Assembly (NCBI RefSeq): GCF_002886045.1
Contig: NZ_CP025791.1
Span: 1,510,001-1,574,000, forward strand
Source of the DNA: Flavivirga eckloniae
GTDB lineage: Bacteria; Bacteroidota; Bacteroidia; Flavobacteriales; Flavobacteriaceae
Direction of reading: 5' to 3'
DNA: 64,000 nt
This document shows, piece after piece, positions 1 to 64,000 of the stretch (its first letter is position 1; the number at the start of each line of letters is the position of its first letter). The notes beneath the pieces are model-generated. The model was given only the letters and a program-made list of their open reading frames with translations. It searched no databases and was not told the DNA's origin. Made by a program: the position numbers and the translations under genes.

Positions 1-105
1 TTCGAAAACATAGGCCGTGTTAGAAGTGTTATTCAAGCGCCAGATGGCTACATTTATGCAGGAATTGAGGGTCTAGGTATTATAAAAATTGTTCCGAAAA
101 ATTAA
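1..105 (+). CDS. PQQ-dependent sugar dehydrogenase, C-terminal fragment
   Basis: Only the last 34 codons are inside the window; the gene begins to the left. The residues read RVRSVIQAPDGYIYAGIEG and then end in IKIVP. This resembles the last beta-propeller blade of soluble aldose/sorbosone dehydrogenases that use PQQ. A cytochrome c gene follows after 9 bases, which fits a periplasmic dehydrogenase passing electrons to a dedicated cytochrome. The family call rests on a short tail and on this neighbour, so it is moderate only. Confidence 0.55.
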   Translation, partial: FENIGRVRSVIQAPDGYIYAGIEGLGIIKIVPKN

Positions 106-114
106 AACAAATAC

Positions 115-531
115 ATGAAATTAATCACCACGAGTTTAATAGCTCTATTCTCTGTAATAATCGTTTCTACAAACCAAAACCACAAACCACAAATAGACCC
201 TTTAAAAGAAAGTATACAAAGAGGTAAAGAGATCTATACAGACTTTTGCGTAACATGCCATTTGCCAGATGGTAAAGGCGTAGAAAAGGTGTATCCCCCA
301 TTAGCCAATTCAGACTATCTTAAAAAAAATCGAGAAGCCAGTATTAGAGGTATTAAATACGGCCAAAAAGGGGCTATTGTTGTTAACGGAGAAACTTACG
401 ATGGCTACATGGCTCCCTTAGGATTAAGCGACGACGAAGTTGCAGATGTTATGAACTATATTACAAATAGTTGGGGAAACAAAAACGATAAAATAGTTAC
501 AGAAAAAGAAGTCTCGAAAGTTAAAAAATAA
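115..531 (+). CDS. Class I cytochrome c, single heme, exported
   Basis: This is a 138-residue secreted c-type cytochrome. Residues 1-18 form a hydrophobic export signal. The heme-binding motif CVTCH is at residues 45-49 and the likely distal heme ligand is Met99 in GYMAP, as in small periplasmic electron carriers of the cytochrome c6/c551 type. It lies 9 bases after a putative PQQ sugar dehydrogenase and probably accepts its electrons; that pairing is inference from position. The C-terminal 20 residues are rich in Lys and Glu and look disordered. Confidence 0.85.
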   Translation: MKLITTSLIALFSVIIVSTNQNHKPQIDPLKESIQRGKEIYTDFCVTCHLPDGKGVEKVYPPLANSDYLKKNREASIRGIKYGQKGAIVVNGETYDGYMAPLGLSDDEVADVMNYITNSWGNKNDKIVTEKEVSKVKK

Positions 532-566
532 GCTGATTTTTCATATAAAATAACTTAACATTTAAC

Positions 567-574
567 TAACTTTG
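567..574 (+). promoter_or_regulatory. Promoter -7 box for udk operon
   Basis: TAACTTTG matches the Bacteroidota sigma-A -7 consensus TAnnTTTG. It lies 28 bases before the udk start. I see no good TTG at the usual upstream distance, so the site is only a candidate. Confidence 0.4.
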
Positions 575-602
575 TAAAAGACTAACTAGAATAATATCAA
601 GA

Positions 603-1208
603 ATGCTTATAATCGGAATTGCAGGCGGTACTGGTTGTGGAAAAACTACTGTTGTAGACCAGATATTAAATGAACTTCCCGAAGGAGAAGTGGGCGTGAT
701 TTCACAGGATTCCTATTACAAAGACACCTCACATTTATCTTATGATGAACGTGTGAAAATAAATTTTGATCACCCGCGCTCAATCGATTTCGATCTTTTA
801 GCCAAACATTTAAAAGAGCTCAAAAACAACAAGCCCATACACCAACCTGTGTATTCTTTTGTTAAACATAATAGAACTGGAGATACCATTTTAACCCATC
901 CCAGAAAAGTTATGATCGTTGAAGGTATTTTAATTTTAACAAACCCGGAATTACGGGATATGTTTGATATTAAAATATTTGTACATGCCGACACAGACGA
1001 ACGTTTAATAAGACGTTTAAAGCGTGATATCTCAGAACGAGGTAGAGATTTAGATGAAGTTTTAGGACGTTACCAAACAACGCTAAAACCTATGCACGAT
1101 CAATTTATTGAACCCATGAAAGAATATGCAGATATTATAATACCAAATAACAAATACAACACAGTAGCTGTAGATATTGTTAAAACCATAATAAACGATA
1201 AACTATAA
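603..1208 (+). CDS. udk: Uridine kinase
   Basis: This enzyme phosphorylates uridine and cytidine to UMP and CMP in pyrimidine salvage. The 201-residue length is normal for the family. The P-loop GGTGCGKT is at residues 8-15, followed by SQDSYYKD, DHPRSIDF and a VEGILIL strand, all typical of uridine kinase/phosphoribulokinase-like proteins. The next gene starts directly after its stop codon, so udk, the FtsB-like gene and the mutase genes probably form one transcript. Confidence 0.95.
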   Translation: MLIIGIAGGTGCGKTTVVDQILNELPEGEVGVISQDSYYKDTSHLSYDERVKINFDHPRSIDFDLLAKHLKELKNNKPIHQPVYSFVKHNRTGDTILTHPRKVMIVEGILILTNPELRDMFDIKIFVHADTDERLIRRLKRDISERGRDLDEVLGRYQTTLKPMHDQFIEPMKEYADIIIPNNKYNTVAVDIVKTIINDKL

Positions 1209-1532
1209 ATGGCATTATTTAAACATAAATTTTTTAAACCCTTTAAAAATTGGTTTACCCTAATTTTAGTCTCTTTTATAGTTTGGATGCTGTTTTTCGA
1301 TGATAATTCATGGATATTACACCACGAATTAAACACAGATATTGAAGCCTTAGAAAACGAAAAAGAATATTATAAAAAAGAAATAGAAAAGGATAACAAA
1401 GCCATAAAAAAACTACGTACAGAAGATGGCTTAGAAAAATTTGCGCGTGAAGAATACTATATGAAACGCGATAATGAAGAAATCTATATTATTGAATACG
1501 AAGACAGTTTAAAAGCTAAGAAAAATGAGTAA
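1209..1532 (+). CDS. FtsB/DivIC-family septum formation protein
   Basis: This is a 107-residue bitopic membrane protein. A short cytoplasmic N-terminus is followed by one membrane segment at about residues 16-30 (WFTLILVSFIVWMLFF) and a periplasmic coiled coil rich in Glu and Lys at about 45-75. The conserved LEKFAREEYYMKRDNEEIYII block near the C-terminus is typical of FtsB/DivIC. The family acts in the FtsQLB divisome complex. It starts immediately after udk and overlaps the next gene by 8 bases, so translational coupling is likely. Confidence 0.85.
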   Translation: MALFKHKFFKPFKNWFTLILVSFIVWMLFFDDNSWILHHELNTDIEALENEKEYYKKEIEKDNKAIKKLRTEDGLEKFAREEYYMKRDNEEIYIIEYEDSLKAKKNE

Positions 1533-2889
1533 TAAGTTGTTTAATGAATTCGATTCTGTTTCAGCCAAACAATGGAAACAAAAAATACAGTTCGATTTAA
1601 AAGGAGCCGATTATAACGATACCCTTGTTTGGAAAACCAATGAAGATATATCTGTAAAACCATTTTACCATGCAGATGATCTTAAAGAACATGCTAAAGT
1701 TTCAAATACAGAAACCACCACATGGAAAATATGCCAATCTATTTTTGTAGCCGATGTTAAAAGATCTAACGAAAAAGCCATAGACGCTATAAAAAAAGGA
1801 GCAGAAAGCATTAAATTTATTATTCCTTCGGAAGACATTTCAATTAACGATTTATTACAAAACATTAATCCAGAATCAACACCGCTTTATTTTGAATTAC
1901 AATTCCTTTCCAAAGCATACGTAAAACAATTAACAGCCAGCTCCAATACTGGAATCTATATCCATACAGATATTATTGGAAATTTGGCAAAAAGCGGAAA
2001 CTGGCACCATAATTTAAACGACGATTTTTCTAAGTTTGAAGCCATAACAACCCATACAAAACAAGCTGCGATTAATGCCTCCCTGTACCAAAATGCAGGG
2101 GCAAATATCGTTCAACAACTGGCATACGCATTGGCACACGCTAACGAATACTTAAATCATTTCGAAAACAACAAAGACATTCTACCCATATTAGAAGTAA
2201 CCTTTAATGTATCGGTTGGAACAAACTACTTTTTCGAAATTGCAAAACTACGTGCCTTACGAATGCTTTGGGATACATTAGCAAAAGCATATCAAGCAAA
2301 TCCAAATTGCTATATTCTGGCAACCCCAACAAAACGAAACAAAACATTATACGATTATAACACCAATACACTCCGCACCACTACCGAATGCATGAGTGCT
2401 ATTCTCGGAGGCGCTAACAGCATCAATAATTTACCTTACGATGCCATCTACCATAAAGACAATGCTTTTGGAGAACGTATAGCCAGAAACCAATTATTAG
2501 TTTTAAAACACGAAAGTTATTTCGATGTTGTAAACAACCCCTCAGATGGTGCTTATTATATAGAATCACTAACAAATCAATTAACTGAAAAGGCTTTAGA
2601 TTTGTTTAAAAACATTGAAAAAAACGGTGGCTTTTTAAAACAGTTGAAAGATGGCACCATTCAACGAAAAATAAAAGAAAGCGCTACAAAAGAAGATCAA
2701 CAATTTGATGCAGGAGAAAACATTTTATTGGGTACTAACAAACATCCAAATGCAGAAGACAAAATGAAACACGAGTTAGAACTCTATCCTTTTGTAAAAA
2801 CAAACCAAAGAAAAACATTGATCGAACCCATAATTGAAAAACGATTAGCAGAAAAAATAGAACAAGAACGACTAAAAACTGAATCTTAA
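1525..2889 (+). CDS. mutA: Methylmalonyl-CoA mutase small (beta) subunit
   Basis: This 454-residue protein is the non-catalytic partner of the adenosylcobalamin mutase that interconverts succinyl-CoA and methylmalonyl-CoA. It opens with the usual FDSVSAKQWKQKIQFDLKGADY and has the TIM-barrel segments FFEIAKLRALRMLWD and NAFGERIARNQ that mirror the large subunit encoded at 3532. It lacks the C-terminal DxHxxG cobalamin domain, as expected for MutA. A lipoprotein gene sits between it and the large subunit, which is worth noting because the two subunit genes are commonly adjacent. Confidence 0.92.
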   Translation: MSNKLFNEFDSVSAKQWKQKIQFDLKGADYNDTLVWKTNEDISVKPFYHADDLKEHAKVSNTETTTWKICQSIFVADVKRSNEKAIDAIKKGAESIKFIIPSEDISINDLLQNINPESTPLYFELQFLSKAYVKQLTASSNTGIYIHTDIIGNLAKSGNWHHNLNDDFSKFEAITTHTKQAAINASLYQNAGANIVQQLAYALAHANEYLNHFENNKDILPILEVTFNVSVGTNYFFEIAKLRALRMLWDTLAKAYQANPNCYILATPTKRNKTLYDYNTNTLRTTTECMSAILGGANSINNLPYDAIYHKDNAFGERIARNQLLVLKHESYFDVVNNPSDGAYYIESLTNQLTEKALDLFKNIEKNGGFLKQLKDGTIQRKIKESATKEDQQFDAGENILLGTNKHPNAEDKMKHELELYPFVKTNQRKTLIEPIIEKRLAEKIEQERLKTES

Positions 2890-2890
2890 A

Positions 2891-3529
2891 ATGACCAAAA
2901 ATTTTAACTTTATTACGCTTTTTTTATTAGTACTTACTTTATTAAACTGTAAAAACGAAAACAAATTTTCGGAATACAAATATGCCGATTATAATATCGT
3001 ATTAACATGCGACGATTTTAATTCTAAGCTGTATCATGAAGCATTATATTCTTTTGAAAACGATATTTTAAAATTCTACAGCAAAACAAACAAAAATATA
3101 TCTCAAACCCAAGCCTACAGCCAATTTGTAAGAACGACTGTTTATGGAAGAACAAAATTCGAAGATATTGTCTCCGCACATACCCTTAAAGTATTCGAAG
3201 CATTAAAAAGCGAAAATATCTTATGGAATGTCAATAACGTTAAAAGTCATTTAAATTATAACAGCCCTATAGTAAGTTGTATAGCAAGTAAAATACAAGA
3301 TGCTGCTTTAAAAACAACTTTCAACTCACTTGTATCAACCAATAGTATGAGTCCGAAACTGTTTGGAGCCCCTCTAATGAGCAAATACAGATCAGCTATA
3401 AAAGATAAATATCTGGCAACTTACATTGCGTTAGATTTGTTTTATGCAAAACTTTTTGATGTCGATTTTTCTAAAGTTAACCTAAACAAACCTGAGTCGA
3501 AAGTAGATTTTAATAAGAAACCCCAATAG
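2891..3529 (+). CDS. Lipoprotein of unknown function between mutA and mutB
   Basis: This is a 212-residue protein with a type II signal: a hydrophobic stretch at residues 8-18 and a lipobox LLNC with Cys20. After this it has no transmembrane segment. I do not recognise a catalytic motif. The stretch [20 protein letters not shown] and the run [24 protein letters not shown] look conserved and helical. It is one base from mutA and two bases from mutB, so it is surely co-transcribed with them, but a role in cobalamin or propionate metabolism cannot be concluded from position alone. Confidence 0.8.
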
Positions 3530-3531
3530 TT

Positions 3532-5682
3532 TTGAGAAAGGATCTTCAACATATCGAAATAAATAGCGAGCAAAAAAAATCGAACTCCGAAACATTAGAT
3601 TTTTTTTCAACCGCCGAAGGCATCAAAGTTAAATCATCTTACACAAAAGATGATATTAAAGATTTGGAACACCTCGGATTTGTTGCAGGAATAGCACCAA
3701 ACCTAAGGGGACCATACAGCACAATGTATGTTAGAAGACCCTGGACTATTAGGCAATACGCTGGCTTTAGTACAGCAGAAGAGAGCAATGCTTTTTACAG
3801 GCGTAATCTAGCAGCTGGACAAAAAGGACTTTCTGTTGCATTCGACCTGCCAACCCACAGAGGTTACGATAGTGACCATGAACGTGTAGTTGGCGATGTA
3901 GGAAAAGCTGGTGTTGCTATTGATTCGGTTGAAGACATGAAAATTCTCTTCGACCAAATCCCGCTAGACAAAATGTCGGTTTCTATGACCATGAATGGTG
4001 CTGTATTACCCATTATGGCATTTTATATTGTTGCTGCCGAAGAACAAGGTGTAAAACCAGAACAACTAGCCGGTACTATTCAAAACGATATTTTAAAGGA
4101 GTTTATGGTACGTAATACGTACATATATCCACCTACACCTTCAATGAAAATTATTTCGGATATTTTTGATTACACCAGTAAAAACATGCCTAAATTCAAC
4201 AGCATTAGCATATCAGGATACCATATGCAAGAAGCTGGTGCCACTTGCGATATAGAATTAGCTTATACTCTGGCAGACGGTCTTGAATATATAAGAAAAG
4301 GACTTGCTGCCGGCATGGATATCGATACCTTTGCGCCTCGCCTATCTTTCTTTTGGGCTATAGGTATGAATCACTTTATGGAGATTGCCAAAATGCGCGC
4401 AGCACGTATGCTTTGGGCTAAACTGGTGAAACAATTTAATCCGAAAAACCCTAAATCCTTGGCATTACGTACCCATTGCCAAACCAGCGGTTGGAGTTTA
4501 ACAGAACAAGACCCATTTAACAATATAGCCAGAACAACTATAGAAGCAGCAGCCGCAGCTTTTGGAGGCACACAAAGTTTGCATACCAATGCGTTAGACG
4601 AAGCCATCGCTTTACCAACCGATTTTTCTGCACGTATAGCCAGAAATACACAAATATATCTACAAGAAGAAACAAAAATTACCAAAACTGTCGATCCTTG
4701 GGCCGGAAGCTATTATGTAGAAAAATTAACCCATGATATTGCCCAGAAAGCATGGGCTTTAATTGAAGAAGTTGAAGACTTAGGAGGAATGACAAAAGCT
4801 ATCGAAGCCGGTATTCCCAAAATACGAATTGAAGAAGCAGCCGCTAAAAAACAAGCTCGTATTGATTCCGGACAGGATATTATTGTTGGGGTTAATAAAT
4901 ACAGACTCGAAGAAGAAGATATTATTTCTACGCTCGAAGTCGACAACCAAACTGTAAGAAACCAGCAAATAGAGCGGTTAGATCAAATAAGAGCCAATAG
5001 AGACCCTGAAAAAGTCAACAAAGCACTTTCAAAGTTAACCGAAGCAGCAAAATTTTCCTTAAATTCGGAAGATGCCGAATTTCAAGCAGGCAAAAACTTG
5101 TTAGCTTTAGCGGTAGAAGCTGCCCGAGAGCGAGCTACCCTTGGAGAGATTAGTGATGCCTTAGAAGCTGTATTTGGACGATATAAAGCGCAAATAAAAT
5201 CATTTTCTGGAGTGTATAGTAAAGAAATTAAAAACGACGAATCCTTTAAAAAAGCACAGCAATTAGCCGATATCTTTGCAGAACAGGACGGTAGAAGACC
5301 CCGTATTATGATAGCTAAAATGGGACAAGACGGTCACGACCGTGGTGCTAAAGTAGTAGCCACAGGCTATGCAGATGTTGGTTTCGATGTAGATATTGGC
5401 CCATTATTTCAAACACCTCAGGAAGCCGCCAAACAAGCCGTTGAAAACGACGTGCATGTTTTAGGAGTTTCTTCATTGGCTGCCGGACATAAAACCCTTG
5501 TTCCGCAAGTTATTAACGCATTAAAAGCTTATGGTCGCGACGACATTATGGTAATCGTAGGTGGTGTTATACCAAAACAAGATTACCAATACCTATTCGA
5601 TGCTGGTGCCATAGCCGTATTTGGTCCAGGTACCAAAATTAGCGATGCTGCGATTAAGATTTTACAGATTCTTATCGATTAA
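3532..5682 (+). CDS. scpA: Methylmalonyl-CoA mutase large (alpha) subunit
   Basis: This is the catalytic 716-residue subunit. The TIM-barrel part carries [18 protein letters not shown] and [19 protein letters not shown], both signatures of the family. The C-terminal cobalamin domain (about residues 580-716) has the base-off motif D600-G-H602-D-R-G605 and GGVIP near the end. The start is TTG at 3532, supported by the family-like [10 protein letters not shown] opening and the two-base gap from the preceding stop. It links succinyl-CoA to propionyl-CoA metabolism. Confidence 0.95.
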
Positions 5683-5791
5683 AAGTGTTTTTTTGTGTCA
5701 AAAAACTCTCATTTGGCATAAAATATCAGTAAATTCTGTTAATTATCCCCAAAAATAATTTACTTTTACTATTCCCTAACTATCACTACTT

Positions 5792-6877
5792 ATGAACAAA
5801 ATCATAGCAATCGCTAATCAAAAAGGCGGAGTTGGCAAAACCACTACGTCTATTAATCTGGCCGATGCTCTGGGTATACTTGACAAAAAAGTGCTGTTAA
5901 TAGACTTAGACCCTCAAGCAAATGCTACGTCGGGGGTTGGTCTTGTTCCTTCCGATATTAAATACAGTAGTTTAAGTTTTTTTACGAATACATTTAAAGT
6001 TGAAAATAATATTGTAAGACCAGATTCGGCACATTTCGATTTTATCCCCTCAAACATACGTTTGGCATCCATAGAAATAAATAGATCTAAAAACGTGGAT
6101 TTATTTATGCTAAAAACCGCACTAAGTAAAGTCATAAAAGATTATCACTATATCATTATTGACTGCTCCCCTTCATTCGGGCTACTAACACTAAACGCAT
6201 TAACGGCATGTCATTCCGTAATCATACCTGTACAATGCGAATTTTATGCCCTAGAAGGTTTAAGCAAACTATTAATAACCATTAAAAGTATCAAGAAGTC
6301 ATCTAACCCAGACATCGATATCGAAGGCTTATTAATTACGATGTACGATTCAAGAACAAGTATATCCAATCAACTAAGAAAAGAACTCATTAAACATTTC
6401 GAATCTATGGTTTTCAATACCGTTATACAACGAAATGTAAAACTAAGAGAAGCGCCTAGTTACGGACTAAGTATTATAAAATATAATCCCGAGAGTGTTG
6501 GTACTGAAAACTATTTAAATCTGGGGTCAGAATTAATCAGTAGAAGTCAGAAAACGGAAACAGATTCAGAACCCGAAAAAGATTTATCAAAAATACTAAC
6601 ACATGATACAGAAGATGTTGACTTTATCATTAAAGGGCATACAAATGCCAATAGCGAAAAAAAGGATGAAGATTATGGCCATCTACTTGGTTTAAAAAGA
6701 GATGAGATAAATAACGTATTAGGTTTTTCGTATAATGACGTCCATTCAAATGTATGGATGTATAGAACTAGTTCGTCATTCAGTATCATAAAAAAGAACT
6801 ATTTATATTTGTATTTTGAAAACGAAAAAGTTGCAAATTACAAGCTCACAACCTTTAAAATGAATACTACGCAATAG
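5792..6877 (+). CDS. Extra ParA-family ATPase with C-terminal extension
   Basis: Residues 1-255 are a complete ParA/Soj ATPase with KGGVGKTT at 11-18, LLIDLDPQANATSG and DCSPSFGLLTLNAL. They are very like the ParA encoded just downstream at 6987. About 105 extra residues follow: a linker rich in Asp, Glu and Lys and then a compact block (about 297-355) with LLGLKRDEINNVLGFS and YLYLYFENEKV. This block resembles small BamE/SmpA-like domains, although that is only a pattern impression. The gene has its own 110-base upstream gap. It looks like a diverged tandem duplicate of parA; its role is unknown. Confidence 0.8.
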   Translation: MNKIIAIANQKGGVGKTTTSINLADALGILDKKVLLIDLDPQANATSGVGLVPSDIKYSSLSFFTNTFKVENNIVRPDSAHFDFIPSNIRLASIEINRSKNVDLFMLKTALSKVIKDYHYIIIDCSPSFGLLTLNALTACHSVIIPVQCEFYALEGLSKLLITIKSIKKSSNPDIDIEGLLITMYDSRTSISNQLRKELIKHFESMVFNTVIQRNVKLREAPSYGLSIIKYNPESVGTENYLNLGSELISRSQKTETDSEPEKDLSKILTHDTEDVDFIIKGHTNANSEKKDEDYGHLLGLKRDEINNVLGFSYNDVHSNVWMYRTSSSFSIIKKNYLYLYFENEKVANYKLTTFKMNTTQ

Positions 6878-6986
6878 TTGTTATTAAAAATAATTTAAAA
6901 TCGTTTTTTATCTCAAAAATCACTACCTTTCGCTCATATTTTCTTTAATATAAGCTTATAAAAATATCACAAAACCAAATCATTTC

Positions 6987-7751
6987 ATGGGTAAAATTAT
7001 AGCAATTGCTAATCAAAAAGGAGGTGTTGGTAAAACAACAACATCAATAAACTTAGCAGCCGCACTTGGCGTTCTGGAAAAAAAAATATTACTTATTGAC
7101 GCCGATCCTCAAGCGAACGCAACTTCAGGAATCGGAATTGACATAGAATCTATAGAAATAGGAACCTACCAGCTTTTAGAACACTCAAATATAGCTAAGG
7201 ATACTATTATGAAAACCGAATCGCCCAACTTGGATTTAATCCCTGCTCATATAGATTTAGTTGCCATTGAAATAGAACTTGTCGATAAAGAGTCGCGTGA
7301 GTATATGTTAAAAAAGGCTTTAAAGGATATTAAAGACGATTACGATTATATTTTAATCGATTGTGCCCCATCTTTAGGCTTACTAACATTAAATGCTTTA
7401 ACAGCTGCAGATGCGGTTGTAATACCAATACAATGTGAGTACTTTGCACTAGAAGGTTTAGGAAAACTATTGAACACTATAAAAAGTGTCCAAAAAATTC
7501 ATAATCCGGGATTAGACATCGAAGGGTTACTACTTACCATGTACGATGCCCGATTAAGATTATCTAATCAAGTTGTTGAAGAAGTTCAAAAACACTTTAA
7601 CAACATGGTATTTAAAACCATTATTCAACGTAATGTACGCTTGAGCGAAGCACCAAGTTATGGCGAAAGTATAATTAATTATGATGCCTCTAGTAAAGGT
7701 GCAAACAATTACTTAAGTTTGGCCAAAGAAATTATCAATAAAAACACCTAG
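6987..7751 (+). CDS. parA: Chromosome-partitioning ATPase ParA (Soj)
   Basis: This 254-residue Walker-type ATPase acts with ParB on origin segregation. KGGVGKTT is at residues 11-18, LLIDADPQANATSG follows, and the LSEAPSYGESI block lies near the C-terminus. The length is normal for chromosomal ParA. It lies 6 bases before parB, so this copy, not the longer upstream one, is the standard partner. Identity to the upstream ParA is high over the whole ATPase domain. Confidence 0.95.
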   Translation: MGKIIAIANQKGGVGKTTTSINLAAALGVLEKKILLIDADPQANATSGIGIDIESIEIGTYQLLEHSNIAKDTIMKTESPNLDLIPAHIDLVAIEIELVDKESREYMLKKALKDIKDDYDYILIDCAPSLGLLTLNALTAADAVVIPIQCEYFALEGLGKLLNTIKSVQKIHNPGLDIEGLLLTMYDARLRLSNQVVEEVQKHFNNMVFKTIIQRNVRLSEAPSYGESIINYDASSKGANNYLSLAKEIINKNT

Positions 7752-7757
7752 ATTAAT

Positions 7758-8669
7758 ATGGCTAAGGCAACAAAAAAACAAGCTTTAGGAAGAGGATTAT
7801 CCGCACTATTACAAGACCCTGACAACGATATACAGTCGGTACAGGATAAAAATGCCGATAAAGTTATTGGGAATATTGTTGAATTAGAAATTGATTCCAT
7901 AGAGGTTAACCCCTTTCAACCACGTACAAATTTTAGCGAAGAATCGTTACGTGAATTAGCATCATCTATTAAAGAATTAGGTATTATTCAACCTATAACT
8001 GTTAGGAAGTTAGAATTTAACACCTATCAATTAGTTTCTGGAGAACGTCGATATAGAGCGTCGAAATTAATCGGTTTAAAAACTATTCCTGCATATATAA
8101 GAATTGCTAACGATCAGGAATCACTAGAAATGGCCTTGGTTGAAAATATTCAACGTCAAGATCTAGACCCTATTGAAATTGCCTTATCATACCAACGTTT
8201 AATTGACGAAATACAATTAACACAAGAACAAATGAGTGAGCGTGTTGGAAAAAAACGCTCTACAATTGCTAATTACTTACGTTTACTAAAACTAGACCCG
8301 ATCATCCAAACCGGGATGCGAGATGGTTTTATTTCTATGGGACATGGACGTGCCATTATTAATATAGAAGACACTACCATTCAGCTAGATATTTACAAAA
8401 AAATACTGGCAAATAAGCTATCTGTTAGAGAAACAGAAAGTTTGGTTCGAAACTATAATGATACCCAAGAAGTAGAAGTATCACCCAAAAAAGAAACTGT
8501 TGACGAAACTCCTAAATTCATAAAAAAAGGAATTACTACATTTTCTGAATACTTTGGGCATAAAATTGACGTTAAAGTTTCTAAAAATGGGAAAGGAAAA
8601 ATTACCATTCCATTCCATTCAGAAGAAGACTTTAATCGTATTAAAAAATTAGTTGAGGGTGCCAAATAA
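7758..8669 (+). CDS. parB: ParB/Spo0J chromosome-partitioning protein
   Basis: This 303-residue protein binds parS sites and CTP and loads partition complexes. The N-terminus has the GRGLSALLQD motif. The ParB/Srx domain carries NPFQPRTNF and GERRYRAS (about residue 95), followed by ENIQRQDLDPIEIA and a helix-turn-helix (VGKKRSTIANYLRLLKL). No perfect TGTTTCACGTGAAACA parS site was seen in the window. The stop codon overlaps the start of the next gene. Confidence 0.95.
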   Translation: MAKATKKQALGRGLSALLQDPDNDIQSVQDKNADKVIGNIVELEIDSIEVNPFQPRTNFSEESLRELASSIKELGIIQPITVRKLEFNTYQLVSGERRYRASKLIGLKTIPAYIRIANDQESLEMALVENIQRQDLDPIEIALSYQRLIDEIQLTQEQMSERVGKKRSTIANYLRLLKLDPIIQTGMRDGFISMGHGRAIINIEDTTIQLDIYKKILANKLSVRETESLVRNYNDTQEVEVSPKKETVDETPKFIKKGITTFSEYFGHKIDVKVSKNGKGKITIPFHSEEDFNRIKKLVEGAK

Positions 8670-9276
8670 ATCTCTAATAGTTAGTGCCATTGCCTTTTTA
8701 TTTTGTTTTTCAACCATAGCTCAAGAAAAAGAAAAAAAAAGAAAACAGCTTCCAAAAGAAGTTGTTATAGATTCCATCATAGAAGTTAAAGATCCTATTA
8801 ACCCTTTATCTCCAGCCAAAGCAGCATTTTATTCTGCTGTGCTACCTGGACTCGGACAGGCTTACAATAAAAAATATTGGAAAATCCCACTAGTTTATGG
8901 CGCTATTGGAACTGGAATTTATTTTTATGTAACAAATGACAGAGAGTATAACAGATATAGGGATGCTTACAAAAGGAGATTAGCTGGTTTTGAAGACGAT
9001 GAGTTTTTTTTCTCTGCTGATGGTACTACTCGATTAACATCACCTAGAGTAACTACAGAAAGCTTAGAACGAGGACAAAAATTTTATAGAAAAAATAAAG
9101 AAGTTGCACTTTTGGTAACCATTGGGCTTTATGCTTTAAATATAATTGATGCCAATGTCGATGCCCATTTGTTGCAATATAATGTAGACGATAAACTATC
9201 GCTGGCACCGCATTATAAGTTTAACGAATTTGATGCCACCAGCAATCTTGGATTAACTTTAAATTTTAAATTTTAA
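8653..9276 (+). CDS. DUF5683-type membrane/exported protein
   Basis: This is a protein of about 207 residues with an export signal (IVSAIAFLFCFSTIAQ). The conserved segment SPAKAAFYSAVLPGLGQAYN is characteristic of DUF5683 proteins that follow parB in flavobacteria. A second hydrophobic segment, VALLVTIGLYALNIIDANVDAHL, is also family-like. The start is uncertain: TTG at 8653 or GTG at 8659, both inside the end of parB, since no ATG fits. Function unknown; membrane or periplasmic location is likely. Confidence 0.8.
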   Translation: MRVPNKSLIVSAIAFLFCFSTIAQEKEKKRKQLPKEVVIDSIIEVKDPINPLSPAKAAFYSAVLPGLGQAYNKKYWKIPLVYGAIGTGIYFYVTNDREYNRYRDAYKRRLAGFEDDEFFFSADGTTRLTSPRVTTESLERGQKFYRKNKEVALLVTIGLYALNIIDANVDAHLLQYNVDDKLSLAPHYKFNEFDATSNLGLTLNFKF

Positions 9277-9981
9277 ATGAATATAGCATTACTAGGGTAC
9301 GGAAAAATGGGGAAAACCATTGAGCAGATTGCTATTAAAAGAGGACATAATATTGTATTAACTATAGACAAGGGTGATAATGATTACGATATCACAAAAG
9401 CTGATGTAGCTATAGATTTTAGTATTCCAACTGTAGCTTTTAACAATATTTCTAACTGCATAAATAATCAGGTTCCAGTTGTTTCTGGTACTACAGGTTG
9501 GTTGGATAAATATGATGAGGCTGTAGCTTTATGTAAAGACAAAAAGGGAGCTTTTATTTATACCTCTAATTTTAGTTTAGGAGTTAACATCTTTTTCGAG
9601 CTTAATAAAACACTTGCCAAAATGATGAGTACGCTTAAACAATACAATGTTAGTATGGAAGAAATTCATCATACACAAAAACTTGATGCGCCAAGTGGTA
9701 CTGCAATTTCTTTAGCAAACGATATTATTTCTAAACATGCCGGTTACGACAACTGGAAGTTAGATGAAAGTGGCGAAACTACAATCCCTATTGTTGCAAA
9801 ACGTATTGAAGATGTTCCCGGTACGCACACAGTAAATTACGAAAGCGAAGTAGATACTATTAATATAGAGCATATAGCCCATACAAGACAAGGCTTTGCT
9901 TTAGGTGCAGTGATTGCTGCCGAATGGATAGCTGGAAAAACAGGTGTATTTACAATGAACGATGTGTTAAATATTGGTTAA
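9277..9981 (+). CDS. dapB: 4-hydroxy-tetrahydrodipicolinate reductase
   Basis: DapB reduces hydroxy-tetrahydrodipicolinate in the lysine/diaminopimelate pathway. The NAD(P)-binding GYGKMG is at residues 7-12. The active-site region EIHHTQKLDAPSGTA and the C-terminal HTRQGFALGAV are family signatures. The length of 234 residues is at the short end (E. coli has 273), as is usual in Bacteroidota. The ATG comes directly after the preceding stop codon. Confidence 0.95.
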   Translation: MNIALLGYGKMGKTIEQIAIKRGHNIVLTIDKGDNDYDITKADVAIDFSIPTVAFNNISNCINNQVPVVSGTTGWLDKYDEAVALCKDKKGAFIYTSNFSLGVNIFFELNKTLAKMMSTLKQYNVSMEEIHHTQKLDAPSGTAISLANDIISKHAGYDNWKLDESGETTIPIVAKRIEDVPGTHTVNYESEVDTINIEHIAHTRQGFALGAVIAAEWIAGKTGVFTMNDVLNIG

Positions 9982-10047
9982 AGCTTAATGGTTTTGTAAC
10001 CATATTTATGAGTTTAGCTACTAACAAAAAATTAAAATTTTAAGATT

Positions 10048-11634
10048 ATGACGCTTTCGCAATGGTTTATATTCATATTGATTATTCAAATAATTCATGG
10101 CTTAGGTACGTGGAAACTTTATACAAAAGCCGGCAGACAAGCATGGGAAGCTTTTGTACCTGTTTATAACGGCATAGTTTTAATGAAAATCATAAACCGA
10201 TCTTGGTGGTGGGTTATCCTATTATTTTTACCAATAGTAAACCTAATTATGTTTCCTGTTGTTTGGGTAGAAACCGCTAGAAGCTTTGGCAAAAATTCGC
10301 ATTTAGACACTTTTTTAGCTGTAGTTACGCTAGGGTTTTACAATTACTATCTAAATTATGCAACAGATGTTAGCTATGTTGAGAACAGAAGCCTACAACC
10401 AAAAACATCTGGAGGCGATTGGGTAAGCTCTATTTTATTCGCTATAGTTGCAGCCACAATAGTGCACACGTATTTTATACAACCCTTTACCATACCTTCA
10501 TCGTCATTAGAAAAATCGTTACTAGTTGGCGATTTCCTTTTTGTAAGTAAATTTCATTATGGAGCTAGAATACCTATGACGACTGTTGGAGCACCTATGG
10601 TACACGATACTATTCCTAAATTAGGAACAAAGTCATATCTGTTTAATGATAATTTTGAAGAAAGGAAAACCTCTTGGGTAAACAAACTGCAACTACCTTA
10701 TTTAAGGTTACCTGGTTTTGAAAAAATAGACCGAAATGAAATTGTCGTTTTTAACCAACCTGCGGATACATTACTGGATATGAATGATTTTCATCCAGAC
10801 AGAAACTATTATAAGCCTATTGATAAAAAAACCAACCTGGTAAAGCGATGCGTTGGAGTTGCAGGTGATTCGCTCGAAGTTCGAAATGGCTATGTGTACA
10901 TAAACGGAAAACAAAATGTACTACCAGATAGAGCCCATTTACAATTTAGTTATCACGTACAACCAAAAACAAATCAATTTAGCCCGAAATATCTTAAAGA
11001 TCGTTATGATATAACAGATGGTTTTGGGATTATGCCAAACACGAATAATACTTATTATTTTTCGGCCATTTCAGATGAAGCCTTAGCAAAGTTTAAGAAT
11101 CATCCAAATGTTGCCGGTATTACACCAAACAAAAGAGAAAAAGGCGTAAGAGATCCTAACATTTTTCCACATGATCCTAATTACAAATGGAATGTTGATT
11201 TTTTCGGACCTCTATATATACCAGAAGAGGGAAAAACGATTGATATAAACTTAGAAGTATTACCATTATACAAGCGTGTTATTACAGAGTATGAGGGCAA
11301 TGATTTACGAGTAGAAGGAAATCAAATTTTTATTAACGGAGAAGTTGCAAGTACTTATACCTTTAAGCAAAATTATTATTGGATGATGGGAGATAACCGC
11401 CATAACTCTATCGATGCACGTGCTTGGGGCTTTGTGCCTTTCGATCATGTTGTTGGTAAACCTGTATTCATCTGGATGAGTTGGGATGGTTTAAAGAATC
11501 CACGTTTGGAACGTTTCTTTACTACAGTAAGTGGTAGCGGTAAGGCAACTTCTTATTTCATTCCATTTCTTGTTTTACTATTCGGATGGATTGGATTTAA
11601 CAAATGGAGAAAGCACAAGAAAGCTAAGGCCTAA
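10048..11634 (+). CDS. lepB: Signal peptidase I with extra N-terminal membrane domain
   Basis: This is the 528-residue type I signal peptidase that removes leader peptides from exported proteins. The first 110 residues form a membrane domain with aromatic-rich helices (WKLYTKAGRQAWEAFVPVYN, WWWVILLFLPIVN). The S26 domain follows with the nucleophile Ser153 in PSSSLEKSLLVGD and the base Lys266 in VKRCVGVAGDSLEV, and a late GDNRHNSIDARAWGFV motif. A C-terminal membrane helix ends in a Lys-rich tail. The long form is normal for this phylum. Confidence 0.93.
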   Translation: MTLSQWFIFILIIQIIHGLGTWKLYTKAGRQAWEAFVPVYNGIVLMKIINRSWWWVILLFLPIVNLIMFPVVWVETARSFGKNSHLDTFLAVVTLGFYNYYLNYATDVSYVENRSLQPKTSGGDWVSSILFAIVAATIVHTYFIQPFTIPSSSLEKSLLVGDFLFVSKFHYGARIPMTTVGAPMVHDTIPKLGTKSYLFNDNFEERKTSWVNKLQLPYLRLPGFEKIDRNEIVVFNQPADTLLDMNDFHPDRNYYKPIDKKTNLVKRCVGVAGDSLEVRNGYVYINGKQNVLPDRAHLQFSYHVQPKTNQFSPKYLKDRYDITDGFGIMPNTNNTYYFSAISDEALAKFKNHPNVAGITPNKREKGVRDPNIFPHDPNYKWNVDFFGPLYIPEEGKTIDINLEVLPLYKRVITEYEGNDLRVEGNQIFINGEVASTYTFKQNYYWMMGDNRHNSIDARAWGFVPFDHVVGKPVFIWMSWDGLKNPRLERFFTTVSGSGKATSYFIPFLVLLFGWIGFNKWRKHKKAKA

Positions 11635-11635
11635 A

Positions 11636-11727
11636 TTCCTGCGGCTTGTGCTGAACTTGTTTCAGTAAGGCAGGAATCTGTCTGTTACAATAAATTTATG
11701 AGATCCCTGCCTTCGCAGGGATTGTAA
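11636..11727. repeat. Palindromic REP-like element between lepB and the WbqC gene
   Basis: The gap holds two nested palindromes. ATTCCTGC and GCAGGAAT bracket a stretch containing GTGCTGAACTTGTTTCAGTA, and ATCCCTGC and GCAGGGAT bracket TT-C at the right end. The sequence resembles dispersed REP-like elements elsewhere in the window with GCTGAGC/GTCGAAG cores. It may act as a terminator or simply be a dispersed repeat. Confidence 0.6.
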
Positions 11728-11728
11728 T

Positions 11729-12352
11729 ATGAACATAATCATACATCCAACATACTTCCCTAACATAGCGCATTTTGTCTCCATGGTAAATGCTAAGGAA
11801 ATCGTGTTTGAAACTGACGATAATTTTTTAAAACAGACATACAGAAACCGTACTTACATATATGGTGCTAATGGTAAACTTGCCTTAAACATACCAGTTA
11901 TCCATTCTCAAAAAAACCGTCAGAAGTATCGCGACGTAAAGATTTTTAATGAAGAAAAATGGCAAAGCCTCCATTGGAAATCATTACTTTCCGCATACAG
12001 AACATCACCTTTTTTTGAATATTACGAGGATGAACTTCTACCATTGTTTAATACAAAAGCGGATTATATTCTAGACTTCAACTTTAAATGTCTCGAGGCC
12101 ATATATAACTGCTTACAATTGGAATTGAATACTACAAAATCTGAAGTGTATGAAAAAACAGTAGAAGACAAAACCGACTTCAGACACTTGGTAAATGCAA
12201 AAAAAGAATCACCTCAGCGTTTTGACAACTATACACAAGTATTTGGTAGCAAACACGGTTTTATACCTAATCTTAGTATTTTAGACTTACTTTTTAATGA
12301 AGGCCCTAATGCATTAAACTATTTAGAATCTCAAACCATAACAGCGCAATAA
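11729..12352 (+). CDS. WbqC-family protein
   Basis: This 207-residue protein carries typical WbqC-family features: the HPTYFPNIAHFVSM opening (homologues have PxYLPxxxY), the NRTYIYGANGKLALNIPV segment, WQSLHWKSLLSAYRTSPFFEYYEDEL, and the late TQVFGSKHGFIPNLSILDLLFNEGP. Family members occur in polysaccharide and O-antigen loci, but the reaction is not established. The stop overlaps the next start by one base (TAATG). Confidence 0.88.
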   Translation: MNIIIHPTYFPNIAHFVSMVNAKEIVFETDDNFLKQTYRNRTYIYGANGKLALNIPVIHSQKNRQKYRDVKIFNEEKWQSLHWKSLLSAYRTSPFFEYYEDELLPLFNTKADYILDFNFKCLEAIYNCLQLELNTTKSEVYEKTVEDKTDFRHLVNAKKESPQRFDNYTQVFGSKHGFIPNLSILDLLFNEGPNALNYLESQTITAQ

Positions 12353-12660
12353 TGTTACAAACTTTTGCCCATTATGGCTGTCATGTTTTCATACCTCTAT
12401 TGGTTGCTCTAATTTGGTATAAATCCCGTTGGAAAATGGCTTTTTTAATCATGTTTTCTGGCATGTGGATAGACATAGACCATTTACTAGCCGCCCCGGT
12501 TTTCGATCCTAATAGGTGTAGCATTAATTTTCACCCGCTTCACTCCTATTATGCCATAGCCATATACCTTATTCTACTATTTCCTAAAAAGACACGTTTA
12601 TTGGGGTTGGGTTTGGTGATACATATTATTGCAGATATTGTGGATTGCTCGTTTATGTAG
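12352..12660 (+). CDS. DUF6122-type small membrane protein
   Basis: This is a 102-residue protein with three or four hydrophobic segments and conserved histidines: HYGCHVFIPLL at the N-terminus, MWIDIDHLLAAPVFDPNRCS in the middle, INFHPLHSY and then HIIADIVDC at the end. The spaced His/Asp pattern recalls membrane metal-dependent hydrolases of the YdjM/DUF457 type, which is an inference. It overlaps the WbqC gene and ends the operon. Confidence 0.75.
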   Translation: MLQTFAHYGCHVFIPLLVALIWYKSRWKMAFLIMFSGMWIDIDHLLAAPVFDPNRCSINFHPLHSYYAIAIYLILLFPKKTRLLGLGLVIHIIADIVDCSFM

Positions 12661-12699
12661 ATTAATAGAAAAGTACCGAATCCCTACCCCCTCCTTTCC

Positions 12700-13144
12700 C
12701 TCAAAGACGCTGAGGCGCAAAGGTTAATAACAACTCTCACTATGAAATGAACTACTAATTATTACTGAATACTGTTTATTCTCGCAAAGACGCGAAGACG
12801 CAAAGGTTAACTATGATCTCTATCTATTATTACACAAACTCATTATAGCGACTGAACACTAAATACTAGCAAAACGCGAAGACGCAAAGGTTAACTCTAA
12901 TCTCTATCTATTATTACACGAACTCATTATAGCTACTGATCACTGAATACTGCTTATTCTCACAAAGGCACAAAGACGCAAAGGTTAACCCTAATCTCTA
13001 TCTATTATTACACGAACTCATTATAGCAACTGATCACTGAATACTGCTTATTCTCGCAAAGGCGCCAAGACACAAAGGTTAACTCTAATCTCTATCTATA
13101 ATTACACAAACTCATTATAGCTACTGATCACTGAATACTGAACA
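12700..13144. repeat. Tandem array of about five 84-94-bp units
   Basis: This 484-base gene-free stretch is filled by an imperfect tandem repeat. The anchor GCAAAGGTTAA recurs at 12717, 12800, 12884, 12978 and (as ACAAAGGTTAA) 13072, giving steps of 83, 84, 94 and 94. Each unit has a GC-rich module of CGCAAAGACGC type, then an AT-rich stretch (AATCTCTATCTATTATTACAC, AACTCATTATAGC) and then ACTGATCACTGAATACTG heptamers. The last unit runs directly into the stop codon of the minus-strand gene at 13145. No CRISPR-like unique spacers are present. Confidence 0.85.
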
Positions 13145-14170
13145 CTAATCATCAAGACTCAAAGTAGCCATAATAGGATAATGATCAGAATAACGGTCGT
13201 TAAAAGTTTTAAAACCGTTTACAGCGAAGGCTTCATCGGAAAAAATAAAATCGATTCGTACAGGAAAAAATTTAAAATCGTAGGTACGTCCAAATCCACT
13301 CCCCGCTTCTCTAAAAGTGTCATTTAAATCACCTTTAATTTTTCTATATACATAAGAGAAAGCTGTATTGTTGAAATCGCCACAAACAATCATTTTATAC
13401 GAGCATTTTTCTTTATGCTTTAAAAATAATTCTGTTTGAAACTGCTGCATTGTAAATGTTGCCCCGATACGGTTAAAAAGACGTTCGGAATCCTCATTCT
13501 TAAGAGTTTCTACATCCGCATTAATATGCAAGGATTCTAAATGGATATTATAAACCCTAATGGTATCGGCACCTTTTACAACATCGGCAAAAACAGCATT
13601 GTTTCCAGTTTTAGGAAACTCAATGGACCCTGAGTTTACAATAGGAAATTGCGAAAAAATCGCCTGTCCGTATTTTGTTTTTTTACCAGAAAGCTTTTCA
13701 TATTTATACTTAAAAAAAGAAAGGTCGATATTTTCATGAGGGTGATACTCCTGAATGCTCAGAATTTCCGGTTTCTCTTCCTTAATAAAGTCAACAATTT
13801 TGCTCTCTACTTGCTTTTCAGGAATCCAATTATAGAGATTAAACAATCTTACATTGTAATTCATAACCCTAATATTGTTTGGGTTCTCAATCACTTTAGA
13901 AGATGAAAACTTATACAAAGATCCGAAAGAAATATATCCTATAAGAAGCACAAGACAAGATAGAAATAATTGCCTTTTCAGCTTTATAAGCCAGTATAAA
14001 AAGAACAATAGATTAATCAATATTAAAAACGAAACCCCTAAATTAAGTACGGATAAAAGGGAAAATGTTTTAGGTGGTAAAAATGGTAAAGCAAATGAAA
14101 ATAGTAACAAAATTGCCGCAACTACATTTACTAGATATATAATTTTATTTATAAAACTTAATTTCCTCAT
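13145..14170 (-). CDS. Endonuclease/exonuclease/phosphatase family protein, membrane-anchored
   Basis: This is a 341-residue protein of the EEP (DNase I-like) fold. Three hydrophobic segments fill residues 8-100. The catalytic domain follows, with EILSIQEYHPH (metal-binding Glu), VCGDFNNTAFSYVYR and the terminal SDHYPIMATL. The substrate is unknown; family members cleave phosphodiesters in nucleic acids, inositol phosphates or lipids. An outward-facing, membrane-bound phosphodiesterase is plausible. Its stop codon coincides with the end of an ACTGAAC repeat tract. Confidence 0.85.
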   Translation of the reverse strand: MRKLSFINKIIYLVNVVAAILLLFSFALPFLPPKTFSLLSVLNLGVSFLILINLLFFLYWLIKLKRQLFLSCLVLLIGYISFGSLYKFSSSKVIENPNNIRVMNYNVRLFNLYNWIPEKQVESKIVDFIKEEKPEILSIQEYHPHENIDLSFFKYKYEKLSGKKTKYGQAIFSQFPIVNSGSIEFPKTGNNAVFADVVKGADTIRVYNIHLESLHINADVETLKNEDSERLFNRIGATFTMQQFQTELFLKHKEKCSYKMIVCGDFNNTAFSYVYRKIKGDLNDTFREAGSGFGRTYDFKFFPVRIDFIFSDEAFAVNGFKTFNDRYSDHYPIMATLSLDD

Positions 14171-14477
14171 ATCAATCCTAAGAAGACATAAATCTCCTAT
14201 CGAAATTATATTCCGTTTTTCTCCTAATTGGTTTATGTAAAGATGCTAACAATTTCAGCTTTAGAACGCATAGAAATCTGGTAAATTAATACTCAGAATT
14301 AATATCCGTAAATTGTCCCTTTTCTAATATTTAAAACTATAGAATCTTAACTTTATTAATAAACGAGAAGATAATTTATAAATTTCTTTACGTAAGAAAT
14401 TTTCGATTAACGAATACATTTCCTCTCTTAAATACATTGTTTTTTTCTACTGTTTCTGTTCCCCTATCTCAATCAAA
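14171..14477. other. Gene-free gap, 307 bases
   Basis: An AT-rich intergenic stretch between two minus-strand genes. I see no convincing gene, hairpin or repeat in it. It should contain the promoter of the EEP gene and the end of the rhomboid transcript. Confidence 0.5.
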
Positions 14478-15359
14478 CTATTTCTTTCCTGCTCTAAACA
14501 AAAACTCTTTCTCTTCGGCAGTTAAACTTTCATAACCACTTTTACTAATCTTATCTAAAATAACGTCTATTTTCTTTTGATTATTAAACTCATGAAAATC
14601 AGCTCTCGTATATCCTCCAACTTTCGATTTGTTCTTGTGTACTGTTTTTAATGGTCCTTTTTTCGATGATTTAAACACACCAAATACAGCATCCATTAAA
14701 CGCTCGAAACCTTTACCTATATCTTGTCCTTTCAAGAGTTGTTTTGCATATAAATAGCCTAATAATACGCCTCCCAAATGCGCCAAATAACCACCAGAAT
14801 TACCTCCTGTTGGGTTTTTAATTCCAGAAAACACACCTATAACATCAAGTATAACAATAGCTACACCAACATACCATAGCTTTAAATTAAATGTAAAAAC
14901 CCGCAGTTCTTTATTAGGCATGTAAGCACAAAGAAATATCAACAATGCCCGAACTGCTCCAGAGGCACCCAATAACCTCGAATTTGTACCAAGTGCATCA
15001 GGAAACAAGGCATAGCATAACATATACAATAACCCTCCAGCAATGCCTCCTAAAAAGTAAATATTTAACGCCATTTTTGGGTTAAACAGATTTAAAAATA
15101 TACGCCCAATAAAATACAACCAAAGCATATTGAAAAAGAGATGCCAAATATCGTAATGCAAGAAGGCATAGGTTATAATAGCCCATGGTTGTACTATAAA
15201 GTCTGAGAAATCGCTTGGCAATTCTAACCAGCCTAAATTAGACTTAAGAAACAACCCGATTATATAAATAGCAACGTTAATGCCTATAATCTTTTCCAAG
15301 ACGTTAAGCCTAGACAATTTATCTTTTATATCTTGAGATAACGAGGTCATTAGTTCCAA
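14478..15359 (-). CDS. Rhomboid-family intramembrane serine protease
   Basis: This is a 293-residue rhomboid. The first helix is followed by AFLHYDIWHLFFNMLWLYFIG. The catalytic serine is in LLGASGAVRAL, and the catalytic histidine lies in YLAHLGGVLLGYLYA. The C-terminal 90 residues are a cytoplasmic tail with KKIDVILDKISKSGYESLTAEEKEFLFRAGKK, a short domain common at the end of Bacteroidota rhomboids. It overlaps the upstream rhomboid gene by 10 bases, so the two are co-translated; they may cleave different membrane substrates. Confidence 0.92.
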   Translation of the reverse strand: MELMTSLSQDIKDKLSRLNVLEKIIGINVAIYIIGLFLKSNLGWLELPSDFSDFIVQPWAIITYAFLHYDIWHLFFNMLWLYFIGRIFLNLFNPKMALNIYFLGGIAGGLLYMLCYALFPDALGTNSRLLGASGAVRALLIFLCAYMPNKELRVFTFNLKLWYVGVAIVILDVIGVFSGIKNPTGGNSGGYLAHLGGVLLGYLYAKQLLKGQDIGKGFERLMDAVFGVFKSSKKGPLKTVHKNKSKVGGYTRADFHEFNNQKKIDVILDKISKSGYESLTAEEKEFLFRAGKK

Positions 15360-16099
15360 CGATTTCTGTTAAACTGCGTTTTTTTCCAATACCACATAAT
15401 CAAGAAGCCTGTTATTGCACCTCCAACATGGGCAAAATGTGCAATGCTCGTGCCTCCGAAAATAGATTGCCCCGTAAATCCTAAAATAGTTTCTATGGCA
15501 ATTAAAGCAGGAATAAAATATTTTGCCTTTATCGGAATTGGTAAAAATATCATCATAAGTTCTGCGTTAGGGTTCATCATACCAAATGCGGCAAGTATAC
15601 CCATAATACATCCTGACGCCCCCACCATAGTTGATTTGTAGAAAGGATAAATCTCTTGTAAATAATTGTGTTGGATAACACTAACCCTACCCTGAGTCTT
15701 TCCATCTGAAAGCATTTGTAAAATTTCTGATTCAGATAATCCAGATGCTAGTAATTCATTAAAAGTTGGTAAAAATCCAAAATAGTATTCTCCAACTTGT
15801 AATGCAACTGCTCCTAAACCCGCAGAAAAATATATAAACAAGAAACGTTTTTGTCCCAAAACTTGCTCCACAGGCGTACCGAACATCCAAAGCCCAAACA
15901 TATTTAAAGCCAAATGCCATGGACCACCATGCATAAACATATGTGTTAAAATTTGCCAAGGCTGATATGCCTCATTCTTTGGGAAATGCATCGCAAACCA
16001 ATCATAAAACAAAATTCCCTTTCCTATAAACATCGTACCGATAAACATAATCACGTTAATGATTAGTAAGTGTTTAACGGTTTCTGAAATCCTCATCAT
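15350..16099 (-). CDS. Rhomboid-family intramembrane serine protease
   Basis: This 249-residue rhomboid has six predicted membrane helices. HMFMHGGPWHLALNMFGLWMFG forms the helix 2 region. The catalytic serine is in VGASGCIMGILAAFG, and the histidine in IAHFAHVGGAITGFLI. Compared with the downstream paralogue it has an insertion of about 40 polar residues between helices 3 and 4 (residues 115-150) and no cytoplasmic tail. It lies 3 bases downstream of mutL. Confidence 0.92.
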   Translation of the reverse strand: MMRISETVKHLLIINVIMFIGTMFIGKGILFYDWFAMHFPKNEAYQPWQILTHMFMHGGPWHLALNMFGLWMFGTPVEQVLGQKRFLFIYFSAGLGAVALQVGEYYFGFLPTFNELLASGLSESEILQMLSDGKTQGRVSVIQHNYLQEIYPFYKSTMVGASGCIMGILAAFGMMNPNAELMMIFLPIPIKAKYFIPALIAIETILGFTGQSIFGGTSIAHFAHVGGAITGFLIMWYWKKTQFNRNRWN

Positions 16100-16102
16100 A
16101 AC

Positions 16103-17962
16103 TTATAAAAATTTTTTATCTAACTCATCAACACTTAATGTGATAAATGTTGACCTGTTAGTGGGTGAAATATTTGGTTCTTTGCAAGCAAATAACTTAT
16201 TAACCAAATGTTCTTGTTCATCTTTTTGTAACGATTGCCCCGTTTTAATAGCCAAACTTTTTGCCATCGATTTTGCTAATAAATCAGTAGCACTAAAACT
16301 GCTATCCGGCACCTCGTTTTCTACGTCACTCATTAATTGTTCTAAAATAATAGACACTTCACTTTCGGGTACAGATACTGGAACTCCGGTAATTTCTACA
16401 GACTCTTCATCGATATTCGAAAATACAAACCCAGTATTTTCTAAATCAGCCTTCAATTGCTTTACAATAGTTATTTCCTGTGCCGAAAAGTGTAACTGTA
16501 GCGGAAACAACAGTTGTTGACTCACCGCTTCTTTAACGGTCATGTTTTTAAGAAGTTCTTCGTATAAAATACGTTGATGCGCCCGATGCTGATCGATAAC
16601 CAACATACCAGATTTAATAGTACTTACTATATATTTATTATGTAGCTGATGTGTCGTATTTCCACTCTCAACTTGTTTTTCATCATCAAAAATAGAAGGT
16701 GTAGATTCTTCGCTTTCAAAATGCACCTCACTAAAATCCTGATCTGTTTGTGTACCTTTAGATTCTAATCCAACATATAAGCTCTCCCAATTTGCAGCTG
16801 GTTCTTTTTTATAGGTTGTAGTAGTTGTAGTTCTTGTTTTAGGTTGTGTGTCATCTTGAAACGGATTAAAACTTCTATCCACTTCTATTTTAGGAACATT
16901 CGCCGTATTGTTCTTATAATCATAGGGTGTATCAAGATTAGGATCACGTTCAAAATCTAAAACAGGAGCTATATTAAATTGTCCCAAACTATGTTTTACA
17001 GCCGAACGCAACAAAGCATAAAGCGTATGCTCATCATCAAACTTGATCTCGGTTTTTGTAGGGTGTATGTTAATATCGATAGTCTGCGGATCTACCGTTA
17101 AATTTAAAAAATAGCTTGGGTGCGTACCGTTTTTTAATAAACCATCAAATGCCGATGCTATAGCATGGTTTAAATAGGCACTTTTTATAAAGCGGTTATT
17201 TACAAAAAAGTACTGCTCGCCTCTTGTCTTTTTAGCAAACTCGGGTTTACCAACAAATCCGGAAATATCAAGAACCTCGGTTTCTTCTTCAACAGGAACC
17301 AATCTTTCATTGGTTTTATTTCCAAAGATATTTACAATACGCTGTCTATAGTTACTTACTGGTAAATTAAACGATTCGCTTCCGTTATTATATAAGGCAA
17401 AACTAATATCGGGATGCGCTAATGCTACACGTTGAAACTCATCAATAACATGACGCAATTCCACTGTATTCGACTTTAAAAAATTGCGTCGTGCTGGAAT
17501 ATTAAAAAACAGATTTTTTACAGAAACTGAAGTACCTTTTGGTGTTACAACAACCTCTTGCGATACCACATTACTACCTTCAATAACTATAACATTACCA
17601 ACGTCATCTCCCTCCTGTTTTGTTTTTAATTCTACATGAGCGATAGCAGCAATACTTGCTAAAGCTTCACCACGAAATCCTTTTGTATCTAATTGAAATA
17701 AATCATCGGCCGTACGGATTTTAGAAGTAGCATGGCGCTCGAAACTTAAACGCGCATCGGTCTCACTCATACCTTTTCCATCATCAATAACCTGTATTAA
17801 TGTTTTTCCGGCGTCTTTTATAATAAGTTTAATCGTTAAAGCTCCCGCGTCAATAGCGTTTTCGAGCAGCTCCTTTACAACAGATGCCGGGCGTTGCACA
17901 ACTTCTCCCGCAGCTATTTGATTAGCCACATGATCTGGTAAGAGCTGGATAATGTCTGCCAT
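16103..17962 (-). CDS. mutL: DNA mismatch repair protein MutL
   Basis: This 619-residue protein couples mismatch recognition by MutS to repair. The GHKL ATPase is at residues 1-330, with ELLENAIDAGA, DDGKGM, TKGFRGEALASIAA and a KSNTVELRHV motif. A low-complexity linker (about 370-430) leads to the dimerisation domain. The endonuclease motif of other MutLs, DQHA(x)2E(x)4E, is altered to DQHRAHQRILYEE, and the C-terminal CPHGRP-type metal motif reads CKEPNISPTNR. Nuclease activity is therefore uncertain. Confidence 0.95.
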   Translation of the reverse strand: MADIIQLLPDHVANQIAAGEVVQRPASVVKELLENAIDAGALTIKLIIKDAGKTLIQVIDDGKGMSETDARLSFERHATSKIRTADDLFQLDTKGFRGEALASIAAIAHVELKTKQEGDDVGNVIVIEGSNVVSQEVVVTPKGTSVSVKNLFFNIPARRNFLKSNTVELRHVIDEFQRVALAHPDISFALYNNGSESFNLPVSNYRQRIVNIFGNKTNERLVPVEEETEVLDISGFVGKPEFAKKTRGEQYFFVNNRFIKSAYLNHAIASAFDGLLKNGTHPSYFLNLTVDPQTIDINIHPTKTEIKFDDEHTLYALLRSAVKHSLGQFNIAPVLDFERDPNLDTPYDYKNNTANVPKIEVDRSFNPFQDDTQPKTRTTTTTTYKKEPAANWESLYVGLESKGTQTDQDFSEVHFESEESTPSIFDDEKQVESGNTTHQLHNKYIVSTIKSGMLVIDQHRAHQRILYEELLKNMTVKEAVSQQLLFPLQLHFSAQEITIVKQLKADLENTGFVFSNIDEESVEITGVPVSVPESEVSIILEQLMSDVENEVPDSSFSATDLLAKSMAKSLAIKTGQSLQKDEQEHLVNKLFACKEPNISPTNRSTFITLSVDELDKKFL

Positions 17963-17968
17963 GTATTA

Positions 17969-18253
17969 CTAAGAAAAGAATATAGATAAATCGAAGTCGA
18001 TAATAAAAAGAAATATTAAAACAAGAATAGCAATTATTATTAAAACACGTCTGTTAACTTCTGCATCTGGATTATTTTTTAAATCGTCTATAGCATTATT
18101 AAATTTTGTTTTTAAACCTGTATTCCCACCAACTGTTTTCCTGTGTTCATCAAATTTATGTTTAATTTCAAATGGATTTCCTTCGCCTTTATCATCAAAA
18201 TAACGAGGCTTGTAACTAAACTTTTTATTTTTCCGCAATTTTAAAATTCCCAT
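17969..18253 (-). CDS. Small C-terminally anchored membrane protein (paralogue 1)
   Basis: This 94-residue protein has a basic N-terminus (LKLRKNKKFSYKPRYFDD), a charged middle and a single hydrophobic helix at about residues 70-90 (VLIIIAILVLIFLFIIDF). It shares the K-N-K-x-F-x-Y-x-P-R-[YF] opening with the next gene, so the two are tandem paralogues. From memory, such proteins are sometimes mislabelled as riboflavin synthase beta subunit, perhaps because ribH is close. Function unknown. It lies 6 bases upstream of mutL. Confidence 0.75.
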   Translation of the reverse strand: MGILKLRKNKKFSYKPRYFDDKGEGNPFEIKHKFDEHRKTVGGNTGLKTKFNNAIDDLKNNPDAEVNRRVLIIIAILVLIFLFIIDFDLSIFFS

Positions 18254-18271
18254 AATTTCTAAGTTTTAATG

Positions 18272-18502
18272 TTAACCGAATTTCGAATCCAATATATACA
18301 TACAAATCAATAATAATACCAAAACCAAGACTAGCATCTTAAAAGACATGCCACCTCTTACTTTTCGTTTATTACCCCTAACCTCTTTCCATTTAGAAAC
18401 AAAATCGGTAGTTCCAGTATCACTTGAACTAGAATCATTTTCGTTTTCGTTAGAGAATCTAGGCTGATAATTAAAGGCCTTATTTTTGCGTTGTTTAAAC
18501 AA
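18272..18502 (-). CDS. Small C-terminally anchored membrane protein (paralogue 2)
   Basis: This 76-residue protein opens with KQRKNKAFNYQPRFSN, matching the motif of the neighbouring paralogue. A Ser/Asn/Asp-rich stretch follows, then a basic patch (KRKVRGGMSFK) and one terminal membrane helix (MLVLVLVLLLICMYIL). The arrangement suggests a tail-anchored protein with a basic cytosolic part. It is 18 bases upstream of its paralogue and heads the mutL-rhomboid transcript. Function unknown. Confidence 0.7.
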   Translation of the reverse strand: MFKQRKNKAFNYQPRFSNENENDSSSSDTGTTDFVSKWKEVRGNKRKVRGGMSFKMLVLVLVLLLICMYILDSKFG

Positions 18503-18592
18503 AATAATGAATGCTTATTCCTCAAAAATACTCAAAAATGGGGAGAAAACAGGATTTGAAATGTCAAAAATTGTTAACACTGTCAACAAAGT

Positions 18593-18626
18593 AAGAAGTT
18601 GGAAGCAGGAAGTTAGAAGTTGGAAC
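18593..18626. repeat. Degenerate GAAGTTG heptamer cluster
   Basis: AGAAGTTGGAAGCAGGAAGTTAGAAGTTGGAAC consists of about four imperfect copies of the 7-mer GAAGTTR. It differs in sequence from the ACTGAAY heptamers but has the same unit length. Confidence 0.55.
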
Positions 18627-18837
18627 AAAAACCAGCTATTAACGGTATAATCTTATAAAAATGACTCGCGAAACTATTAAGAAATTGCTATTAAACATCG
18701 AATACCATCATCTGAATTCTACCTCCAAACACTTTCCATAAAACACGCCAAGAAGGAAAACTTAACATGGATATAAAATATGCTTCAAAAATTTTGGAAA
18801 CTAATTAATAAAAATGATAAACATTGAATACTTATCT

Positions 18838-18937
18838 GTCTCGCCAAGACACAAAGGCGCCAAGATTTTTATACCCTATTATTTGGACAAACTTATCATC
18901 ACTACCGAACACCGAACACTGAACACTGAACACTAAC
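18838..18937. repeat. Composite repeat ending at the ribH stop codon
   Basis: The gene-free stretch 18503-18937 ends in a single unit of the family that forms the array at 12.7-13.1 kb. It has a GC-rich module (GCCAAGACACAAAGGCGCCAAG), then GGACAAACTTATCATCACTAC, then four heptamers (ACCGAAC twice, ACTGAAC twice, from 18904) and ACTA, three bases before the ribH stop codon. The remainder of the gap (18627-18837) shows nothing I can interpret. Confidence 0.7.
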
Positions 18938-19423
18938 CTAACTATTCTTCCGTAATTCAGCCATTTTAATAGCAGCAACAGCAGCTTCAGTACCTTTATT
19001 ACCATGTTTACCCCCAGATCGTTCTATGGCTTGTTGCATATTATTATCGGTGAGCACACAGAAAATAACTGGTGTTTCACGCGTTACGTTTAAATCTTTA
19101 ATGCCTTGAGACACGGCTTCGCAAACAAAATCGAAATGTTTTGTTTCACCTTGAATAACACTTCCTATGGCAATAACAGCATTAACCATTTGTTCCTGCA
19201 TTTTTTTACTGCCGTAAATAAGCTCGAAACTACCAGGAACATCCCAACGAATTATATTGTTTGGTAAAACACCATGGGCAATCAAAGTATCGTATGCGCC
19301 TTTGTATAAGCCTTCTGTTATAGTATGATTCCACTCTGAAACAACAATCCCAAACCGAAATTTACTCGCGTTTGGGATTGTTGTTTTATCGTAATCGGAT
19401 AAATTTTTATTTACCGTAGCCAT
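18938..19423 (-). CDS. ribH: 6,7-dimethyl-8-ribityllumazine synthase
   Basis: RibH performs the penultimate step of riboflavin synthesis, joining the ribityl-pyrimidine and dihydroxybutanone phosphate. The 161 residues show VVSEWNHTIT, the substrate-binding WDVPGSFELIYGSKKM, IGSVIQGETKHFDFVC with the catalytic His, and KHGNKGTEAAVAAIKM at the C-terminus. It follows the TPR gene by 15 bases on the same strand. Confidence 0.96.
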   Translation of the reverse strand: MATVNKNLSDYDKTTIPNASKFRFGIVVSEWNHTITEGLYKGAYDTLIAHGVLPNNIIRWDVPGSFELIYGSKKMQEQMVNAVIAIGSVIQGETKHFDFVCEAVSQGIKDLNVTRETPVIFCVLTDNNMQQAIERSGGKHGNKGTEAAVAAIKMAELRKNS

Positions 19424-19438
19424 ATGTATACCTAATAA

Positions 19439-20239
19439 TTAGTATTTATCTGCCAGCACTTGAGCTTTACCAATAAACACATCTACTTTAGATGCCTCGG
19501 TTGAATTAGGATAATCTTCCTTAATTCTCTCAAAATTAGCTAACGCCTTATCTGCTTTTCCTAGCTCTAAAGCAATTGTTCCTGCTTTAAACAGATACAT
19601 TGGTGTAGTATATTCATTATTGCGCATTTCGGCAGCTTCTTCGTAATATCCTAAAGCGTCTTCAGACTGATTTAGCTGAACAAAAGCATCTCCTATATTT
19701 CCTTTTGCTAAAGGCGCCAATACTTCATCTTCACTTTTAAAGTTTTCTAAATGCTCAATGGCTTTTTTATAATCTTTTAATCTTAAATAAGCCGTACCTG
19801 CATAATAACTTGCTAAATTAGCCGAAGGTGTACCACTGTACTCTTCAATAATATCTAACATACCAAACTTTCCTTCTCCTCCACTTAAAGCTAAATTGTA
19901 TAACGAGTCTTTAGCTGTACCAGTAACTGCCTGATCAAAATATTTCTGAGCCTGGAACATATCGTTCATAGCCGCCATTTGCTTTGGCTTGCCTATAAAC
20001 TCCTTGTATCCTAAAGATCCCAGAACAATTATTGCAACTACTCCTATAATTATAAAAATATACTTCTGATTCTTTTCTACAAATGCCTCTGTTTTCGAAG
20101 CTGTTTCATCAAGTGTATTGAAAACTTCTGCAGTAGTAGAGCCTTCTTCAATGTTTTGCTCTTTTTCTACCTTATTCTTAGGTTTGTATCCTCTTTTACT
20201 ATAAGTCGCCATGAATTCTATCTGTATTTGTGCCCGCAA
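19439..20239 (-). CDS. Membrane-anchored TPR protein (YfgM-like)
   Basis: The protein has a polar N-terminus, one membrane helix (YIFIIIGVVAIIVLGSLGY) and then about four tetratricopeptide repeats in the periplasm (for example ASYYAGTAYLRLKDYKKAIEHLENF). The better start is the internal ATG at 20212 (MATYSKRGYKPKNK), which removes nine atypical residues. YfgM-like proteins work near the Sec translocon and chaperones, but here this is an analogy only. Confidence 0.8.
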   Translation of the reverse strand: MRAQIQIEFMATYSKRGYKPKNKVEKEQNIEEGSTTAEVFNTLDETASKTEAFVEKNQKYIFIIIGVVAIIVLGSLGYKEFIGKPKQMAAMNDMFQAQKYFDQAVTGTAKDSLYNLALSGGEGKFGMLDIIEEYSGTPSANLASYYAGTAYLRLKDYKKAIEHLENFKSEDEVLAPLAKGNIGDAFVQLNQSEDALGYYEEAAEMRNNEYTTPMYLFKAGTIALELGKADKALANFERIKEDYPNSTEASKVDVFIGKAQVLADKY

Positions 20240-20382
20240 AAATATAATTTTTCTTCATAACTAAAAGGGTATTTATTTGATATTTTTCAATAATTTGCAC
20301 TTCTTTTTAAAGAGTTTAGCAACTAAATAGCCAATAACACCTATTAAACATTAAAATTCGATCGGCATAAGTCGCTTATTAT

Positions 20383-21462
20383 ATGATTTTAAAATCGCTT
20401 TCATTATTAAATTATAAAAACTTTGATAGTAAATCATTTACTTTCAATGATAAAATAAATTGCATTGTTGGCAATAATGGTATCGGGAAAACCAATGTAC
20501 TTGATGCTATTTATCATTTGTCCTTTGGAAAAAGCTATTTTAATCCGGTTGCAACTCAGAATATCAGGCATCATGAAGATTTTTTTGTTATAAATGGCGA
20601 CTACGAAAAGGACGAAAAAAACGAAAAAATAGTTGTTAGCTTAAAACGAGGGCAAAAAAAAGTTATTAAACGCAATGCTAAAATTTACGAAAAGTTTAGT
20701 GACCATATCGGTTTTTTACCTTTAGTGATTATTTCACCAGCCGATAGGGATTTAATTATTGAAGGCAGTACTACCCGACGAAAGTTTATAGATAGTGTGA
20801 TTTCACAAAGCGACAAAACCTATTTAAGTCATTTAATTAACTACAATAAAATACTGGCACAACGTAATGCCCTACTAAAATATTTTGCTTTAAACCATAC
20901 CTTTAACAACGATACTTTAGAAGTTTACAACAATCAATTGACCGATTATGGAACTGCTATTTTTGAAAAACGAGATGCTTTCTTAAAAACATTCATCCCT
21001 ATTTTTAAAGCTCGTTACGAGGCTATTAGTAGTGGTAACGAATCTGTAGACCTAGTATACCATAGCGATTTATTTGATGGCAAATTAAACACCCTTTTGC
21101 AAAATACCATTAATAAAGATAAAGCATTGCAATACACTAGTGTTGGTATTCATAAAGATGATCTGCATTTTAATATAGAAGGGCATCCTATTAAAAAGTT
21201 TGGAAGTCAGGGTCAGCAAAAATCATTTTTAATTGCCTTAAAATTGGCTCAATTCGATTTTATAAAAACGCAAAGTGGTGTAAACCCCATTTTATTATTA
21301 GATGATATTTTTGATAAACTAGATGAACAACGTGTGGCTCAAATTATAAAATTAGTAGATGATGAAAATTTCGGACAACTATTTATAAGCGACACGCATG
21401 CAGAGCGCACTGAAGCTGCCGTTAAGCAAGTACATCAATCATACGAAATTTTCAAGCTGTAA
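20383..21462 (+). CDS. recF: DNA replication and repair protein RecF
   Basis: This 359-residue SMC-like ATPase helps load RecA at gaps. The N-terminal [10 protein letters not shown] and Walker [10 protein letters not shown] are followed by [21 protein letters not shown]. The ABC signature reads [17 protein letters not shown], and Walker B is [16 protein letters not shown]. The length is normal. It is divergent from the TPR gene, with 143 bases between them for two promoters. Confidence 0.95.
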
Positions 21463-21480
21463 ATTCAAGATATATTTTCA

Positions 21481-22168
21481 ATGAATCTTAAAGATCACTA
21501 TAACACTCTTTATAGAGAATCTATTCGAAAAATTTCTAACGATAACTATCAAATTGACAATTTAATTGATTCTCCTCTTGATAAAAGATTTGGCATAACA
21601 CTTATAATAAGACCTCCGTTAGAAGTTAAAAATAAGATTCAAGAGTTTCTTAATAAGCTCAAAGCAATAGAACCTAATCAATATTATTATCAAAATTCAG
21701 ATATTCATATTACAGTGATGTCCATAATATCATGCTACGATGGTTTTCATTTAAAAAACATAGATATATCAGAATATATAAAAGTCATCAACCAAAGTTT
21801 AAATTATAATACTGAACTTGAAATTAATTTTAAAGGAATTACTGCTTCACCGTCATGTTTAATGGTTCAAGGTTTTATGAATTATGAATCATGAATCGTT
21901 AAATATCATCCGAAATAATTTAAGAGAAAACTTTAAAAACACTACCTTAGAGCAAAGTATTGACAAACGCTACTCAATACAAACAGCTCATGCAACCATA
22001 TGTCGCTTTAGTGACAAATTAAATCAAAAATCTGAATTTTTAAAATCAGTTGAAGACTTTAGAAATTATGATTTTGGTAGCTTTAAAGTCAAAAATCTTG
22101 AATTAGTATATAATGACTGGTATCAAAAAGAAAAACATGTAAGAAGATTGTTTGACTTTAGTATTTAA
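21481..22168 (+). pseudogene. 2H phosphoesterase (LigT-like) gene split by a 7-bp frameshift
   Basis: Two open frames, 21481-21894 and 21884-22168, each carry one HxT motif of a 2H phosphoesterase: DIHITVMS in the first and TAHATICRF in the second. A functional enzyme needs both. At the junction three heptamers, ATGAATT-ATGAATC-ATGAATC, stand at 21877-21897. Removing one 7-bp unit gives the uninterrupted reading QGFMNYESLNIIRNNLRE and a protein of about 227 residues. The gene is therefore broken by unit gain, or may switch reversibly. The family acts on cyclic or 2'-5' phosphodiesters of RNA. Two separate half-proteins are less likely. Confidence 0.8.
21877..21897 (+). repeat. Three tandem heptamers ATGAATY causing the frameshift
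   Basis: The units are ATGAATT, ATGAATC and ATGAATC. Going from two to three copies adds 7 bases and shifts the frame by one. The second open frame can use the ATG of the second unit as a start. Confidence 0.85.
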
Positions 22169-22201
22169 ATTTCAAACAACCCAAAAACAGGACAAAATCT
22201 A

Positions 22202-22498
22202 ATGGCAAAACGAAACAACGAACATATAAGCATAAGTGATGCATTAAAAGAGTTTGTAGAAGCAAATAAATTAGAAAAAGGCTTAAACAAGGTTAATGTT
22301 GCAGACGCTTGGACCAAACTTATGGGCAATGGTGTAAATAACTATACAGCCTCTGTAAATTTAGAACGAGACACCCTATACGTACAACTGACTTCCAGTG
22401 TTTTAAGGGAGGAACTAAGTTATGGTAAGCAAAAAATAATCGATATGCTTAACGAAGATTTAGGTAAGGAAATTATTAAAAAACTGGTACTCCGATGA
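22202..22498 (+). CDS. DUF721-family protein
   Basis: This 98-residue protein matches the DUF721 (DciA-like) pattern: SISDALKEFVEANKLEKGLNKVNVADAWTKLMG, then a beta segment LYVQLTSSVLREELSYGKQKIIDMLN and the terminal LGKEIIKKLVLR. The DUF721 group includes DciA, a helicase-loading factor, though most flavobacterial versions are this short single domain. Location after recF and a DNA-related role are consistent, not proven. Confidence 0.85.
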   Translation: MAKRNNEHISISDALKEFVEANKLEKGLNKVNVADAWTKLMGNGVNNYTASVNLERDTLYVQLTSSVLREELSYGKQKIIDMLNEDLGKEIIKKLVLR

Positions 22499-22559
22499 TT
22501 AGATAAGTAAACTTTATGTAAAAATTTTCTTCAAAGTATAAAAGCTATTATTATTTGTG

Positions 22560-22567
22560 TATATTTG
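22560..22567 (+). promoter_or_regulatory. Promoter -7 box for the cold-shock gene
   Basis: TATATTTG matches TAnnTTTG and stands 26 bases before the cold-shock ATG. No clear TTG partner was found. Confidence 0.4.
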
Positions 22568-22593
22568 TCACTTAATTTTTTATATAACATAAC

Positions 22594-22785
22594 ATGAGTA
22601 AAGGTACCGTAAAATTTTTCAATGATTCTAAAGGTTTTGGATTTATCATTGAAGAAGACAACAACAAAGAACACTTCGTACACATTTCAGGACTTATCGA
22701 TGAAATTCGTGAAGGTGATACAGTAGAATTCGATCTACAAGAAGGTAGAAAAGGATTAAACGCCGTAAACGTAAAAGTAGTCTAA
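22594..22785 (+). CDS. Cold-shock domain protein
   Basis: This 63-residue protein is a single CSD with RNP1-like KGFGFI and RNP2-like HFVHIS, preceded by GTVKFFNDS. Such proteins bind single-stranded RNA and DNA and melt RNA secondary structure. It is a little shorter than E. coli CspA (70), usual for this phylum. It has its own promoter and a strong terminator. Confidence 0.93.
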   Translation: MSKGTVKFFNDSKGFGFIIEEDNNKEHFVHISGLIDEIREGDTVEFDLQEGRKGLNAVNVKVV

Positions 22786-22810
22786 TAAACATATACTTTA
22801 ATTTACAAAT

Positions 22811-22841
22811 AAAGTCTATCATAAAATGATAGACTTTTTTT
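22811..22841 (+). terminator. Rho-independent terminator after the cold-shock gene
   Basis: A perfect 10-bp stem, AGTCTATCAT (22813-22822) and ATGATAGACT (22826-22835), with a 3-base loop and a run of seven T. Confidence 0.85.
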
Positions 22842-22877
22842 ATGGAATTAATTTTATAATTAACTCAATTACTTTAT

Positions 22878-22925
22878 TTCCAGAGCGACCTGAGCAAAGG
22901 TAGTCGAAGTAAGCGAAAAATCTCT
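22878..22925. repeat. REP-like element with a GTCGAAGTAAGCGAAAAATCTC core
   Basis: AGAGCGACCTGAGCAAAGGTAGTCGAAGTAAGCGAAAAATCTC is a degenerate copy of the GAGCG-AGTCGAAG family seen also near 37.7, 48.1, 60.86, 61.2 and 62.7 kb. It sits between the convergent cold-shock and ndk genes. Confidence 0.55.
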
Positions 22926-22985
22926 ACATAGTCTTTTTAACTTATTTATGAATAAGATTCTTCGCTATACTTTGAATGACATTTT

Positions 22986-23405
22986 TTAAAACATTTCTCT
23001 ACCAGAAAAATGAAAAGCACCTTCTATAGCAGCGTTCTCATCACTATCACTACCATGTACAGCATTCTCTCCAATAGAAGCTGCATATAATTTACGAATA
23101 GTTCCTTCGGCAGCATCTGCAGGGTTTGTCGCTCCTATTAATGTTCTAAAATCTTCAACAGCATTGTCTTTTTCCAGAATAGCTGCAACAATAGGTCCAC
23201 GAGTCATATATTCAACCAGCTCTCCAAAAAACGGACGTTCTTTATGTATCGCATAAAATGCTTCAGCATCAGCCTTAGTCATTTGCGTTAATTTCATGGC
23301 TACGATTCTAAATCCTGAAGCCGAAATTTTTTCTAATATAGCTCCAATGTGTCCCTTTTCGACAGCATCAGGCTTAAGCATTGTAAATGTTCTGTTTGTT
23401 ACCAT
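22986..23405 (-). CDS. ndk: Nucleoside diphosphate kinase
   Basis: Ndk transfers the gamma phosphate between nucleoside triphosphates and diphosphates. The 139-residue chain has [13 protein letters not shown], the ATP-binding [18 protein letters not shown], and the active-site histidine in [12 protein letters not shown], followed by the usual [12 protein letters not shown] end. Monocistronic, with a good promoter upstream. Confidence 0.97.
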
Positions 23406-23426
23406 TTTATAGTTTTACTTTTGCTG

Positions 23427-23456
23427 CAAAAGTAATGTAATTATCATTAAAAACAA
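23427..23456 (-). promoter_or_regulatory. ndk promoter, TTG-N19-TACTTTTG
   Basis: Read on the minus strand, TTG (23456-23454) is followed after 19 bases by TACTTTTG (23434-23427), close to the Bacteroidota sigma-A consensus. The -7 box lies 21 bases before the start codon. Confidence 0.65.
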
Positions 23457-23652
23457 TCATTAAATTGTTAACCAACATAACACATTAAAATATCATTTGT
23501 ATTAAAGCGATTACAAAACGCATCTCTGCCTTGTTTGTTAAGTTTTATCGTCATTTTAGCCTATTAAATCTTATCTTTAATTACAATCACAAGCGTCATA
23601 ACAACTATTTGATTCATTATTCTGGTTAAAAAAAATTGTATCTTCGTCACCT

Positions 23653-24672
23653 ATGAATGAACAAGATATAACAAGTATAAAACAACTATTATCTAACCAA
23701 AAAAAGATTGTTATTGTACCTCATAAAAATCCAGATGGAGATGCTATTGGCTCTACTCTTGGCTTGTATCACTACCTTATTAAAGGTAACCATTTGGTAA
23801 ATGTTTTAGTTCCTAACGATTACCCTACCTTCCTAAAATGGATTCCGGGTAATGATGTTATTCTAAAACATGATTCTCAAACCAAAGTCTGCGATGCGTT
23901 AATAGAAAATGCAGATATTATTTTCACTTTAGATTTTAATGCTTTTCACAGAACCGGCAATATGGAAACGGTATTAGCTAATAGCAATGCCTTAAAAATC
24001 ATGATCGATCATCATCAAGCACCCGATGATTATGCTACTTATATGTTTAGCGATGTTAGCATGAGTTCTACTTGCGAAATGATATACAATTTTATTGATA
24101 TGTTAGGTGATACTGACCTGATTGATTCCAACATTGCGACCTGTTTATATGTTGGTATAATGACAGACACTGGTTCCTTTAGGTTTTTATCTACCACAAG
24201 CAAAACCCATAGAATAATAGCCCAACTCATTGAAAAAGGCGCAAATAACACCAACATTCACAACAATGTTTACGATACTAACAGTTATGAACGCTTACAA
24301 CTTCTGGGGTGCGCTTTGAGCAACTTAAAAGTAATTCCAGAATCGAGAGCAGCTTATATAACGCTTTCGCAAGAAGAATTAAACAAATACAATTATAAGA
24401 AAGGCGATACCGAAGGCGTTGTTAATTATGCTTTATCATTAAACAACACGGTACTAGCTGCTATTTTTATTGAAGACAAGCAAGAAGGTATTGTAAAAAT
24501 ATCGTTACGCTCAAAAGGACATTTTTCTGTTAACGAATTATCAAGAGCGCATTTTAACGGTGGTGGCCATACCAATGCAGCTGGAGGAAAAAGCTATTTA
24601 TCTCTAGAGGATACGGTTGCTAAATTTATTAGTATATTGCCTAGTTATAATAAAGCCCTAAATAATGAATAA
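23653..24672 (+). CDS. DHH-family phosphoesterase (NrnA-like)
   Basis: This 339-residue protein has the DHH order of motifs: PHKNPDGDAIGS, FTLDFNAFHRTG, MIDHHQAP and MTDTGSFRF, then the DHHA1 substrate domain ending in HFNGGGHTNAAGG. NrnA-type enzymes degrade short oligoribonucleotides (nano-RNA), c-di-nucleotide products, and pAp. It overlaps gldI by 8 bases. Confidence 0.9.
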   Translation: MNEQDITSIKQLLSNQKKIVIVPHKNPDGDAIGSTLGLYHYLIKGNHLVNVLVPNDYPTFLKWIPGNDVILKHDSQTKVCDALIENADIIFTLDFNAFHRTGNMETVLANSNALKIMIDHHQAPDDYATYMFSDVSMSSTCEMIYNFIDMLGDTDLIDSNIATCLYVGIMTDTGSFRFLSTTSKTHRIIAQLIEKGANNTNIHNNVYDTNSYERLQLLGCALSNLKVIPESRAAYITLSQEELNKYNYKKGDTEGVVNYALSLNNTVLAAIFIEDKQEGIVKISLRSKGHFSVNELSRAHFNGGGHTNAAGGKSYLSLEDTVAKFISILPSYNKALNNE

Positions 24673-25207
24673 ATTACTAACACTAGCCATTGTTTTACTG
24701 GCCATAAACTGTAAAACACCAGAAGCTCGGCGACCGGAATCAGTTAAAACCGGCTCTTTTATAGATGCTTCTGTAGAGCGCAATAAAAAACTAAATGCTC
24801 AAGAGCAAGCTTCCATAGAAAAAATCATGCAAGAACAAGGCAAGAATTATATCGCTTCAGAAAGTGGCTTTTGGTATTATTACAATAACAGAATAGAATC
24901 CGATACTTTAAAAAAACCTCTTTTTGGAGATATTGTAAACTATAATTACAATGTAAAAGCGTTAAATGGCAGCCTGATATATTCTAAAGAAGACCTTAAA
25001 ACACAAGTCTATACCATGGATAAAGAAGAATTGTTTACGGGTTTACGCGAAGGTTTAAAGCTAATGAAAACCGGAGAAACCGTTACCTTTCTTTTCCCAT
25101 CTCAAAAAGCCTACGGTTATTATGGCGATGAAAAGAAAATAGGCAGTAATACACCGCTAATTTGCGAGGTTACAATAAATTCAATTACCCAAAATCAAAC
25201 AAATTAA
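24665..25207 (+). CDS. gldI: Gliding-motility lipoprotein GldI (FKBP-type PPIase)
   Basis: This is a 180-residue lipoprotein with Cys16 in the lipobox LAINC and the distinctive [27 protein letters not shown] segment of GldI. The FKBP domain is at about residues 90-175 ([35 protein letters not shown]). GldI is needed for folding of gliding or type IX secretion components. The overlap with the DHH gene and the following PPIase gene form a folding operon. Confidence 0.9.
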
Positions 25208-25208
25208 A

Positions 25209-26336
25209 ATGATTTTTTTAAAAAACACTATCAAAATTTTAACATTTGCTTTTTTAATAGCTCTAGTTTCATGTAAAGCCCAATACCCAGAACTTGAAGA
25301 TGGCATATACGCAGAATTTGTAACCACAGAAGGTATTATGGTTGCAAAATTAGCACATAAAAAAGCGCCAATAACTGTTGCCAATTTTGTATCGTTAGCA
25401 GAAGGTACAAATACTGCTGTTGATGACGAATATAAAGGAAAAAAATTCTATAATGGGCTTATTTTTCATCGCGTTATCGATCAATTTATGATACAAGGAG
25501 GTGACCCAACGGGAACTGGATCTGGAAGCCCTGGTTATAAGTTCAGAGATGAGTTTCACCCGGATTTAAAACATGATAAACCTGGTATTTTATCTATGGC
25601 AAACTCCGGACGCAATACAAACGGAAGCCAATTCTTTATTACAGAAGTTCCAAAACCTCACTTAGATAACGGATATAACGTTTTTGGTGAATTGGTTATT
25701 GGTATAGATGTTCAAGACAGTATTTCTAATGTAAAAACTGCAGCTGGCGATAAACCTGTAGAAGATGTTGTTATTAAGGAGTTAAACATTATTAGAAAAG
25801 GTAAAGACGCTAAATCCTTTGATGCACCTAGTACATTTAGTAATCATTTTGCAGAAGCAGAACGTAAAGAAAAAGAAAGAAAAGCTAAAGCAGAAGCTAT
25901 TATTAAGGCAACAAAAGAAAAATTTAATAAACAAAAAGCTGAAGCAACCTTATTGGATTCTGGCTTACAGTATATTATTACCGAAAAAGGTACTGGCGAA
26001 AAATTACCTGAAAATGCCAGTGTACTTACACATTATGCCGTATATTTTGAGAACGGAAAATTACTCCAAACAAGTAAATTGGAAATTGCCGAAGCGCTTG
26101 ATGCTGTAAATGAAAAAAGTAAAGCTGCAAATCGATACCGCCCTATAACTGCCGATATTGGTCCAGACGCAGAAATGATTGCTGGTTTTAAAGAAGGGGT
26201 TAGACAGTTAAGTGTTGGTGACAAGGCAACCTTATTTATTCCTTACCATTTGGCTTATGGCGAATCTGGTGGTAGAGGTATTCCTCCTAAATCTAATATT
26301 ATTTTTGAAGTCGAAATACTAGAGCTTTTAAAGTAA
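25209..26336 (+). CDS. Fused cyclophilin-FKBP peptidyl-prolyl isomerase lipoprotein
   Basis: Two different prolyl isomerase folds occur in one 375-residue lipoprotein (lipobox LVSC). The cyclophilin domain spans about 30-195, with [19 protein letters not shown] and [17 protein letters not shown] Lys/Glu helix follows (about 210-245), then an FKBP domain about 260-375, with [20 protein letters not shown] and [17 protein letters not shown]. It probably assists folding of exported proteins at the periplasmic face. It starts one base after gldI. Confidence 0.92.
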
Positions 26337-26348
26337 AACACAAAACGT

Positions 26349-27278
26349 ATGCATACATTAAAATTTGATTGGAACCCTGTAACTGGAATTGACATTGTTG
26401 GAAATTTCAAGATACATTTCTATAGCCTCATGTGGGTCGTTGCCTTTATAGTTGGCTGGTACATTATGAAACGTATTTTTACTAAGGAAAAAGTATCTTT
26501 AGACTATCTTGATCCTTTATTTATATATACGGTACTGGCAACCATGCTAGGAGCACGTTTGGGGCATGTTTTATTTTATCAATCGGAATTAATATCGCAG
26601 GACTTTTTTAGTATTTTTCTTCCATTCAAATTTAAAGGCGGCTTTGAGTTTACCGGTTTTCAAGGTCTGGCAAGTCATGGTGCAGCCATAGGTATTATAC
26701 TCGGTATGTACTTGTATCGTAGAAAATACAAGTATAAGTCGTTATTATGGATTTTAGACCGTGTTGTTATTTCGGTTGCTTCGGGAGCTATTTTTATTAG
26801 AATTGGGAATTTTATCAATTCTGAAATTATAGGAAAAGTTACAGACTCTGGTTTAGGAGTTCGTTTTATTCAGGATGAATACTATAAAAGACAAATTACA
26901 CAACTTACAGGTATTAAAGACGTACAAAAAGCGTATAATGCAGTAACAGATAATCCGCAATTTGCCGAACTATTGGAAAAGGTACCGTATAGACACCCTT
27001 CGCAGCTATATGAATCTTTCTGCTACATTTTTGTGTTCTTAATTCTATGGTATTTCTATTCTAAAACCAAAAAAAGAGAGCAAACTGGTTTTCTATTTGG
27101 ATTATTTTTAATCTTATTATGGACCATTCGTTTCTTTATTGAGTTTACAAAAGAACCTCAAGGTGAAGAGTATATTAATTGGGCCAATTTAAATACAGGC
27201 CAATGGCTTAGTATTCCGTTTATTCTAATTGGTTTATACTTTATGTTTATTTACAAACCAAAAACAGCTGTTAAATAA
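26349..27278 (+). CDS. lgt: Prolipoprotein diacylglyceryl transferase
   Basis: Lgt adds diacylglycerol to the lipobox cysteine, the first step of lipoprotein maturation. The 309 residues hold about seven membrane helices, with the conserved IRIGNFINSEIIG and YRHPSQLYESFCY motifs and WTIRFFIEFTKEPQ near the end. The many lipoproteins coded in this window are its clients. The next start codon lies one base after its stop. Confidence 0.94.
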   Translation: MHTLKFDWNPVTGIDIVGNFKIHFYSLMWVVAFIVGWYIMKRIFTKEKVSLDYLDPLFIYTVLATMLGARLGHVLFYQSELISQDFFSIFLPFKFKGGFEFTGFQGLASHGAAIGIILGMYLYRRKYKYKSLLWILDRVVISVASGAIFIRIGNFINSEIIGKVTDSGLGVRFIQDEYYKRQITQLTGIKDVQKAYNAVTDNPQFAELLEKVPYRHPSQLYESFCYIFVFLILWYFYSKTKKREQTGFLFGLFLILLWTIRFFIEFTKEPQGEEYINWANLNTGQWLSIPFILIGLYFMFIYKPKTAVK

Positions 27279-27279
27279 G

Positions 27280-27774
27280 ATGTTTTTTAAACGTTTTTCT
27301 TTATTGATTTTTATTATTTCGAGTGGTTTAGCATTAAGCCTATCGTCTTGTAAAAAGGATAAAAAAATTATAAAACAAACCGAAGTGGCTTTTAAAAAAG
27401 AAGGCGAATTTATCATTTTCAAGTCCATTGATTCCACACAGATAAAACTAGATATTGAAATAGCCGATACCGATTTCGATATTCAAACCGGGCTCATGTA
27501 CAGAAACTCGATGGATAAAAACAGAGGTATGCTTTTCGTTTTCGAAGACGAAAGAGAGCGTTTCTTTTATATGAAAAACACCAAAATACCTTTAGATTTA
27601 ATTTATATAAACGAGAAAAAAAATATAGTGAGCTTTCAAAAAAACGCAAAACCGTTTGATGAAAGCTCCTTACCTTCTACGTTTCCCGCAAAATATGTGC
27701 TAGAAATTAATGCCGGTTTAGTTGATACCTGGGGAATTTCTGTTGGCGATAGCATAAGTTACACCACAAACTAA
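27280..27774 (+). CDS. DUF192-family lipoprotein
   Basis: From the ATG at 27280 the protein has 164 residues: a type II signal ending LSLSSCKK, then a DUF192 domain with TGLMYRNSMDKNRGMLFVFEDERERFFYMKNTKIPLDLIYI. An upstream in-frame ATG at 27229 lies inside lgt and yields a poor signal, so I reject it. DUF192 proteins are small extracellular beta-barrels of unknown role. Confidence 0.87.
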   Translation: MFFKRFSLLIFIISSGLALSLSSCKKDKKIIKQTEVAFKKEGEFIIFKSIDSTQIKLDIEIADTDFDIQTGLMYRNSMDKNRGMLFVFEDERERFFYMKNTKIPLDLIYINEKKNIVSFQKNAKPFDESSLPSTFPAKYVLEINAGLVDTWGISVGDSISYTTN

Positions 27775-27903
27775 TATTTAATACCAGTATTAACTTTTTA
27801 GAAAATACAAAATAGAGGAGATTCTTCGCTCGCTTCAGCTCCGCACAAGTAAGTCGCTCCGAATAACATTACCAACTTAAACACTGCTAACCGTACACTG
27901 CTT

Positions 27904-28012
27904 ACTGAACACTGAATACTGAATACTGAATACTGAACACTGAACACTGAACACTGAACACTGAATACTGAATACTGAACACTGAATACTGAATACTGAA
28001 TACTGAACACTA
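27904..28012. repeat. Fifteen tandem ACTGAAY heptamers next to the valS stop
   Basis: Fifteen units of ACTGAAC or ACTGAAT run without any break in phase from 27904 to 28008 and end in ACTA, eight bases before the valS stop codon. On the valS transcript the tract would be a 3'-untranslated repeat of TTCAGTR. A degenerate prelude (AACACTGCTAACCGTACACTGCTT) precedes it. A long minus-strand reading frame through the tract (SVFSVQY repeats) is not a gene. Confidence 0.9.
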
Positions 28013-28019
28013 AAAAAAA

Positions 28020-30656
28020 CTACCCCAAACTAGCCAAACTAGCTTTAAGCGTCTCTATTTTAGCCAAAGCATCAGCTTCCTTTTTCTTCTCGCTTGCAAC
28101 CACCTGTTCTGGTGCGCCATTAACAAAACGCTCGTTAGAAAGTTTCTTTTGTACAGATTTCAAAAAGCCTTCTGTATAATTTAATTCTTCAGTTAGCTTT
28201 TTAACTTCCGCCTCAACATCGATACTTCCAGCCATAGGTATAAAATACTCATTAGACTTTACCCTAAAAGTTAAGGCACCATCAACAGCATCAGAAACAT
28301 AATCGATACTTTCTAAGTTTCCTAATTTAGAAATAATACTATCGAAAGTTGTATTGGCTTTCTCGTTATTAATTACAGAAAACCCAATAGCATCTTTAAA
28401 AGCGATGTTCTTTTGTTTTCTAATATTTCTAATTCCAGAAATAACTTCCGAAGCAAATTCAAACTCATTAACCAAAGCCTCATTTATTTCCTTAGACTCT
28501 GGCCATTTTGCAACAATTAATGCTTCTTCTGGAGTTCTGTCTGCTATATAATGCCAAATATCTTCTGTTAAAAATGGCATAAAAGGGTGTACTATCTTTA
28601 GGTTATCCTCAAAAATGGTGATAGCGCTTTTTAAAGTTTTGGCATCAATAGGTTGTTGATATGCCGGTTTAATCATTTCTAAGAACCAACCACAAAAATC
28701 ATCATAAATAAGCTTGTATATGGTCATTAAAGCATCACTCAATCTATATTTACTAAAATGATCTTCAATTTCAATTAAAGTTTTTTGAAATTTGGACTCA
28801 TACCAATCTATAGCTATTTTACTAGACTCTGGCTGTTCTATACTATCATCAACCTGCCACCCATCAACCAATCGGTAAGCATTCCAAATCTTATTACCGA
28901 AACCTTTTCCTTGCTGACAAAGTGCCTCATCGAACATTAAATCGTTTCCTGCTGCAGAACTTAGCAATAATCCAACACGAACACCACCAGCTCCATATTC
29001 TTCTATTAGCTTTAAGGCATCTGGCGAATTCCCCAGTTGCTTAGACATTTTACGACGTTGCTTATCGCGAACCAATCCTGTTAAATACACATTGTTAAAA
29101 GGCTTATCACCTTTATACTCATACCCTGAAATGATCATACGTGCTACCCAAAAGAATAAAATATCTGGACCTGTTACCAAATCGTTTGTTGGGTAATAGT
29201 ATTTAATGTCGTCATTTTCAGGATTCCTTATCCCGTCAAAAACACTAATTGGCCACAACCACGAGCTAAACCAAGTATCTAGAGCATCGGTATCTTGTGT
29301 TAAATCCGAAGTTTGAAGTTCGGAATTCGATGTCTTTTCTCTTGCCAATTTTACGGCGTCTTCTATATGTTCTGCTACTACAAAATCTTCTTTTCCTTTG
29401 CCGTAGTAATACGCAGGGATTTGTTGCCCCCAAAGTAATTGACGCGATATATTCCAATCACGAATATTCTCCATCCAATGACGGTAGGTATTTTCAAATT
29501 TCTTAGGAAATAATTTTATTTCGGAATCTTCTCCTAAAACCGCCTTAATCGCCGGTTTTACCAATTCTTCCATTTTTAAAAACCATTGATCGCTTAAACG
29601 TGGCTCTATAACTGCCTTGGTTCTTTCAGAAGTTCCTACTTTATTAATGTGGGTTTCGGTTTTTACTAAAACCCCTGTTTCTTCTAATTCTTTAGCAACT
29701 GCTTTTCTGGCTACAAAACGATCTTGACCTTCAAAATGCAAGCCGTAACTGTTTAAAGTAGCATCTTCATTAAAAATATCTACAACTTCCAGCTTGTGCT
29801 TATCTCCTAAATTCTTATCATTTTCATCATGCGCTGGCGTAACTTTTAAACATCCCGTACCAAACTCAACATCAACATATTCGTCTTCAATAATAGGAAC
29901 AACGCGATTGCATATAGGCACAATAGCCTTTTTACCTTTTAAATGCTGGAACCTTTCATCGTTCGGATTAATACAAATGGCTGTATCTCCAAAAATAGTC
30001 TCAGGACGTGTTGTAGCTATAGTTAAAGTATCGTTGCTTCCTTCAATCTTATATTTAAGATAATACAGGTTTCCTTGACGCTCCTCATGAATAACCTCTT
30101 CGTCCGACAAGGTTGTTTTTGCTTCAGGGTCCCAGTTTACCATACGATAACCACGGTAAATCAAACCTTTATTATACAAGTCTACAAATACCTTGATAAC
30201 CGCTTCACTCATGTCATCATCCATAGTAAACTTAGTACGCTCCCAATCACAAGAACATCCTAATTTTTTAAGTTGCTCTAAAATAACGCCTCCATATTCA
30301 TGTGTCCAATCCCAAGCATGTTTTAAAAACTCATCGCGAGATAAATCATTTTTATCAATACCCTGCTCTTTTAATTTAGCAACAACTTTTGCCTCGGTAG
30401 CAATAGATGCATGGTCTGTACCAGGTACCCAGCATGCATTTTTTCCTTGTAAACGTGCACGACGAATTAACACATCCTGAATGGTGTTATTAAGCATATG
30501 CCCCATATGTAAAACTCCTGTTACATTTGGCGGAGGTATTACAATGGTATAGGGCTCTCTTTCATCTGGTTCTGAATGAAAATAGTTATGCTTCATCCAG
30601 TAATCATACCACTTGCTTTCTGCTTGACTTGCCTCGTATTTTGAAGGTATTTGCAT
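28020..30656 (-). CDS. valS: Valyl-tRNA synthetase
   Basis: This class I synthetase charges tRNA-Val and edits threonine. From the ATG at 30656 ([20 protein letters not shown]) it has 878 residues. Signature [16 protein letters not shown] (HIGH variant), the editing domain with [13 protein letters not shown], and [10 protein letters not shown] for KMSKS are present; a C-terminal coiled coil (about 810-878) contacts tRNA. A longer start at 30689 would overlap the promoter box at 30687-30694 and is less likely. Confidence 0.96.
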
Positions 30657-30686
30657 ACTTTGGAATAGTTTTTGAATATTGATCTG

Positions 30687-30694
30687 CAAAAGTA
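30687..30694 (-). promoter_or_regulatory. valS promoter -7 box
   Basis: On the minus strand TACTTTTG (30694-30687) matches TAnnTTTG and lies 30 bases before the ATG at 30656, which supports that start. I found no TTG at the right distance. Confidence 0.5.
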
Positions 30695-31089
30695 CTTATA
30701 TTTCTTTTTCTGTGAAATGAGCGCAGCTATTAATTTTATTTAGAAACAAAATTTTAATATGCGAATGATGCTTATAGATTAGAATAAAACGATAAGAAGA
30801 CGAATGTTAACAAAAAAACTATGTATTAATAATTAAAATGTTACTAAAAATTTTAACAAAAAATAAACTTATTTAAGAAAAGTTGTACGTACTTTTAACT
30901 CTGTCGAATATGTTAACATACCAGTATTACATCTAATATTTTTGCAGATTGTGGAAAAAGTAAGTATGTTTGACATGAGTTTAAAAATTAAAAGTAATGA
31001 AACAAACATTACTTTATTTTAATAATTTTAGAAGTGTTTAATATAGTGCTAATAGCATTTGACCTTATAAAACAATAAAAAATAGACAA
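30690..31089. other. Gene-free divergent gap, 400 bases
   Basis: This AT-rich region lies between divergent valS and the DUF1573 gene. Besides the valS box there is a weak TATTTTTG (30937-30944) on the plus strand followed by GCAGATTGTGG. No RNA gene, repeat or short coding frame is convincing. Confidence 0.45.
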
Positions 31090-31515
31090 ATGAAAAAATT
31101 AATTACAATTTTATTTATCGGATTAATCAGTTTAGCTGTAAATGCGCAAGATAAAGTAGCAAAAATTAAGTTTAAGTCTGAAACTATCGATTATGGAACT
31201 ATCGAAAAAGGCTCTAACGGCGTACGTGTTTTTGAATTTACAAATACGGGTGACGCTCCCCTTATAATTTCTAAGGTTTCATCTAGTTGTGGTTGTACCA
31301 TTCCTAAAAAGCCAAAAGATCCTATTTTACCTGGACAAACTGGAGAAATCGAGGTTAAGTACGACACTAATAGAGTAAATCCTATTAGAAAAACAATAAC
31401 AGTTATGTCTAATGCAGACACACCTACGATAGCTTTAAAAATAAAAGGCTTGGTTGTAGATTCTAGTAAGAAAAGTGTATTAGAAAAGAAAGATAAAAGT
31501 ATTGTTCAGCAATAA
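31090..31515 (+). CDS. DUF1573-family exported protein
   Basis: This is a 141-residue protein with a cleavable signal (ITILFIGLISLAVNAQ) and one Ig-like DUF1573 domain: DYGTIEKGSNGVRVFEFTNTGDAPL, then SSCGCTIPKKPKDPILPGQTG and a final TIALKIKG strand. Such domains are common in Bacteroidota envelopes and probably bind other proteins. Monocistronic, followed by a strong terminator. Confidence 0.9.
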   Translation: MKKLITILFIGLISLAVNAQDKVAKIKFKSETIDYGTIEKGSNGVRVFEFTNTGDAPLIISKVSSSCGCTIPKKPKDPILPGQTGEIEVKYDTNRVNPIRKTITVMSNADTPTIALKIKGLVVDSSKKSVLEKKDKSIVQQ

Positions 31516-31537
31516 TACTTTATTAATAAATATTTTG

Positions 31538-31567
31538 AAGCCTTCATATTAATATGAAGGCTTTTTT
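31538..31567. terminator. Terminator between convergent genes
   Basis: A perfect 13-bp inverted repeat, AAGCCTTCATATT (31538-31550) and AATATGAAGGCTT (31551-31563), followed by T's on the plus strand. It serves the DUF1573 gene and overlaps the stop codon of the minus-strand aspartyl protease by a few bases. Confidence 0.8.
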
Positions 31568-32933
31568 ATTGAAAAATATTTTCTAATTCAAATTCAAAAG
31601 TCATAACAATAGCATCCCTTTCAACTTTTATTTTTATACGCTTACCTTCATCTTCATAAAACATTTGAATTAATTCCTGTAACTTAAATTGGTGCGTTCC
31701 CTTATTGTTTATACTTAAGACTATATCGCCTTTGCGCAAGCCCGATCGTGCTGCCGGAGAGTTTTCTCTTAATTCTACTATTTCATAAGCTGGTTTTAAC
31801 GACAGTTTATATTGAGGGTTCATTATAATTCTTGTTCCGTTTTGGTTTTGGGAATCTCCGTAATTTCCTCTAACATCAGCAACTTTAATAACGTTGTCCT
31901 GCTCTCTTACCAACCTAAATCCGTTATGAGCTAGCTCTATACCACTTTTATTATACCGGAACTTTTCACCAAAATAATGGTTCTTCTTAAGCGTAACCAA
32001 TGCCTTCCTATAGTCGAAAATAACATTAAAACGCTTTAAGATATTACCAGATAAGCTACCGTTACGGTTTTTATGCCTTCTTGCATATGCTATGTATGCA
32101 GAATCCGGATACGATACATTAACCTTGTTAAGTTCAAAACTTTTTAAATAAAACGTTTCTACTTTCGAACGTTTACCATAAACACTGCCACTTAATCCAT
32201 GCCCCAGAAAATCGTGAAAAAACTTATCGCTGGATTTTATTCCTAACAAATCATCCTCGAACAACCATAAAGCATCACTTCCTCCGGAATCTATCAATAA
32301 TTTAATAGGAATCATTCTTTCATTCATCCTTACCTCTGTGTTTATATAAGGTTTATTATTGTAAAACTCCAGATTAAGCCTTTCGCATTTTTTACATTCC
32401 TTGTAAACATATTTATCCGAATCTGTTAGTTTTAAAATCTTTTTAGAATAACTTATTTCTACCACCAAGTCCTTAAACAAATCGAAACCAATAATACCAT
32501 GAACTGGAAACCCTAACCTAGGTGCAAAATTGAGATTAGAATCGTAAACCGCATATAAATCCTGCTTTAAATTAATAGCATCACCGATTTTAAAAACATT
32601 ATTCTTAGATTTTAATGCTTCTACAGATTCACCTTCTCCTAAACCTCTTAAAAAGATAGTTTCGGTATCCTTTATTTTCAACGTATCTGAAACATTTAAA
32701 AAATTAAAAATAATAGGCTTACTCACGCCAGTATCCAATAAAAAGGATAAATCTACACCATTAACCTCTACAGGAATGACGATTAGGTTATTAATTAATT
32801 TGAAGTTAATCTTATCTGTATGCTTTTTATTTTGAACAACAAATTTGCTTTGAGAAAAACCAAAGACAATGGAACAAAAAAATATTAAAATAAGAATTAA
32901 AACTCTTTTGACTGAGAGATAAGTAATTTTCAT
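31566..32933 (-). CDS. Retropepsin-like aspartyl protease with PDZ domain
   Basis: This is a 455-residue exported protein. Its signal is at residues 8-26 (VLILILIFFCSIVFGFSQS). Two aspartyl half-sites occur: LSFLLDTGVSKP and IKLLIDSGGSDALW, so one chain may form both lobes. A PDZ domain ends the protein (about 375-455, with YEIVELRENSPAARSGLRKGDIVLSING-like reading). Substrates are unknown. It is divergent from the aminotransferase gene. Confidence 0.88.
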   Translation of the reverse strand: MKITYLSVKRVLILILIFFCSIVFGFSQSKFVVQNKKHTDKINFKLINNLIVIPVEVNGVDLSFLLDTGVSKPIIFNFLNVSDTLKIKDTETIFLRGLGEGESVEALKSKNNVFKIGDAINLKQDLYAVYDSNLNFAPRLGFPVHGIIGFDLFKDLVVEISYSKKILKLTDSDKYVYKECKKCERLNLEFYNNKPYINTEVRMNERMIPIKLLIDSGGSDALWLFEDDLLGIKSSDKFFHDFLGHGLSGSVYGKRSKVETFYLKSFELNKVNVSYPDSAYIAYARRHKNRNGSLSGNILKRFNVIFDYRKALVTLKKNHYFGEKFRYNKSGIELAHNGFRLVREQDNVIKVADVRGNYGDSQNQNGTRIIMNPQYKLSLKPAYEIVELRENSPAARSGLRKGDIVLSINNKGTHQFKLQELIQMFYEDEGKRIKIKVERDAIVMTFEFELENIFQ

Positions 32934-33036
32934 ATATTGAATTTACGAATCTTTTAGATTATCTTATATATTTAGTCCAGTTTTTTAAAAAAAATTTAAG
33001 ATAATTTTCTCAACTTTGCAGCATAAATTATCATAA

Positions 33037-34227
33037 ATGCCAACAATATCTATGAAAGGGCAGCAGATGCCTGCTTCCCCTATACGTAAATTAGTTCCTT
33101 ATGCAGAAGAAGCTGTAAAAAAAGGAAAACATATCTATTACTTGAATATTGGACAACCCGATATTAAAACCCCTGAAATTGCTTTAAAAGCTGTTAAGGA
33201 AAGTAATATTGATGTAATAGCATATTCAAGATCGGAAGGTTCTGAAGTATACAGACAAAAAATTTCTGCCTATTACTCTAAACATGACATTCAGGTGGCC
33301 CATGATGATATTGTGGTAACTACCGGAGGTAGCGAAGCGCTTTTATTTGCCTTTGGAAGTATCATGGATGTAGATGACGAAATTATTATACCAGAACCGT
33401 TTTATGCTAACTATAATGGATTTTCAACAGCTTCCGGAGTAAAAGTAGTTCCGGTAATTTCTAAAATTGAAAACAACTTTGCATTACCGCCTATTGAAGA
33501 ATTTGAAAAACTAATTACGCCAAAAACAAAGGCTATTTTAATATGTAATCCTGGTAATCCAACCGGTTATTTATATTCAAAAGAAGAGATACAAAAACTC
33601 GCGGCCATAGTTAAAAAACATGATTTATTTTTAATTGCCGACGAGGTTTACCGAGAATTCACCTACGATGGGAATACCCATTATTCTGTTATGCAAGAAA
33701 CTGGACTCGACGATCATACTATTATGATTGATTCTGTTTCAAAACGATATAGCATGTGCGGTGCAAGAGTTGGGTGTTTAGTATCGAAAAACAAAGCACT
33801 TATACAAACTGTTTTAAAGTTTGCTCAAGCACGTTTGAGTCCGCCAACACTGGCGCAAATTGCTAGTGAAGCTGCATTAGATACCCCTCAGAGTTATTTT
33901 GATGCCGTTAATAAAGAATACGTAGAACGACGAAATACACTAATTTCTGAATTACAAAAAATAGACGGGGTTAAAGTAGCAAAGCCTAAAGGTGCTTTTT
34001 ATTGCATTGTAGAACTGCCTGTAAAAAACTCCGACGATTTTGCACAGTGGCTTCTAGAGCATTTTGATGTTGATGGTGAAACAATAATGGTTGCTCCTGC
34101 TGGTGGTTTTTACTCTACTCCAGGAGTTGGTATAAACCAGATACGTATTGCTTACGTATTAAAAAAGGAAAGTCTTATAAAAGCAGTCAACATATTAAAA
34201 GAAGCTTTAAAAGTTTACAATAAATAA
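33037..34227 (+). CDS. Class I PLP-dependent aminotransferase
   Basis: This 396-residue fold type I enzyme shows YLNIGQPDIKTP, YSRSEGSEVYR, ICNPGNPTGYLYS, IADEVYREF and DSVSKRYSMCGARVG with the PLP lysine. It resembles aspartate/aromatic aminotransferases. The exact amino donor cannot be read from sequence. It ends 2 bases before murB, so the pair is likely co-transcribed. Confidence 0.9.
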   Translation: MPTISMKGQQMPASPIRKLVPYAEEAVKKGKHIYYLNIGQPDIKTPEIALKAVKESNIDVIAYSRSEGSEVYRQKISAYYSKHDIQVAHDDIVVTTGGSEALLFAFGSIMDVDDEIIIPEPFYANYNGFSTASGVKVVPVISKIENNFALPPIEEFEKLITPKTKAILICNPGNPTGYLYSKEEIQKLAAIVKKHDLFLIADEVYREFTYDGNTHYSVMQETGLDDHTIMIDSVSKRYSMCGARVGCLVSKNKALIQTVLKFAQARLSPPTLAQIASEAALDTPQSYFDAVNKEYVERRNTLISELQKIDGVKVAKPKGAFYCIVELPVKNSDDFAQWLLEHFDVDGETIMVAPAGGFYSTPGVGINQIRIAYVLKKESLIKAVNILKEALKVYNK

Positions 34228-34229
34228 TA

Positions 34230-35243
34230 GTGTACATAAAAGAAAACATATCCTTAAAACCGTACAACACTTTTGGTATTGATGTATTTGCAAAATTTTT
34301 CGTTTCTGTTTCCAACATAGAAGACTTAAAACAGGTTTTAACCCTCAAAGAGTACCCTGACAAACTTATTCTAGGAGGTGGCAGTAATATGTTGCTAACT
34401 AAAGATTTTGAAGGGCTTGTTATACACATTAATTTAAAAGGTATCGAAATCGTATCGGAAAATGATGATTTTGTTACCATTAAGGCATATGCAGGCGAAA
34501 ATTGGCACGAATTTGTACTTTGGTGCATTAATAACGATTTTGGAGGTATTGAAAACTTATCGCTAATTCCTGGTAACGTTGGTACGGCCCCTATACAAAA
34601 TATTGGAGCTTATGGAGTAGAATTGAAAGATGTATTTGTGTCGTGCGAAGCCATATCGTTAGAAAAGAAAACTATAGAAACATTTACAAAAGAGGCTTGC
34701 GATTTTGGTTATCGGAATTCTATTTTTAAACAGCACGCCAAAGCAAAGTACGTTATAACCAGTGTTACATTTGCTCTTAGCAAAAACAACCACAAGCTTC
34801 ATATAAGCTATGGTGCCATTACTTCTCAGCTTGAAGTGATGCTGGTTACCCAACCAACTATTCAAGATGTTTCGAAAGCTGTTATAGCTATTAGAGAAAG
34901 TAAACTGCCTAACCCTAAAGAAATAGGCAATAGCGGTAGTTTTTTTAAAAACCCCGTGATTTCAAAATCCGATTTTAATACACTGTTGCAAAATTTTTCA
35001 GATATTCCGAGCTACCCTGTTTCAGAAAACGAAGTAAAAGTACCTGCAGGTTGGCTTATTGAAAAAGCAGGGTTTAAAGGTAAGCAATTTGGCGATTATG
35101 GCGTACACAAAAATCAAGCGTTAGTACTCGTAAATTATGGTAATGCAAAGGGATTGGACATCCTAAATCTTTCTAAATTAATACAGAAAACAATTAAAAG
35201 ACTTTTTAATATTTCAATTGAAACAGAGGTAAATATCTTGTAA
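34230..35243 (+). CDS. murB: UDP-N-acetylenolpyruvoylglucosamine reductase
   Basis: MurB reduces enolpyruvyl-UDP-GlcNAc to UDP-MurNAc in peptidoglycan synthesis. The start is GTG. The FAD-binding ILGGGSNMLLTKDF, LIPGNVGTAPIQNIGAYGVE and GNSGSFFKNPVI (with the proton-donating Ser) are present, and the C-terminal region KVPAGWLIEKAGFKG fits the longer type I form of 337 residues. Confidence 0.94.
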   Translation: MYIKENISLKPYNTFGIDVFAKFFVSVSNIEDLKQVLTLKEYPDKLILGGGSNMLLTKDFEGLVIHINLKGIEIVSENDDFVTIKAYAGENWHEFVLWCINNDFGGIENLSLIPGNVGTAPIQNIGAYGVELKDVFVSCEAISLEKKTIETFTKEACDFGYRNSIFKQHAKAKYVITSVTFALSKNNHKLHISYGAITSQLEVMLVTQPTIQDVSKAVIAIRESKLPNPKEIGNSGSFFKNPVISKSDFNTLLQNFSDIPSYPVSENEVKVPAGWLIEKAGFKGKQFGDYGVHKNQALVLVNYGNAKGLDILNLSKLIQKTIKRLFNISIETEVNIL

Positions 35244-35266
35244 TTTAAAAGAAATTTCTAACTTTG
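35238..35266 (+). promoter_or_regulatory. Promoter TTG-N18-TAACTTTG for the ECF sigma operon
   Basis: TTG (35238-35240) and TAACTTTG (35259-35266) stand 18 bases apart and match the housekeeping Bacteroidota pattern. The TTG overlaps the end of murB. The sigma factor gene begins 48 bases after the box. Confidence 0.65.
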
Positions 35267-35313
35267 ACGTAAATTACATACCATACGGCTTATCGTTAAA
35301 AACCAAATTTACC

Positions 35314-35865
35314 TTGATATCATCCACAGAAAAAGAAATAATCCACTTCCTAGAAAATGGCGATAAAAAAGCCATTTCACTGCTTTATGAAAGCTATTCA
35401 GATTCGTTATTTGGGGTTATTAAAAAGATAATTACAGATGACGACGTGGCGCAGGACGTGCTTCAAGAAAGCTTCGTGAAAATTTGGAGATATTCGAAAA
35501 AATACGACGCTAATAAAGCAAAATTATTTACTTGGCTATATAGAATTGCCTATAATACTGCTATTGACAAAGTTAGATCGTTAAAAAATAAAAACGGTAA
35601 GGAAGTCCAAATAGAGACATCTTCCGTATATAAAATTACATCGAATGAACTCAATCAAGACGTTTTAGATATAAAAACACATCTAAAAACACTTGATGAG
35701 AAATACCAAATAGTGATTAACGCACTGTTTTTTGAGGGTATGACGCAGCAAGAAGCCAGCGATGAATTGGATATTCCGTTGGGTACTATAAAATCGAGAT
35801 TAAAAATTGGGTTACGAGAATTGAAAAAAATTTATAATCCTAAAACTAAACTAAGTCATGAATGA
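35314..35865 (+). CDS. ECF-type RNA polymerase sigma factor
   Basis: This 183-residue sigma-70 family protein has region 2 (ALL-YESYSDSLFGVIKKI, DVLQESFVKIWRYS, TWLYRIAYNTAIDKVRS) and region 4 (FFEGMTQQEASDELDIPLGTIKSRLKIGLRELKKIY). The only suitable start is TTG at 35314. It overlaps the anti-sigma gene by 8 bases, which couples their translation. Confidence 0.9.
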   Translation: MISSTEKEIIHFLENGDKKAISLLYESYSDSLFGVIKKIITDDDVAQDVLQESFVKIWRYSKKYDANKAKLFTWLYRIAYNTAIDKVRSLKNKNGKEVQIETSSVYKITSNELNQDVLDIKTHLKTLDEKYQIVINALFFEGMTQQEASDELDIPLGTIKSRLKIGLRELKKIYNPKTKLSHE

Positions 35866-36652
35866 GAAAATAACTACTTTTTTAAATTCTGGCCTTTTAG
35901 AAAAATATCTATTAGGTGAAACCTCTTCTGCTGAAACAGAAAAGGTTGAATCTTATATTTCAAGATATCCAGAAGTACAGAACGCATACAACACATTGCA
36001 ATACAATTTAGAAATTGTTGCTAAAAGCAATGCTGTTGAAGCCCCTAAAAATATCTTAGATAACATTTTAGAAGAACTAGATGATAAACCAGTTGTTGAA
36101 TTAAACACTGGAAATAAAAATAAATATAAAGCGTGGCATAAAATTAGTATAGCTGCCAGTATTGCAGCCTTAATTTTTGCTGGAACATCGTATCATTTCT
36201 ACAGTCAAAAACGCAAACTATCTCAAGAAAACCAAGTGGTAGTTGACGAAATTTTTGATCTACGAAGTGATATCGAAAAAAACAATCTCTTGCTTGATAA
36301 TGTTATGAGGCAGTTGTTAAAGCTTAACAACCCTGAAACTGAAAAGTACATTATTACAGGAAATGAAAGAGCAAAAGATTTAAAAACGGTTGCTTATATA
36401 AACCCTAAAGAAAAAACATCTATGATCGATGTGGTTTCGTTACCTCAACTACCAGAAGAACAATGCTACCAAATATGGGCAGAGTTGCAAGGTAAGATGG
36501 TAAGCTTAGGTATTTTAAGCGAATCAGACAGACAACTTATGTCTATCCCTTATGCAGAAAATGCGCTCGCTTTAAATATTACTATTGAACCTAAAGGTGG
36601 AAATACCATTGCTTCAATAGAGAACAAAGTCGCAGAAATTAGCTTACAGTAA
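35858..36652 (+). CDS. Anti-sigma factor with RskA-like C-terminal domain
   Basis: The 264-residue protein has a cytoplasmic N-terminal part (ending about residue 90) that should bind the upstream sigma factor, one membrane helix (ISIAASIAALIFAGTSYHFY), a coiled coil and then an anti-sigma-K/RskA-type periplasmic domain with VVSLPQLPEEQCYQIWAELQGKMVSLGIL and IEPKGGN. Release of sigma by an envelope signal is the expected mechanism; the signal is unknown. Confidence 0.88.
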   Translation: MNEKITTFLNSGLLEKYLLGETSSAETEKVESYISRYPEVQNAYNTLQYNLEIVAKSNAVEAPKNILDNILEELDDKPVVELNTGNKNKYKAWHKISIAASIAALIFAGTSYHFYSQKRKLSQENQVVVDEIFDLRSDIEKNNLLLDNVMRQLLKLNNPETEKYIITGNERAKDLKTVAYINPKEKTSMIDVVSLPQLPEEQCYQIWAELQGKMVSLGILSESDRQLMSIPYAENALALNITIEPKGGNTIASIENKVAEISLQ

Positions 36653-36679
36653 AGCAGACTTAACTAATACTCAACACTT

Positions 36680-36738
36680 AAAAGCGGCTATATAAAAAAC
36701 GTCATTTAAAATGATACTTTTTATATAACCGCTTTTGC
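36680..36738. terminator. Bidirectional hairpin between anti-sigma and aquaporin genes
   Basis: AAAAGCGGCTATATAAAAA pairs with TTTTTATATAACCGCTTTT across an 18-base centre that can itself fold (CATTTAAAATG). A long stem with T-rich ends suits termination of both convergent genes. Confidence 0.65.
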
Positions 36739-36753
36739 TTATAAGTAGTTTTA

Positions 36754-37440
36754 TTATTCTTTATCAAATAAAGCTTTGTGTATAAAACCTGCTACGATAG
36801 CACCAGCAATTGGAGCCACCCAAAACAACCAAAGTTGCGATAAATACGCTCCTTCTACAAACAATGCCTGACTCGTAGAGCGTGCCGGATTAACCGATGT
36901 ATTTGTTATTGGAATGCTAATTAAATGTATTAAAGTTAAACCTAAACCAATAGCAATAGGCGCAAACCCTTTAGGCGCTCTTTTATTAGTACTTCCTAAA
37001 ATGATTAGCAAGAAAAAAGCTGTTAGTAAAAACTCTGCTATTAGGGCTGCTGTTAAAGAATAACCATCTGGAGATAAATCACCATAGCCATTAGCTGCAA
37101 AACCACCAATAGTTACAAAATCAGATTTATTGGTTACTATTAAATACAAAGCTCCTGCGGCTGCCACTGCTCCTACTAATTGAGCAAATATATAACCTAA
37201 TAGGTTTTTGGTTTCAAACTTCCCTCCTGCCCATAAGCCAAGAGACACTGCTGGATTAAAATGACCACCAGAAATATGCCCTACAGCATAAGCCATGGTT
37301 AACACGGTAAGTCCAAATGCTAGTGCCACGCCTACAAAACCAATTCCTAAATCCGGATAGCCTGCTGCAAAAACAGCACTACCACAGCCTCCAAAAACAA
37401 GCCAAAATGTTCCGAAAAATTCTGCAAATAATTTTTTCAT
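36754..37440 (-). CDS. aqpZ: Aquaporin Z-type water channel
   Basis: From the ATG at 37440 ([20 protein letters not shown]) this MIP-family channel has 228 residues and six helices. Both NPA boxes are present: [12 protein letters not shown] and [13 protein letters not shown]. The short loops favour the water-selective AqpZ group over glycerol facilitators. An ATG three codons upstream (37449) is possible but adds atypical residues. Confidence 0.93.
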
Positions 37441-37559
37441 AAATATCAATTTTAGTTAGTAAGTATTTTAATATACACTATATAAGACACTAACTAATAC
37501 AATCCGTCACCCATTCCATATCTGAGCATATATTTAGCCGCTTTTTTAACGAAAAGCAT

Positions 37560-37567
37560 TATCTTTG
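37560..37567 (+). promoter_or_regulatory. Candidate promoter -7 box upstream of the 24-bp repeats
   Basis: TATCTTTG fits TAnnTTTG and points toward the small membrane protein gene at 37772. If used, the leader would include the four 24-bp repeats. Confidence 0.35.
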
Positions 37568-37623
37568 CACAAAATAAATCATAAGGAAACATCTTTTACA
37601 AAAACCTTCTGGTTACGCAAAGG

Positions 37624-37637
37624 ATCTTGTACAAGAT
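37624..37637. repeat. Perfect 14-bp palindrome
   Basis: ATCTTGTACAAGAT is fully self-complementary. It lies nine bases before the 24-bp tandem repeat and may be a protein-binding site or part of the repeat element. Confidence 0.5.
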
Positions 37638-37646
37638 GCCGCATAC

Positions 37647-37742
37647 TAATACCGAATGCAGCCGAAGTACCAGTACCGAACAAAATCGAAGTACTAATGC
37701 TGAGTGAAGCCAAAGTACTTGTACTGAGCGAAGTCGAAGTAT
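37647..37742. repeat. Four tandem 24-bp units of GTACTGAGCGAAGTCGAAGTAC type
   Basis: Units start at 37647, 37671, 37695 and 37719, each 24 bases. The last (TTGTACTGAGCGAAGTCGAAGTAT) carries the common REP core; the others differ at several positions (for example CAGTACCGAACAAAATCGAAGTAC). Each unit has GTAC near its start and at its end. The array lies in the leader of the small membrane protein gene. Confidence 0.85.
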
Positions 37743-37771
37743 GACCTTTGATAAATAATAAATATCAACAC

Positions 37772-37975
37772 ATGAAACTTCTTTTAATAACTATCATCCT
37801 ATTAGGGTTAGGAATTGCAGGTATAGCCATTAAAATTTGGGCAAAAAAAGACGGCAAATTTGCAGGTACTTGTGCAAGTCAAAACCCCGTACTAAATAAA
37901 GAAGGTGAAGTTTGTGGCTTTTGCGGAAAAACTCCTGATCAATTTAGCGATTGCAACGAACCTCAACATTCGTAA
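37772..37975 (+). CDS. Small membrane or secreted protein with Cys motif
   Basis: From the ATG at 37772 the protein has 67 residues: a hydrophobic helix (LLLITIILLGLGIAGIAIKIW) and then a short exposed part with GTCASQNP and EGEVCGFCGKTPDQFSDCNEPQ. The C-x2-C and further Cys could bind metal or form disulfides. A longer start at 37748 is less likely. Function unknown; it precedes a glycosyltransferase gene by 6 bases. Confidence 0.7.
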   Translation: MKLLLITIILLGLGIAGIAIKIWAKKDGKFAGTCASQNPVLNKEGEVCGFCGKTPDQFSDCNEPQHS

Positions 37976-37981
37976 TAATTT

Positions 37982-39094
37982 ATGGTATTTCTTGATTTTA
38001 TTTTCTACGCATTTATTGTTGTAGTTGCTATTCAAATCATCTTTTATACCTTTTTCTTCAGTAGGTTTGCTTTCCTTAAACAAGCAAAAAAATACAAAAA
38101 GAACATTTCTGTTTCCGTACTTATTTGTGCCAAAAATGAAGCTGAGAATCTACAGAACTTTTTACCATTAGTTATCAATCAAGATTATCCCGATTTTGAA
38201 ATTGTTTTAATTAACGACGCCTCTAATGACAATACATTACAAGTCATGGAGCAATTTGCAAGTAAACATAAAAACATTAAAATTGTTAACGTTAAAAATA
38301 CCGAAGCCTTTTGGGCAAATAAAAAATACGCCTTAACACTTGGTATCAAGGCTTCAAAACATGAATATCTTCTGTTTACTGATGCCGATTGCAAACCTGC
38401 CTCCAAACATTGGATTAAGCATATGACCGCTCATTTTAGCGATAAAAAGCATCTGGTTTTGGGTTACGGCGGTTATGTAAAAATTAAAAACTCCTTTTTA
38501 AATAAACTCGTCCGTTTCGAGACACTAGTAACAGCAATACACTACTTTTCTTTTGCAAAATTAGGGCTGCCATATATGGGTGTTGGAAGAAATCTGGCTT
38601 ACACAAAAACCAAATTCTTTAAAGCCAATGGTTTCGTCGATCATATGAAACTACCTTCTGGAGACGACGATCTATTTATTAACCAAGTAGCTAATAAAAA
38701 GAATACATCGATTTGTGTGACTACAAACAGCTTCACAGAATCAATTCCAAAAACCTCATTTAGAAGCTGGTTTAAACAAAAAAGACGCCACGTTTCAACG
38801 GCTAAATTCTATAAATTAAAGCATAAAATTTTGCTTACCTTAATTTACAGTTCCCAATTGTTATTTTGGGGTTTAGCCATCTTATTATTCTCCATACCAT
38901 ACAACTGGGAAATTGTTTTGGCTCTGGTATTGTTCAGAATGATTTTTCAATATGTCATTTATAATAAATCTGCTAAGAAATTAAGAGAAAAAGACCTGTT
39001 AGTACTATTACCTTTCCTTGAAGTTTTTTTAATTATAGTACAATTAACTATCTTTATAAATAATCTTATATCAAAACCTAATTATTGGAAATAA
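37982..39094 (+). CDS. Membrane-bound GT2-family glycosyltransferase
   Basis: This 370-residue GT-A enzyme has a membrane helix near residues 5-25, then SVSVLICAKNEAENLQNFLP, LINDASNDNT, the metal-binding FTDADCKP and a QKRRHVSTAKFY (QxxRW-like) motif. Two or three C-terminal helices follow. It probably transfers a sugar at the inner membrane, in capsule, lipid or carotenoid-like glycosylation; the substrate is unknown. It overlaps the next gene by 10 bases. Confidence 0.88.
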   Translation: MVFLDFIFYAFIVVVAIQIIFYTFFFSRFAFLKQAKKYKKNISVSVLICAKNEAENLQNFLPLVINQDYPDFEIVLINDASNDNTLQVMEQFASKHKNIKIVNVKNTEAFWANKKYALTLGIKASKHEYLLFTDADCKPASKHWIKHMTAHFSDKKHLVLGYGGYVKIKNSFLNKLVRFETLVTAIHYFSFAKLGLPYMGVGRNLAYTKTKFFKANGFVDHMKLPSGDDDLFINQVANKKNTSICVTTNSFTESIPKTSFRSWFKQKRRHVSTAKFYKLKHKILLTLIYSSQLLFWGLAILLFSIPYNWEIVLALVLFRMIFQYVIYNKSAKKLREKDLLVLLPFLEVFLIIVQLTIFINNLISKPNYWK

Positions 39095-39633
39095 GCGAAG
39101 CTATTAAACGTGCAAAAGAAAACGACCAAAAAGCGTTTAATTACTTGTTAGACATCTTTTGGGATGATGTATATGGCTTTCAATTAAAGCGTATTCAAAA
39201 TGAAAATGATGCAGAAGACATCACTATACAAACGTTTTCCAAAGCATTTGATAGAATTGATACTTTTGATGATGATTTTAAATTTAAAACATGGTTAATC
39301 ACCATTTCAAAAAACATCCACATAGATTTACTACGTAAAGAAAAAAATTCCATTGCACAGATTATATCTAAAAATGATGGCGATGTTTTTCAGGTTTTAG
39401 ACGAATCTCCCTCCCCCGAAGACAAACTAATAACCGAACAACATTTAGCAAAACTTCTACGAGATATCAAAAAATTGAAACCGCATTATCAAGAAGTTAT
39501 AAACCTGCGCTATTTTCAAGAATTAAGCTATAAAGAAATCTCTAAAGAATTAGATGAGCCTATAAATAATGTTAAGGTAAAATTACTACGTGCAAAAAAG
39601 CTACTTGCCGAAATTATTCGAAAAAGCAGATGA
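39085..39633 (+). CDS. RNA polymerase sigma factor, sigma-70/ECF type
   Basis: This 182-residue protein has region 2 (FNYLLDIFWDDVYGFQLKRI, DAEDITIQTFSKAFDRIDTF, WLITISKNIHIDLLRK) and region 4 (EVINLRYFQELSYKEISKELDEPINNVKVKLLRAKKLL). It starts at TTG 39085 inside the glycosyltransferase gene and overlaps the transporter by 4 bases. No anti-sigma gene is adjacent, so its control differs from that of the sigma at 35314. Confidence 0.88.
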   Translation: MEISEAIKRAKENDQKAFNYLLDIFWDDVYGFQLKRIQNENDAEDITIQTFSKAFDRIDTFDDDFKFKTWLITISKNIHIDLLRKEKNSIAQIISKNDGDVFQVLDESPSPEDKLITEQHLAKLLRDIKKLKPHYQEVINLRYFQELSYKEISKELDEPINNVKVKLLRAKKLLAEIIRKSR

Positions 39634-40871
39634 TTAACAAACTCAAAAACTTAGGTCCAGGCTTATTATTTGCCGGTGCAGCTATTGGTGTATCGCATCT
39701 GGTACAATCTACCCGTGCTGGTGCCGATTTTGGTTTGGGATTACTTTGGGCATTGCTTTTAGTAAATATCTTTAAATATCCGTTTTTTCAATTCGGTCCA
39801 CGCTATGCTACTGCAACAGGCGAAAGTTTATTAGATGGCTACAACAAATTAGGCAAAGAGGTTTTAATCGCTTATTTTATACTAAACTTAGCAACCATGT
39901 TTACCATTCAAGCTGCAGTAACCGTAGTAACTGCCGGCTTGGCATCTTCTCTTTTTGGTGATTTCCCTGCTTTCGAAATTGGCAACCGAGCTATTAATAG
40001 CACCGAGATTTGGACAGTTATTATCACGTCCATTTGCTTACTACTACTAATCGTTGGTAAGTATAAACTATTAGATAAGCTAATGAAGATTATCATAATC
40101 ACCTTAACCATTAGCACCTTAGTAGCCGTAACCATGGCTTTAAATAATACCGACCCAGTTTCATTTAAACAAGTATTACCAGAAAATAGTTTAGAAATTA
40201 CATTTTTAATTGCATTTATGGGATGGATGCCAGCCCCATTAGATGTTTCTGTATGGCAATCATTATGGTGTATCGAAAAAAAGAAGGATATGAAAAATTA
40301 TGGTCCTAAATCCGCTTTATTCGATTTTAATGTTGGCTACATAAGCACAATCTTTTTAGGCATTGGTTTTCTTTCATTAGGAGCTTTAGTTATGTTTAAC
40401 AATGGAGAAACATTTAGTAATGCGGCAGGCGCTTTTTCTAATCAATTAATAAAAATGTATACAAGTAGTTTAGGAGATTGGGCTTATATAATTATAGGTA
40501 TCGCAGCATTTACAACCATGTTTAGCACAACCCTAACAACTTTAGATGCCTCGCCAAGAGCCATGACAAAAACTATAAAGTTACTTTTTAGTACATCATC
40601 AAAATTCAACTATAGCTTTTGGATAGCCCTATTAGCGATTGGAACTATAGGTATCTTTTTCTTTTTTGCATCAGAAATGGGTTTCCTTGTAAAAATAGCT
40701 ACCATTTTATCCTTTATTACAGCGCCTTTTTATGCCATTATAAACTATCGTTTAATCTCCAGTAAACATACACCTAAAGATTGGCACCCCTCTAAACAGC
40801 TTCATATCCTAAGTTGGTTGGGAATAGCTTTTTTAATAGGATTTAGCATCTGGTACCTCACGACTTTATAA
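39630..40871 (+). CDS. Nramp-related membrane transporter
   Basis: This is a 413-residue protein with about eleven helices in the Nramp/LeuT fold. The opening GPGLLFAGAAIGVSHLVQSTRAGADFG aligns with Nramp helix 1, but the metal-binding DPGN is replaced by a GVSH-type sequence. Helix 6 reads FMGWMPAPLDVSVWQS. The Asp and Asn ligands of classical Mn/Fe importers are thus absent, so the substrate may differ (for example Mg or another ion). Translation is coupled to the sigma gene. Confidence 0.8.
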   Translation: MINKLKNLGPGLLFAGAAIGVSHLVQSTRAGADFGLGLLWALLLVNIFKYPFFQFGPRYATATGESLLDGYNKLGKEVLIAYFILNLATMFTIQAAVTVVTAGLASSLFGDFPAFEIGNRAINSTEIWTVIITSICLLLLIVGKYKLLDKLMKIIIITLTISTLVAVTMALNNTDPVSFKQVLPENSLEITFLIAFMGWMPAPLDVSVWQSLWCIEKKKDMKNYGPKSALFDFNVGYISTIFLGIGFLSLGALVMFNNGETFSNAAGAFSNQLIKMYTSSLGDWAYIIIGIAAFTTMFSTTLTTLDASPRAMTKTIKLLFSTSSKFNYSFWIALLAIGTIGIFFFFASEMGFLVKIATILSFITAPFYAIINYRLISSKHTPKDWHPSKQLHILSWLGIAFLIGFSIWYLTTL

Positions 40872-40894
40872 GCTACTTTTAAAAGCATTATTTG

Positions 40895-40902
40895 TATCTT
40901 TG
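40895..40902 (+). promoter_or_regulatory. lipA promoter -7 box
   Basis: TATCTTTG matches TAnnTTTG, 18 bases before the lipA start, so the leader is very short. No obvious TTG partner is visible. Confidence 0.45.
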
Positions 40903-40920
40903 CCCTTTATTTTTTAATAT

Positions 40921-41799
40921 ATGAATTCAGAAACCGCTTCAAATATATTACCAGAGCGAAAAGCTAAGCCAAAATGGCTTCGGGTTAAATTACCCACAGG
41001 TAAAAAATATACAGAACTTAGAGGTTTAGTCGACAAGTATAAACTAAATACTATATGCACCTCTGGAAGCTGTCCAAATATGGGTGAATGCTGGGGAGAA
41101 GGTACAGCTACCTTTATGATTTTAGGAAACATATGTACCCGTTCTTGTGGTTTTTGTGGTGTAAAAACCGGCAGACCAGAGACCGTAGATTGGGATGAAC
41201 CTGAAAAAGTAGCGCGATCTATAAAGATCATGAAAATTAAACATGCCGTTTTAACCAGTGTAGACAGGGATGATTTAAAGGATATGGGAAGCATCATGTG
41301 GTCTGAAACCGTGAAAGCGGTTCGTAGAATGAATCCTGAAACAACACTCGAAACTTTAATTCCAGACTTTCAAGGTATCGAACAACATATCGATAGAATT
41401 GTAGATGTAGCTCCAGAAGTTGTATCGCACAATATTGAAACTGTTAGACGTTTAACCCGCGAAGTTCGTATACAAGCTCAATACGATAGAAGTTTAGGCG
41501 TTTTAAAGTATTTAAAACAACAAGGACAAAGACGTACAAAATCTGGTATTATGCTTGGTTTAGGAGAAACCAAGGAAGAAGTTATAGAAACACTTCACGA
41601 TTTAAAAGCAAATGATGTAGACGTCGTTACCATTGGTCAATACCTACAACCTACCAAAAAGCATTTACCGGTAAAAAAATTCATAAACCCAGACGAATTC
41701 AAAGAATATGAAGACATTGGTCTTGAATTAGGTTTCCGTCATGTTGAAAGTAGCGCCTTGGTAAGATCCTCTTACCGAGCACAAAAACACATAAATTAA
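40921..41799 (+). CDS. lipA: Lipoyl synthase
   Basis: LipA is a radical SAM enzyme inserting two sulfurs into octanoyl groups on lipoyl domains. The auxiliary cluster motif [12 protein letters not shown] and the radical SAM motif CTRSCGFC are both present, followed by [13 protein letters not shown]. The C-terminal serine that ligates the auxiliary cluster is in [11 protein letters not shown]. Length 292 is normal. The next gene begins after 4 bases. Confidence 0.96.
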
Positions 41800-41803
41800 A
41801 TAT

Positions 41804-42820
41804 ATGATTACTGTTGCAATCAATGGTTTTGGTAGAATTGGTAGGCGTGTTTTTAGATTACTTCAAGACTATAATAACATAAAGGTTGTAGCTATTAACG
41901 ATTTGGCAGATGCCAAAACGTTAAGCCATCTTCTTAAATATGATAGTATACATGGCTTGTTTAATGGTTCTATATCCTACGATAACAACCATATCATAGT
42001 TAACGAAGAAAAGATTCCTTTACTCAATAACAATCATCCAGAAGCAACAGATTGGAAACCATATAACCCAGATTTTGTTATTGAAGCTACCGGAAAGTTT
42101 AAAACAACATCCGAACTACAAAACCATATAAATAATGGAGCAGAATGTGTAATTCTAAGTGTGCCGCCAGCTGAAGACTCAATAAAAACCATTGTTAGGG
42201 GTGTTAACGATTGTAGTATCGATGGATCTGAAACCATAATTTCCAATGCATCATGTACCACAAATAATGCAGCCCCTATGATTGATGTTATCAATAACCT
42301 CTGTGGCATTGATCAGGCATACATTACTACGGTACACTCCTACACTACCGATCAAAGTTTACACGATCAACCTCATCGCGACCTGCGTCGTGCAAGAGCT
42401 GCCGGACAATCTATAGTGCCTACAACAACAGGTGCCGCAAAAGCGCTTACTAAAATATTTCCAGATTTGTCTGATGTTATTGGAGGTTGCGGTATAAGAG
42501 TTCCTGTAATAAATGGTTCTTTAACAGATATTACATTTAATGTGAAAAAAAATGTTTCGATAAAAGATATTAATAATGCTTTTAAAGAAGCGTCAAAAAA
42601 TAATTATAAAGGCATAATAGAATATACAGAAGATCCTATCGTTTCTATTGATATTGTAGGAAACACACACTCCTGCATTTTCGATTCGGGTATGACATCT
42701 GTAATTGGAAACATGGTGAAAATAATTGGATGGTACGATAATGAAAGTGGTTATTCCAAACGAATAATTGATTTAATATGCAATTTGTCGGAAAAAAAGT
42801 GTATTTTGTCGATAAAATAA
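41804..42820 (+). CDS. gap: Glyceraldehyde-3-phosphate dehydrogenase, type I
   Basis: This 338-residue enzyme oxidises glyceraldehyde 3-phosphate in glycolysis. NGFGRIGRRVFR binds NAD, AINDLAD carries the Asp favouring NAD, and the catalytic Cys151 lies in SNASCTTNN with its histidine in TVHSYTTDQ. It ends with WYDNESGYSKRIIDL. Codon use is like its neighbours. The proximity to lipA suggests co-transcription. Confidence 0.95.
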   Translation: MITVAINGFGRIGRRVFRLLQDYNNIKVVAINDLADAKTLSHLLKYDSIHGLFNGSISYDNNHIIVNEEKIPLLNNNHPEATDWKPYNPDFVIEATGKFKTTSELQNHINNGAECVILSVPPAEDSIKTIVRGVNDCSIDGSETIISNASCTTNNAAPMIDVINNLCGIDQAYITTVHSYTTDQSLHDQPHRDLRRARAAGQSIVPTTTGAAKALTKIFPDLSDVIGGCGIRVPVINGSLTDITFNVKKNVSIKDINNAFKEASKNNYKGIIEYTEDPIVSIDIVGNTHSCIFDSGMTSVIGNMVKIIGWYDNESGYSKRIIDLICNLSEKKCILSIK

Positions 42821-42848
42821 TTATATTTGTCGGTAATATTGAATAAAT

Positions 42849-45086
42849 ATGTCCCAGGTTAAAAACTACATATATCTTATAATAATGCTATTCAGCCTCT
42901 GTGCTTCATCGCAAAAAACAATCGATGATGACCCTGAGATACAGCAAAATAGTATTAATTATCGTATTGAGCAATCTCAGGTTGAATTGGAAAAATACAA
43001 CTACTACGATGCTCAAAAAAATCTAGATGAAGCCTTAAAATTGGCCGAAAAATCAGATAATAAAAAGAGTATTGGAATTATTTACACCATAAAAGGAAAA
43101 CTTCAACTTATAATTGAGGAGGAAGACAACGCCATAAAATCCCTTAATAAAGCAATTGAAGTACAAAGAATTATTAATGACAACAAAAATCTGGGTAAAT
43201 CTTATAAAACTTTCGGAGATGTTTATCTAACCAAAAAGGATTATGCGCAAGCCCTAGATTCCTATAAAGCGGCTAAGTCGAAATTCCAGGAAGAAGGTTT
43301 AAATGAAAATTTAGCCGAGATTCTTTTATGTGAAGGTAAGACCTATATGTTTTTAGATGATTACGAAAAAGCTAGAGACATTATTGAGCAATCTTTGGCT
43401 CAAGCAAAAAAAGGAGATTACAAAAAAATATTAAGCGAGGCACTTATTAATCATGGTATCATTTACCATAAACTAGGCGACTATGAAAAGGCTTTGAGCT
43501 TTGCCAATGAAGGTTTAACACTTGCTAAAGAAAATAACTTTACAGCCATACTTAATGAAGGGTATTTAGTGGTTAGTAATATATACTATGCTACCGAAAA
43601 CTATAAACTATCCAGAGATTATTTTAGCGAGCATTCAACACTTACAGATTCTATAAGAGACTTAACACGCTTAAACTCTTCAAAAGATCAAGAAACACAA
43701 TACTTATTGAATGAAGCTAATGAGAAGAATATTGAAATTGTAGAAAAGTTAGAAAAAGCCGAAGACGATAAAAACCTTGGTACCTTAATCTCTATTTTAA
43801 GTGTTGCTTTAATCACCATTTTATCGCTACTCACCTTATCACTTTACAAAAACAATAACATTAGGCTTAAAACCAATAATATGCTTCATAAAAAAAATGG
43901 GGAACTTATTATTGCAAAAGAAAAAGCAGAATTGGCATCTAAAACCAAAGCCAATTTCCTGTCTACGGTAACTCATGAGCTACGTACGCCTCTGTATGCC
44001 GTTACAGGATTAAGTAACATGTTACTGGATGAAAACCCAAAACCCGAACAAGTTCAGCATTTAAAATCATTAAAGTTTTCTGGGGATTATCTTCTAACAT
44101 TTATAAACGACATCCTTCAAATAAATAAAATTGAAGCTAATAAAGTTGACATAGAGCCAGAATCTTTCAACTTAAAGAAGAAAATAAACAATATTGTTTT
44201 AGCTCTTAACAATTCGGCACAAGACAACAATATTAAAATTCACTTCGAGTACGACAACAATTTACCTGAGAACTTTATTGCCGATCAACTTAAGATCTCT
44301 CAAATACTTATAAACCTAATTGGTAACTCTATTAAGTTTACCAAAGATGGAGATATCTGGATTAGAGTTTATAAAATAGAAGAAAAAGACAGCATTTACA
44401 CCTTACGCTTCGAGGTAGAAGATAACGGTATTGGTATTAGTCAGGAGAAACAAGACAATATGTTTGAGAGTTTCTCACAAGGTTCTATTCAAATAAACCG
44501 TAAATATGGTGGTACCGGTTTAGGTCTTTCCATTGTAAAAGGATTAATCGACATTTTAAAAGGTACCATCTACGTTAAAAGTGAATTAGACAAAGGAACA
44601 ACATTCTATTTCGAAATACCACTTGAGTATACATCTGTTGAAGAAGAAAAAGACAACAAGGTCGCTTACTTTAACGGAGATACTAACGAATTAGATCTTT
44701 CCGATGTTAAGATTTTAGTTGTTGAAGACAATAAAATCAACCAAATGATCACCAAAAAGATTCTTACCAAAATGAGTCTTAAATGTGATATAGTAGATAA
44801 TGGTGAAGAAGCCGTTGAAATGATTAAGGCCAACAAATACGATATTGTTTTAATGGATATTCACATGCCAGGAATAAGCGGTATGGAAGCTACTAAAAGA
44901 GTTAGAGCTTTCGATAAAGAACTAACCATTTTTGCTTTAACGGCCGTTACCATTGAAGATAAAATGCACGAATTTGATGAAGCTGGTTTTACCGATATTA
45001 TTCCAAAACCATTTAAACAAGAAGAGTTCGAGAAAAAGCTTTACAACGCATTAGCTTCTAATAACGATAAATCGGCTACAGCTTAG
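42849..45086 (+). CDS. TPR-containing hybrid sensor histidine kinase
   Basis: This 745-residue sensor has a signal sequence, about six tetratricopeptide repeats (residues 30-300), a membrane helix at about 313-335 (LISILSVALITILSLLTLSLY), the dimerisation box with His376 (STVTHELRTPLYAV), the ATPase domain (NLIGNSIKFT, DNGIGIS, YGGTGLGLSI) and a fused receiver with phospho-acceptor Asp670 in VLMDIHMPGISG. Periplasmic TPRs probably sense a protein or peptide. No response regulator gene is adjacent. Confidence 0.92.
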   Translation: MSQVKNYIYLIIMLFSLCASSQKTIDDDPEIQQNSINYRIEQSQVELEKYNYYDAQKNLDEALKLAEKSDNKKSIGIIYTIKGKLQLIIEEEDNAIKSLNKAIEVQRIINDNKNLGKSYKTFGDVYLTKKDYAQALDSYKAAKSKFQEEGLNENLAEILLCEGKTYMFLDDYEKARDIIEQSLAQAKKGDYKKILSEALINHGIIYHKLGDYEKALSFANEGLTLAKENNFTAILNEGYLVVSNIYYATENYKLSRDYFSEHSTLTDSIRDLTRLNSSKDQETQYLLNEANEKNIEIVEKLEKAEDDKNLGTLISILSVALITILSLLTLSLYKNNNIRLKTNNMLHKKNGELIIAKEKAELASKTKANFLSTVTHELRTPLYAVTGLSNMLLDENPKPEQVQHLKSLKFSGDYLLTFINDILQINKIEANKVDIEPESFNLKKKINNIVLALNNSAQDNNIKIHFEYDNNLPENFIADQLKISQILINLIGNSIKFTKDGDIWIRVYKIEEKDSIYTLRFEVEDNGIGISQEKQDNMFESFSQGSIQINRKYGGTGLGLSIVKGLIDILKGTIYVKSELDKGTTFYFEIPLEYTSVEEEKDNKVAYFNGDTNELDLSDVKILVVEDNKINQMITKKILTKMSLKCDIVDNGEEAVEMIKANKYDIVLMDIHMPGISGMEATKRVRAFDKELTIFALTAVTIEDKMHEFDEAGFTDIIPKPFKQEEFEKKLYNALASNNDKSATA

Positions 45087-46086
45087 TTTTTACAAAATCT
45101 CTAATCAGCCCATTCATTTTTTCAGTATCATTAATTACCACGCTAATGGGTAGATAGAACAACTTATCTTGTAAGGATTCATATTGTTTTAATCGCATAA
45201 AATCCTTTTCGGTAGTCACTATTAATTCCTTTTTATTTAACTCAACAATATCCTGTTTTGAAAACTCATGGTGGTCTTTAAAATTTAAATGCTCAAACCT
45301 CAGCTCTTTTTCGCTTAAAAAATTAACTAAAGGGGTAGCATTAGCAATACCTGTAACCAAAGTAAAATCTTCTAAAGCTTCAATAGATTTAGTCATGTTA
45401 CTGGAAATAACATTGTTTGAATAGCTAATCGAACTAAAGAACACATGTTGATTGGTTTCAGGAGCTATTTTCTTCAAAATAGCATCTCTTTCAGCATCAC
45501 TTAAATCGTTCGGACACTTAGTAATTACAATAATATTTGCTCGTTTCGATCCACTTCTAGGTTCGCGTAAATTACCCGTTGGTAAAACAACATCCTTAAA
45601 ATACGGATTACTATACGTAGTAAGTAAGATATTGAATCCAGCTTTTACTTTTCTGTGCTGAAAAGCATCATCTAGCAAAATAACTTCTGGCTGATCATCA
45701 ATAGATCGCAATTGTTTAATGCCATTAGTCCTATTGGCGTCAACCGCTACAAGAATATCATTTTTAAACTTATTATAAAATTGAAAAGGCTCATCCCCTA
45801 TCGATTCTGCCGTAGCATCTTTATTGGCCAATTGAAAACCTTCTGTTTTGCGCTTATACCCCCTACTTAATGTAGCCACTAAAAAATCATCCTTCAAAAG
45901 GGTAACCAAATACTCAATCATGGGTGTTTTACCAGTGCCTCCAACACTTAAATTACCAACACAAATCACCGGAAAATCGTAAGCCGTGGATTTTTTAATT
46001 CCTAAATCATATAACCTATTCCTTAGCCATGTTACTAAATAGTAAACGGGAACCACAGGAAACAAAATGTAACGCAAAAAAATCAT
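45076..46086 (-). CDS. lpxK: Tetraacyldisaccharide 4'-kinase
   Basis: LpxK phosphorylates the lipid A disaccharide. The Walker A GNLSVGGTGKTPMIEYL is characteristic, followed by SRGYKRKTEGF, DEPFQFYNKF, LLDDAFQHRKV and LPTGNLREPRSG. The better start is 46086 (MIFLRYILFPVVPVYYL), giving 336 residues; the longer form from 46125 would overlap the divergent gene. Its tail overlaps the kinase gene by 11 bases. Confidence 0.93.
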   Translation of the reverse strand: MIFLRYILFPVVPVYYLVTWLRNRLYDLGIKKSTAYDFPVICVGNLSVGGTGKTPMIEYLVTLLKDDFLVATLSRGYKRKTEGFQLANKDATAESIGDEPFQFYNKFKNDILVAVDANRTNGIKQLRSIDDQPEVILLDDAFQHRKVKAGFNILLTTYSNPYFKDVVLPTGNLREPRSGSKRANIIVITKCPNDLSDAERDAILKKIAPETNQHVFFSSISYSNNVISSNMTKSIEALEDFTLVTGIANATPLVNFLSEKELRFEHLNFKDHHEFSKQDIVELNKKELIVTTEKDFMRLKQYESLQDKLFYLPISVVINDTEKMNGLIRDFVKTKL

Positions 46087-46132
46087 TGCAACGAATGTAA
46101 TTATTTTATCTTTGAAAATAAACACAAATGGT

Positions 46133-47227
46133 ATGATTGTTCAAGACGTTATTAACCACTTAGAAAAATTAGCACCACTAGCTTACGCTGAAGATTTCGA
46201 CAATGTTGGTCTTTTGGTAGGTAACAAAAATGAAAAACTAACTGGCGTACTTGTTACGTTAGACACACTCGAAGCCGTAGTAGACGAAGCTATAGAGGAA
46301 AACTGTAATCTTATAGTTAGTTTTCACCCCATTATCTTTAAAGGTTTAAAAAAACTAACGGGTAAAAACTATGTGGAACGTGTGGTTATGAAAGCCATTA
46401 AACACGATATCGCCATTTATAGCATGCACACCGCCCTGGATAACGCCTTGCAAGGTGTAAACGATATAATTTGCAATCAGTTAGAACTAACCAATAAACG
46501 CATATTAATTCCGCAATCTCAAACCATTAAAAAACTAACAACCTACGTACCAAAAGATGAAGCAGAGCAGCTAAGAGCCGCTTTATTTAATGTAGGAGCA
46601 GGAAGCATTGGTAATTACGATGACTGTAGTTTTAATGTAGAAGGTTACGGCACCTTTAATGGTAATGAAGGCTCTAACCCTACAAAAGGAGAAAAAGGAC
46701 AAATACATACCGAAGCCGAAACCAAAATTACGGTTACATACGCAAAACATTTAGAATCGAAAATTATAAAAACCCTTTTCGACACCCATAGTTATGAAGA
46801 AGTTGCATACGAAATAACCACATTGGAGAATAAAAACCAAAACATTGGCATGGGTATGGTTGGCGAATTAAAAGTGCCGATGGATGAGCCTGACTTTTTA
46901 AACTATTTAAAAGTAAAAATGAACACGGCATGCATCAGACATTCATCATTTTTGAGCAAACCAATAAAAAAAGTAGCAGTTTTAGGAGGTTCCGGAAGTT
47001 TTGCCATCCAAGCCGCTAAAGCATCTGGTGCTCACGTCTTTATAACTGCAGATTTAAAATATCATGACTTTTTTACAGCAGAAAACCGCATTCTTTTGAC
47101 AGATATCGGTCATTATGAAAGCGAACAATACACAAAAAACCTTTTAGTAGCATATCTTACAAAAAAAATTACTAATTTTGCAGTCATTTTATCAAAGATA
47201 ACTACCAATCCTGTTAAGTATTTTTAA
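46133..47227 (+). CDS. NIF3-like dinuclear metal protein
   Basis: This is a 364-residue protein (start ATG 46133, MIVQDVINHLEKLAPLAYAEDFDNVGLLVG). NIF3 motifs are DNVGL, SFHPIIFKGLKKLTG, SMHTALDNALQGVN and, late, ITADLKYHDFF and DIGHYESEQ. The usual PII-like insertion domain is present in the middle (residues about 125-245). NIF3 proteins form hexamers with a two-metal centre of unsettled function; some are GTP cyclohydrolase-like. Confidence 0.9.
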   Translation: MIVQDVINHLEKLAPLAYAEDFDNVGLLVGNKNEKLTGVLVTLDTLEAVVDEAIEENCNLIVSFHPIIFKGLKKLTGKNYVERVVMKAIKHDIAIYSMHTALDNALQGVNDIICNQLELTNKRILIPQSQTIKKLTTYVPKDEAEQLRAALFNVGAGSIGNYDDCSFNVEGYGTFNGNEGSNPTKGEKGQIHTEAETKITVTYAKHLESKIIKTLFDTHSYEEVAYEITTLENKNQNIGMGMVGELKVPMDEPDFLNYLKVKMNTACIRHSSFLSKPIKKVAVLGGSGSFAIQAAKASGAHVFITADLKYHDFFTAENRILLTDIGHYESEQYTKNLLVAYLTKKITNFAVILSKITTNPVKYF

Positions 47228-47230
47228 AGT

Positions 47231-48010
47231 ATGGCTAAAAAGAAAGAAGTAACTGTAGAAGAGCGCCTAAGAGCTCTTTACGATTTACAACTAATTGATT
47301 CTCGTATAGACGAAATAAGAAATGTTCGTGGAGAACTTCCTTTAGAAGTTCGTGACTTAGAAGATGAAGTTGCTGGACTAAACATAAGATTAGAAAAACT
47401 TGTTTCAAGTTTAGAGGTTATCGATAACGATATTGCTTCGAAAAAAAATCTTATTGAAGAATCTAAAGCTTTAATAAAGAAGTACAGCGAACAACAAAAA
47501 AATGTTAGAAATAACAGAGAGTACAATTCTTTAACTAAGGAAGTTGAATTTCAAGAATTAGAAATTGAATTAGCCGAAAAGCATATTAAAGAATTCAAAG
47601 CTCAAATAGAGCAGAAAAAACAAGTAATAGCTGAAACCAAAGAGCGTTTAAAAGAACGTGAAACACATTTAAAGCACAAAAAAGGTGAATTAGATGCCAT
47701 TTTAGCTGAAACCGAAAAAGAAGAACAAGCTTTAATCGAAAAGTCTGAAACCTACAAAACTCAAATTGAAGAGCGACTAGTAGCTGCCTATGTCAGAATT
47801 CGTACAAATGTAAAAAATGGTTTAGCAGTTGTACCTATTGAAAGAGGTGCTTCTGGAGGTTCTTTCTTTACCATACCACCACAAGTACAGGTGGAAATTG
47901 CTTCTCGTAAAAAAGTAATTACAGATGAGCATAGTGGTAGAATTTTGGTAGATGCCGCTTTAGCCGAAGAACAAAAAGCGAAAATGGAAAAAATGTTTTC
48001 AAAACTATAA
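47231..48010 (+). CDS. Coiled-coil protein with a degenerate zinc-ribbon domain
   Basis: This 259-residue protein is mostly coiled coil (about 15-190), followed by RTNVKNGLAVVPIERGASGGSFFTIPPQ and SRKKVITDEHSGRILVD. In the related C4-type zinc-ribbon family these lines read CGGC and CxxC. Here the four ligand sites are Ser208, Ser211, Asp232 and Ser235, so zinc cannot be bound in the usual way while the fold motif is kept. It lies 3 bases after the NIF3-like gene, a common pairing. Confidence 0.85.
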   Translation: MAKKKEVTVEERLRALYDLQLIDSRIDEIRNVRGELPLEVRDLEDEVAGLNIRLEKLVSSLEVIDNDIASKKNLIEESKALIKKYSEQQKNVRNNREYNSLTKEVEFQELEIELAEKHIKEFKAQIEQKKQVIAETKERLKERETHLKHKKGELDAILAETEKEEQALIEKSETYKTQIEERLVAAYVRIRTNVKNGLAVVPIERGASGGSFFTIPPQVQVEIASRKKVITDEHSGRILVDAALAEEQKAKMEKMFSKL

Positions 48011-48033
48011 TCCATTACAAAACATATATTTTT

Positions 48034-48063
48034 AAAGCCTTCATTTTCATGAAGGCTTTTTTT
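48034..48063 (+). terminator. Terminator after the coiled-coil gene
   Basis: AAAGCCTTCAT (48034-48044) and ATGAAGGCTTT (48049-48059) form an 11-bp stem with a TTTC loop and a T run. Nearly the same stem sequence occurs at 31538. Confidence 0.85.
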
Positions 48064-48671
48064 ATTGTCATCCAGAACAGCTCGTGCTGAGCGTAGTTGA
48101 AGCAAACGAACCTATCTGCCGGCAGTTAAGGTATAGCCACAAATATTAATACATAGCTTATAGACATACTTAAAAAATAATATTACATAAGAAAGTAGAC
48201 ACTAATTTCACTAATTATCACGAATTATCCTATCTACTAGTTCACTAAGTTAAAGGCATGATTTTCCAAGCTAAAGTCATAGCAAGTTTAAAATCTGTAT
48301 GGGTTTAAGACAGACTAAAAGCTATATTCGTATTTATGTTGAAAATAACCCCAATCACATTGAGATTCTATTCGTGTAAATTTGTGCAATTCGTGTCTTA
48401 ATTATCGTGGTACTCAGGCTCTAGTTTACTGTCTCAGCTTATATAGATTAAAATTTCACAAAGCTAATAGGAAAAATAACTTAAAAAGATATGAGTACAC
48501 CGTAGCTGCCAGCAGGGAATCTCTTAAATAAAATCTAATATAAAACTAAATTGCCACAATTGCACCTCCTTGACGACAAGCAAGCTTAACAAGGATACAA
48601 AATTAGCTTCTTGATAATTCTATTTTTTTATCAGCTTTTAAGGTTTTATAATTTTATTCGTCTATTACAAC
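48064..48671. repeat. Gene-free gap with REP-like and inverted dispersed repeats
   Basis: About 610 bases without a gene. A REP-like segment at 48065-48130 has CAGCTCGTGCTGAGCGTAGTTGAAG and TCTGCCGGCAG. Two related 29-mers face each other: AGACACTAATTTCACTAATTATCACGAAT at 48197-48225 and, in opposite orientation, 48370-48398 (ATTCGTGTAAATTTGTGCAATTCGTGTCT). The rest, including a CTGCCAGCAGGGAATC bit near 48505, shows no coding sense. Confidence 0.6.
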
Positions 48672-49346
48672 ATGAAAAACATATTCTCAATGAAAAAGAT
48701 AATTCCACTATTCGTTTTAGCCCTCCTATTTAGCTGTCAAAACACAGCACAAGATAAATCAAAACAACAAGCTGTTATTAACGCAGACCCTATTGAAGTT
48801 CCTATAAAAAATGGAAAAGCTCGTGCTTATTTTGCCAGTGGTTGTTTTTGGTGTGTAGAAGCTATTTACGAAAGTGTAAAAGGTGTTGAAGAATCTATTT
48901 CAGGCTATTCTGGCGGATATACTAAAAACCCAACCTACGGAGCCAGCAATACTGGTAGAACGGGACATGCAGAAGCCGTTGAGATTATTTACGATCCTAA
49001 AATTGTAAGTTTCGAAACTTTAGTCGATGTATACTTTGGATCACAAAATGTAACCCAAGTAAACGGACAAGGTAACGATAGAGGTTCTCAATACCGTTCT
49101 ATTATCTTTTATCAAAATGAAGAGCAAAAACAAATCATTTTAAAGAAAAAAGCGGTTCTAGCAAAAGAACTAGGCGTTAAGATTGCTGCAGAAGTCTATC
49201 CATTTCAAAAGTTTTGGATTGCAGAAGATTATCATCAAAACTACGAAAAGTTACATCCCAACCATCCCTATATAAAAAACGTATCTATTCCGCGATTAAA
49301 CAGATTTAAATCCAAATTTCCAGAGTTACTAAAAAGAGAGCCATAA
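48672..49346 (+). CDS. msrA: Peptide methionine sulfoxide reductase A, lipoprotein
   Basis: MsrA reduces methionine-S-sulfoxide. The catalytic motif GCFWCVE has Cys58; GYSGGYTKNPTY, GHAEAVEI and PFQKFWIAEDYHQNYEKLHP follow. The N-terminus has a lipobox (LLFSC, Cys22), so the enzyme sits in the envelope. A start at the second ATG (48690, MKKIIPLF) is equally plausible. A decayed copy of its C-terminal end lies 490 bases downstream. Confidence 0.93.
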   Translation: MKNIFSMKKIIPLFVLALLFSCQNTAQDKSKQQAVINADPIEVPIKNGKARAYFASGCFWCVEAIYESVKGVEESISGYSGGYTKNPTYGASNTGRTGHAEAVEIIYDPKIVSFETLVDVYFGSQNVTQVNGQGNDRGSQYRSIIFYQNEEQKQIILKKKAVLAKELGVKIAAEVYPFQKFWIAEDYHQNYEKLHPNHPYIKNVSIPRLNRFKSKFPELLKREP

Positions 49347-49503
49347 TTAGTATTTCGCTCTAACTTGATTTTATAAAAATTTTCAGCTAACTTAGTTCAA
49401 CAACAAATAAAATTCATTGAAACGAAACTTTATCTTTTGCAATACAAACAAGCAGAAAAAGAATATAGCGGTTAGTTAGCAACTAAAAGAAAATTAATAA
49501 CGC

Positions 49504-49806
49504 ATGTCAGGAGGAGATTGGAAATCCATGTTTAAGGCTGTTCAGGAAGATGATTTTGAATTAGTAAAATTCTACCTTAATATGGGAATAGACCCCAATT
49601 ATCAACATCCAGAATTTATGGCTTCACCTCTGGTAGAGAGTATTAGATATAACCATTTAAAAATAGCAAAATTGTTACTTGAAAGTGGCGGGAATCCATC
49701 TATTAAAGAAGTCATGGGGCAAGAAACACCTATGCTTGTTGCAAAAAAACTAAATAATCAAAAAGCTATTGATTTATTGAATTTCTATATTAACAAACCT
49801 GAATAA
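49504..49806 (+). CDS. Small ankyrin-repeat protein
   Basis: This is a 100-residue cytoplasmic protein with about two and a half ankyrin repeats: MFKAVQEDDFELVKFYLNMGIDPN, SPLVESIRYNHLKIAKLLLESGGNPS and PMLVAKKLNNQKAIDLLNFY. It has no signal and probably works by binding a partner protein. It stands between msrA and a decayed msrA tail. Confidence 0.8.
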   Translation: MSGGDWKSMFKAVQEDDFELVKFYLNMGIDPNYQHPEFMASPLVESIRYNHLKIAKLLLESGGNPSIKEVMGQETPMLVAKKLNNQKAIDLLNFYINKPE

Positions 49807-49834
49807 AAAATAGCCAAAGGTATTTAGGCATAAT

Positions 49835-49985
49835 CCATTTCAAAAGTTTTGGTTTGATGAAAATTATCATCGGGATTATGAAAAATTACATCCTAACCTT
49901 TTTTATATAAGAAACATACCTGCTTCTAAACCAAATAGAACTAAAGCTGCATTTCCAAAAGAATTATTAAAAAAAGTAGCTTTAA
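49835..49985 (+). pseudogene. Remnant of a second msrA, C-terminal part
   Basis: The plus frame from 49835 reads PFQKFWFDENYHRDYEKLHP, then ends AAFPKELLKKVA. This matches the last 45 residues of the intact MsrA (PFQKFWIAEDYHQNYEKLHP and KFPELLKREP). There is no start codon or catalytic Cys. Sequence similarity continues about 45 bases past the stop region (TTTGATTTTGTAAAAATTTTC against TTGATTTTATAAAAATTTTC), so a stretch of DNA, not only the protein, was duplicated. Confidence 0.85.
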
Positions 49986-50033
49986 TTAGTTTTTGGTTCA
50001 AATTTGATTTTGTAAAAATTTTCTTCTAAATTT

Positions 50034-50086
50034 GCCTAACAATATGATATCATTTTAATGTTTCATATCATATCATATTGTTAGGC
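50034..50086. repeat. Perfect 17-bp inverted repeat ending in GCCTAAC/GTTAGGC
   Basis: GCCTAACAATATGATAT (50034-50050) and ATATCATATTGTTAGGC (50070-50086) are exact complements around a 19-base centre. The outer ends match the attC core consensus (RYYYAAC/GTTRRRY). No integrase or second attC is seen. It lies 35 bases before the DUF262 gene and may instead be an operator or terminator. Confidence 0.7.
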
Positions 50087-50121
50087 ACAAGTAAAACTAA
50101 CCAACAAGCATTTGAAAAAAT

Positions 50122-51864
50122 ATGGGGCAATTCAGAGATGTATCAATAAAAAATGTAATTGAGGACTTAAACCAAAGCTATTTTCTACCTGACATTCAAA
50201 GAGAATATGTTTGGTTACGAAAAGCAAAAGAGAAGAAAATCGAACAACTTTTTGATTCCATTTTAAGAGGTTATCCAATTGGCTCATTCCTGTTTTGGAA
50301 ACTCAAGAAAGACGATATTGAAACCAATAAAGATGCTAAAGAAGATTCTGAAAAACTGAACTTTCAACTATATAAGTTCATAGAAAACTACGATGAACGA
50401 AAAACACATAATGAAAAAGTAAACATAGAACAAATCAACTCTGATGATTTATCTATTGTACTTGACGGGCAACAAAGATTGACTTCGCTTTACATTGGAC
50501 TTAAAGGTACGAGAACTCTGAAAAAACCAAAAGCGTGGTGGGACAATCCAAATGCGTTTGAGGAAAAACAACTTTTCTTAAATTTAAGATACCAACCAAA
50601 TGAAGAAAATCCAGATGACAACTTCGATTTCGATTTTCTTCGTAAAAACACGATTCCAAAAATCGATGAAAATAATTATTGGTTTAAAATTGGTGATATT
50701 CTTGAATTGGGTAGTATTGTAAGCTATGCTAGAGAGAAAAACCTTTCGGACAACGAAGCGGAAATACTTGAAAAATTAAAAGATGCTTTTTGCACAAAAA
50801 GTTTGATTTCATATTTTGAGGAAACCGAAAAAAACCTTGATAAAGTTTTAAAGATTTTTATTCGTGTAAATAGTGGCGGAACACAATTATCATATTCTGA
50901 CCTTTTAATGTCGATTTTGACTGCGAATTTCTCGACTGACATTCGTGATGTGATGAATAAATTTGTCGACTCTTTAAAAGAACAGGGTTTTGGAGTAATG
51001 GGAAGGGACCAAGTGTTAAAAACTTGCTTACTACTGACCGAAAGCAACCATATCTTTCAACTAAAGAATTTCAGCAAAAGTAATATCAATAAAATTGAGG
51101 ATAATTGGGAAGGAATAACCGAAACGATTTTTAAAGCAACAAAATTGTTAAAAGAGTTTGGTTATACAAACCAACTTTCTTCCGCTTACATTTTATCAGC
51201 TGTCGCATATTACATTTTCAAAAAGAAAAACATAGTACAAGAAGACAAAACTGAATTACTCAAATTTGTGCGAAACGCACAAATCACAAGTTATTTCACA
51301 ACTTCTTTAGATGGTAAATTAGAGGTTGTAGCAAAAATCATTAGAACAGCGGAAAATTTTAAAATGGTTAATAATAAATTGGCTATAAGCAAAGTACAAC
51401 CCTTAAAAATATCAAGAGATGACATCGATAGAATGATGGACTTTCAATATGGAAATCCCGCAATTCTTCCAATTTTACAAATTTTATATCCAGATTTAGA
51501 TTATAAAAATTCAACTTTTCATATTGATCACATTTATCCGAAATCGAAGTTTAAACCCAAGAACACAGATCTAGATGGGGACTATCTTACAGAAGCTAAT
51601 TTCCTTTACAACCTTCAACTTCTACAAGGAGAGGAAAATTTAGCTAAAAAAGCAAAAAACCCAGAAATTTGGCTAGGAGAACATTTTTCTAATAACGAAG
51701 AGCAAATTAAAGCCTACAAGCGAAGGAATTATATAGACGAGAATTGTGAACTAAATTGGGGTGGAATTAAGGAATTTAACGAATATAGAACTGAGAAAAT
51801 CAAGGCTAAACTGAAAGAAATATTATTGACAGAGAAAGAAATACCAGTACTTAGCAATGTATAA
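50122..51864 (+). CDS. DUF262/HNH protein (GmrSD-like)
   Basis: This is a 580-residue protein. The DUF262 domain has LPDIQREYVWLRKAKEKKIE, GYPIGSFLFW and the NTP-binding LDGQQRLTSLY (DGQQR at 115-119). The C-terminal HNH-like part has HIDHIYPKSKF (His467, Asp469, His470) and an Asn in NFLYNLQLL. This order is that of GmrSD type IV restriction enzymes and relatives that act on modified DNA. It stands alone in an accessory stretch, without a methylase. A defence role is likely but inferred. Confidence 0.85.
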   Translation: MGQFRDVSIKNVIEDLNQSYFLPDIQREYVWLRKAKEKKIEQLFDSILRGYPIGSFLFWKLKKDDIETNKDAKEDSEKLNFQLYKFIENYDERKTHNEKVNIEQINSDDLSIVLDGQQRLTSLYIGLKGTRTLKKPKAWWDNPNAFEEKQLFLNLRYQPNEENPDDNFDFDFLRKNTIPKIDENNYWFKIGDILELGSIVSYAREKNLSDNEAEILEKLKDAFCTKSLISYFEETEKNLDKVLKIFIRVNSGGTQLSYSDLLMSILTANFSTDIRDVMNKFVDSLKEQGFGVMGRDQVLKTCLLLTESNHIFQLKNFSKSNINKIEDNWEGITETIFKATKLLKEFGYTNQLSSAYILSAVAYYIFKKKNIVQEDKTELLKFVRNAQITSYFTTSLDGKLEVVAKIIRTAENFKMVNNKLAISKVQPLKISRDDIDRMMDFQYGNPAILPILQILYPDLDYKNSTFHIDHIYPKSKFKPKNTDLDGDYLTEANFLYNLQLLQGEENLAKKAKNPEIWLGEHFSNNEEQIKAYKRRNYIDENCELNWGGIKEFNEYRTEKIKAKLKEILLTEKEIPVLSNV

Positions 51865-52508
51865 AAATAATAGAGGTATAATCCCTAAAACTAAAAGAAT
51901 CTAAAAAAGTCTGAATTTAATCGAAAAAATTAGCGTTTCAAAATCCGTTACTATTCTTATACTAGAACATTAAACAACACACACAAAACACTTAAAAACT
52001 ATAATTTAACAACCTTTAAATAAAAATTAAAAGAGTGTAAATTATATCTGGTAAAACACATTCTAGACTCGGTTTTCTCTAAACCTTAAAAAACATCATA
52101 AGAACTTTCATCACACTCCTATAAATACTCAATATGCAAACAGGCCTCCATTAAAGCAAAAACAACCTCGCTCAAATCATGATTCCATGAATATTCCTTA
52201 CTCTCCATTTTGATTATTCATTTGCATATCTCCCTTATATTTTTCATAAACACAATACTTCAATTCAATAAGCATTCTTGATTGTAACTCTATCTCTACA
52301 CACCATCTAAGAATCACACAATCAATTATTTACCATAAAAACGAATTATACATCATAATTTATACAATACGCTGCAAAACTACATATCCAAACAGCAATT
52401 ATTGTATAATTTTATTAGTACCCGAATATCATCATACGCGTAGAACTACCATTGATTTAGCTTACTTGTTATAGTCATTAATTTAAACAAACTAAAATCA
52501 ATTTAATC
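51865..52508. other. AT-rich gap between the DUF262 and GH16 genes
   Basis: 644 bases with no intact gene. Its middle holds the methyltransferase remnant described separately. The right part (52260-52500) should carry the GH16 promoter, but I find no clear TAnnTTTG box; the left part shows nothing I can interpret. Confidence 0.5.
52051..52253 (-). pseudogene. Decayed 3' end of a methyltransferase gene
   Basis: About 200 bases align almost without gaps to 53701-53906, the 3' part of the intact methyltransferase gene, in the same orientation. Shared stretches include ACATCATA, ACTTTC-TCA-ACTCCT, CATGATTCCA-CCATATTCCTTACT-like and TATTCCTTACTC. Frame changes and stops are present. The two copies bracket the GH16 gene. 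Confidence 0.82.
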
Positions 52509-53438
52509 ATGAAAAAACTATCATTAATTACAATGCTGTTGTGCCTTGCTCTAATAACTTCCTGCGAAAATGAACTTGAGGAAGACCAAGCTACTGAAAA
52601 TGTTTCCAGTTCTATAACTACAGATAAGATGTCAACCAAAACTTCAACAGCAAAATCTGCTTGGCAAAATATCTTTTGGGACAATTTCGACGGGTTTAAC
52701 TGGAGTAAATGGTCAAAAACAAACAGAACAGATTATAACTCTTGGAGATGCAGATACCTACCAGAACAAGTTTTTATAGGTTCTTGGCAAGGAGATACTT
52801 TTTTGGTTTTAAGAGCCGAAAAATGGAATAGCAATCAATGGAAATCGGGACATGTAAAATCCAAACAGAATTTTAGACCTGGTAATAATGAAGAGCTACG
52901 TTTTAAAGCTAGAATTAAGTTTAATGCTTTTGATAATAACGGATGGAAACCTTTTCATCTAACTTATGGGGCTTGGCCAGCTTTCTGGACTGTTGAAGAG
53001 AACGGATGGCCAACAAAAGGCGAAATTGATATCATGGAAGGGTATACTTTTGGACAAAGTTGGAATGATAAATATGCGAGTAATCTTTTCTTCGGATGGC
53101 AGCAAGGCAATAATATTCTAAATTCTAGTCAATCTGTAAATTACTATAGCAATTCTGTTAATGCCCAAGGTGGTTGGAATGATTTTGAAATGCGCTGGTC
53201 TAATCAAAATGGATGGAATAAAGTGGAAATTTATGTAAACAACAGTTTAAAGAAAACATATACCAATAATAATGTAAGTGGTTTGCGTTTAGACCAGTTT
53301 TCAGCACATAATATAATCCTAAATTTAAATATCGGTTCTAATGATGAACTATATCTTTTCGATAACACGAAAAACAATGTATTTAACAGAACAGAAGTGT
53401 TAGTCGATTATGTTAGTGTAGACAGACGAACTTTATAG
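52509..53438 (+). CDS. GH16-family glycoside hydrolase, lipoprotein
   Basis: This 309-residue endo-acting glycosidase has Cys19 in a lipobox (LITSC) and then a Ser/Thr-rich linker to about residue 50. The jelly-roll domain has the GH16 active site EIDIME at residues 172-177, within GWPTKGEIDIMEGYTF. It has many Trp and Asn residues. Related enzymes cut beta-glucans or algal galactans; the exact polysaccharide cannot be told. No SusC/SusD or sulfatase gene is nearby. It sits between two copies of a methyltransferase 3' end, suggesting acquisition. Confidence 0.88.
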   Translation: MKKLSLITMLLCLALITSCENELEEDQATENVSSSITTDKMSTKTSTAKSAWQNIFWDNFDGFNWSKWSKTNRTDYNSWRCRYLPEQVFIGSWQGDTFLVLRAEKWNSNQWKSGHVKSKQNFRPGNNEELRFKARIKFNAFDNNGWKPFHLTYGAWPAFWTVEENGWPTKGEIDIMEGYTFGQSWNDKYASNLFFGWQQGNNILNSSQSVNYYSNSVNAQGGWNDFEMRWSNQNGWNKVEIYVNNSLKKTYTNNNVSGLRLDQFSAHNIILNLNIGSNDELYLFDNTKNNVFNRTEVLVDYVSVDRRTL

Positions 53439-53448
53439 GATGTATTCA

Positions 53449-53477
53449 CAACAAACAAACAAACAAACAAACAAACA
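53449..53477. repeat. Simple tetranucleotide repeat (AAAC)n
   Basis: About seven copies of ACAA/AAAC follow the GH16 stop codon by ten bases. It is a pure short repeat of the slippage-prone type, outside coding sequence. Confidence 0.85.
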
Positions 53478-53515
53478 AGTAGTGAACTAGTCCTATGCAA
53501 CACGCAAGTGAGTAT

Positions 53516-53548
53516 AAAGCTGATGAAAAATTCATCGGCTTTATTTTT
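53516..53548 (+). terminator. Terminator after the GH16 gene
   Basis: AAAGCTGATGAA (53516-53527) and TTCATCGGCTTT (53531-53542) form a 12-bp stem with one G-T pair, followed by a T run. Confidence 0.75.
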
Positions 53549-53646
53549 TACAAAAACCTCATTTGGAAAACTAGATTCTTCCCGTTACTTTTTACACACA
53601 AAAGCTTTATATATAAGCTTATCTTATTCTACAAAATATTTACAAC

Positions 53647-54447
53647 TTACGATTTAGTAGCCTTTAGTGTAAAGATTAACGGGTACAATTTATCTTTTGT
53701 TACATACATTCCAGATTCGGTTTTTTCTAAATCCGGCAAAACATCATAGGGACTTTCGTCATACTCCTTTAAATATTCAACATGCAAACCAGCCTCAGTT
53801 AAAACAGAAACAACTTCACCCAACCCATGATTCCACCCATATTCCTTACTCACCATTTTCGATGCTTCATTGGCATACGTTCCCTCATATTCTTCATAAA
53901 TCACATCTTTTTGCATATACCCATATTTCATAACCGGTTGGGCTTCCAAATAATCGAACATCCAGACTATAGGATGAAATTCAGCCATAAAAAACGTACC
54001 GCCTGTTTTTAAACGCTCAGCAATCATTTGCCCCCAAGGCTTTAAATCGGGTAGCCAACCAATCACACCATAACTTGTAAAAACAATATCGAAAGTATTT
54101 TTTACAACATCAGAAGTATTTAAAACATTACAACAAACAAATTCCGCATCTAGATTTAATTCTCTGTTTAAACTTTGCGCCAACTTAATACCTTCATCGC
54201 TTAAATCAACTCCCGTACATTTAGCCCCTAACCTACTCCAGCTTAATGTATCTTGTCCAAAATGACATTGTAAATGCAAAAGCGATTTTCCTTTTACATT
54301 CCCAAGAGCTTCCAACTCATAGCGCATTAAAGAAGATTTACCTTGTTTGAAAGACTCTAAATCATACATCTCGCTTTTGGCATGTACCTTTACCTTATCA
54401 TTCCAAGTCGCTTTATTCGTACTAAAATATTTATCGTTTGTGTTCAT
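53647..54447 (-). CDS. Class I SAM-dependent methyltransferase
   Basis: This 266-residue enzyme has the SAM-binding glycine-rich line KSLLHLQCHFGQDTLSWSRLGA with motif I variant HLQCHFGQD, the acidic VDLSDEGIKLA, and TFDIVFTSYGVIGWLPDLKPW. The target is unknown (small molecule more likely than DNA or RNA). Its 3' part has a decayed direct copy at 52051-52253. Confidence 0.88.
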   Translation of the reverse strand: MNTNDKYFSTNKATWNDKVKVHAKSEMYDLESFKQGKSSLMRYELEALGNVKGKSLLHLQCHFGQDTLSWSRLGAKCTGVDLSDEGIKLAQSLNRELNLDAEFVCCNVLNTSDVVKNTFDIVFTSYGVIGWLPDLKPWGQMIAERLKTGGTFFMAEFHPIVWMFDYLEAQPVMKYGYMQKDVIYEEYEGTYANEASKMVSKEYGWNHGLGEVVSVLTEAGLHVEYLKEYDESPYDVLPDLEKTESGMYVTKDKLYPLIFTLKATKS

Positions 54448-54517
54448 TACATGAATTTAATACTTCAATATAAAAAATCTCATCCAATCTTCTATACCTT
54501 TACCAAAAATTTCAATT

Positions 54518-55183
54518 ATGAAAAAATATATCCTAATTACCCTCATCATTACATTATGTTTTTCATGCAAACAAAAACAGGAAAAACAGGCTGATGTTAA
54601 ACCACTCACTATTGCAGAAAAAATAGCCAATGCCCATGGTTTTGAAAACTGGAAAAACGTATCCGAAATAACCTTTTCCTTTAATGTAGATAAAGACAGC
54701 AGTCATTTTGATCGCACATGGATATGGAAACCTAAAACAAACGATGTTACCGCCATAAATAAAAATGATACAATCATCTACAATAGAGCTAAGATTGATT
54801 CAACATTAACCCAAACTGACAGTAGATTTATAAATGATAAATACTGGCTACTAGTTCCTTTTCAATTAATTTGGGATAAAGGCCTTACCATTTCTGAACC
54901 CACCAAAGAAGCAGCACCGATTAGTAAAACAGAACTAAACAAAATCACTTTAACCTATTCCGACGAAGGCGGTTACACTCCTGGCGATGCTTACGATATT
55001 TACTATGGAAATGACTTTTTAATTAAAGAATGGATTTTTAGAAGAGGAAATGTAACGGAACCATCTATGATTACAACTTTCGAAAACTACAAAGACTTTA
55101 ACGGTATCAAGATTGCTTTAGACCATAAGAAGGGTGATGCTAATTGGAATCTTAACTTCACCAACATCAATATTATCAATTAA
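54518..55183 (+). CDS. DUF6503-type lipoprotein
   Basis: This is a 221-residue lipoprotein (lipobox LCFSC, Cys17). The core AEKIANAHGFENWKNVSEITFSFNVD and the later DKYWLLVPFQLIWD, GGYTPGDAYDIYYGNDFLIKEWIFRRG and GIKIALDHKK are recognisable as the DUF6503 pattern; it resembles LolA/LolB-like half-barrels. Function unknown. It is divergent from the methyltransferase with 70 bases between them. Confidence 0.8.
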   Translation: MKKYILITLIITLCFSCKQKQEKQADVKPLTIAEKIANAHGFENWKNVSEITFSFNVDKDSSHFDRTWIWKPKTNDVTAINKNDTIIYNRAKIDSTLTQTDSRFINDKYWLLVPFQLIWDKGLTISEPTKEAAPISKTELNKITLTYSDEGGYTPGDAYDIYYGNDFLIKEWIFRRGNVTEPSMITTFENYKDFNGIKIALDHKKGDANWNLNFTNINIIN

Positions 55184-55321
55184 TTAGCACACATTTAATA
55201 TTGACATAAACCTAAAAATAGAATTTTATTTAATCTTTGTGTAATGAAAACATCCAACATACGACAAAATTCGTATATAAAGTATAAATAGAATTTTCCG
55301 CATTATGCGCCTATATATATC

Positions 55322-55361
55322 AAAAGGGCTTTAATCTAAATGATTGAAGCCCTTTTCTTTT
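55322..55361 (+). terminator. Terminator after the DUF6503 gene
   Basis: AAAAGGGCTTTAATC pairs with GATTGAAGCCCTTTT (one mismatch) across a short loop, followed by CTTTTTATT. Confidence 0.8.
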
Positions 55362-55470
55362 TATTACTTTTAGCATTAAAGCATAACATATTCCGCTTAT
55401 GCATACTTATTTTTGATTTAAAAATATGAGTTACGTTTCAAATAAAAGCACCCCAAACTCTTCAAAACTG

Positions 55471-55590
55471 ATCACTGAATACCGACCACAGATCACTGAA
55501 TACTGAACACTGCCTACCGATCACTGAACACCGCCTACCGATCACTGAACACCGCCTACCGATCACTGAACACTGCTTACTGAAAACTAA
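55471..55590. repeat. Heptamer tract with 21-bp higher-order units next to the 55594 stop
   Basis: Degenerate ACTGAAY/ACCGACC heptamers form three consecutive 21-bp units TCACTGAACACCGCCTACCGA (55521, 55542, 55563, the last diverged). The tract ends ACTGAAAACTAAC, four bases before the stop codon of the minus-strand iron-sulfur gene. The rest of the 410-base gap is the terminator above and AT-rich sequence. Confidence 0.85.
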
Positions 55591-55593
55591 CAA

Positions 55594-56013
55594 CTACCCC
55601 TCAAACTCAACTTTTACATGAGCGCCATCACAATAGGGTTTATTTGCAGAAGCACCACACCTACAAAACGCAGTGGTTTTATTTTTGGTTTCTTCAGCAC
55701 CGTCTTTGCGGATCACCTTTAATGTACCATAAACCAATAGCGGACCATTCTTCATAACCTCAACTTTCGTTTCTAAAGTTTCAGAAGCATTATCACCTTC
55801 TGCATTCATATAGTAGCGTAAAGCTCCCGAAGGACATTGTTTCACTTGATTTATTATAGCATCAGTAGAAGCTGCATCTATTTTAACCCAAGGACGTTCT
55901 TTTGGTCTGAACACTTGGGACAAACCTTTAGCGCAAATTGCCGAATGAATGCATTTTTCAGCCTCCCAAACAACAGTCGTTTCACCGTTCGAATACTCTT
56001 TTATTTTACTCAT
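55594..56013 (-). CDS. Divergent 4Fe-4S / CDGSH iron-sulfur protein
   Basis: This 139-residue protein joins two small iron-sulfur modules. The N-terminal Fer4-type part has CIHSAICAKGL and QCPSGALRYY; the C-terminal CDGSH domain has FCRCGASANKPYCDGAH. Similar fusions (YjdI-like plus CDGSH) are known in bacteria; they may handle electrons or nitric oxide stress, but the role is not settled. It follows the IclR gene on the same strand after 83 bases. Confidence 0.9.
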   Translation of the reverse strand: MSKIKEYSNGETTVVWEAEKCIHSAICAKGLSQVFRPKERPWVKIDAASTDAIINQVKQCPSGALRYYMNAEGDNASETLETKVEVMKNGPLLVYGTLKVIRKDGAEETKNKTTAFCRCGASANKPYCDGAHVKVEFEG

Positions 56014-56095
56014 AGTTCAAATTTTCCCTTAAAAATACAAAAAATGATTATGCAAAAACACCTACAGACCACTACCTGTTTTTAACAGAATAACT

Positions 56096-56866
56096 TTAAT
56101 TGTAATCCCGTAAATGGGTTTCAATTTCAGAAGCACCTCTTTTTACAATAGATAGGTAAGACTTAATATTCTCAGATTTAAATCTACTAGAAGGGCCAGA
56201 AACGCTAATACCGGCAATAACTTCCTTTTTTTTATTAAATACAGGTATAGCAATACAAATAAGTCCCAATTCGAGTTCTTCCATATCCAACGCATAGCCA
56301 TTTTCTCTTATCTGTTTGAGCTCTGACAATAATGCTTCAGAATGTGCTATCGTATTTGAAGTGTAGGTTTCAAATTCTATATGTTTTAAATAATCTGAGA
56401 TTTGTTTTTTTGATGAAAAAGCTAAAAGTACTTTCCCTAAAGCCGTGCAATAAGCGTGCTGATAAGATCCTATTAACGTACTCACCTTTAATCCAAAAGG
56501 ACTTTCTGCCTTATTTAAATATAAAACCCGATGATCGTTTAACACCCCAAAATGCACCGTTTCCTTAATTTCCTTAGCAATATTCTCCAAAGGAATCCGA
56601 GAATAGTTTCTTAATGATTTGTATACAGAAACCAAATTCCCAAGTTCAAATAGCTTGAGCCCTAAAATGTATTTGTCGTCGTTATTTTTCTGTACAATAT
56701 CCAAAGACTCCAATGTACTTAGTAAGCGATAAGTGGTGGTTTTATTATAGCCAGTTTCTTTAGCTAATTCACGCACGCCCCATTCTTGCTTATTACTTAA
56801 ATACACATCTAAAAGCTTAAAAGCTTTAATAACAGATAAATTTAAATCTTTATTAACTTCTTTCAT
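56096..56866 (-). CDS. IclR-family transcriptional regulator
   Basis: This is a 256-residue regulator. The winged helix is at residues 10-75 (SVIKAFKLLDVYL, VRELAKETGYNKTTTYRLLSTLESLDIV), and the effector domain follows with YCTALGKVLLAF, ELELGLICIAIPVFN and GISVSGPSSRF. It is divergent from kynU, and palindromic operators lie in the gap, so it probably controls kynurenine catabolism, with a pathway intermediate as effector (inference). Confidence 0.9.
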   Translation of the reverse strand: MKEVNKDLNLSVIKAFKLLDVYLSNKQEWGVRELAKETGYNKTTTYRLLSTLESLDIVQKNNDDKYILGLKLFELGNLVSVYKSLRNYSRIPLENIAKEIKETVHFGVLNDHRVLYLNKAESPFGLKVSTLIGSYQHAYCTALGKVLLAFSSKKQISDYLKHIEFETYTSNTIAHSEALLSELKQIRENGYALDMEELELGLICIAIPVFNKKKEVIAGISVSGPSSRFKSENIKSYLSIVKRGASEIETHLRDYN

Positions 56867-56943
56867 AAGGGAGATATCTACTTACGATCTTTTAATCAGA
56901 GAGCGTAAATAGTTTTTGTTATTCAAAAATAAGTATTATTTTT

Positions 56944-56969
56944 GAAACAGCGTTTCATATAGTGAAACG
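56944..56969. promoter_or_regulatory. IclR-type operator upstream of kynU
   Basis: CGTTTCATATAGTGAAACG (56951-56969) is a perfect 7-bp inverted repeat with a 5-base centre. A second palindrome, GAAACAGCGTTTC (56944-56956), overlaps its left half, so GAAAC half-sites stand three times in a row. IclR regulators usually bind such sites between divergent genes. A weak TTACTTTG box follows at 56982. Confidence 0.65.
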
Positions 56970-57050
56970 ATTCTTGTTTTTTTACTTTGCAGGAAACAAT
57001 CATTTCATTATCAGAATAATAAATTTATACAATAAACTATTCGGTTTAAA

Positions 57051-58328
57051 ATGCATAAAGCCACTTTAAATTACGCTAAACAACAGGACGAATTAGACGA
57101 ACTTTCTAATTACCGCAATCAGTTTCATATTCCAAAAGACAAGAACGGAAATGAATTGATTTACATGACCGGGAATTCTCTAGGCCTTCAACCAAAACAA
57201 ACCAAAGCATATATCGACCAGGAACTTGAAGATTGGGCTAATTTAGGTGTAGAAGGACACACCGAAGCTAAAAACCCATGGTTACCATATCATGAATTTT
57301 TAACAGAAAGCATGGCAAACGTTGTTGGTGCTAAACCTATTGAAGTGGTTACCATGAATACATTAACCGCCAACCTTCATTTAATGATGGTGTCCTTTTA
57401 CAAACCAACAAAAACACGTTACAAAATAGTTATTGAAAGTGACGCTTTTCCATCTGATAAATATGCGGTAGAATCGCAATTACGACATCATGGTTTTAAT
57501 GATAAGGAAGGGGTTATTCTTTGGAAACCCAGAGAGCATGAAGAACTATTACGTTATGAGGATTTAGAAGACATCCTTGAAAAACACGGTAACGAAGTAG
57601 CATTGGTTATGATTGGCGGGGTAAACTATTACACAGGTCAATACTTTAACCTAAAACGGATTACAGGACTCGGACACAAACACGGTTGTATGGTTGGATT
57701 CGATTGCGCTCATGGGGCAGGTAATGTACAACTTAATCTGCACGATTCTGGTGCCGATTTTGCTGTATGGTGCACCTACAAATATTTAAACTCAGGACCA
57801 GGAAGCTTAGCCGGTTGCTTTGTACACGAAAGACATGCCCACAACAAAGACTTAAATCGTTTTACAGGCTGGTGGAGCCATAATAAGCAAACCCGATTTA
57901 ATATGCGTGACGAATTTGATGTACTCCCCGGAGCCGAAGGATGGCAACTAAGCAACCCACCAATATTATCGATGGCAGCCATTAAAGCTTCTTTAGATAT
58001 TTTTAATGAAGTGGGCATAAAGAAACTCACTGATAAATCTAAAAAACTAACAGGCTATTTTGAATTTTTACTAAAACAATTAGGAGAAGATATTATAAGA
58101 ATAATTACCCCTGAAAATCCAGATGAACGAGGTTGCCAACTATCTATCCAGGTTTTAAATGCAGACAAAGCCTTACATGATAAATTAACCGATGCCGGAA
58201 TAATAAGCGACTGGAGAGAGCCTGATGTTATTCGTTGTGCTCCCGCTCCACTTTACAATTCATTTCAAGATGTTTATTACATGGTTGATAAGTTAAAAGA
58301 CATACTAAACAAAAATCAAATAGAGTAA
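57051..58328 (+). CDS. kynU: Kynureninase
   Basis: KynU cleaves kynurenine or 3-hydroxykynurenine to (3-hydroxy)anthranilate and alanine. The 425-residue PLP enzyme shows MTGNSLGLQPKQTK, the PLP lysine Lys244 in WCTYKYLNSGPGS, and FTGWWSHNKQTRF. The late RGCQLSIQV and VIRCAPAPLYNSF are family-like. First gene of a cluster with kmo and the anthranilate branch. Confidence 0.96.
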   Translation: MHKATLNYAKQQDELDELSNYRNQFHIPKDKNGNELIYMTGNSLGLQPKQTKAYIDQELEDWANLGVEGHTEAKNPWLPYHEFLTESMANVVGAKPIEVVTMNTLTANLHLMMVSFYKPTKTRYKIVIESDAFPSDKYAVESQLRHHGFNDKEGVILWKPREHEELLRYEDLEDILEKHGNEVALVMIGGVNYYTGQYFNLKRITGLGHKHGCMVGFDCAHGAGNVQLNLHDSGADFAVWCTYKYLNSGPGSLAGCFVHERHAHNKDLNRFTGWWSHNKQTRFNMRDEFDVLPGAEGWQLSNPPILSMAAIKASLDIFNEVGIKKLTDKSKKLTGYFEFLLKQLGEDIIRIITPENPDERGCQLSIQVLNADKALHDKLTDAGIISDWREPDVIRCAPAPLYNSFQDVYYMVDKLKDILNKNQIE

Positions 58329-58355
58329 ACCTTGTCTGCTAAGCAAAATATATTA

Positions 58356-58670
58356 ATGATTAAAAAAACCTCAGAGGGTAATTTTTCAGAAACATTAATG
58401 TCATCAGATAAATCGCTTATTGGACTCTTATTCTTTTTGAAACGTAAAAAATTCGATTATCTAATAATTACAAAACAAAGAATACTATACATTATAAGAA
58501 ATAAGGTTATAAAGAATGTTTCATATAGCAACCAATCTAAAGTTAATTTTGATTTAAAAAAAAACAGAATCGAATATTATGATGAAAAGCAAGAAAAAGA
58601 ATATATTGAACTGAGCGACCTAAGAATTACCCTTGAAGAAATTCAACAAATAAAAAGTATCTTGAACTAA
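58356..58670 (+). CDS. Small protein of unknown function (PH-like)
   Basis: This is a cytoplasmic protein of about 104 residues from the ATG at 58356 (a TTG at 58332 is an alternative). It has alternating beta-strand patterns (YLIITKQRILYIIRNKVIKNVSY, YIELSDLRITLEEIQQIKSIL) like bacterial PH-type domains. No catalytic motif. It lies between kynU and kmo in the same direction; a link to the pathway is not shown. Confidence 0.6.
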   Translation: MIKKTSEGNFSETLMSSDKSLIGLLFFLKRKKFDYLIITKQRILYIIRNKVIKNVSYSNQSKVNFDLKKNRIEYYDEKQEKEYIELSDLRITLEEIQQIKSILN

Positions 58671-58687
58671 TTATTAGCAGTAGAAAT

Positions 58688-58746
58688 AAAATAAGATCCT
58701 GAAATACTGAAACGAGTTTAGCATAAGCAAGCTCAGGATGATAGTC
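58688..58746. repeat. REP-like palindrome upstream of kmo
   Basis: ATCCTGAAATACTGAAACGAGTTTAGCATAAGCAAGCTCAGGAT has complementary ends (ATCCTGA/TCAGGAT) around a degenerate core like GAACGAGTTCAGCATAAGC. It runs to the kmo start region and may affect its leader. Confidence 0.5.
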
Positions 58747-60165
58747 ATGAAAAAACAACAAAACATACTTATTATAGGCGCAGGTCTTTGCGGTTCCCTC
58801 CTCGCATTACGTCTAGGTCAAAGAGGATATAATGTCTCCGTTTACGAAATGCGTCCAGATTTACGTAAAGTAGATATTAGTGCAGGACGCTCTATAAATC
58901 TGGCATTTTCAAATCGCGGTAATAAAGCCATGAAACTCGTAGGTATAGAAGAAAAAGTAAAAGCACTCTGCATTCCTATGAATGGCCGTATGATCCACGA
59001 TAAAGAAGAGCGCACTTTTCTATCTAATTATAGCGGACGCGACCACGAATACATCAACTCCGTGTCTCGTGGTGGGTTAAACGCCTTACTTTTAGATGAA
59101 GCTGAAAAGCATAAAAATGTTTCCATTTATTTTAATAAAAAGTGTAAATCGGTCGATTTTAAAAAAACAACCGCATTATTTAAAGATTATGAAACAAAAA
59201 AGGAGTTTGTAGAAGACGCCGATGTTATTATCGCTACAGACGGTGCGGGCTCTGCAATGCGCAAAAGCTATTATTTAGGTAAAAAGTTTTTATTTAGCTT
59301 TTCGCAAGACTATTTAACACATGGTTATAAAGAATTAAGTATTCTACCTAGTAAAACAGGCGATTTTAAAACCTACAAAAACGCATTGCATATATGGCCC
59401 CGAGGTAGTTTTATGCTTATAGCCCTACCAAATTTAGACGGCAGTTTTACGGTAACATTATTTTTAAGTTATGATGATGGCACCTACAATTTCAACAATC
59501 TAACAACTCCCGAGATCGTTACAGAATTCTTTCAAAAAGAGTTCCCAGACGCTTTACAACTCATGCCTAATCTTATTGAAGACTTCTTTAAGAATCCAAC
59601 ATCACCATTAGGTACCGTAAAATGTTCGCCTTGGCATTACAAAGGCAACACGCTGTTAATGGGAGATTCAGCTCACGCCATCGTACCATTTTATGGTCAA
59701 GGCATGAATGCTTCCTTTGAAGATGTTGTTGAGTTTGATGCGGTTTTAGACCAAAACTTAGGAAGTTGGGAAACCATATTTAAAACCTATGAAGAAACCC
59801 GTAAAAAAGACACCGATGCTATTGCAGATTTAGCTATAGATAACTTTTATGAAATGAGAGACCATGTTGCCAACCCCATGTTCCAAGAAAAACGTAAATT
59901 AGAGATGGCTTTAGAACAAAATTTCCCAGAAGAATACGCCTCCAAGTATTCACTGGTAACATTTAATGAAAACATGGGCTATCATGAAGCTATGACGAGA
60001 GGCCGTGCACAAGACAAAGCTATTTTAAGCATGTTAGCAGATAAGACAATCTCAACAGAACTGGATCTAAGCAAAGATGAATTAAAAAGCATTCTAAAGA
60101 AGGTTCAACAAGAAACCAATAACATACTTGAAGATGACAGAATTGCGAAAACCATGCATCGTTGA
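58747..60165 (+). CDS. kmo: Kynurenine 3-monooxygenase
   Basis: This FAD-dependent hydroxylase turns kynurenine into 3-hydroxykynurenine. The ATG at 58747 (472 residues) places the FAD motif GAGLCGSLLALRLGQRGY at residues 11-28; the upstream ATG at 58738 is less usual. DISAGRSINLAFSNRG, the second FAD motif LLMGDSAHAIVPFYGQGMNASFED and the C-terminal MGYHEAMTRG are typical of KMO. Confidence 0.95.
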   Translation: MKKQQNILIIGAGLCGSLLALRLGQRGYNVSVYEMRPDLRKVDISAGRSINLAFSNRGNKAMKLVGIEEKVKALCIPMNGRMIHDKEERTFLSNYSGRDHEYINSVSRGGLNALLLDEAEKHKNVSIYFNKKCKSVDFKKTTALFKDYETKKEFVEDADVIIATDGAGSAMRKSYYLGKKFLFSFSQDYLTHGYKELSILPSKTGDFKTYKNALHIWPRGSFMLIALPNLDGSFTVTLFLSYDDGTYNFNNLTTPEIVTEFFQKEFPDALQLMPNLIEDFFKNPTSPLGTVKCSPWHYKGNTLLMGDSAHAIVPFYGQGMNASFEDVVEFDAVLDQNLGSWETIFKTYEETRKKDTDAIADLAIDNFYEMRDHVANPMFQEKRKLEMALEQNFPEEYASKYSLVTFNENMGYHEAMTRGRAQDKAILSMLADKTISTELDLSKDELKSILKKVQQETNNILEDDRIAKTMHR

Positions 60166-60253
60166 GTTAGGAAATAAAAAGGAATTGGTAAAGTCCAAAA
60201 TCAATTCTTAGAATTAAAAACAATATGACTGAATTGAAATAACATTCTAAATC

Positions 60254-60301
60254 AGCTCTTTCACTTTTTAAAGGAAGAGCTTTACCGAACTTGATTCGGT
60301 A
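60254..60301 (+). terminator. Two adjacent hairpins between kmo and the RidA gene
   Basis: AGCTCTTTC pairs with GGAAGAGCT (one mismatch; 60254-60281), and TACCGAA pairs with TTCGGTA (60283-60301, 6-base loop). No T run follows, so they may be mRNA stabilisers or repeats rather than a classical terminator. Confidence 0.45.
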
Positions 60302-60364
60302 TGGATGCAGTCCCTCTAAAAGGAACTGAAAATGGAAGAGAGAACACAATCGAAACAACAAAAA

Positions 60365-60775
60365 ATGAGCATACCAAACAACGTAACACCAAGAGGCGCA
60401 TACCCACACACCAAACGTGTTGGTGATTTTATATTCGTATCCGGCACCAGTTCAAGAAGACCTGATAACACCATAGCTGGAGTCGATATTATTGACGACA
60501 TGGGTACCAAACGTTTGAATATTGAAGTACAAACGCGTGAAGTGTTATTAAACATAGAAAAAAATCTAGCCAAAGTAGGTGCTACTTTAAAAGACGTAGT
60601 AGACGTGACGTCTTTTTTAGTAAATATGAATGATTTCGCAGGTTACAATAAAGCCTATGCCGAATTTTTTGATGTAGAAACCGGACCAGCACGTACAACT
60701 GTGGCAGTACACCAGCTACCTCATCCGGATTTGGTTGTGGAGATTAAGGTGATGGCTTATAAAACCAAATTATGA
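60365..60775 (+). CDS. RidA-family 2-aminomuconate deaminase
   Basis: This 136-residue RidA-fold protein (start ATG 60365; an upstream ATG at 60332 adds 11 atypical residues) has [24 protein letters not shown]-type helix [21 protein letters not shown] and [13 protein letters not shown] with the conserved Arg. In kynurenine clusters RidA proteins of this type deaminate 2-aminomuconate; the assignment is based on family and position. Confidence 0.85.
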
Positions 60776-60858
60776 CCTAGCCATAAACCATGGTCTTTCA
60801 ATAAATGATATTCTGTAAAAAATTAGAAATAAATTATAAAAATTAACTAAATGTCTCC

Positions 60859-60874
60859 TCGAGCGCAGTCGAGA
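60859..60874 (+). repeat. Left 16-bp inverted repeat of the GIY-YIG unit
   Basis: TCGAGCGCAGTCGAGA. The reverse complement is found exactly at 61205-61220, on the other side of the GIY-YIG gene. The arm also contains a small internal palindrome (CTCGA and TCGAG). Confidence 0.85.
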
Positions 60875-60882
60875 GGTTAATT

Positions 60883-61203
60883 ATGAAAACTTATTACGTT
60901 TATATATTAAAATGCAATGACGGTTTAACTTATACGGGAGTTACAAATAATATTTCAAGACGTTTTAAAGAACACCAAAAAGGCTTAAACCAAAGTTGTT
61001 TCACTTTTAAAAGAAGACCCTTACAGTTAGTTTTTCATCAAGAATTTAACGATATTAATCAAGCTATTTATTTTGAAAAGAAAATTAAAAATTGGAGTGC
61101 AAAGAAAAAGTTAGCTTTAGCAGATAAAAACTTTGACATGTTACAAATTTTAGCGGAATGCAGAAATGCAACACATTCAAAATATAATTTAGAAAACGAA
61201 TAG
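60883..61203 (+). CDS. Single-domain GIY-YIG endonuclease-like protein
   Basis: This 106-residue protein is a lone GIY-YIG domain of the UPF0213/YhbQ group: YYVYILKCNDGLTYTGVTNNISRRFKEHQKG with the two tyrosines, the Arg and later Glu in YFEKKIKNW. It lies inside the kynurenine cluster, bounded at a few bases by perfect inverted repeats, in a place where a pathway gene would be expected. It looks like a mobile or REP-linked unit. Confidence 0.9.
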   Translation: MKTYYVYILKCNDGLTYTGVTNNISRRFKEHQKGLNQSCFTFKRRPLQLVFHQEFNDINQAIYFEKKIKNWSAKKKLALADKNFDMLQILAECRNATHSKYNLENE

Positions 61204-61204
61204 G

Positions 61205-61220
61205 TCTCGACTGCGCTCGA
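61205..61220 (-). repeat. Right 16-bp inverted repeat of the GIY-YIG unit
   Basis: TCTCGACTGCGCTCGA is the exact reverse complement of the repeat at 60859-60874. It begins two bases after the GIY-YIG stop codon and ends 12 bases before the dehydrogenase gene. Confidence 0.85.
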
Positions 61221-61232
61221 CCAGACAAACCG

Positions 61233-62672
61233 ATGAACATTCAGAATTACATAAACGGCAAATTCACACCTCCTTTCTCTAACGAATGGATAGATAACTA
61301 TTGCCCTGCCGATGGTAAAGTTTACGGACAAATCCCAAACTCATCAAAAGCAGATGTAGAAAACGCATATACTGCAGCAAAATTAGCTTTTCCAGATTGG
61401 TCTAAAACCACCTTGGAAACACGCAGCAGAATCCTTATCAAGATTTCAGAATTACTGGAAGCCAACTTACAACGTTTCGCGGAAGCCGAAAGTAAAGACA
61501 ATGGTAAACCTATTAATTTGGCAAAAACGGTAGATATTCCAAGAGCAGCAAGTAACTTCCGTTTTTTCGGAAATGCCATCACACAATTCGCAAGCGAAAG
61601 CCACGAAAGTGTAGGTCATAATGCCATAAATTACACCTTACGCCAACCCATTGGCGTTGTAGGCTGTATTTCACCTTGGAACCTCCCACTCTATCTCTTT
61701 ACCTGGAAAATTGCCCCTGCCATTGCAGCAGGTAATTGTGTAGTTGCCAAACCAAGTGAAGTCACACCTATAACAGCCTATTTATTAGGCGAGATTTGTA
61801 CAGAGGCCGGGCTACCAAATGGTGTTTTAAACATTGTTCACGGCTTAGGTACTACAACCGGACAGGCTATTGTTGAGCATCCAGATATCAAAGCCATTTC
61901 ATTTACAGGAGGCACAGCTACAGGTGCGCATATTGCTAAAGTAGCTGCTCCAATGTTTAAAAAATTATCTCTGGAACTTGGCGGCAAAAATCCTAATATC
62001 ATTTTTGCAGACTGCGATTATAACGATATGCTAGAAACTACAGTGCGTTCCTCATTTGCCAATCAAGGTCAGATTTGCTTATGCGGAAGTCGCATTTTTG
62101 TAGAAGCTCCCATTTATGAAAAATTTAAAACTGATTTTGTTGAAAAAGTAAAACAACTTAAAGTCGGGCACCCTTCAAAAGAAGACACCAATATAGGCGC
62201 TTTAGTTTCTAAGCCACATTTAGAAAAAGTCATGCAATACATTAACATTGCTAAACAAGAAAACGGAACCATTCTTTACGGAGGGCATAAAATAACCATT
62301 GCAGATTACGAAAATGGCTATTATTTAGAACCAACAATTATAGAAGTCCCAACCGACGAATGCAGAGTGAATCAAGAAGAAATTTTTGGTCCCGTGGTAA
62401 CCATTATGCCTTTTAATACCGAAGCAGAAGTTTTACAAATAGCCAATAAAGTGAAATATGGTTTATCGGCAACATTATGGACTAATGATTTAAAACGTAC
62501 CATGCGCATGAGCAATAAATTACAATCTGGAATCGTATGGGTAAACACCTGGATGTTGCGCGACTTACGAACACCTTTTGGAGGCGTAAAAGATTCAGGA
62601 ATGGGTCGCGAAGGTGGTTTTGAAGCTTTAAGGTTTTTTACAGAAGCAAAAAACGTATGTATAAAGTATTAA
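61233..62672 (+). CDS. 2-aminomuconic semialdehyde dehydrogenase
   Basis: This is a 479-residue NAD-dependent aldehyde dehydrogenase. SPWNLPLYLFTWKIAPA, SFTGGTATG, LELGGKNPNI with Glu248 and NQGQICLCGSRIF with the nucleophile Cys282 are present. In a kynurenine cluster this enzyme oxidises 2-aminomuconate semialdehyde to 2-aminomuconate; other hydroxymuconic semialdehyde dehydrogenases are close relatives, so the substrate comes from context. Confidence 0.9.
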   Translation: MNIQNYINGKFTPPFSNEWIDNYCPADGKVYGQIPNSSKADVENAYTAAKLAFPDWSKTTLETRSRILIKISELLEANLQRFAEAESKDNGKPINLAKTVDIPRAASNFRFFGNAITQFASESHESVGHNAINYTLRQPIGVVGCISPWNLPLYLFTWKIAPAIAAGNCVVAKPSEVTPITAYLLGEICTEAGLPNGVLNIVHGLGTTTGQAIVEHPDIKAISFTGGTATGAHIAKVAAPMFKKLSLELGGKNPNIIFADCDYNDMLETTVRSSFANQGQICLCGSRIFVEAPIYEKFKTDFVEKVKQLKVGHPSKEDTNIGALVSKPHLEKVMQYINIAKQENGTILYGGHKITIADYENGYYLEPTIIEVPTDECRVNQEEIFGPVVTIMPFNTEAEVLQIANKVKYGLSATLWTNDLKRTMRMSNKLQSGIVWVNTWMLRDLRTPFGGVKDSGMGREGGFEALRFFTEAKNVCIKY

Positions 62673-62689
62673 GAGGATGTCTAAAAGGT

Positions 62690-62824
62690 TCTTGAATTGT
62701 CATTTTGAGTACTTCGGCTATGCTCAGCATAAACTAAAGTCGAAAAATCTCAACACTTAAACAAACAGGTGTTTAATTTTATGAGATTCCCTGTCTGCCG
62801 GCAGTCGGGTGTTCTGAATGACAC
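62690..62824. repeat. REP-like pair between dehydrogenase and SDR genes
   Basis: GTCATTTTGAGTACTTCGGCTATGCTCAGC with GTCGAAAAATCTCAAC on the left, and GAGATTCCCTGTCTGCCGGCAGTCGGGTGTTCTGAATGACA on the right; GTCATT and AATGAC close the element. It belongs with the other GTCGAAG-type repeats. Confidence 0.6.
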
Positions 62825-62893
62825 TTTTTAGTCAGCCTCCTTTTGAATTAAAACAAAAATGCCCCTGAAAAAATTCAGGATAAAACAAAATAT

Positions 62894-63676
62894 ATGAACT
62901 TAAACATAAACAATAAGAACGCCCTAGTATGCGGAAGCACCCAAGGCATAGGCAAGGCAACAGCTATAGCATTAGCTCAGGAAGGTGTAAACGTAACTTT
63001 AGTAGCTAGAAACAGAGAAAAACTTAAAGCCGTTTTAAGCGAATTACCCGAGCACAGAAACCACAGCTTTATTGTAGCAGATTTTTCAGATCCTAGAGAT
63101 TTACAAGAGAAGGTTATCAAATTTATAAATCAAAATCACGGATTTCATATCCTCATTAATAATACCGGAGGTCCAAGGAGCGGTAATATTTTGACTGCAA
63201 GTTTAGATGAATTTGAAAACGCTTTTGTACAACATCTTAAATGCAATCATGTATTGGCTCAAGCAACTATCCCGTTTATGAAAGAAGAAGGTTTCGGGAG
63301 AATTGTAAACATTATTTCCACTTCGGTTAAAGAACCTATTCCCGGTCTTGGCGTTAGCAATACCATTAGAGGCGCCGTTGGTAATTGGAGCAAAACCTTA
63401 TCGGAAGAAGTAGCCCCATTTGGCATTACGGTTAACAATGTTCTTCCTGGGTTTACAGAAACGGAACGCTTATCGGAAATCATTAAAATTAAGGCGAAAA
63501 ATGAAGATACTACTGTTGAGGAAATGACTAAAACTATGAAGGGGCACACACCAGTCAAACGTTTTGCCAAACCCGAAGAAACTGCTAATGTCGTTACTTT
63601 TTTAGCAAGTGAGGTTGCTGGTTATGTTAATGGAATTAACCTGCCTGTTGATGGCGGACGAACAAAAAGTTTGTAA
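62894..63676 (+). CDS. SDR-family protein with altered catalytic residues
   Basis: This is a 260-residue Rossmann protein: CGSTQGIGKATAIALA, INNTGGPRSG and a C-terminal SEVAGYVNGINLPVDGG. The usual YxxxK of short-chain dehydrogenases is replaced: at the corresponding position it reads VSNTIRGAVGNW, with Ser155 and Arg159. Such a protein may bind the nucleotide without normal dehydrogenase chemistry. It is in line with the kynurenine genes, but its step is unknown. Confidence 0.82.
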   Translation: MNLNINNKNALVCGSTQGIGKATAIALAQEGVNVTLVARNREKLKAVLSELPEHRNHSFIVADFSDPRDLQEKVIKFINQNHGFHILINNTGGPRSGNILTASLDEFENAFVQHLKCNHVLAQATIPFMKEEGFGRIVNIISTSVKEPIPGLGVSNTIRGAVGNWSKTLSEEVAPFGITVNNVLPGFTETERLSEIIKIKAKNEDTTVEEMTKTMKGHTPVKRFAKPEETANVVTFLASEVAGYVNGINLPVDGGRTKSL

Positions 63677-63794
63677 AAGTACCACCAACTCTTCGTGAGG
63701 AAAAATTATACAAATGCATTATCTTTATATAAAATACTATGTTTAACAAAAACTCAAATACCCGATTTGAGTTTCTCCCCTTAGGGGAGATTAA

Positions 63795-64000
<206 letters not shown>

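Follow-up and report, generated by a model that had tools for sequence, protein, structure and literature searches.

A GIY-YIG nuclease gene enclosed by inverted TGTC-tagged palindromes in Flavivirga eckloniae, and a candidate partner enzyme for CGTC/TGTC-tagged REPs

We have found in the flavobacterium Flavivirga eckloniae a small GIY-YIG nuclease gene that, together with two inverted palindromes, forms one 376-bp unit (60852-61227) with TGTC tags outermost. The link between nuclease and palindrome is physical and holds over the nuclease tree, the stem of the palindrome covaries, and a palindrome pair has been inserted between two genes that overlap in relatives. We read these nucleases as a candidate for the missing partner enzyme of the REPs tagged with CGTC or TGTC.

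The unit in the kynurenine cluster

The window, i.e., the whole stretch of 64,000 nucleotides analysed here, contains the unit and its two neighbours as follows:

60332..60775, forward strand: Rid-family gene, left of the unit (upstream) at what we call site A
60852..~60877, forward strand: 5' arm, TGTC tag (60852-60855) and then the palindrome CC-TCGAGCGCAGTCGAGA-GG
60859..60874, forward strand: exact 16-bp core of the 5' arm, TCGAGCGCAGTCGAGA
60883..61203, forward strand: GIY-YIG nuclease gene, ORF of 106 aa, profile match PF01541
~61203..61227, reverse strand: 3' arm, palindrome GG-TCTCGACTGCGCTCGA-CC and then GACA, the reverse complement of the TGTC tag
61205..61220, reverse strand: exact 16-bp core of the 3' arm, TCGAGCGCAGTCGAGA inverted
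61233..62672, forward strand: gene for an aldehyde dehydrogenase, right of the unit (downstream) at site A

An earlier note on this DNA had described a GIY-YIG gene between exact 16-bp inverted arms at distances of 8 and 1 bases, and both the coordinates and the PF01541 match agree with it, the order being 5' core, 8 bases, nuclease ORF, 1 base and 3' core. The full arms exceed 16 bp, from the TGTC at 60852 and to the GACA that ends at 61227, and the 3' arm overlaps the final base of the nuclease stop codon. The arms are unlike at their outer pairs (CC/GG on the left, GG/CC on the right). TCGAGCGCAGTCGAGA has two matches only in the window, even when up to 3 mismatches are allowed, and as many were found in 1 of 100 shuffles; on this figure, and on the flank-repeat counts against controls given below, an origin of the arms by chance was rejected.

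The 106-aa protein is a single GIY-YIG domain (Pfam PF01541, E 1.2e-17, residues 4-76), with the UPF0213 proteins 1zg2 (E 1.6e-11) and 1ywl (E 6.4e-8) as its nearest sequences in the PDB. Residues Y7, Y17, R27, H31 and E65, which we take to be the GIY-YIG active site, are near-invariant across 186 aligned relatives. The neighbours include a kynureninase gene (TIGR01814, above cut-off) and an FAD monooxygenase in the place where KMO is expected, whose best models are all under their cut-offs. The Rid-family gene matches TIGR00004 under the cut-off, and so does the aldehyde dehydrogenase its best model, TIGR03216 (2-hydroxymuconic semialdehyde dehydrogenase). Repeats of other kinds are also present in the window, namely arrays of 7-bp (TACTGAA-like) repeats at 27834-28054 and 55418-55610, and a 94-bp repeat in 4.1 copies at 12764-13140.

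Palindrome class tracks nuclease clade

The relatives of the nuclease were the best 80 of 159 from a scan of species genomes, to which further GIY-YIG genes from 120 family genomes were added. From 239 profile matches 186 rows were kept, once duplicates had been dropped, together with rows close to a contig end, frames shorter than 70 or longer than 160 aa and domains that were not complete; 104 of the collected rows came 88 via Pfam, 15 via similarity search and 1 by another way. We then looked for exact inverted repeats of at least 10 nt between the 100 bases on either side of each ORF. They were present at 78 of the 186 GIY-YIG ORFs and at 30 of the 88 drawn through Pfam, which are the top of the score list and not a random sample. 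The controls gave 13 of 532 for the remaining ORFs of these loci and 8.7% for 554 cross-pairings of GIY-YIG flanks. The earlier note had proposed to see how often GIY-YIG genes are bounded by the same inverted arms, and inverted flanks do recur (30/88 vs 13/532).

The types of palindrome differ by nuclease clade, TCGAGCG.AGTCGAGA, TTCGAGTG..GTATCGAGAA, TTCCTGC..GCAGGAA, CTGAAC..GTTCAG and ATTGCGAG being among them. With six classes, set as patterns after viewing the flanks, 136 of the 186 rows could be typed (87 on both sides, 49 on one side), and 50 were left without class. Over the 136 typed rows the class changes 9 times on a nuclease tree of few columns and many open forks, compared with 64-78 changes in 200 shuffles. 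Palindrome class tracks nuclease clade. The geometry is also recurrent: among 55 class-A rows, 43 had a recognisable 5' core, and in 22 of these it ends 6-10 nt ahead of the start; the 3' core begins 1-8 nt past the stop in 27 of 33. In the 29 loci that had both arms by pattern (186 searched), the tags were outside in 22 and inside in 3, and in the remaining 4 the arms were direct; CC left with GG right was the commonest pairing (13/25 inverted units). An array at one locus (L283, G013:C15:33800-36700) consists of class-B palindromes and the nuclease gene in tandem, at periods of roughly 180 and 1035 bp.

Nuclease and repeat also tend to occur in the same genomes, in tests on the 120 family genomes that ignore kinship and use genome sets hand-picked from E-value bands. 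Of the 21 genomes that carry a class-A-like nuclease, 17 have the exact class-A core, compared with 32 of the 99 lacking one; the set of 21 includes broken copies, and in one of its genomes (G022) the match falls in class B on the tree. For the class-B pattern the figures were 21/22 and 29/98, the class-B-like band (about 1e-27 to 2e-21) being not all class B and its lower edge hand-set. The crossed tests were weakly positive, with the class-A motif in 9 of 17 class-B-like-only genomes vs 23/82 (p 0.01), and the class-B motif in 9 of 16 class-A-only genomes vs 20/82 (p 0.007). Many genomes have the repeat without a close nuclease, as in the 32/99 of class A, and this counts against the view of the nuclease as mobiliser.

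Some small GIY-YIG genes, of about 80-105 aa, have tRNA genes as neighbours and make up a group with weak support. Its loci include L005, L006, L002 (in the genome of F. eckloniae itself), L247, L276, L279, L281, L240, L266 and L187, and also L243, L273, L166, L233, L278 and L271. A tRNA was present in 16 of the 21 loci of the group, some of them first noticed through the tRNA sequence in their flanks, vs 0 of 10 palindrome-bound loci. In L005 and L006 the nuclease gene is preceded by a decayed tRNA-Pro-like copy and runs with its stop codon into the 5' end of an intact tRNA-Pro. These two look as if they were homing elements that rebuild their tRNA target.

Copies in the genome and covariation of the stem

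The arms had been assigned in the earlier note to a REP-like family scattered in the window. The scatter is borne out for the genome, where the 14-bp core of the arms has 28 exact copies in 5.67 Mb (G000) and the reversed-pattern control has 0. In the window, the two arms are the only copies of the exact family, and only looser relatives of another palindrome class appear, near 37726 and 62725. Four of the genomic copies make two facing pairs 50 bp apart, similar to REP dimers. This genome has 10 other GIY-YIG matches, and none of the 26 further core copies is found within 1.5 kb of any of them. These dispersed palindromes are enzyme-less members of the family that bounds the nuclease.

As isolated single DNA strands, the two arms of the window had a hairpin energy no better than shuffles, and for this reason the evidence for structure is the covariation. 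In 204 distinct class-A copies from the collected loci, not independent of one another, the first stem pair was Watson-Crick in 201 (GC 74, TA 63, CG 46, AT 18), where shuffles gave a mean of 60 and at most 81, and the second in 192. G-T pairs were 0 at pair 1 and 4 at pair 2. Such near-pure Watson-Crick variation with few G-T suits DNA better than RNA, and plain RNA hairpins are disfavoured by it. A GTC was located at one fixed offset in 151 of the 204 copies. In 31 of the 204 class-A-like palindromes, TGTTTA stands in place of the TGTC tag; it was seen in Psychroflexus loci (L088, L109), among others, and may reflect a change of tag in one lineage. In L020, L286 and L301, a palindrome of one class was seen by eye nested in the loop of a palindrome of another class.

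The pattern beyond the Bacteroidota

Nuclease matches were found in 23 plasmid records and 17 phage records, all below 60% identity, and 12 plasmid-collection loci from the 23 matching records were examined. The gene of Rhizobium sp. CIAT894 has CGTCATCCCAGGGCTTGACCCTGGGATCCA on the left and its exact inverse on the right. A DNA search with this unit retrieved units flanked on either side by CGTC-type arms in inverted orientation from Shinella HZN7, Shinella WSC3-e and S. meliloti Ak57, the two Shinella units sharing their context and that of Ak57 located in gltA-lpxB. The Rhizobium arms are exact, and the 3' arm of the Shinella and Ak57 units differs by one or two changes. The similarity to the Rhizobium unit begins at the CGTC tag, within a base, in each of the three (3/3). 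In the Rhizobiaceae, nuclease genes with inverted CGTC-tagged palindromes on both sides occur in three contexts. One arm at least is present in Neorhizobium; in Rhizobium L51/94 no arm was seen within 110 bases.

By eye, repeats on both sides were recognised in S. meliloti, Methylobacterium and Planktothrix, and a single palindrome upstream in one Sphingomonas locus. None were seen by eye in the other Sphingomonas, Cupriavidus, Acetoanaerobium, Photobacterium and Radiobacillus loci. The flanks of the Sinorhizobium K101 and Subdoligranulum loci were viewed without the 3' side. Among Planctomycetes, one Scalindua relative (L097) carries GTCACCCTGAGCGGAGTCGAAGGGTGA on both sides in direct orientation, and another (L098) a similar palindrome on one side.

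An old resident at its locus

We read by eye, with tblastn pieces, the state of site A (the RidA-ALDH junction) in 12 congeners. Four had the nuclease open, two had it with a frameshift, two with an internal deletion and one truncated, and three had none. The unit or its remains are thus present in 9/12, indicating that it is inherited there and decaying. Other copies of the nuclease were searched for in two genomes, and matches of 65% and 48% identity were found in F. eckloniae and none in G019. In the family, 64 genomes have the dehydrogenase. Among the best 30 of these loci, counting those with both neighbours, the nuclease (remnants included) was found in 2 of 28 at site A and in 4 of 30 at site B (ALDH-SDR). 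A spacer of at most 20 bases was found in 5 others at site A and 2 others at site B. Class-A nucleases were located elsewhere too, either between other genes of this operon or away from it.

All this describes the gene-bearing unit as an old, dispensable resident, held by several lineages at different sites. We saw no recent jump of the gene-bearing unit, the near-identical extra copies examined being in tandem. A dispersed pair in G106 was considered as an example of a jump and rejected, as the shared sequence extends past the gene. In L159, a RidA-ALDH gap of 120 bp, only the two ends of the nuclease gene were recognised by eye between the arms, and the copy would be an internal-deletion derivative, like an enzyme-less pair.

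Insertion of palindrome pairs

The genes nosF and nosY overlap by 8 nt in 6 of 11 congeners, and also, unsplit, in all 28 other-genus loci read (28/28, from the best 30 per search; 53 other-genus genomes matched). In the remaining 5 of the 11, F. eckloniae included, they are split by a palindrome pair with a net gain of 86-113 bp, or 53 in a degraded copy; the twelfth congener had no nosY match. At the filled sites the nosF stop codon is at the beginning of the inserted stretch, and the tags of the pair face inward. The overlap found in 28 other-genus loci and 6 congeners indicates that it is ancestral and that the palindrome pair was inserted. Filled and empty states are mixed inside small clades of a genus tree that is weakly supported (2/9 inner branches starred), making loss, exchange and repeated gain inseparable at this site. 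At a second site, cmd-nx, 4 of 12 congeners have a palindrome pair, 1 has another gene, and in the other 7 divergence is too great for the ends to be placed.

Several claims of the earlier note can be judged here. Empty sites in relatives, which it had suggested looking for, were found for the palindrome pair at nosF-nosY. Target duplications, also suggested, were not recognised by eye between filled and empty nosF-nosY sites, where the flanks are AT-rich and diverged. Its idea of a minimal mobile element that spreads REPs is partly supported, given that a palindrome pair has been inserted at a new site and, on the other side, that the gene-bearing unit is inherited and decaying at site A. It had also named what would speak against this idea, homologues without arms and vertical inheritance at the locus: many homologues do have arms, and within the genus inheritance at the locus is indeed vertical.

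Discussion

The explanation that we consider probable is that the TGTC-palindrome pair encloses its own matched nuclease and works like a RAYT-REP unit with hydrolytic cleavage. The nuclease would recognise the tag and the hairpin in single-stranded DNA, for which the lagging-strand template or incoming DNA are candidate sources. It would cut the tag-hairpin DNA hydrolytically, and host repair would then copy or join the cut segment elsewhere. We propose hydrolytic cleavage with host repair because the GIY-YIG domain is not known to join strands alone. A wider proposal can be put forward only tentatively, and we hold it to be possible, with somewhat less than even chances: GIY-YIG nucleases might be the long-missing mobilisers of CGTC/TGTC REPs across bacteria, each clade driving its own hairpin, in an autonomous element of less than 400 bp that moves via hydrolytic cutting of ssDNA and host repair.

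The chief rival, which we regard as rather unlikely, retains the pairing of nuclease and repeat and swaps transposition for DNA uptake and recombination. The nuclease would cut incoming or exposed ssDNA at the repeat, shaping transformation and recombination; cassettes, nuclease included, would be exchanged by homologous recombination, and the repeats would be marks and not transposons. The Ssn nucleases of Neisseria reportedly cut ssDNA at the NTS repeat, present in hundreds of copies, and modulate transformation. The mixed filled and empty states at nosF-nosY and the inheritance at the same site within the genus fit such an exchange of alleles, and according to Di Nocera et al. (2013, PMC3733652) the CGTC-1 repeats of Neisseria are the dRS3 repeats. 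However, the repeats must first arise at new sites, and recombination alone does not put a palindrome pair into the overlapping nosF-nosY genes, unsplit in every other-genus locus read.

Both remaining alternatives appear very improbable to us. In one, the palindromes owe their spread to a RAYT-type (Y1) transposase, and two of them happened to enclose the nuclease gene. There are 4 Y1_Tnp matches in the genome of F. eckloniae, and RAYTs are the proposed movers of GTAG-tagged REPs in the 2013 survey (PMC3733652), which also found no tyrosine transposase gene flanked by CGTC repeats. When classes A, C, D and E were sought within 1.5 kb of the 4 Y1 loci, none was found, with one single class-B match, and RAYT mobilisation is disfavoured by the absence of class-A arms in these surroundings. 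Chance capture, besides, does not give inverted flanks in 30 of 88 genes nor the matching of class with clade. In the other, the small gene is inherited vertically and its arms are hairpins of an ordinary regulatory kind or terminators, unrelated to mobility. The inheritance of the unit at site A and a 5' arm that adjoins the start codon are what would be expected from it; yet the scarcity of G-T at both stem pairs suits DNA over RNA, the 26 further core copies are away from the other GIY-YIG matches, and a pair was inserted at nosF-nosY. Among these explanations, we favour the one of a palindrome pair with its own matched nuclease.

The mover of CGTC/TGTC REPs was left open in the 2013 survey (PMC3733652), and several phyla are concerned. 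With a nuclease found inside the pair and tracked by palindrome class, from Flavobacteria to Rhizobiaceae, this question becomes testable with one small protein and oligonucleotides. The link would also join the single-strand nuclease work reported for Neisseria to the REP field.

Comparison with known systems

Work of 2025 on Ssn and NTS is said to describe GIY-YIG ssDNA nucleases paired with genome repeats. The window protein would share with that family the single GIY-YIG domain with intact putative active-site residues, and a multi-copy genomic repeat matched to the nuclease. It would differ in role, that of Ssn being reportedly in natural transformation. We have lowered our claim of novelty because this work may already state part of the link between nuclease and repeat. 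Among the papers listed in our literature searches, none was on a link of GIY-YIG nucleases to REP or CGTC palindromes; a Moraxella paper (PMC9465073) contains both GIY-YIG and RAYT.

The UPF0213-type proteins (PDB 1zg2, 1ywl) share by sequence the same GIY-YIG domain. In contrast, no arms of this kind were seen at a GIY-YIG relative in Radiobacillus, which has a conserved gene on each side. With insertion sequences and MITEs the family shares insertion at a new site, i.e., that of the palindrome pair at nosF-nosY, polarised by 28 outgroup loci.

The similarity is larger with the CGTC REP superfamily. According to Di Nocera et al. (PMC3733652), REPs tagged with CGTC or TGTC are found in five phyla, Bacteroidetes included, mostly as pairs with the tags outside, and the partners are unlike (heterodimers) in several families. 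Both window arms have the unpaired TGTC tag at one end of the palindrome, tags-outside pairs predominate here as well (22/29 GIY-YIG loci with both arms), and the Rhizobiaceae arms have the CGTC tag and the CCA tail described for the superfamily. The four CGTC families described there have stems of 8-9 bp and loops of 4-5, whereas in the class-A arm the stem is shorter, there is a GA bulge, and the loop has six bases. A further difference is that those REPs "apparently lack a dedicated transposase", while here a GIY-YIG nuclease is located between the pair.

Finally, the RAYT-REP units, REPtrons and REPINs, as described in PMC3116915, PMC8266576 and PMC3733652, share with the unit a small enzyme gene bounded by tagged palindromes and many enzyme-less palindromes in the genome. 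They have an HUH/Y1 tyrosine transposase and a GTAG tag, where our unit has a GIY-YIG nuclease and a TGTC tag. The suggestion of the earlier note of a RAYT-like anatomy with GIY-YIG in place of the tyrosine transposase is therefore supported, and the arrangement recurs in other genera and in the Rhizobiaceae. The window unit resembles RAYT-REP in anatomy and is not a member of it, as both enzyme and tag differ.
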